Origin: a virus
IMG/VR virus record: IMGVR_UViG_3300012096_000023
Coordinates: 1 to 22,351 of that record
Direction: 5' to 3' (one strand)
Length of the DNA stretch: 22,351 nucleotides
Under the pieces are notes generated by a model that saw only the letters and a list, made by a program, of their open reading frames with translations, had not been told where the DNA came from and searched no databases. The position numbers and the translations under genes were made by a program. Shown piece by piece: positions 1 through 22,351 of this stretch. Within the stretch, counting starts at the first letter, position 1, and each line of letters starts with the position of its first letter.

Positions 1-3000
1 ATTTCACTGTCGCTAGCCTTGAGATGCTCAGAAGCCTCACGAAGCCAATGCTCAACAGCATACATTTTATAGTCATCCATGAAGACTGAGTTGACTATCC
101 TATTCAACGACTTATTCATCGTTGTAATAGGATCAACCATCTTGCCTGTAGGAGCGTACTTATAAACTGGATTGCCTTGACTGCCTATGTCTTCCCAGTG
201 AGTCAAACCAGAACTCTCACGTTCTGTATTAAAGGCTACTTGGAATTGTTTATTTAGACTGCCTGATTTAGAAGCATCTTTAAAGGCTTTACCATGTCGG
301 GCTTCTAGTCCTTTGTCCATGTCTAGAACAGAAAGGCCTTTGGGTACAACTACGAATGGTTCATGGAGATCAAACATCGGAGATGTAACTTTACCTAGCT
401 CATCTCTGCCTTCTTTGAACATAGGATATAGATCCTTCCATTCAATAGGTAGGTTAGCTTTAGTATAATCTTGAGCGCCTTTAGTATCTCCTTTACGAAG
501 AAAACTTTGGACTTCTCCCATATGCTTAGCTATGTCATGGCCCATTGCACGATTAAGCAAAGGCATAAACGTAGTATCGCCATTATAAACACTTCTGAAA
601 CGACCTTTGACGCCATTCATATTTTCATACTGATGGTACATATTGGCTTGTTTCAAGAAGTGATCGTAGTCGTATTCGAAATGGCCACCGCCTCTGCGGT
701 TAACGTGATTAAACTCGATCGGCTTGCTATCGGCAGTATCTGTTAAGACATATCTGACGTGTTCATTACCAGCTATATCTGAATAATTTCTTAAAGGTTT
801 GTACTCTGGTGAATATAACTCAACGACTTTAAGACGTCCTTCAAGAACAGCCTTACGGTATTCTTCGAGATGCTTCAGCTGAATACCGGCACCACCGAGA
901 TTAACTATACGTTCTTCACCGAGTTTACTACCCATAATCATCATGACGTCATCACCACCTGGGAAGGCCTTGAGAGACCTACCATCGAAGTAGTCTGATT
1001 TAGCTAGCTTGCCATCAGCGCCTTTCTTAGACAGTGAGACTTGTTCGACACCTAATCTAGCTCTATTCCTAAACTCAGCGACTTCACGCAAGATACGATC
1101 GCCTTCAACCATACGGACGAAAGCAAAGTAAGCCTGGTGTTCTGAATAACTAGGAGCCCTATTAAAGAAGGTTTGGTAGTGATTAGTTAGTTCGCCTGGT
1201 GTCTGGAAGAAGTACCCAGGTTTACCTGTATTGGGGTCTTTGGCATCACGAGCGTGTTCTAGAGTTCTAGCGAATTCATTGTACGTAGCCTTGACATCAC
1301 CTTTTAGTTTACCAATTACTGCGGCTGGTTTGGCTCTCCAGTACGGTATAGGCTGACCTGTGACAGGATCATTGCGAATAACACCCGAGGCTATCTGCCG
1401 TATGTGTGACGCCTCTTGCGCTGCCCATTCTTTGAAGAGGGACTGTGTGTACGTCCCGATTTTGCGCTGAATACTTTCATTGATTGACAACGTATCTTCT
1501 GATGTTCTTAGTGAACCAAGGGCTGCATTGAATAACGATTTGATACCTCTGGCACTACTTGTTGAAGTAGCTTCTGGATAAGGCACACCGTTGACATCTT
1601 TAGTAAGAAGATCACGAACGACTTTGTCTGTCTCTACCATAGGACGACGTAGAACAATCTTATAGCCTACACCATGCTGTTCTACCGTAGTGGCATTACT
1701 ACCTACGACAGAAGCTTTACCGGTATTAATAGCTTTAAGTTCATCTCTCATTTGACCTATACGAGTTTCATTAGCAGCAAAGGATGCTTTCAGAATACCT
1801 CGGTCTTCACCCGTCATTAAGCCTTTAACGAGTTTACCACGAGCATCTTTATTGTAAGCCTGAGCTAACGAGATTTGGTTCTGTAGATCTGTAACGCGAT
1901 TGTAAACTTCATTATTCTCAAGACGAAGGTCAATATCGTTGATCTGCTTCTTAATATTTTTCGAAAGGTCAAGACCTTCCTTCGTTTCCGGTAAGTCATT
2001 TAATTGACCCTTTAGGGCCACCTTTTGGTCTAGGAGATCTTGGGTCTTAGCGTTAGTTAATGGTCCTTGGCCTTCTACAACACGAACATCTTCCCAGCCT
2101 TGAGACTTAGCAAAGTTTCTTGCTGTGTCTGAATTAGTGAAAAGATTACCATCGTAATTACCAAAGGTTACTTCATGCCAGTACGTATTACTGCGAGGTT
2201 CATAGATAGGATTAGACACATCAAGAATAGCATTCTTTACTCCAGCATAATAGTCTTTTACGGAATCCTTAATTACCCTGACAGCTGATTGTACTTGGAC
2301 AGCCATAGGAGTTCTATTGATACGAACGCTGTCGGTAATCCTTTGTAGAATAGTTTTAGCAGAGGCATCATACTGATCTTGTATACGGCGCAGACCTTCT
2401 GTAGAAAGGTTGCCTTTGTTTATAGCAAGCTTGTCTCTATCTTGGGCTAGGACGGTAAGGAGAGGATCAGTCGTAAGCTTTATAGGATCACTCTTACCAT
2501 TGATATCAGCTTCGATATTATCTGAAGCACGCTGTGTAGATGCCGAAGCAAGATCACCTGTAGCTTCAGATCTAGCAGCTTTATCAGCTTGGATAGCTTC
2601 AGCCTTCTCGACTAACTGACGCACAGCTTGATTGGCTTGTCTATTTATACTAGCAGCTTTAACAGCTTTGCCACCTAGCTTACCAATGGCAGCGTAGTCT
2701 GGAAGAGCCATAACTGTGAATATATTATCGAGGACTTTATCTGAAGAAGGTAGACCTTCAAGGTAAGCAGCAAACCTAGCAGCTAACTGTGGATTGTCTT
2801 TACCAAGACTATCAGTGATATCCTTGGCTTGTTTAAAAGACTCATCAATAGGTAAACTAAAGACTTTATCGGCTTGTGCTTGGATGTTTTCACCAAGAAG
2901 AACACCACCAGACATAGAACCAACGCCAGGTGTATTACCTCGCATTTTGTATTCTACATAAGGCTGGAACATAGTCTTAGCTGTATCAGTTAAGTACCCA

Positions 3001-3599
3001 GGCCAAGATTGTTGGCCTACAGCGGCTTCCCAGTTCTCACGAAGCTTACGATAGTATTCCATCCTAGCAGTAAGTTCATCATCTTTGTCTTGGGCGGCTT
3101 GGACTTCTTGAGGAGCTTCCTGTAAAGGTTGTGATTGAGTTAAACCAATAGCTTCTTGTATACTTTGGATGTACTTCGTAGCGTATTGTTTCTCTACAAC
3201 ACTATTGGGATCAACAGGTCTATTAGTAGGATTAAAAGGATCTACAACTTTAGCTATTTCATTTTCATCTAAAGGACCGCCTTTGGTATTAGCTAAGGTA
3301 GTAAGTGCCTGAAGTTTATCTGCTTGTCGCTTGGCCCGTAGATTACTCGCAGCAATATTCCTCATGGCGTCTTCACGACCAGCTAGGATTTCTGCTTTGA
3401 TTTCACTGGCGTCTTTCTGTAGATGCTCTCCAACGCCTTCCTGCATCTTAATAGCTCTTTGTTGAGCAACATCATCAGGTAAAGTAGTCGGTGCTTGTAC
3501 AGGGTTAGCTAAAGATACACCGTTGTCTTCTTGCACAGGAGCTGCAGCAAGACTTGGTTGTTCTTGATCGACGTAAAGCGGGGGGAGATCAGTAGCCAC
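1..3599 (-). CDS. Giant internal virion (ejection) protein, partial: C-terminus beyond the window
   Basis: An uninterrupted minus-strand frame of 1199 codons runs from a GTG at 3599 to the window edge without a stop. Its position after tail tubular B and a small glycine-rich protein, and its size, match the large internal core protein of T7-type phages (T7 gp16 is about 1300 aa), which is ejected into the host with the DNA. The N-terminal 130 residues are polar and Gln/Ala-rich, and the middle is helical and charged. A distinctive stretch near residues 963-983 reads NHVNRRGGGHFEYDYDHF. I see no lysozyme or transglycosylase signature. The GTG start overlaps the upstream gene by 11 bases. Other starts are GTG at 3611 or 3614, or ATG at 3446 behind AAAGAG. 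I prefer 3599 because the stretch from 3599 to 3446 reads like coding sequence. The family is inferred from context, and the enzymatic function is unknown. Confidence 0.8.
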   Translation of the reverse strand, partial: MATDLPPLYVDQEQPSLAAAPVQEDNGVSLANPVQAPTTLPDDVAQQRAIKMQEGVGEHLQKDASEIKAEILAGREDAMRNIAASNLRAKRQADKLQALTTLANTKGGPLDENEIAKVVDPFNPTNRPVDPNSVVEKQYATKYIQSIQEAIGLTQSQPLQEAPQEVQAAQDKDDELTARMEYYRKLRENWEAAVGQQSWPGYLTDTAKTMFQPYVEYKMRGNTPGVGSMSGGVLLGENIQAQADKVFSLPIDESFKQAKDITDSLGKDNPQLAARFAAYLEGLPSSDKVLDNIFTVMALPDYAAIGKLGGKAVKAASINRQANQAVRQLVEKAEAIQADKAARSEATGDLASASTQRASDNIEADINGKSDPIKLTTDPLLTVLAQDRDKLAINKGNLSTEGLRRIQDQYDASAKTILQRITDSVRINRTPMAVQVQSAVRVIKDSVKDYYAGVKNAILDVSNPIYEPRSNTYWHEVTFGNYDGNLFTNSDTARNFAKSQGWEDVRVVEGQGPLTNAKTQDLLDQKVALKGQLNDLPETKEGLDLSKNIKKQINDIDLRLENNEVYNRVTDLQNQISLAQAYNKDARGKLVKGLMTGEDRGILKASFAANETRIGQMRDELKAINTGKASVVGSNATTVEQHGVGYKIVLRRPMVETDKVVRDLLTKDVNGVPYPEATSTSSARGIKSLFNAALGSLRTSEDTLSINESIQRKIGTYTQSLFKEWAAQEASHIRQIASGVIRNDPVTGQPIPYWRAKPAAVIGKLKGDVKATYNEFARTLEHARDAKDPNTGKPGYFFQTPGELTNHYQTFFNRAPSYSEHQAYFAFVRMVEGDRILREVAEFRNRARLGVEQVSLSKKGADGKLAKSDYFDGRSLKAFPGGDDVMMIMGSKLGEERIVNLGGAGIQLKHLEEYRKAVLEGRLKVVELYSPEYKPLRNYSDIAGNEHVRYVLTDTADSKPIEFNHVNRRGGGHFEYDYDHFLKQANMYHQYENMNGVKGRFRSVYNGDTTFMPLLNRAMGHDIAKHMGEVQSFLRKGDTKGAQDYTKANLPIEWKDLYPMFKEGRDELGKVTSPMFDLHEPFVVVPKGLSVLDMDKGLEARHGKAFKDASKSGSLNKQFQVAFNTERESSGLTHWEDIGSQGNPVYKYAPTGKMVDPITTMNKSLNRIVNSVFMDDYKMYAVEHWLREASEHLKASDSE

Positions 3600-4146
3600 T
3601 AGGAGACCCACCACCCATGAATGCACCACCTATATTACCGAAGGCACCACCTGCGCTTTTGGCTATACCACCAAGTGTACCAGCAGATGAAAGAATAGAA
3701 CCTCCAAGGGAAGACCAACCTTGATCTGTAGCCATTTGACCTTTAAGTCCAGCTTCCTGGGAATTAAGACCAGATATTCTACTGTCTAATCCGAAGATAT
3801 TATTACCTATTTGTTGGTTCTGGGATACGCCTAAGGAATTAAATAGTCCCTGGCTTTGTGTCGAAGCTTGACCACCTGCGAAGCCACTACCAAATTGTGC
3901 ACCTTGTTGGACAGCTGCATTGAGACCTTGTGCTCTAGCCCTTTGGGTATTCCTAAAGATTTCTAATTGTTGGCGTCTAGCACTGAGGTTCATGGCTTGC
4001 TGTCGCTGATCGTTTACTTGTTGCTCTACGCCAAACTTTTGTTGTTCGACTTGAGATATCTTATTGGCATCGCTACTAGCAGAAAGAGAACCAAATAACT
4101 TCAGTCCTAAACCTACAGCGCCTATACCTAGTGTTATTGGATCCAT
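3589..4146 (-). CDS. Small internal virion protein, glycine/glutamine-rich
   Basis: This 185-aa protein starts MDPITLGIGAVGLGLKLFGS, a short hydrophobic N-terminal segment (about residues 3-22). A Gln-rich, probably coiled-coil region follows (about 35-75), then a glycine/serine/alanine-rich C-terminal half with repeated GG pairs. A small hydrophobic/Gly-rich protein between tail tubular B and the giant internal protein is typical of T7-type internal core or ejection proteins that help form the DNA-translocation channel. The ATG at 4146 overlaps the tail tubular B stop as TAATG, the same junction type seen elsewhere in this operon. A longer TTG start at 4182 would overlap the upstream gene by 37 bases and is less likely. 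Function is inferred from context and composition only. Confidence 0.75.
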   Translation of the reverse strand: MDPITLGIGAVGLGLKLFGSLSASSDANKISQVEQQKFGVEQQVNDQRQQAMNLSARRQQLEIFRNTQRARAQGLNAAVQQGAQFGSGFAGGQASTQSQGLFNSLGVSQNQQIGNNIFGLDSRISGLNSQEAGLKGQMATDQGWSSLGGSILSSAGTLGGIAKSAGGAFGNIGGAFMGGGSPSGY

Positions 4147-6515
4147 TATACGCCCGTATTCACTGTTTCGTAAATAGACCAACCGATGATATCAAAGGGT
4201 AGATTACCTACAGAAGAAACTTTTATTTGAAGGACTAAACCACGTCCTCTTATCTTTACTCTTCGCGGCATTACGGCGTAGTTATTATTATACATATTAA
4301 CTAATTGAGCCGTACTCCAACGTCCGGAATCACCAGTAATAGCGTAATCCCATTGCCCTTGGATATAAGAAGCATTTCTTTCTTCATTCAATCTGTAGTA
4401 CATATACAGATAAGGAATTTGAAAGCGCATCTGGCCTTTGCCATGGAGCTTATAACCAGTCACAAAGAATGATTCGTAACTATTACCTACATTATCTAAT
4501 GAAAACCAATCTAGATTATTGCTATCGTGTTCATCAGAGAAGGTAAACTTATAGGATCCCGCTGAAGAAGTCGATGTTAAGTACTTGAAACCTGGTGCAG
4601 GAGAAGTACTAGAAGTATTTCCTGGACTAGAAACATACAGTATTCCATTGATAAATGGATCTGTACTTAGTCCATTAGCATTAATACTGTAAGGATAAAA
4701 GGCTTTATTGTAGACGTTGTAATTTAGTATATGATCATAACTATAACGAAGGGTAAGATCAGCATTATTATCTTGATCATTATAAATCCATTGAATAACA
4801 TAATCTAACGGATGGTAATAACCTCTGGCGAATTTCTTACTAGCTGTAGGAATACTATTATAAAAACTAAGGATAGTCCCTACCGTAATAGGTTCCACCG
4901 TTAAGCCACCTCCCTGGGAAGGCTTTACAGCGTAAATACCTTCAGCATTCCAAAAGTAGGGAAGTCCTTGGACATCTACAAAAGACGTACTAGAAATACT
5001 TTGAACTGAAGAAATTTTAGTACTAGTAAAATCATTAGCAGAGAAACCAATACCTTGGCTACCTGTTATAAACCACACACCATTAGCGGCAAATACAAGC
5101 ATACCATTTTGTATTGGGAATAACTTGTAGATAGCTCCAGCACCTTGTATCTGTATTACTCCACCATCAGTTGGCAATAAATCAAATAACGTTTCTGAAG
5201 TAGGATCATTCGTTTGATAACACAAACCAAAATCATCTGTAGTCAAACTTATTTGACTAAAGTAAATATTCTCAGTCCACGTATAAAAATTAGCAGTGCC
5301 TCCGGCTACTTGACTCGCGTCAACACCGGCGTACCATACGCGTCCCTGAAACCAGGTTCCTGTTCTTGGACGTACAGCAGTCGTAACATCAGTTAATCCA
5401 GCAACAGTTGAGATGAGACTTCGTTGTTGATTAAATGCACTAAATATAAAATGACCTTGTGGGGCTTGACCTGCATTTAAACTCACTTGAACAGCCGTAG
5501 TAGCAGGGTCAAAGGTATTACTGGCATTCTTAAAGAACCACCATACATCGGCATTACTGGGGTAATTGCCTTCTGCACTAAACCAAGTGTTGATATACCC
5601 ACTATTTATAGGAGTAATATAATAGGGCCCTAATGCACTACCTATATAAGTACCGTTACTACCTGTAACATTTATAGTAAGAGTAGTTCCTACGTAAGAC
5701 GTAACTGTACCACCCATCATAAAGGTACCAGCTGGTGTATAAATACCGCCAGGGTTAGTATCAGTGGTAGTCGTAACTGAGACTTGTTGTCCGTTAGAAA
5801 CTCCAGTTATGCCCGAGGCGACTGTGAAAGAAACACTTCCAGAAGATATCACAGTAGGGCTTGAGCCCACACTTTGGGCAAGCCAAGGAGAACCTTGGGT
5901 CCATCCTTGATTTATTAAATTGTAATTATGTGCAGCAGATAAAGTAACTGGACGCTGATTAACGGGTATACCTAGTTCAGAAACACCTGTAAAATCTCTA
6001 ATCTTAATACTTATAAGCTTAGCTGTAATCACACCAGCATTGTAAGAACAAAAGAAAGGGTCACAACTAGGATGGAATACAAATAAGTATCCATTACCAT
6101 CTGTGAACTGACATTCTTGTGTAGAAGGATCTGGCGTCACTCCAGTTTGGAATGATGTAATATCAACAGTACTAAATAATATTTGTTTTGAAAGAGGATT
6201 AGTAATAGTTGAACTAGAAGATAAATAGAAATTCAATGTCTTACCGACTTGAGTAACTATTATCTGGGTACTACCATCACCACCTGCATTATTCCATTTA
6301 TAAGTATTGATAGCTCTACCAGTTCGGTCTAGTGTATTAGTACCAAAGTTAGTTTCGTAATCTATACCTTGACGACGTGTAACGTCCCCAACTATAGTAT
6401 AAGCACAATTGTCAGTATCGGTAGCTGCATTTTCTGGGAAGTTCATCCCAGTAAATTCAGTAATCAAACCTTTAGTAAAATTGTTTTCAACGGAAGATAT
6501 TTGTTGACTAGGCAT
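4146..6515 (-). CDS. Tail tubular protein B-like (gp12-type nozzle/stabilization protein)
   Basis: At 789 aa it is almost the length of T7 gp12 (about 794). The N-terminus has the pattern usual in this family: an opening with NNFTKGLITEFTGMNFPENA, then a cluster of Thr/Asp/Asn residues and VTRRQGIDYE near residues 45-55. The rest is rich in Gly/Ser/Thr/Asn and aromatic residues with no membrane segment, as expected for a beta-rich structural protein. Residues 205-310 hold an inserted Ser/Thr/Gly/Val-rich stretch that could be an extra beta domain exposed on the tail. In T7 the protein forms the nozzle at the tail tip and contacts the fibres. It starts at the ATG at 6515, which shares bases with the stop of the 89-aa gene (TAATG). 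Recognition rests on length, N-terminal pattern and order after tubular A. Confidence 0.85.
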   Translation of the reverse strand: MPSQQISSVENNFTKGLITEFTGMNFPENAATDTDNCAYTIVGDVTRRQGIDYETNFGTNTLDRTGRAINTYKWNNAGGDGSTQIIVTQVGKTLNFYLSSSSTITNPLSKQILFSTVDITSFQTGVTPDPSTQECQFTDGNGYLFVFHPSCDPFFCSYNAGVITAKLISIKIRDFTGVSELGIPVNQRPVTLSAAHNYNLINQGWTQGSPWLAQSVGSSPTVISSGSVSFTVASGITGVSNGQQVSVTTTTDTNPGGIYTPAGTFMMGGTVTSYVGTTLTINVTGSNGTYIGSALGPYYITPINSGYINTWFSAEGNYPSNADVWWFFKNASNTFDPATTAVQVSLNAGQAPQGHFIFSAFNQQRSLISTVAGLTDVTTAVRPRTGTWFQGRVWYAGVDASQVAGGTANFYTWTENIYFSQISLTTDDFGLCYQTNDPTSETLFDLLPTDGGVIQIQGAGAIYKLFPIQNGMLVFAANGVWFITGSQGIGFSANDFTSTKISSVQSISSTSFVDVQGLPYFWNAEGIYAVKPSQGGGLTVEPITVGTILSFYNSIPTASKKFARGYYHPLDYVIQWIYNDQDNNADLTLRYSYDHILNYNVYNKAFYPYSINANGLSTDPFINGILYVSSPGNTSSTSPAPGFKYLTSTSSAGSYKFTFSDEHDSNNLDWFSLDNVGNSYESFFVTGYKLHGKGQMRFQIPYLYMYYRLNEERNASYIQGQWDYAITGDSGRWSTAQLVNMYNNNYAVMPRRVKIRGRGLVLQIKVSSVGNLPFDIIGWSIYETVNTGV

Positions 6516-6784
6516 TAATCTTTTACATCAATAATCTTTATCTTCTTGGTCTTGAAGTAGGTTTCAGCATGTTCTTTAGCTTGTTTAAAACTAGTAAACT
6601 TATTTCTAAAAGCAGGAGGGACTATACCGTGTTCATACTTGAATGACCAAAGTAGAGTACCGGAGTCCATTACTACATGAAGATTATTCTTACCTTCAAA
6701 TACTGCTGGATCTAATAGACCTGTACTAGATTTAGGATCTTCCTTCTGAAGAACTAAAATACGGTCAATACTTCTTAATGCCAT
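6515..6784 (-). CDS. Small phage protein between tail tubular A and B, unknown
   Basis: This 89-aa soluble, mixed-charge protein starts MALRSIDRILVLQKEDPK and ends in a Lys-rich segment (KTKKIKIIDVKD). It has no membrane segment or recognisable catalytic motif. The ATG at 6784 overlaps the end of tail tubular A by 10 bases, and its stop overlaps the start of tubular B as TAATG, so translation is probably coupled to the two tail genes. Placement suggests a tail-assembly or minor virion role, but I do not recognise the family. Confidence 0.75.
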   Translation of the reverse strand: MALRSIDRILVLQKEDPKSSTGLLDPAVFEGKNNLHVVMDSGTLLWSFKYEHGIVPPAFRNKFTSFKQAKEHAETYFKTKKIKIIDVKD

Positions 6785-7572
6785 CTAAAAAAGGGTCCTT
6801 TATTTCTATAAGCGGCGGTTCTTCCATAATCAGGTAATTGGTCAAAATAACTAGGTTTATTATCTACGGACTTGTCTTTCTGTAGAGAACTCCATTGACG
6901 CTTGGCTTCTTGTTCAGCTTTGACATGAGGAGTTTGTTTTAATTCAAAGTAAGCCAAACTCTTAGCTTCATTAAGAAGAAGAGGAACTTGGGGATCATCG
7001 ATGTCTGGTATAAAGTTATCAGTCATTGACCAAACAGGCTCTGCCTTACCGTAACACTGGGTCTTACTTGACTGGAGTGTACTATCTAGAAGATTATTAA
7101 AACTATCAAAGACTACGTAGAAGTCACTAATAAGGGAACAATACCTAGGAGTTACGTCATTCTTGTAGTTAAAAAGAAAGGTCTCTGAATTAACAACCAA
7201 GTTTAGCGTATCGACATTGGCGTCAGATGCATTATAACCATTGACATAATCAGCGAATTGTTGGATTGGAAGTATAGTTACGTACTTGTACATCTTAGCA
7301 GATGTATCCGCATCGAAGTATTTCATCCACTCAATCGTCTTAATTCCTTCTGGGATAAACATTAAAGTAGGTTGAAGGTAACTCCCAGAAGCGTCTAATT
7401 GAAACATTTTCTTCTGTTCAGGTAGTCCAGCTCTAGCTGCGATATTAAAGTAAGCAGTCTTGACTATTTCTGCTACTTGAGTACTTTCAGTAGTATCTCC
7501 GATACTATTAACTTCATCTGAAGATAATGCAGAGAGAATGTTTTGAACATACTGTAGTAAAGTTAATTTCAT
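6775..7572 (-). CDS. Tail tubular protein A-like (gp11-type adaptor/gatekeeper)
   Basis: This 265-aa protein opens with LLQYVQNILSALSSDEVNSI followed by a DT-E-xQVA-IVKTAYF pattern. That N-terminal helical bundle is typical of tail tubular A/adaptor proteins of T7-type phages. Residues 61-85 (QLDASGSYLQPTLMFIPEGI) continue the family pattern. The protein forms the ring between portal and nozzle. It is longer than T7 gp11 (196 aa), with extra sequence in the middle and at the C-terminus, which ends in an aromatic tail (PFFRWH). The ATG at 7572 overlaps the upstream stop as ATGA. It is followed by one 89-aa gene and then tubular B, keeping the usual A-to-B order. Confidence 0.88.
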   Translation of the reverse strand: MKLTLLQYVQNILSALSSDEVNSIGDTTESTQVAEIVKTAYFNIAARAGLPEQKKMFQLDASGSYLQPTLMFIPEGIKTIEWMKYFDADTSAKMYKYVTILPIQQFADYVNGYNASDANVDTLNLVVNSETFLFNYKNDVTPRYCSLISDFYVVFDSFNNLLDSTLQSSKTQCYGKAEPVWSMTDNFIPDIDDPQVPLLLNEAKSLAYFELKQTPHVKAEQEAKRQWSSLQKDKSVDNKPSYFDQLPDYGRTAAYRNKGPFFRWH

Positions 7573-7964
7573 TTACGTTTCCAAACATTAAAGCCTATTA
7601 CACCAAATAAGAAAGCGTAAGCTACATACGGTAAGTAACTAACACTTTCTGGGTAATTTCCTACATGGAACATCCATTCAGATGCCCAAGGATGCCATAG
7701 AGTATTATCAGATCTACGAGCCCCTATAATAGTATCCCAACCAATTAAGGTACCCCAAACAACAGGCATTGCAAGGGCTACATCACGCCATATCCTAATT
7801 CCGATATCGTCATTGGTATCGTGGATAATTTGAGCAGAAACCTTTTCGGTTTCTACGTCGGCTTTGATTTGTTCTACTTGTGTACTTTTAAAAGATGAAT
7901 AGATTGAAGAGGCTGTACTAAACAATCCCTGCAGTATAGGACCTATGAGAGGAAGCCAAAGCAT
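7569..7964 (-). CDS. Membrane protein with three hydrophobic segments, lysis-associated or holin-like
   Basis: This 131-aa protein has hydrophobic stretches at about residues 3-22 (WLPLIGPILQGLFSTASSIY), 62-80 (VALAMPVVWGTLIGWDTII) and 110-128 (LPYVAYAFLFGVIGFNVW), and a basic C-terminus (KRK). A charged linker at 30-58 could form a helix. This layout resembles three-segment phage holin-like proteins. It sits three genes after the endolysin and directly before tail tubular A, overlapping the latter by ATGA and the upstream gene by TAATG. It may be a holin, an antiholin, or a membrane protein used in entry. The exact family was not verified. Confidence 0.6.
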   Translation of the reverse strand: MLWLPLIGPILQGLFSTASSIYSSFKSTQVEQIKADVETEKVSAQIIHDTNDDIGIRIWRDVALAMPVVWGTLIGWDTIIGARRSDNTLWHPWASEWMFHVGNYPESVSYLPYVAYAFLFGVIGFNVWKRK

Positions 7965-8233
7965 TAAGTATCCAGTGTCCTACGTCTAGCTATTTCATGG
8001 GATATGCCTATTAAAAGCACAATACCGCCCATGACGATCACTTGTTTGCGATCGAAGCCTGACATACCTAGAAGCGGCGACCAATCAAGGCCACCTATAA
8101 TTGCTGTTATAAAACCTGATGCAGCTGTGATGCGAGCAACGACTAGCGTTGCACTATCACGAAAAAGGCTATCGAACCAAGTTTTAGACAGCTGGGGTGC
8201 TTGGGAAGATTTTGGTTTTAATATTTTCGACAT
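7964..8233 (-). CDS. Putative holin: two membrane segments, basic tail
   Basis: This 89-aa protein has a soluble N-terminus (residues 1-26) and two hydrophobic segments at about 28-54 (ATLVVARITAASGFITAIIG, then GLDWSPLL) and 63-80 (KQVIVMGGIVLLIGIS). It ends in a basic HEIARRRTLDT tail. The pattern of a TLxxAR segment, GLDWSPLL, a second helix and then ARRRTL is one I recall from small phage membrane proteins next to lysins, generally annotated as holin-like. The ATG at 8233 lies 50 bases inside the preceding gene, an unusually long overlap for this operon. No internal Met gives a sensible shorter protein. The role as a pore-forming holin is inferred from topology and neighbourhood. Confidence 0.65.
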   Translation of the reverse strand: MSKILKPKSSQAPQLSKTWFDSLFRDSATLVVARITAASGFITAIIGGLDWSPLLGMSGFDRKQVIVMGGIVLLIGISHEIARRRTLDT

Positions 8234-8432
8234 CTGTCTTTATGTTGTTGAGGTCAATCTGAACACCGGTCATACCGCGTCCTCGGACGTACCAGCCGAG
8301 GCCAGCACCGACAAAAAGAGCGACAACACCAGAAATTATTGCAGTCATATAGGGAACTCCTGTTGGAATATATTGGATTATAGGTTGAGCCGCTGCGTGA
8401 GCTTTACTAGCGACCGTCATAATAAAATTCAT
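8184..8432 (-). CDS. Small membrane protein with C-terminal helix, possible i-spanin-like
   Basis: This 82-aa protein has one strong membrane segment at about residues 28-49 (YMTAIISGVVALFVGAGLGW). It is followed by a basic patch (YVRGRG) and a heptad-like amphipathic helix (VQIDLNNIKTDVENIKTKIF, residues 57-76). A single N-terminal membrane anchor followed by a coiled-coil segment, directly after an endolysin, fits an inner-membrane spanin subunit or an accessory holin. I found no lipoprotein gene nested in another frame that would be the outer partner, so the spanin label stays tentative. The ATG at 8432 overlaps the endolysin stop as TAATG. Confidence 0.6.
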   Translation of the reverse strand: MNFIMTVASKAHAAAQPIIQYIPTGVPYMTAIISGVVALFVGAGLGWYVRGRGMTGVQIDLNNIKTDVENIKTKIFPSTPAV

Positions 8433-9061
8433 TATTTACCTTTGTTTTTTATGAAGTGAACGACAACACCAATGGCGATAGCCGCGATGGCTACACCGAC
8501 GAGTACTTCGATCTTGTGGGTCCCCAAGTAATTGTACAGTACCAAACCTAAACTACCCAAACCAGTAACCACGGCAGGACCAGTAGTATAGTCTTTCTTA
8601 GCTAAATCTTTGCTAACATTGCGAACACGTGTTACCCGATCAGTCCAACCCTTTAGGAATTGTGCATTATGCCCAACCCCAATTGTACGTAGGAACGTCA
8701 TACGTTCATCATTTACGGCGTCTATTAATTTAGCACCGGCAAGAGATTTAAACTTACTGAGGGCCTTCCTAGGACGTCCCAGACCACTATTAACACCATA
8801 ATCAAAGACAGTATAATCGACACCACCTGAAAGATTGTCACAGTTTAGTGCATCCCAATATTTGGATTTGTAAATAGCTTTGGCTTGGTCAACAGACATA
8901 TGCTTGACATTTTCAGCTGTGCCATTTTTATTTATATACTTTTGGTAATCTACTAAGGTAATACCAAAATTAGTCGGACCACCGTCATCACCTGGAGTAT
9001 TAGAATACCCACCTTCGTCTTTAAGAAGTCGTGTCAAACAATCATTATAATTACTTTTCAT
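8432..9061 (-). CDS. GH108-type endolysin (muramidase) with C-terminal membrane segments
   Basis: This 209-aa protein is predicted to cut the glycan backbone of peptidoglycan for lysis. Residues 12-35 have the hallmark lysin pattern DEGGYSNTPGDDGGPTNFGI, with E16 the expected catalytic glutamate. YWDALNCDNL (68-77) and FDYGVNSG (86-93) fit the rest of the GH108 domain and the small peptidoglycan-binding part usually joined to it. Beyond residue 160 it departs from the plain enzyme: a hydrophobic stretch at 163-179 and a strong membrane-type helix at 185-203 (EVLVGVAIAAIAIGVVVHFI) end in a Lys-rich tail. This would tether the enzyme to the inner membrane. No N-terminal signal is seen. The start overlaps the fibre stop as ATGA, and the next three genes encode membrane proteins, forming a lysis block inside the virion operon. 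Confidence 0.88.
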   Translation of the reverse strand: MKSNYNDCLTRLLKDEGGYSNTPGDDGGPTNFGITLVDYQKYINKNGTAENVKHMSVDQAKAIYKSKYWDALNCDNLSGGVDYTVFDYGVNSGLGRPRKALSKFKSLAGAKLIDAVNDERMTFLRTIGVGHNAQFLKGWTDRVTRVRNVSKDLAKKDYTTGPAVVTGLGSLGLVLYNYLGTHKIEVLVGVAIAAIAIGVVVHFIKNKGK

Positions 9062-10107
9062 GGACCAATCCTTACTGCAGTAATATTACTGTCTTTACTA
9101 AGACCAGAACTATTGAATTTAATAAAACCCGTTGTAGCAGAACCTTGAACAGATATTTTCAAATTAGCAGCCGGATTTGTAATTACTCCTGATAGCGAAC
9201 AAATAGCTCTTACGTTGGCGGCGGTAGTATTAATAACAGTACTTGCTACAACTGTAGTTCCATCCCATAGCTTAGCTATGAAAGCTGCGCCAGCAGCGGT
9301 ATCTACACATGTGACTGTTCCTGTAACAAACCATGTACCTGAAGTACCTTGAGCTACAGAAGGACCATCAAAGAAAAGTGTTACATTATTTAAGGCTACA
9401 TCAGCTCCTAATACATTTGTAAATCTCGTAAGAACTGCACCTGTGCAATTAACTAGATTGCCAGAAGCAGGAGTGCCCAGAGCAGGATTAACCAACGTAG
9501 GTGAACTTGAAAATACAAGATTACCAGAACCTGTTTCATCAGTTACTGCAGTGGCAAGATTGGCGCTGGTGGGTGTAGCAAGAAACGTATTTACGCCTGC
9601 AGCCGTGCCAGTTATACTTCCGACTGGAAGTGCTGTGGCATTAGTAAGATTAACTGCAGAAGGAGTTCCTAAGTTGGGAGCAGTAAAGGTAGGACTTACT
9701 ACAGTAGCTACTGTAACTGGAGTGGTTCCAGATAAGGTGATGTTAGCGCCTGCAGTAAGTCTTGTAGATTCATCTTTCCAGGAAACATCATAGTTAGTAC
9801 TTGTATTCTTAGCTAAGACTTGATTAGACGTACCACCTGCAGGAATAGCCTGGATTGTACCACCACCGATGAAACTATTTAAATCAGTTAGACGTAAAGG
9901 AGAATTAAGTGAAACTGGAGCAGGAAGATTAACAATCTGAAAACTATTCATATCCAGACCAGATTGCATCGGATTTGGAGAAGTACCGTCTCTAGATAAG
10001 GTATTGTCCATTGCAGTCTGGATAATACTATTATTATTGTTTATAGCAGTAACAGCCGTAGTTTCGTTCTGAAGATCTACTAAATTTGTAAGAGTTATTT
10101 TACTCAT
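9058..10107 (-). CDS. Tail fibre protein 2 (paralogue of the preceding fibre)
   Basis: This 349-aa protein is probably a trimeric receptor-binding fibre. Residues 1-85 align without gaps to the adjacent upstream fibre with 45 identities, which marks a conserved virion-attachment N-terminus (shared motif DMN..Q/HI.NLPAP near 52-64). One GGT-x-QVLAKN-x-TNYD-x-SW unit lies at 91-110. LGTP-type fibre repeats follow (LGTPSAVNLTNATALP at 146-161 and LGTPASGNLVNCTGAV at 210-225), typical of phage fibre shafts. The last 120 residues form a Val/Thr-rich, probably beta-sandwich tip ending ITAVRIGP. It starts at the ATG at 10107, overlapping the upstream stop as ATGA. The receptor is unknown. Confidence 0.85.
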   Translation of the reverse strand: MSKITLTNLVDLQNETTAVTAINNNNSIIQTAMDNTLSRDGTSPNPMQSGLDMNSFQIVNLPAPVSLNSPLRLTDLNSFIGGGTIQAIPAGGTSNQVLAKNTSTNYDVSWKDESTRLTAGANITLSGTTPVTVATVVSPTFTAPNLGTPSAVNLTNATALPVGSITGTAAGVNTFLATPTSANLATAVTDETGSGNLVFSSSPTLVNPALGTPASGNLVNCTGAVLTRFTNVLGADVALNNVTLFFDGPSVAQGTSGTWFVTGTVTCVDTAAGAAFIAKLWDGTTVVASTVINTTAANVRAICSLSGVITNPAANLKISVQGSATTGFIKFNSSGLSKDSNITAVRIGP

Positions 10108-11138
10108 GCTATTCTAATTGCCCATATTGTTCCGTAGGCTCCAGCAGTACCACCAGTGAAATCTGAAGTCAAAACAGCATTCATTGTAGCTGAAGAAGTT
10201 AAATAAAATGGTATAGGTCCATTAGCTAGTATCCAACCATTGGCATTATTAGTTGTTACGTGTTGCGCCGTTACCGAGCCACTCCCAGGAGAAGTCAAGA
10301 TAGAAGTAATACCGTTACCATAACATGAATGCATATGAGTAAAAACAGTCGCACTACTACCTAAAGGAGTTCCTATAACACCTGATTGACAGCCTACTAA
10401 CCAAACACCCGCGGTAAGATTAATACTATTCCAGACTTGACCACCACTACCTGAAGTCAATGTAAATGTGGCATTAGTTAAAACGATATTACTGACGTAT
10501 TCACCTACAAAACCTGCGGCAATAGGGGCTGCGTTAGTATTCATTCCTTGGATAGGAATACCACCACCACCTGTACGAGTAAGAGCACCCGTAGTATCAG
10601 CTATGTTAAGAACAGAATTCTGAGCTGTAGCTCCCGAAGTACCTGAGAATCTTACAGCATTTTTATCTGTAGAACTTACAGGTCCAGTTATAAAACCTGA
10701 AGGTAAGGTTGCAGGAGTAAACCAAGAAGCATCATAATTTGTAGAACTATTCTTAGCTAGAATTTGGTTAACAGTACCACCAGTAGGAAGGTTAGAACTG
10801 TTCCATCCAGCATCGTAGTTAGTACCACTATTCTTTACAAGGACTTGTCCTGTAGTACCACCTGCAGGAAGAGGCTGAACAGTGATTGTTCCACCACCGT
10901 TCAAAGTATTAGCGTCTACTAATCTAAGAGGTTCATTAACTGTAATAGGAGCAGGGAGATTCAAGATATGATTATTATTCATATCAATACTAGCCCGCAA
11001 TTGGTTAGGTTGCGTCCCGTCTAAGGATAAAGTATTGTCAAATGCAGCTTGTACAGTAGCACTATTGGCATTTATAGTATTTTGAGATGTAGTAGTATCT
11101 ACAAGATTAGTTACATTATTTAGAGTTATTTTTGTCAT
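10104..11138 (-). CDS. Tail fibre protein 1
   Basis: This 344-aa protein has an N-terminus (1-85) paralogous to the next fibre. It carries two tandem 20-residue units, 93-112 (GGTTGQVLVKNSGTNYDAGW) and 120-139 (GGTVNQILAKNSSTNYDASW), a repeat type common in phage tail fibres. The C-terminal region from about 205 is Thr/Ser/Gly-rich with regularly spaced hydrophobics and ends AYGTIWAIRIA, suggesting a beta-sandwich receptor-binding tip different from that of fibre 2. The ATG at 11138 has a good ribosome site (AAGGAAA, 4 bases upstream). A stem-loop lies just before it. Two fibres sharing a base but not a tip suggest either a heteromeric fibre or alternative receptors. Confidence 0.85.
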   Translation of the reverse strand: MTKITLNNVTNLVDTTTSQNTINANSATVQAAFDNTLSLDGTQPNQLRASIDMNNNHILNLPAPITVNEPLRLVDANTLNGGGTITVQPLPAGGTTGQVLVKNSGTNYDAGWNSSNLPTGGTVNQILAKNSSTNYDASWFTPATLPSGFITGPVSSTDKNAVRFSGTSGATAQNSVLNIADTTGALTRTGGGGIPIQGMNTNAAPIAAGFVGEYVSNIVLTNATFTLTSGSGGQVWNSINLTAGVWLVGCQSGVIGTPLGSSATVFTHMHSCYGNGITSILTSPGSGSVTAQHVTTNNANGWILANGPIPFYLTSSATMNAVLTSDFTGGTAGAYGTIWAIRIA

Positions 11139-11157
11139 ATGTTTCCTTGAGTAGGAA

Positions 11158-11175
11158 CGGGGTCCGAAAACCCCG
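11158..11175 (-). terminator. Stem-loop between the 84-aa gene and fibre 1
   Basis: On the minus strand CGGGGT and ACCCCG form a 6-bp stem around a TTTCGG loop, 5 bases after the stop of the 84-aa gene. No long U tract follows (only TTCC), so it is at best a weak intrinsic terminator. It could also be an mRNA 3'-end protector or processing site that lowers fibre expression relative to the upstream head genes. Confidence 0.5.
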
Positions 11176-11180
11176 GCCTA

Positions 11181-11435
11181 TTAAGCACTTGTAACCACAG
11201 ACCAAGTAGTAGCACCGTTATTATTTATGTACATCATGGTAGAAGCACTACCATCAAGACGAATATAAACAGTACCTTTAACTGCCGTGAAAGTAGGAAC
11301 GCCAGTACCCGCAACAATCGAAGGCTGTGTAGCCGCCGGAATTGGAGTATTAAGCATAGTATCGTATGTTAGTTTAACACCATCGACGAGGATGTTATTC
11401 TTTGACATATCAAACTGTAGAGTAGAAACGGTCAT
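11181..11435 (-). CDS. Small virion-type protein, beta-rich, unknown
   Basis: This 84-aa protein starts MTVSTLQFDMSKNNILVDGV. Its C-terminal half reads FTAVKGTVYIRLDGSASTMM then YINNNGATTWSVVTSA. This G-T-Y-R-D-G-S then TTW-V pattern is frequent in phage tail-fibre and head-fibre modules. It lies between the 189-aa head-type protein and fibre 1, flanked on both sides by stem-loops, so it may be translated as its own unit. The start at 11435 has AAAGGAA with good spacing. It may be a head-fibre or fibre-base protein. Function is inferred from the motif and place only. Confidence 0.7.
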   Translation of the reverse strand: MTVSTLQFDMSKNNILVDGVKLTYDTMLNTPIPAATQPSIVAGTGVPTFTAVKGTVYIRLDGSASTMMYINNNGATTWSVVTSA

Positions 11436-11454
11436 GTATTTCCTTTCTGATTGT

Positions 11455-11470
11455 GGGGGCCGAAGCCCCC
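11455..11470 (-). terminator. GC stem-loop with TTCG tetraloop after the 189-aa gene
   Basis: On the minus strand GGGGGC, TTCG, GCCCCC forms a perfect 6-bp all-GC stem closed by the exceptionally stable C(UUCG)G loop, 8 bases after the stop of the 189-aa gene. The sequence after the stem is ACAATC, with no U run, so termination would be partial at most. An mRNA stabiliser or attenuator after the abundant head-protein genes is equally plausible. Confidence 0.6.
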
Positions 11471-11478
11471 TAAATCAA

Positions 11479-12048
11479 TTACTGGGTAATAGCCACATCC
11501 AAGGCATGGTACAATACGCGAAGGCGAATTTTACCAGCAGTGAACGTACCAACAGCAGAAACCGTGAGGTAATACCCTACAGCGAGTTCAGGAGCAACCG
11601 GAGTTTGGACAGCAGCAGCTGAACCAATCAGGGAACCTGCAGATGCCACACCAGTGGTGTAGACAATCTTCTTACCGAGAGCGTTGACACCCGCGATAGC
11701 CTGAGCCGAAATAAAGGCCGTACCATAACCACCAGGAACGGTAGCACGATCGGACTGTACAAGACCGAAGTCAAAGGTCGTACCGCCAGTAGCGGCGACC
11801 TCTGTAACAGCCTGGATTTCTTCGATGAACAATTGACCAGCCGCGAGCGACGGGAAGAATAGAACATCGGAGACGATCAAGGTGTTACCAGCAGTGACCT
11901 GAGTAAGGTCAACCACACCTTCAAGTACTCGGTTTTGTCCAAACGACACGTAATCACCCCAAGGTGATGTTGCCGTCTTGAACGTACCGAATTTGAGGTA
12001 CAGCTTGCTGTTCGTCATAAAGGATTGAGTATTAGTGATAATAGCCAT
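11479..12048 (-). CDS. Head-type structural protein downstream of capsid (decoration or capsid-associated)
   Basis: This 189-aa protein is rich in Ala/Gly/Thr/Val with few charges and no membrane segment (starts MAIITNTQSFMTNSKLYLKF), consistent with a beta-rich virion protein. It follows the major capsid gene directly, has a strong ribosome site (AAGGAG, 9 bases from ATG 12048) and a more GC-rich, capsid-like base composition than the fibre genes. A GC stem-loop follows it. Together these suggest high expression and a role as a decoration protein, minor capsid protein or head completion factor. I do not recognise a specific family. Confidence 0.7.
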   Translation of the reverse strand: MAIITNTQSFMTNSKLYLKFGTFKTATSPWGDYVSFGQNRVLEGVVDLTQVTAGNTLIVSDVLFFPSLAAGQLFIEEIQAVTEVAATGGTTFDFGLVQSDRATVPGGYGTAFISAQAIAGVNALGKKIVYTTGVASAGSLIGSAAAVQTPVAPELAVGYYLTVSAVGTFTAGKIRLRVLYHALDVAITQ

Positions 12049-12061
12049 TTATACTGTCTCC

Positions 12062-13021
12062 TTACGCCGGAACTGCCGACTTCGAAGTCAATACAGTGCA
12101 GAAATTCTGTTCACGGAAGAAACCGAGACCGAATTCAGCAATGGTGACATAATCCCACTGTTGCAGATCCATATCAAATTTGGACTGAACTGTAGGCATC
12201 TGACGCCATGCACCGACCCAAGGCAACGTATCGCCTGGAGTTGCATCGAAGAAGAAGTTTGGTACACCATTAGTCACGGAGACGGAGTTAATCGTCTCAG
12301 AGATATTGGAAGGCAGGAAATTCGACTCATAGATGTCGAAACCGTAGACGTTGAAACGATATTTGAAGCCAGAGGTAATACCCTGAGTTGTAATATCGGC
12401 CCAGGTACCCATTGGCGACATCAAGTTAGTGACGTTAGCCTGGGTTTCCAGAGTGTACGCAGTTGAGGGATCGACGACCGCACAAGGATTCTTAAGATTG
12501 ACGTTAGCCTTTGTAAGGGCATAACGGACCTTAGCGAAGTCCTGAAATGAGAGCGCCGGAGTGGCACCAGAAGCGACCCAGCGATGGGATGCGCCGTTGA
12601 TGGTATTTAGTGAACCTGACGTTTGTCCGTTGTTTCCGACCTGGAAAACACGAGTCTCATAGTATTCCATGAGGGCCCGATGTTGACGTTGGGGGAACAA
12701 AGCAAGGATCTGAGGCGAAAGCCACGAATCCCGCTTGAACTTCTCAGTCATTGAATTCGCCGAATACACGTAATCGGTGAAGTTGAACTGGAAGTTACCT
12801 GTATCCATTTGCTGATATTTCAGAGCCTGACCTTCATTAAAGGTCGAGATTTCAGCCTCACCAACAATCGGAAGATTGAAGTTGAAACCGTCTGGGAAAT
12901 CATTTAGGGTACGAACGAACGACATGGCGTTTAGATCCGCAAGCAAAAGCGACGTGATATCCGAAGAGAATACCTGCGTCCGAATCATATTTTGATTCGT
13001 TGCGTCCATAAAACTAGCCAT
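12062..13021 (-). CDS. Major capsid protein (T7-type)
   Basis: This 319-aa protein is near the length of T7 gp10A (345). It starts MASFMDATNQNMIRTQVFSS behind a strong ribosome site (AAGGAG, 5 bases upstream). It follows the scaffold gene directly, as in T7-type genomes. Features consistent with an HK97-fold capsid are the long polar N-terminal arm, a helix-rich middle with an E-loop-like segment around residues 45-80 (FNFNLPIVGEAEISTFNEGQ), a spine-helix-like stretch near 110-130, and an aromatic, Asp-rich C-terminal part (WDYVTIAEFGLGFFREQNF). Assignment rests on position, size, strong ribosome site and overall pattern. No chymotrypsin-like or protease domain is fused. Confidence 0.88.
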   Translation of the reverse strand: MASFMDATNQNMIRTQVFSSDITSLLLADLNAMSFVRTLNDFPDGFNFNLPIVGEAEISTFNEGQALKYQQMDTGNFQFNFTDYVYSANSMTEKFKRDSWLSPQILALFPQRQHRALMEYYETRVFQVGNNGQTSGSLNTINGASHRWVASGATPALSFQDFAKVRYALTKANVNLKNPCAVVDPSTAYTLETQANVTNLMSPMGTWADITTQGITSGFKYRFNVYGFDIYESNFLPSNISETINSVSVTNGVPNFFFDATPGDTLPWVGAWRQMPTVQSKFDMDLQQWDYVTIAEFGLGFFREQNFCTVLTSKSAVPA

Positions 13022-13041
13022 GGAGTCTCCTTAAGTTAGAG

Positions 13042-13842
13042 TTAAGTATAAGCCCTAACGTTTTGCTGTTCTTGAAACCTTTTCAGAAAATCTGGATGGT
13101 CCATGTCTTGCAGACGTTGGACTGATGTTTTGGGGCTGTAATAATCTGTAGGATTGTCTCTACGAAGTTTTTCGTAATAGACGGCGTCACGGACATCAAC
13201 ACTTGGTTTGAAGGAGTCACTTCTAATGTTAGATGAAGGTGGATTTTGGTACTGTTGCTGTTGAACATTCAGCCCAAGTGCGTTGATAGCAACATCAGGT
13301 GACTTCTTGGCAAGGAGTCTCAAATCCTCGGCGGTTAATCCTAGGGAGTTCATTTTATCCCGAAGAATCTCTTTGGCATTAGTGCCAAAGCGTTCTCGGA
13401 GACGGGACTCGACCACAGCAAGATTGTTGTCTTCGGCTTTCTTGGCTTCTCGAGCTTCGAGAGCTGCAATTGCTTTCGCAGTAGCGATGTCTTCAATCTG
13501 TTTTAGGTCGAAAGTTGGCTGGTTATGGATATTAGTATCGGTGTTCACTATTCCATCATTCTGTGCAGTTAGATGTTGCTTTAATCGGGTCTCAAGCTCT
13601 TCTAACTGAGCCTTTGTGGTGCTTGAAGCTTTTACTTGAAGATAGTCCTCACGCAGTTGGTCGAACTGTTCGAGTTTTACGTCATAGGCTTTGTCACCAT
13701 GGTATTTACCCTTAGCTATGGCCTGATACATCTCAAGGTCATTGGCGTACTTAGTTTTGTCAAACTTAGCACCGGGTTTAGTTAGTTCTGCGATGTAATC
13801 GATTTTGTCGTCGATTTGGTCATCAAATAGGCTGTCGGCCAT
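13042..13842 (-). CDS. Scaffolding (capsid assembly) protein
   Basis: This 266-aa, very charged, mostly helical protein lies directly upstream of the major capsid gene. The N-terminus is acidic (MADSLFDDQIDDKIDYIAEL). Residues about 60-95 and 125-150 are rich in Glu/Lys/Leu/Gln/Ala and look coiled-coil. There is a Q-run near 195-198 and a C-terminal mixed-charge helix (VQRLQDMDHPDFLKRFQEQQ) that would bind capsid protein. This matches the T7 gp9 class of internal scaffolds in place, size (gp9 about 307 aa) and composition. The start at 13842 overlaps the upstream stop as TAATG. No protease motif is seen. Confidence 0.85.
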   Translation of the reverse strand: MADSLFDDQIDDKIDYIAELTKPGAKFDKTKYANDLEMYQAIAKGKYHGDKAYDVKLEQFDQLREDYLQVKASSTTKAQLEELETRLKQHLTAQNDGIVNTDTNIHNQPTFDLKQIEDIATAKAIAALEAREAKKAEDNNLAVVESRLRERFGTNAKEILRDKMNSLGLTAEDLRLLAKKSPDVAINALGLNVQQQQYQNPPSSNIRSDSFKPSVDVRDAVYYEKLRRDNPTDYYSPKTSVQRLQDMDHPDFLKRFQEQQNVRAYT

Positions 13843-14102
13843 TATTTTTCCTTAGGGTCTAGGTTAAGTAATATTTGGATATCCCGAAGACAACGGCGGT
13901 AGCCATTGCAATCGGCTTGTTCAAAAGCCCAGGAAGGACTTTCGTAGGCTTTTTGGGATAATTCACTACTAGTGAGTTCAGTTTCCCATTGACCCAAAAT
14001 AGCTGAGAGACGCTCAAGAAGTGTCCTATTATTTAAGACGTACTTCTTAAAACGTTCTTTTTCAACTGGATCTTTTAAATGGTGTGTCCAATCAGGCTTC
14101 AT
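13842..14102 (-). CDS. Small conserved-looking phage protein between portal and scaffold
   Basis: This 86-aa soluble helical protein starts MKPDWTHHLKDPVEKERFKK. It has a central heptad-like stretch (LLERLSAILGQWETELTSSE) and a Cys pair in CNGYRRCL. I recall similar small proteins with an opening DWTHHLKDPxEKxxF in this position in podoviruses, without known function. It overlaps the portal stop as ATGA and the scaffold start as TAATG, so it is coupled to both. A role in procapsid assembly is a guess from the position. Confidence 0.78.
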   Translation of the reverse strand: MKPDWTHHLKDPVEKERFKKYVLNNRTLLERLSAILGQWETELTSSELSQKAYESPSWAFEQADCNGYRRCLRDIQILLNLDPKEK

Positions 14103-15958
14103 TGTGTCCCAATCGTGCCTGCCGGCGTAGCGCCCATAGGCGGATTACGTTGAAGTCCCATAGTCCCACCTTGAGGAGGTGGGGGATTCATATCGTGGTC
14201 TTCACCCATACCTGAAGCAGTACCCATTTCCTGGTGTAACTGTTCCTGCAAGGCTTGGACTTGACGTTGTGCATCAGCCTGTTCAGCAATATTGATGTAC
14301 GGAACAACAATGCCGTAGTCTTCTAATCCGAAGATTGCTTCGTACATCTTGGCAGTTTTAACTGACGAGAAGTGCTGTTGAACGAATTGCCACATCGGTG
14401 AACCAGCCAATCCTTGGATATTCTGGATCATTTCGGCTTGTTCGGCGAAGTGCCTGGCACCACGTACGACGATTTTACCACTACCAGTGATGTCTTCGAC
14501 AGACAGTTCCTGGAATGTTTGGATGTCAAATTCTTCGTTTGTGACTGGAATAGTAATAGCTGAGGTCATATTCCTACGAGCCATTTCTAGCATCGCATTG
14601 AGCATAGGCTCTAGAACCATTTCCTCGAATTGATTGATTTTATTCTGAAAAATACGGCTTGCCGCACTTTCTAGACGTTGGACTTCATATTTAGTCTTTT
14701 CACCTGGAGACCGGAAGCCCATAGCTTCCTTAGGAGCACCAGCCATCTCTTCCATCAAATTCATTAGCATGTTGATGTCTTCAACAAGTGCCTGAATAGA
14801 AATCTGAGGCTGTAATAGCTCTACATCACCGTCTTCAGACGTAAAGATCTTCTCACCTGGTTGCCATACGAAATCTTCTACAAAGCCCTTGACTTTTTGG
14901 ACAGGATATGTAGAAAGATCCATAAGATCTGCCTTCATATTCTCCATATGGTCAAGACGGTATTGCATACCGATAAGATTTTCGAGAACGCCCATACCCC
15001 AAAGATTGTCTACTCGAGTACGCCAAGGAGCCTGGAAAATAGGCGGATAACCATAGAAAGAAGGATTAGGTTTATCATCCATGATTTTATGACGATCAAT
15101 GAATGTAATTACTCGATTTTTCTCAAATATATCATCATCTGCGTTATAGAAATCACCATAGAAGGTAATTACCTCTACGGTGTTAGTCATTAAGTACTGT
15201 TGGAAACTACCAAAGCCATCCATTTGATAGATAGCGTCTCTCTCAACCCAATCACCGTATAATCCACGAGCCCTCATACGAATTTCTTTAAGATAATCGT
15301 AAAGGTTCTTCATAGCGACATGGTTTTCCTCGTTAGACATCTTATTCAGATAGTCTTTGAGTTCCCCCATGCTCATAATTGTTCTTACGAACTTAGGTGT
15401 AGATACCCAATCATCGCCTGTTGGATTTATTACTACATCCAGTGGTGACAAGCGTTTCCAGATTGGACCAACAAAGCCTACTTGAGTTTTAGCATCTTGT
15501 TGGACTCTTTGGTCTTGCCAGTAAGGCATTGCGATGGCGTTGCCTTTATGGACGTAATCTTGTAAACTCTTAGTTACACCTGCTTTAAAAGAAGGTTGAC
15601 GCATCCAGTATCTTGCAAGGTTCTGTATGCAGTTCCGCTTACGAACACTGTTATCGTCTTCATTATCTGCAAGCCAGAAGACGTATTTGTCCTTTGGAGC
15701 TAATGTTAGTTGGTAATTACTTAAAAGATTGTCTGAGATTTGACAAATCTTCGGAATAGTAGTTTTATTCTTCCAAGGAAGACTGGAATTACTTGTCTGA
15801 GTAGTATCAGTAGCGTAAATATACCTATTGATCTCCTCCATATTCTTCTTCCAAGGCATACGCATATTGTTTTGTTCAATATACATCCTCGAAAGTTCAG
15901 AGGCTTTCCTATCGGGAGTTATGATGTCGCCGACTAGTTCTAGGACTTTACCAGTCAT
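14099..15958 (-). CDS. Portal protein (head-tail connector)
   Basis: At 619 aa it forms the dodecameric DNA gate at the capsid vertex. It lies between the large terminase and the scaffold, as in T7-type genomes (T7 gp8 is 536 aa). The first 60 residues contain an R-x-W-K-x-N opening and a PWKNKTTIPKICQISDNLLS stretch typical of this portal class. A clip/stem-like region near residues 380-460 carries GAPKEAMGFRSPGEKTKYEV and the helix after it. The C-terminus is Gln/Pro/Gly-rich. The ATG at 15958 overlaps the terminase stop as ATGA. A longer TTG start at 15973 is possible but less likely. Confidence 0.88.
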   Translation of the reverse strand: MTGKVLELVGDIITPDRKASELSRMYIEQNNMRMPWKKNMEEINRYIYATDTTQTSNSSLPWKNKTTIPKICQISDNLLSNYQLTLAPKDKYVFWLADNEDDNSVRKRNCIQNLARYWMRQPSFKAGVTKSLQDYVHKGNAIAMPYWQDQRVQQDAKTQVGFVGPIWKRLSPLDVVINPTGDDWVSTPKFVRTIMSMGELKDYLNKMSNEENHVAMKNLYDYLKEIRMRARGLYGDWVERDAIYQMDGFGSFQQYLMTNTVEVITFYGDFYNADDDIFEKNRVITFIDRHKIMDDKPNPSFYGYPPIFQAPWRTRVDNLWGMGVLENLIGMQYRLDHMENMKADLMDLSTYPVQKVKGFVEDFVWQPGEKIFTSEDGDVELLQPQISIQALVEDINMLMNLMEEMAGAPKEAMGFRSPGEKTKYEVQRLESAASRIFQNKINQFEEMVLEPMLNAMLEMARRNMTSAITIPVTNEEFDIQTFQELSVEDITGSGKIVVRGARHFAEQAEMIQNIQGLAGSPMWQFVQQHFSSVKTAKMYEAIFGLEDYGIVVPYINIAEQADAQRQVQALQEQLHQEMGTASGMGEDHDMNPPPPQGGTMGLQRNPPMGATPAGTIGTQ

Positions 15959-17541
15959 GCGACGCCACCCCAACGGGAATTATATTGGTATGCATTGGTA
16001 TTTTCTTTCATAATCCTATAGGTATTTAACGGTGCTACTGAGAAATCTATAGCTGCAGCCAGGGCGTCTTTGACGTCATCATGGGCCGGGTTTGTGTATA
16101 CGAGTTCTTCTTCAAGGATTTGACAATTCCCGCCTGAGTAATGCCAGACTTGACGATTCTGGTACTTGGGTTCAAGAACGGCTAAAATACGTTCTTCCTT
16201 GACTCCTTGCCACCTAACTGGCCGGAATTCGTCAACTGAAAGGCTGAGTCCATATTTACGGATGTAGTTTTCTTGGAAGTCTCTAACGAGTGCGACTTGG
16301 GCAACGTTGACTTCTGCTCGGATCTTTCTAAAGCCCCATTTTTCATATAACTTGATAATTCGCTTAAAGTATTCAGACGGCGTGTCCGACCTGAATCTGT
16401 CGATGTCGAGGACATAATAATTTCTCTTTCCGTCTACACCGATGACCACGATTGCGGTGTAATCTGCTTTCCTGCCAATAGAGAAGGCGAAGTCAACGGC
16501 TGCAACGACGTTGAGAGGTTCTCGTTGGTAGTACCATTGGTAATCTCGTCGGGAGATGTGGTCTTGGTTATAGTATTGAAAATAATCTCGTTTGATTGGG
16601 GTGGAGTCGACGTCATTCGGATCGTTATAGTATTGGGCTCTGAACTGAACCATGTTAGTTGAGTACTGGGCACGTTTAACTGCGAGGACTTGACTGTCAA
16701 ATCCGTAGTATTTTCCATCGGGCGACTTACTTCGAGGCCAAATGTATTCGCCAGTGCCGTCTCCGACATTCTCCACGGGCCACTCCCTGTAGTCAAAAAG
16801 GGGCCGAGTATTGATGGGATTTCCCAAAGCATCATAGTCTGATATTTCCATATGTAAAAGAGTTGAGTATAGATCGTTAGGATGGTACCTTGTACCGAAT
16901 ATCCATTCCCGTGCACCAGTACTTTCTACAGAAGAAAGGTGGTTATACTGTTGAAGAGTTTTATCACGGCCTTGTTCAGTGTTAGCGTTATTGAAGACAA
17001 CGACGTCATCCATGACGCATATATCCGCATGCATACCAACGATATTCGTAGTAAGACCAGCGGTAAAAATACTAGGATCGCGAATATACGCTTCACGTCG
17101 TAGTGGATGGTCGAGAGAGATTTCCCTTTCAGTCCACTTTTCACGCTTGGCTTCTTCCTTATTGACCATTTCAGGCCAATACATCCTGTAAACGTCTGAA
17201 GTCAATATGTCTTTCATAAACTTCAGTTGTTTAGTAGCGAGATTGCTAGTACTAGAAATATACAGTACCTTGAGTGTAGGGTCTCTTGTAAGCTCTAATA
17301 CGACAAGGAGAGCGGCTAAGGCGCTCTTCATATGATCTCTAGGTAGGAGAAGTAGAAGATGATTCTTCGCTTCAGTGGAATCCCACCATTGAAGAATTTC
17401 CCTATGGATACTTCCTAACCAACGTTTAGGCTGGACAAGCGAAATAAACTCAATAGGACTCGACAAGGCAAGCCTACGGCGTTCATCCCTGGCTTGTTCT
17501 ATATCTGTTCTAGGCTTGCGACCAGGTTTAGCCAAATGCAT
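15955..17541 (-). CDS. terL: Large terminase subunit (packaging ATPase-nuclease)
   Basis: This 528-aa protein is the motor that packages DNA into the procapsid and cuts concatemers. The ATPase domain has a variant Walker A, LLPRDHMKS (about 65-73), a Walker B ending ICVMDD (174-179, with D178/D179) and a coupling motif GTRYHPND (about 216-223). The C-terminal RNase H-type nuclease has three acidic motifs: VAAVDFAF (D350), RAEVNVAQ (E410) and HDDVKDALAAA (D488/D489/D492). The N-terminal segment is basic (KPGRKPRTD). The ATG at 17541 lies inside the end of the SGNH gene; a TTG at 17544 would add one residue. No small terminase gene is recognisable beside it. The portal follows with an ATGA overlap. 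Confidence 0.93.
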   Translation of the reverse strand: MHLAKPGRKPRTDIEQARDERRRLALSSPIEFISLVQPKRWLGSIHREILQWWDSTEAKNHLLLLLPRDHMKSALAALLVVLELTRDPTLKVLYISSTSNLATKQLKFMKDILTSDVYRMYWPEMVNKEEAKREKWTEREISLDHPLRREAYIRDPSIFTAGLTTNIVGMHADICVMDDVVVFNNANTEQGRDKTLQQYNHLSSVESTGAREWIFGTRYHPNDLYSTLLHMEISDYDALGNPINTRPLFDYREWPVENVGDGTGEYIWPRSKSPDGKYYGFDSQVLAVKRAQYSTNMVQFRAQYYNDPNDVDSTPIKRDYFQYYNQDHISRRDYQWYYQREPLNVVAAVDFAFSIGRKADYTAIVVIGVDGKRNYYVLDIDRFRSDTPSEYFKRIIKLYEKWGFRKIRAEVNVAQVALVRDFQENYIRKYGLSLSVDEFRPVRWQGVKEERILAVLEPKYQNRQVWHYSGGNCQILEEELVYTNPAHDDVKDALAAAIDFSVAPLNTYRIMKENTNAYQYNSRWGGVA

Positions 17542-18865
17542 CAATCACTGGTTGCATCAACGAAGCAACAACACCGTAACCTGCGTCGACTAGATGTAAT
17601 TGATCGCCAGCGTAATACGTTGTATTACTTGGAGTTTGTAATCTCGTATCATTTGCGAGGTCAACAAAACCATCAGCAAATGCGTGGTTATTACGCAAAC
17701 TCGTGTTGAAAGCTAGACGCTCTGTTTCCATAGCTCCGGTCCATGAACCATCGCCACGTGCAATTATCGTCATAGCGACAAGTTTTGAACTAGCATTAGA
17801 CGCACGGCGATTAGCAAAGTAAGTCTGTAGCGCAGTATAAGTTGCCGCACCAGTACTGCCATTTCCTAGATCGTTTGTGCCTCCCCAACCTGCAATAACA
17901 GTTCGGGTGTAATAACCGCAGATTGGATCAGTAAGAGCTGCTGCGTTACTGTCTATTTGCGAGATAGTAGTACCAGCGGAACCTTGGTTTTGGATAATCC
18001 AAGTTGTGGCACCTCCAGCCAACAATAATTGAAGCTGACCAGGATACGCACTCGATCCTCCTGGAACCGAACTGCCAGTACCAAACGTTAAACTATCGCC
18101 ATCACCGATGAATAGTTTCTTAGTAGTAAGAGCGTACTTAGCATAAAGATACCCGTAAATCTGGGTAGCCTGAGGCCCTGTTAAGGTAGAATCACAAACT
18201 ATTAGTTCTGATATTTGTATATGTGCAAAAAAGCCTGCATTGTGACCACCAGGTGCGCCTAACGTAATTGCAGTAATAGCGGCAGAAGGACCTCCTGAAT
18301 TAGTTATTAATATTTCGTTATTACTTGTTATTGTTGTTGAAGCACCATTATAAAGGCCATCTGCGACATAAGCTGGATTAGTTAGTTCGCCACCCTGCCA
18401 TTTATGATTTCCACTACCATCACTATCAAATCCCCAGAAGATAGAATTTGAACCATCTAATGCCATGACATTGGTATTAGTAGCTTGACCGTCTAGGAAG
18501 TATTTACTACCTTGGGTATTATCTAAGTTTTTGAAGACACAGAAGATACGTCGAGGTGTATTTAGTGATGCAAAGGTTGGAGATGTAGCAAGACTTGTCG
18601 AACCATCAAACTCAACGGTAGGTTTACTATTAGGCCCTGATGCTCGATAAGTAAGTGCTGTAGCAGCCGCTAACGCACCATTTGCAGAAAGAGATTGGTC
18701 TACCCACTTCGCTGCCGTGACGGCTCCGCCGTCTGAAACACCAGTAATAGTTCCTGCATTTAACCAGTATTTAACTGCGGTAAGACTACCAGGAGAGAAA
18801 GACGCTCCTCCTTGGGTATTACTACCAAAACCAGGGAATAGTTTATAACCTAGAGTAGAAAACAT
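17528..18865 (-). CDS. Tail fibre/spike-like protein with C-terminal SGNH (GDSL) hydrolase domain
   Basis: This 445-aa protein has two parts. Residues about 20-250 are Gly/Ser/Thr-rich with KYWLNAGTITGVSDGGAV, PTVEFDGSTSL and a later LIVCDSTLTGPQATQIYGYL stretch, a pattern seen in concanavalin A/LamG-like lectin domains of phage and bacterial surface proteins. Residues 250-445 are an SGNH hydrolase: block I GDGDSLTFG with nucleophile S258, block II Gly in NQGSAG (G295), block III GWGGTND with N331, and block V DQLHLVD with D421 and H424. Such enzymes remove acetyl or acyl groups from surface polysaccharide and often sit in phage receptor-binding proteins. The end overlaps terminase by 14 bases. 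There is no signal peptide. Virion location is inferred. Confidence 0.85.
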   Translation of the reverse strand: MFSTLGYKLFPGFGSNTQGGASFSPGSLTAVKYWLNAGTITGVSDGGAVTAAKWVDQSLSANGALAAATALTYRASGPNSKPTVEFDGSTSLATSPTFASLNTPRRIFCVFKNLDNTQGSKYFLDGQATNTNVMALDGSNSIFWGFDSDGSGNHKWQGGELTNPAYVADGLYNGASTTITSNNEILITNSGGPSAAITAITLGAPGGHNAGFFAHIQISELIVCDSTLTGPQATQIYGYLYAKYALTTKKLFIGDGDSLTFGTGSSVPGGSSAYPGQLQLLLAGGATTWIIQNQGSAGTTISQIDSNAAALTDPICGYYTRTVIAGWGGTNDLGNGSTGAATYTALQTYFANRRASNASSKLVAMTIIARGDGSWTGAMETERLAFNTSLRNNHAFADGFVDLANDTRLQTPSNTTYYAGDQLHLVDAGYGVVASLMQPVIDAFG

Positions 18866-18871
18866 ATATCA

Positions 18872-18925
18872 TTACTTATGATGGCCTGCGTGGCCGAAGC
18901 TACTTCCATGAGTGCCAAAGTTCAC
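18872..18925 (-). CDS. Possible 17-codon mini-ORF (His/Gly-rich)
   Basis: A GTG at 18925 overlaps the stop of the 102-aa gene (GTGA junction) and opens a 17-codon frame reading VNFGTHGSSFGHAGHHK. It ends 7 bases before the SGNH gene start. It fills the only gap in this part of the operon, and its junction mimics the other coupled starts. At this length it could be chance or merely serve translational coupling to the SGNH gene, whose own ribosome site is poor. Confidence 0.3.
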   Translation of the reverse strand: MNFGTHGSSFGHAGHHK

Positions 18926-19230
18926 GGTGTAATTACGGCGACTTTGTAGGCTTGTCCTTGGGGGACAGCGAAGTACTCAGTACTATTTGCAGCCATACGT
19001 GGGCTATTAGCCCCAGCTGTAGGGTTTGTACCGAATTCTACGCCACATGCCGTGTCTGTAAATAACCGAACGTACATCCTGTTATTCTTAGAAGCAGTAG
19101 CAGTCTGGGTAGAACCTGCACCGATAGTCACGGTTTGTTCCTGATTAGCCGGCCATTTAGCCATAGAAAAGGAATGATTATACGGATCGAGGTAGGTATC
19201 GGTGAATTCAGTTACGTAAAGTGTTGCCAT
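18922..19230 (-). CDS. Small structural-type phage protein (MATLYVTEF family)
   Basis: This 102-aa protein starts MATLYVTEFTDTYLDPYNHS and ends VPQGQAYKVAVITP. It is Thr/Ala/Gly-rich with no membrane segment, a beta-rich look, and a MYVRLFTDTACGVEFGTNPT core. I recall short proteins with this opening (MATLYxTEF) in many tailed phages near structural genes, usually with no assigned role; decoration or head-fibre functions are possible. The start at 19230 lies 23 bases inside the upstream gene. The ribosome site (AAAGAAAT) is weak, so coupling to the upstream gene is likely. Confidence 0.75.
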   Translation of the reverse strand: MATLYVTEFTDTYLDPYNHSFSMAKWPANQEQTVTIGAGSTQTATASKNNRMYVRLFTDTACGVEFGTNPTAGANSPRMAANSTEYFAVPQGQAYKVAVITP

Positions 19231-19504
19231 TTATTTCTTTTGATTGGTTGTAGCCGATGCGGGCTAGTGTGACGGAAATGTTTTCGAAGCGTTTAAGGTT
19301 TTCAAGATGTCTATCGACGTCTTTTTCTTCGTGGTCTTTAAGCCAATTAGAAGTGCCTACGGCTTGTTCCTTTAGATCTCCCCGGAGTTCATCGAATGAT
19401 TTAATCATCCAACGTAGGAACACCGTTTGGATAGTTATCAGCCCTGTAATTGTAGCTCCTATTAAAGAAGCCATACCAGGTTGTAGCATGTCTTCAAGGG
19501 ACAT
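19208..19504 (-). CDS. Membrane-anchored coiled-coil protein, unknown
   Basis: This 98-aa protein starts MSLEDMLQPGMASLIGATIT. A single membrane-type segment spans about residues 10-33 (GMASLIGATITGLITIQTVF), and a charged helical tail at 34-90 is rich in Glu/Lys/Asp (NWLKDHEEKDVDRHLENLKR). A single anchor with a long coiled coil resembles small phage membrane proteins such as spanin- or holin-associated factors. It lies at the head of the operon, far from the lysin. The ATG at 19504 overlaps the end of the 56-aa gene by 11 bases. I do not recognise a family. Confidence 0.65.
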   Translation of the reverse strand: MSLEDMLQPGMASLIGATITGLITIQTVFLRWMIKSFDELRGDLKEQAVGTSNWLKDHEEKDVDRHLENLKRFENISVTLARIGYNQSKEINGNTLRN

Positions 19505-19664
19505 GTATAGTACTTACGACGGGAGAAATATCCTTAGCTGTAGGCTTCTGTAGTCCTACTAGATTCAAGGAATGTTCCAGGAGTAAACCTTGGAGGAGGA
19601 GACTCTGAGGTAAGTCTAGACGATGGATAGCGTCTTTAATTGGTTTGGGTATAGTTACAGTCAC
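19494..19664 (-). CDS. 56-aa protein of unknown function
   Basis: A GTG at 19664 overlaps the stop of the upstream Lys-rich gene (GTGA) and has an AAGG ribosome site about 5 bases upstream. The protein reads MTVTIPKPIKDAIHRLDLPQ at the N-terminus, has a Leu-rich middle (SLLLQGLLLEHSLNLVGLQK) and ends IHVP. The opening strand followed by a helix and a second Leu-rich helix would suit a small ribbon-helix-helix-like DNA-binding fold, but that is only a resemblance. Coupled junctions on both sides and lack of internal stops support it as a real gene. Confidence 0.6.
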   Translation of the reverse strand: MTVTIPKPIKDAIHRLDLPQSLLLQGLLLEHSLNLVGLQKPTAKDISPVVSTIHVP

Positions 19665-19765
19665 TTGACCTTCTTATCCCGTTTCTTATCTTTCTTGGAA
19701 CCTTCTTTAATCCCAAGCTTTTTATCTCTGGCCATATCGGCCTTCTTAGATAATGACATCGCCAT
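19661..19765 (-). CDS. 34-aa lysine-rich mini-protein
   Basis: The ATG at 19765 overlaps the stop of the 44-aa gene as TAATG. The protein opens MAMSLSKKADMARDKKLGIK and its last 14 residues are nearly all Lys, Asp, Arg, Glu, Ser or Val. In all there are 12 Lys and 2 Arg in 34 residues. Such composition suggests nucleic-acid or membrane-surface binding. The following gene starts inside its stop codon, so the three first genes of the operon are one coupled string. Function is unknown. Confidence 0.6.
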   Translation of the reverse strand: MAMSLSKKADMARDKKLGIKEGSKKDKKRDKKVK

Positions 19766-19899
19766 TATGTATACCTTCCTACTGCAGATTTGCCTTTGTG
19801 TTTACTATTCCAGATCTTGGCAGCTTTAGTCTTAGCTGCTTTAGTAGACATACCTTTAGAGATGAAGGCGTCTCTGATTTTTTCATATCCTGCTGGCAT
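19765..19899 (-). CDS. 44-aa small basic phage protein, first gene of the late operon
   Basis: The protein reads MPAGYEKIRDAFISKGMSTK, then AAKTKAAKIWNSKHKGKSAV and GRYT. I recall this kind of sequence (MPxGYxKIxDxxxxKGxSxKxAKxKAAKIWNxxHKG) as a widespread short phage/prophage protein of unknown function. The ATG at 19899 has CAAGGT five bases upstream and lies about 43 bases downstream of the expected start point of the consensus promoter. Longer starts (ATG at 19950 or 19977) lie within or upstream of that promoter and would not be transcribed from it. Confidence 0.75.
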   Translation of the reverse strand: MPAGYEKIRDAFISKGMSTKAAKTKAAKIWNSKHKGKSAVGRYT

Positions 19900-19904
19900 A
19901 TACC

Positions 19905-19933
19905 TTGACTTCTTAGTTATAGTAAGCCATAAT
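19905..19933 (+). promoter_or_regulatory. Plus-strand sigma70-type promoter for the rightward small genes
   Basis: The -35 box TTGACT (19905-19910) and the -10 box CATAAT (19928-19933) are 17 bp apart, each matching consensus in 5 of 6 positions. Transcription would start near 19940 and reach the first plus-strand gene at 19985. The -35 lies over the ribosome site of the minus-strand 44-aa gene. It faces the minus promoter. Confidence 0.65.
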
Positions 19934-19936
19934 GGC
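19926..19936. promoter_or_regulatory. Operator-like palindrome GCCATAATGGC in the divergent control region
   Basis: An 11-bp inverted repeat (GCCAT, A, ATGGC) covers the -10 box of the plus promoter and lies just downstream of the expected start of the minus promoter. A protein bound here would block the plus promoter directly. The site is short, so regulatory use is inferred. Confidence 0.35.
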
Positions 19937-19948
19937 CTTTGTCTAAAC

Positions 19949-19977
19949 ATTATACAAATTTTAAGAAAGGCTGTCAA
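19949..19977 (-). promoter_or_regulatory. Exact-consensus sigma70 promoter of the minus-strand operon
   Basis: On the minus strand TTGACA (19977-19972) and TATAAT (19954-19949) are separated by exactly 17 bp, 12 of 12 consensus bases with optimal spacing. Transcription should start near 19942 and runs leftward into the 44-aa gene and the whole virion operon. No other strong promoter was noticed within the operon. Confidence 0.88.
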
Positions 19978-19984
19978 GACAATA

Positions 19985-20215
19985 ATGGATATAATAGATA
20001 TTTCAATAAGTTATCGTAGAAATTGCGGAGAAAGAAGGAAACCAAGTTTTACTAAGAAAGGTCCTTTAAATATTAATACTAATGAAATTCCTGTAGTTAA
20101 TCCTTTTTTAGTTGCTATTAATCATAGTAAACATTCAGGACTACTTTATAGAAATGCTATGGGCGGTATAGAGAAACAGGGTAAACCTAGATATTACCCG
20201 GATTTATTTGAATAA
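19985..20215 (+). CDS. 76-aa basic protein, first gene of the rightward small-gene group
   Basis: This plus-strand ATG at 19985 is about 45 bases from the expected promoter start. It is preceded by AAGAAAGG, at a longish spacing of 14. The protein is 76 aa, basic in the first third (ISYRRNCGERRKPSFTKKGP) and ends KQGKPRYYPDLFE. It is soluble, with no recognised motif. Codons are A/T-ending like the AT-rich tail genes, so it looks native to this phage. It is followed after one base by the next gene. Small early host-takeover proteins would be expected here, but function is unknown. Confidence 0.65.
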   Translation: MDIIDISISYRRNCGERRKPSFTKKGPLNINTNEIPVVNPFLVAINHSKHSGLLYRNAMGGIEKQGKPRYYPDLFE

Positions 20216-20216
20216 G

Positions 20217-20357
20217 ATGTCAAGCTACGTAATGGTTAAAGAAAATACTAATAGCCAGCAAGGCTGGCGTACTAATTGGTGGATTAAAAATTATGAACTA
20301 CGGAACGGTGATTACAGATACAGTAATACTTGGAGGAAAATATGTACAGAAGAATGA
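20217..20357 (+). CDS. 46-aa Trp/Asn-rich protein, unknown
   Basis: The ATG at 20217 lies one base after the upstream stop. The protein begins MSSYVMVKENTNSQQGWRTN and continues WWIKNYELRNGDYRYSNTWR before ending KICTEE. Five Trp and many Asn/Tyr residues in 46 aa give a beta-like aromatic composition. The ribosome site is weak, so translation may be coupled; an alternative start is the ATG at 20232. It overlaps the next gene by 16 bases. Confidence 0.55.
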   Translation: MSSYVMVKENTNSQQGWRTNWWIKNYELRNGDYRYSNTWRKICTEE

Positions 20358-20506
20358 ACAGTAAGGATTTAGAAGTGATGATTATGGACTATTCCGAAGA
20401 CCATCCTATATGGAAAAGCATAGACAAAGGAGGAGGCCAAAGTTGTGACGTCCGTGGTGTTTTGAGGCAATTATTTCATGATGGATACAAAATCATCAGA
20501 AGGTGA
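20342..20506 (+). CDS. 54-aa protein, unknown
   Basis: The ATG at 20342 follows an excellent ribosome site (GGAGG, 6 bases upstream), the best in this group. The protein begins MYRRMNSKDLEVMIMDYSED, contains HPIWKSIDKGGGQSCDVRGV and ends LFHDGYKIIRR. The basic ends with an acidic middle suggest a small folded alpha/beta domain. It overlaps both neighbours, as small early phage genes often do. I do not recognise a family. Confidence 0.65.
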   Translation: MYRRMNSKDLEVMIMDYSEDHPIWKSIDKGGGQSCDVRGVLRQLFHDGYKIIRR

Positions 20507-20705
20507 TGCTCCACCTTCCGTAGATAGGTGTTTAAATGGCCAGAGAAGCCCGCTGGTGCGTTTAAATCAAAAAGAGCTACCACCCTACGTCTCAGAGACA
20601 AATCGATCTCCTGAGCCTTCCTACGGGCTCGATGTCTCGATGCTTGAATGGGCCCTGAAGTTTATGAAAAACTACGAAAGGAAAAGAAGTGGAAAACTGG
20701 TATGA
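20478..20705 (+). CDS. 75-aa protein, unknown, last of the rightward small-gene group
   Basis: The ATG at 20478 (or 20481) lies 29 bases inside the previous gene, with a GAGG about 10 bases upstream. The first 50 residues are polar and Pro/Ser-rich (PPYVSETNRSPEPSYGLDVS). The C-terminus is an amphipathic basic helix (MLEWALKFMKNYERKRSGKL). It looks coding because of that helix and its fit with the neighbours, but the long overlap lowers certainty. The gene-free control region begins after it. Confidence 0.55.
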   Translation: MMDTKSSEGDAPPSVDRCLNGQRSPLVRLNQKELPPYVSETNRSPEPSYGLDVSMLEWALKFMKNYERKRSGKLV

Positions 20706-20774
20706 ATTAATTCCGTTATTTTTTAGGAAATAAATTCTGGTGCGATATTTATTGGATGCACTTCAAGCGCCAGC

Positions 20775-20869
20775 TTGGGGCCCCCCAACCCCCTTGGAGG
20801 GGTGTGGCGGACATGCCACAGACAAAACAGCAACGAACAACGAACCAAACAGGAACGCGCCAGAGGCGC
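20775..20869. other. Cluster of GC-rich stem-loops in the intergenic region
   Basis: Four inverted repeats follow one another: TTGGGG/CCCCAA (20775-20788, 2-base loop), ACCCC/GGGGT (20788-20803), TGTGGC/GCCACA (20803-20820) and GCGCC/GGCGC (20857-20869, 3-base loop). None is followed by a T run on either strand. This GC-rich island lies inside AT-rich surroundings just after the rightward genes. It may be a rho-type end, a packaging or replication site, or a structured RNA. Confidence 0.45.
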
Positions 20870-20902
20870 TCAGGAACGTTGCAGACGTACAACGAACGTT
20901 GC
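20831..20902 (+). repeat. Short direct repeats CAACGAAC and GAACGTTGC
   Basis: CAACGAAC occurs at 20831, 20838 and 20890. GAACGTTGC occurs at 20874-20882 and 20894-20902, exactly 20 bp apart. The stretch is unusually poor in T at its left end. Iteron-like protein-binding sites are possible, though the copies are short and few. Confidence 0.4.
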
Positions 20903-21130
20903 CTAAATACCACAAGACTCTCAGAATGTAATGACATTTTGGCAACATCTATTCATGATGTAGGTATTACAATGTCTTATCTCTAACGAGGTTAACCCAT
21001 TGTATTCATTGTGTAATTCATCATTATAACCTATAAGTACTATAGTATTACCTAAGGATATCAATGGGATAGCTTATGGACATCCATTACTTAACCCTTT
21101 GATTTCTTTACCAATGGTAATCAAATACAG
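20903..21130. other. AT-rich gene-free stretch
   Basis: I see no convincing coding frame here. It contains small inverted repeats (AATGT/ACATT at 20925-20938, TACTATAGTA at 21038-21047, TTACC/GGTAA at 21109-21121) and a weak rightward promoter-like pair, TTGTGT (21009-21014) and TATAAG (21032-21037), 17 bp apart. A copy of GGGATAGCT at 21066-21074 matches part of the inverted repeat further right. Confidence 0.4.
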
Positions 21131-21133
21131 CCT

Positions 21134-21171
21134 GATCACGGTTTCGTTACCTTCGATCACGCTATCGTGAT
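21134..21171. promoter_or_regulatory. Operator-like GATCACG repeats abutting a promoter
   Basis: GATCACG appears at 21134-21140 and again at 21155-21161. The second copy forms a hyphenated palindrome ATCACG-CTAT-CGTGAT (21156-21171) whose last base is the first base of the -35 box. The position suits a repressor or activator site for the rightward promoter. Confidence 0.4.
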
Positions 21172-21198
21172 TGCGGTACCCTCCCAGTGTGTTATGAT
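21171..21198 (+). promoter_or_regulatory. Rightward extended -10 promoter of the right-end module
   Basis: The -35 box is TTGCGG (21171-21176) and the -10 box TATGAT (21193-21198), 16 bp apart. A TG one base upstream of the -10 makes it an extended -10 promoter. Transcription from about 21205 would give a leader of roughly 170 bases before the 82-aa gene. Confidence 0.5.
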
Positions 21199-21203
21199 GC
21201 AAA

Positions 21204-21375
21204 TGGTGCCTCGTGCACCACGATGGTTTGTTCCCGGCAGATACGGCCACACGGCTCAGGCGCGGGTTTCACCTTCGGGTTGTTTGTCATCGTAAACCGG
21301 ACGCACTGGCTAGGCCAAAGGCTCTAGTCGTGTGTTCATTGCTATCCCCTTTGCCTGCCCTCGGAATGAGAGCAG
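21204..21375 (+). ncRNA. Structured leader upstream of the 82-aa gene (candidate cis-acting RNA)
   Basis: The expected leader can fold into several hairpins: TGGTGC/GCACCA (21204-21220), CTAGGCC/GGC-t-CTAG with an AAA loop (21310-21327), and CTGCCCTC/GAGAGCAG (21355-21375, one mismatch, loop GGAAT). The last stem buries the GAGAG ribosome site, four bases before the start codon. This suggests translational control. It matches no riboswitch class I can name. Confidence 0.35.
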
Positions 21376-21657
21376 ACTATGACTAATCTGCATATCACAT
21401 CTCTTGGTGCATTCTATGACCTTGAGTTGGCTAACAGACATGACGACACGATGGATTATGCTTGTTGGTATGAAGCATACTTCAGAGGTTACTGTGAACC
21501 TCATTACCAAGTGCCTGCGCCATACTACGATCTACGAATAACCAATCGAACTGTTAGTTACTGGTCCTCTGATGGTGCAACGCGCATCATTCACGACAAG
21601 ATGACCGGCAAGGTTTTCGAATACTAACTCCAACAGAGGGCAGACACGGGGGATAGC
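21341..21657. repeat. 22-bp inverted repeat flanking the 82-aa gene
   Basis: The left arm, 21341-21362, reads GCTATCCCC, five bases, CTGCCCTC. The right arm, 21636-21657, read on the opposite strand, gives the same two blocks with the same five-base spacing, 19 of 22 positions matching. The arms bound the 82-aa gene and end just before the ribosome site of the following gene. Confidence 0.6.
21379..21627 (+). CDS. 82-aa Tyr-rich acidic protein, unknown
   Basis: The ATG at 21379 has GAGAG six bases upstream, held in a possible hairpin. The protein starts MTNLHITSLGAFYDLELANR and is rich in Tyr/Asp/His (DYACWYEAYFRGYCEPHYQV). It ends in a strand-like HDKMTGKVFEY. It has no membrane segment or known motif and could be a small host-interaction protein. 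G/C-richer codons than the genes left of 20.7 kb, its own promoter and flanking inverted repeat mark it as a separate unit. The next gene starts 48 bases on. Confidence 0.65.
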   Translation: MTNLHITSLGAFYDLELANRHDDTMDYACWYEAYFRGYCEPHYQVPAPYYDLRITNRTVSYWSSDGATRIIHDKMTGKVFEY

Positions 21658-21675
21658 TAAACAACGGAGAAAACT

Positions 21676-22351
21676 ATGGTTGATATCAATGTTGACACGA
21701 CTTCGCAGACAATTACGGCACAGCGTGGCCACGTGCAAGCGTTGGCTTTCGCTCGAAAAGGCGGCTCTGCCCTGTCACGTCTGTTGGGCAATATCGCCTC
21801 TGCGAAGGAGAAGGAACGGACTGGTCCAATCGAGACTATGCTATTCCTGGAACTGAACTTCTCGGACGATGAAAGCGCGGCCATTCCGGTGGTCGGCAGC
21901 AAGCAAGGTGATACCGGCAATAAGCCATACGACCGCTACACCGCGTCGGTGAAAACGGCTGATGGTACAAAGAAGATACCCGGATCGTGGTTCACTGACG
22001 TTATCAAGGCCACCGATGACGCTACCGTGGCGTTGCATGCAATCGAGTGCTGCAACGACGCCGCGACCGACGGTTGCCCTGACTACATCAAGGCCATGGG
22101 TACCGGCGCTCGCATTGCCGAGAAGAAGCGGCTACGCCAACGGCTGGCGGATATGCGTACTGCCCTGACAAAGGGCAGTATGCTATTCCACCATGCCGAG
22201 ACTGTCCGGACCTGCAACCCCGAACGGATCGAAGTCAAGATGCCCATCCGATCGGAATACGTCCTGGATGCATCCGGCAGCCGCGTCACCATCGACGGCG
22301 TTGAGCAGACGAGGCAGGTTGTCTACGGCAACATCATTCGTCTGATCGATC
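21676..22351 (+). CDS. Unknown protein, partial (C-terminus beyond the window)
   Basis: An open plus-strand frame of 225 codons runs to the window end. The ATG at 21676 follows GGAGAA with good spacing. The protein starts MVDINVDTTSQTITAQRGHV. It has a basic helical segment near residues 17-45, an acidic stretch (LELNFSDDESAAIP), a Cys-containing segment (IECCNDAATDGCPDYIKAMG, about 120-139), a very basic helix (AEKKRLRQRLADMRTALTKG) and a beta-rich end. The mix of a charged helix and Cys residues would suit nucleic-acid binding, but no family is recognised. Codon choice is G/C-ending, unlike the virion genes. It is probably an early or middle phage gene, or a flank of a different origin. Confidence 0.7.
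   Translation, partial: MVDINVDTTSQTITAQRGHVQALAFARKGGSALSRLLGNIASAKEKERTGPIETMLFLELNFSDDESAAIPVVGSKQGDTGNKPYDRYTASVKTADGTKKIPGSWFTDVIKATDDATVALHAIECCNDAATDGCPDYIKAMGTGARIAEKKRLRQRLADMRTALTKGSMLFHHAETVRTCNPERIEVKMPIRSEYVLDASGSRVTIDGVEQTRQVVYGNIIRLID

What the first reader, a model, noticed from the sequence alone, without database searches (positions are those of the whole stretch)
19905..19977. Face-to-face promoters form a mutually exclusive switch between the two genome arms
The plus promoter (boxes 19905-19910 and 19928-19933) and minus promoter (19972-19977 and 19949-19954) point toward each other. Their predicted start points nearly coincide (about 19940 and 19942) and each transcript leaves past the other's -35 box. 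Polymerase footprints would overlap almost fully, so only one direction can be open at once. Leaders are near-equal (about 45 and 43 bases). A palindrome covers the plus -10. This looks like a compact choice point between small rightward genes and the virion operon.
Basis: partly seen in the sequence, partly recalled or inferred. Interest (0 to 1): 0.66.

Follow-up and report, generated by a model that had tools for sequence, protein, structure and literature searches.

The report
Opposed overlapping promoters between phage arms
In a family of environmental phages related to marine cobaviruses, the main strong promoter site is two host-type promoters pointing at each other on nearly the same DNA, so that in most members polymerase can serve the replication genes or the virion genes but not both at once; the pair appears to be kept by selection, but that it works as a switch is not shown.

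Summary
Minus promoter: TTGACA-17-TATAAT (12/12). Plus promoter: TTGACT-17-CATAAT (10/12). Predicted starts are 19942 and 19940; leaders are 43 and 45 nt. In this window alone the pairing is weak evidence (chance about 6%).

Relatives change that. Among phages with a related terminase, 43 arm junctions carry a virion-ward promoter of at least 10/12. In 23 of them an opposing promoter of at least 10/12 lies within 60 bp; 1.5 were expected. Without near-copies it is 18 of 35. Those 35 junctions hold 38 of the 56 promoters of at least 11/12 in 506 kb. Neighbouring genes and spacers change while the boxes persist.

Start-to-start distance varies: -44, -2, 0, +2, +3 in the window's clade; +29 to +34 in others, where footprints superimpose almost exactly. 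A pattern for the +34 form hit 23 IMG/VR contigs, 18 of them this family.

Corrections: footprints overlap by about half; the palindrome is unremarkable; no shared operator was found; the nearest relatives (-44) lack binding-level overlap. Isolated Zobellviridae keep the virion promoter without the overlap. Best reading: a polymerase-competition hub between the replication and virion arms. "Switch" is unproven.

The parts
19949..19977 (-). Virion-ward promoter: -35 TTGACA 19977-19972, 17-bp spacer, -10 TATAAT 19954-19949 (12/12); predicted start about 19942
   Evidence: virion-ward near-consensus promoter at all 43 junctions analysed (junctions were chosen for it) and in cobavirus isolates
19905..19933 (+). 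Replication-ward promoter: -35 TTGACT 19905-19910, 17-bp spacer, -10 CATAAT 19928-19933 (10/12); predicted start about 19940
   Evidence: opposing promoter of at least 10/12 within 60 bp in 23 of 43 junctions, 1.5 expected
19926..19936 (.). Palindrome GCCAT-A-ATGGC over the plus -10; probably incidental
   Evidence: 60 comparable repeats in the window, no enrichment of inverted repeats at the family's junctions
19765..19899 (-). First gene of the virion-ward transcript (44 aa); its AAGG Shine-Dalgarno (19906-19903) overlaps the reverse complement of the plus -35 box
   Evidence: orthologues in about 20 relatives; -35/SD overlap; weak sub-threshold resemblance to DUF7218
19661..19765 (-). Second small lysine-rich gene of the virion-ward transcript
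   Evidence: DNA conserved in many relatives, window 19665-19768
19985..20215 (+). First candidate gene of the rightward transcript (76 aa), leader about 45 nt, weak Shine-Dalgarno; coding status uncertain
   Evidence: no family match and no relative among the loci
20478..20705 (+). Small rightward gene with relatives in the early arm of other members
   Evidence: about 40% identity to L026, L002
21676..22350 (+). Rightward gene cut by the contig end; early-arm gene of relatives
   Evidence: 57% identity to L007, 46-49% to L004, L005, L006

Best explanation
The site is the main divide of the genome: two strong promoters for host sigma70-type polymerase placed head-on, one serving the replication arm and one serving the virion arm. 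Shown: the boxes, their conservation as a pair, the replacement of sequence around them, and their place at the arm divide. Inferred: both fire with host polymerase. In the window the shared 39 bp of footprint includes both start sites, so a polymerase bound in one direction blocks the other, and each departing polymerase runs over the opposite promoter and can dislodge one waiting there. The perfect virion-ward promoter should usually win, with the replication-ward promoter taking a smaller share. The hub would thus set a ratio of transcription between the arms by competition. Any change of direction during infection would need another input, such as a phage or host factor, or the order of genome entry; none was found here.
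For: Opposing promoter of at least 10/12 within 60 bp at 23 of 43 junctions, 1.5 expected; 27 such pairs in 931 kb against 4.35 (max 8) in shuffles; 38 of 56 promoters of at least 11/12 lie at the junctions; boxes persist while neighbouring sequence is replaced (window vs L002; L089 vs L090); the +34 form superimposes footprints over 75 of 76 bp and is nearly confined to this family in IMG/VR (18 of 23 hits) and rare in 257 Gb of bacterial genomes (28 hits); no shared operator; competition is documented when one direction of a bidirectional promoter is strongly active (PMC12825309).
Against: No transcript data. The opposing promoter is weak or missing at about a third to a half of junctions (L025, L029, L045, L054, L062 and others). 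In L002/L003 footprints do not overlap. The replication-ward box of the window is the weaker one (CATAAT). The host and its sigma factor are unknown.
Confidence: 0.6

Rival explanations
1. A true regulated switch: a phage-encoded repressor or activator binds the hub, closes one promoter and so releases the other, as in P2 and 186 but between early and late lytic programmes.
For: Geometry resembles phage switches with convergent promoters (PMC6593788); cobavirus isolates encode an HTH protein near the start of the early arm; some members have dyads at a promoter (L033 TTCCTTAA/TTAAGGAA, L004, L005).
Against: Inverted repeats are not enriched over shuffles (10 seen, 8.6 expected); spacers and flanks are not shared between relatives; the HTH_39 family is absent from the environmental relatives searched; no integrase.
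Confidence: 0.2
2. Simple compaction: short intergenic space forces two promoters onto the same DNA; interference is a tolerated by-product with no role.
For: Junction space is small in several members; the -35 box of one promoter merges with the Shine-Dalgarno of the outgoing gene on 13 junction sides, including the window.
Against: Several junctions have 250-400 bp or more between called genes yet keep the overlap (L018, L026, L037); isolates of related phages keep separate promoters; distances cluster within -53..+34 instead of spreading.
Confidence: 0.15
3. Chance: AT-rich sequence resembling promoters, with only the minus promoter real.
For: In the window alone the chance of the pairing is about 6%; promoter-like sites overall are not above shuffles.
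Against: Family-wide enrichment, near confinement of the +34 form to this family, persistence of the pair while flanks are replaced.
Confidence: 0.05

Closest known systems
Bacterial bidirectional promoters (Warman et al., NAR 2026, PMC12825309)
   Same: Opposed sigma70 promoters on the same DNA; one bound polymerase excludes the other.
   Different: In E. coli they share a -10 element with starts 18 bp apart and the five tested are too weak to compete at basal level. Here both promoters are near consensus; in the window the starts coincide and transcripts run through each other's promoter; in the +34 form the -10 boxes are separate and interleaved. L040 (+18) matches the E. coli spacing.
Convergent switch promoters of phages 186 (pR/pL, pR/pE) and P2 (Pe/Pc)
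   Same: Face-to-face sigma70 promoters in a phage genome with transcriptional interference (PMC6593788; Milagro and P2 in PMC13026187).
   Different: Those act in lysis-lysogeny control with repressors; starts lie further apart (about 60 bp for 186 pR/pL, from memory). Here the divide is replication arm versus virion arm, and no integrase or shared operator was found.
Overlapping divergent promoters of conjugative plasmid pLS20 (PMC4207663)
   Same: Overlapping opposed promoters used in a genetic switch (title and abstract only read).
   Different: That switch involves a regulator and DNA looping on a plasmid.
Cobaviruses and other Zobellviridae isolates (P12053L, ICBM1, CRP-5; PMC6775973)
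   Same: Two-arm genome, related terminase, near-consensus promoter at the head of the virion arm.
   Different: No overlapping strong early promoter at that site; CRP-5 has ordinary divergent promoters about 130 bp apart. The cobavirus paper reports a bidirectional terminator and does not mention promoters.

Membership tests
Sigma70-type promoter (each of the two) | -35 and -10 hexamers near TTGACA/TATAAT with 16-18 bp spacing | tested here: met
   12/12 with 17 bp and 10/12 with 17 bp
Sigma70-type promoter (each of the two) | Transcript starts 5-9 nt after the -10 | not testable with these tools
   no RNA data
Bidirectional promoter (Warman et al.) | Starts on either side of, or within, a shared -10 element | tested here: not met
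   separate -10 boxes 19928-19933 and 19949-19954; starts coincide between them (definition)
Bidirectional promoter (Warman et al.) | Opposing polymerases cannot bind together | tested here: met
   39 of 76 bp of assumed footprints shared; geometry only
P2/186-type lysis-lysogeny switch | Convergent promoters with overlapping transcription | tested here: met
P2/186-type lysis-lysogeny switch | Temperate phage with integrase | tested here: not met
   no PF00589 in 20 long relatives while controls ring; the window itself is a fragment
P2/186-type lysis-lysogeny switch | Repressor operator at the promoters | tested here: inconclusive
   no enrichment of inverted repeats; asymmetric sites not excluded
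Zobellviridae-related podovirus | Terminase, portal, capsid and tail relatives with two opposed arms | tested here: met
Zobellviridae-related podovirus | No phage RNA polymerase | tested here: inconclusive
   PF00940 absent in 20 relatives, but the control genomes did not ring

The most novel reading that the evidence does not exclude
In this clade the division of transcription between replication and virion arms is set by polymerase orientation at one site of about 38-73 bp made of two near-consensus promoters, without a dedicated repressor: a naturally selected competition regime that the five E. coli bidirectional promoters tested so far do not reach at basal level.
Probability: 0.33. Interest if true: 0.75.

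Novelty: new variant of a known kind. Interest (0 to 1): 0.56.

Why it matters
How phages of this family, which appear to rely on host polymerase, divide transcription between replication and virion genes is not described; the cobavirus paper reports a terminator between the arms and no promoters (PMC6775973). A conserved pair of near-consensus promoters on the same DNA gives a simple, testable answer. It also offers natural strong superimposed promoters for studying polymerase competition, where the five E. coli cases tested were too weak to compete at basal level (PMC12825309). The spacings across relatives, from -44 to +34, form a ready-made natural series.

Tried and rejected
Palindrome as operator: one of 60 such repeats in the window, no enrichment at junctions. 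Rfam on the window and ten relatives: no hit. DNA similarity of the region to deposited phages: none. Temperate switch: no integrase in relatives. HTH_39 as a shared regulator: only in the two cobavirus isolates. Merger of -35 and Shine-Dalgarno as a general rule: 13 sides among 43 junctions, a tendency at most. Order of genome entry as timing device: several contigs of about 50 kb end within 0.2-4 kb of the junction on the early side, but others of that size do not and no end repeats are recorded; left as a lead.

Full report
WHAT THE WINDOW IS. The window is a 22,351-base IMG/VR virus record without end repeats. It encodes a podovirus virion operon on the minus strand: terminase (TerL), portal, major capsid and tail proteins. 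TerL is about 55% identical to Celeribacter phage P12053L and Lentibacter phage ICBM1 (Zobellviridae, Cobavirinae). Environmental relatives reach 96%. The rightward ORFs belong to the other arm: the partial ORF from 21676 is 57% identical to an early-arm gene of L007. PolA is present in 18 of 20 long relatives, and where its orientation was worked out (for example L004, L026) it lies on that arm.

THE OBSERVATION. Both promoters are present as described. Minus is a perfect TTGACA-17-TATAAT; plus is TTGACT-17-CATAAT. Predicted starts are 19942 and 19940, leaders 43 and 45 nt. Taking footprints of -55 to +20, 39 of 76 bases are shared: enough to forbid joint occupancy, but half, not 'almost fully'. 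The plus -35, read on the other strand, is AGTCAAGG and contributes to the AAGG Shine-Dalgarno of the first virion-operon gene. In this window alone a partner of at least 10/12 within 60 bp has a chance probability of about 0.06, so the window by itself proves little.

RELATIVES. In the terminase relatives plus the window (931 kb) there are 27 opposite-strand pairs of promoters of at least 10/12 with starts within 60 bp; first-order shuffles give 4.35 on average and at most 8 in 20 runs. Forty-three arm junctions with a virion-ward promoter of at least 10/12 were then taken one by one. Twenty-three carry an opposing promoter of at least 10/12 within 60 bp, against 1.5 expected; at 9/12 it is 29 against 8.5. 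With near-copies removed it is 18 of 35. At those 35 junctions lie 38 of the 56 promoters of at least 11/12 in 506 kb: this is the main strong-promoter site of the sequence examined. Selection caveat: junctions were chosen for the virion-ward promoter. L031, L072 and L078 lacked one of at least 10/12, and L066, whose 10/12 promoter lies away from its best pair, was also left out. The expected numbers concern only the opposing promoter.

SPACING. Let d be the virion-ward start minus the opposite start. The window's clade (seven rows, support 100/100 in the TerL tree) has d = -44 (L002, L003), -2 (window), 0 (L007), +2 (L005, L006) and +3 (L004, weaker boxes, 10+9). Elsewhere d is +5, +18, +29, +33, +34, or -16, -30, and with a weaker partner -10 and others. 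At +33 to +34 both promoters fit into 38 bp, each -35 beside the other's -10, and the footprints coincide over about 75 of 76 bases. A pattern for the +34 form, scanned over the IMG/VR virus collection, hit 23 contigs; 18 carry this family's TerL. The same pattern occurs 28 times in 257 Gb of bacterial genomes. The form is therefore close to diagnostic for this clade. The looser pattern for the window's own spacing was not informative.

REPLACEMENT AROUND THE HUB. The window and L002 align over TerL and again further out, but not across the promoters and the genes beside them, yet both have opposed near-consensus promoters. L089 and L090 share 46 identical bases that contain the +34 hub, while the sequence flush on both sides differs, although a little further out they are 99% identical on the virion side and 95% on the early side. 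Boxes staying while neighbours change is the best evidence that the pair itself is selected, or that it serves as a joint for exchange.

ISOLATES. P12053L and ICBM1 keep a 12/12, and CRP-5 an 11/12, promoter at the head of the virion arm, but no strong early promoter overlaps it; CRP-5 has ordinary divergent promoters about 130 bp apart. Overlap thus looks derived in the environmental clade. Where the opposing promoter is missing in the clade (for example L025, L029, L045), the virion-ward one remains.

MECHANISM. Shown: geometry, conservation, position. Inferred: host polymerase binds in one of two orientations; the loser waits or is dislodged. Warman et al. (PMC12825309) found five E. coli bidirectional promoters too weak for such competition at basal level, while competition appears when one direction is activated; near-consensus promoters should be in the competing range. 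For convergent promoters of phage 186, reported interference ranges from 1.5-fold to about 6-fold, with removal of waiting polymerases as one cause (PMC6593788). At d = -44 footprints do not overlap, so only passing polymerases can interfere there. Competition alone gives a ratio, not a switch: in the model of PMC4519249 bistability is lost with interference alone. No common operator, integrase or shared HTH_39 protein was found; absence of a phage RNA polymerase is likely but was not tested with a working control. I therefore favour a competition hub and keep the regulated switch as a rival.

NOVELTY. Opposed overlapping promoters are known (bidirectional promoters, P2 and 186 switches, pLS20). 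What I did not find described, in a limited literature search, is a phage family that places two near-consensus promoters on the same bases at the divide between replication and virion arms. It is a new variant of a known kind.

SIDE FINDING. Eight distinct relatives, not the window, carry a conserved RNA element at the very start of the virion transcript: GGG, a linker, a 4-5 bp stem whose loop starts UAA and ends CCCC, so that GGG can pair with CCC as a 5'-terminal pseudoknot. A strict search found 11 copies in 2.5 Mb, all at this place; all four stem pairs counted show changes on both sides; Rfam has no match at gathering thresholds.

Noticed in passing
L014 2086, L021 679, L023 6587, L027 1902, L028 1413, L062 1014 (+); L093, L096, L103 (minus strand); not in the window: Conserved 5'-terminal element of the virion transcript, GGG-linker-[stem]-UAA..CCCC-[stem'], a possible H-type pseudoknot with a covarying stem; 11 copies in 2.5 Mb, all just downstream of the junction promoter; no Rfam match at gathering thresholds.
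   Followed up: partly
L089 around 5750-5787 and L090 around 5465-5502: 46 identical bases holding the nested promoters, with different small genes flush on both sides, in otherwise 95-99% identical DNA: small-gene cassettes turn over against the promoter.
   Followed up: partly
records behind L028, L029, L050, L054, L062, L071: Several contigs of about 50 kb end within 0.2-4 kb of the junction on the early side, which may mark physical genome ends close to the hub; other contigs of that size do not.
   Followed up: partly
19856-19877: Terminator-like hairpin with six T on the plus strand inside the first virion gene, just upstream of the plus promoter; it could stop rightward read-through into the hub.
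   Followed up: no
17528-18865 (minus): GDSL-like lipase/acylhydrolase domain protein (PF13472, E 3e-12) between the small genes and the terminase; perhaps a virion-borne esterase.
   Followed up: no
L082 30175 and 34038; L083 29377 and 33240; L084 28106: Cobavirus isolates carry further near-perfect virion-ward promoters just after the capsid gene (12/12) and, in L082 and L083, just before the portal gene (11/12); the window shows none of at least 10/12 at those places.
   Followed up: no
about 8790 (plus strand): An 11/12 promoter-like site TTAACA-16-TATAAT antisense inside the virion operon; L004 and L062 have the same hexamers and spacing at a similar distance from the junction.
   Followed up: no
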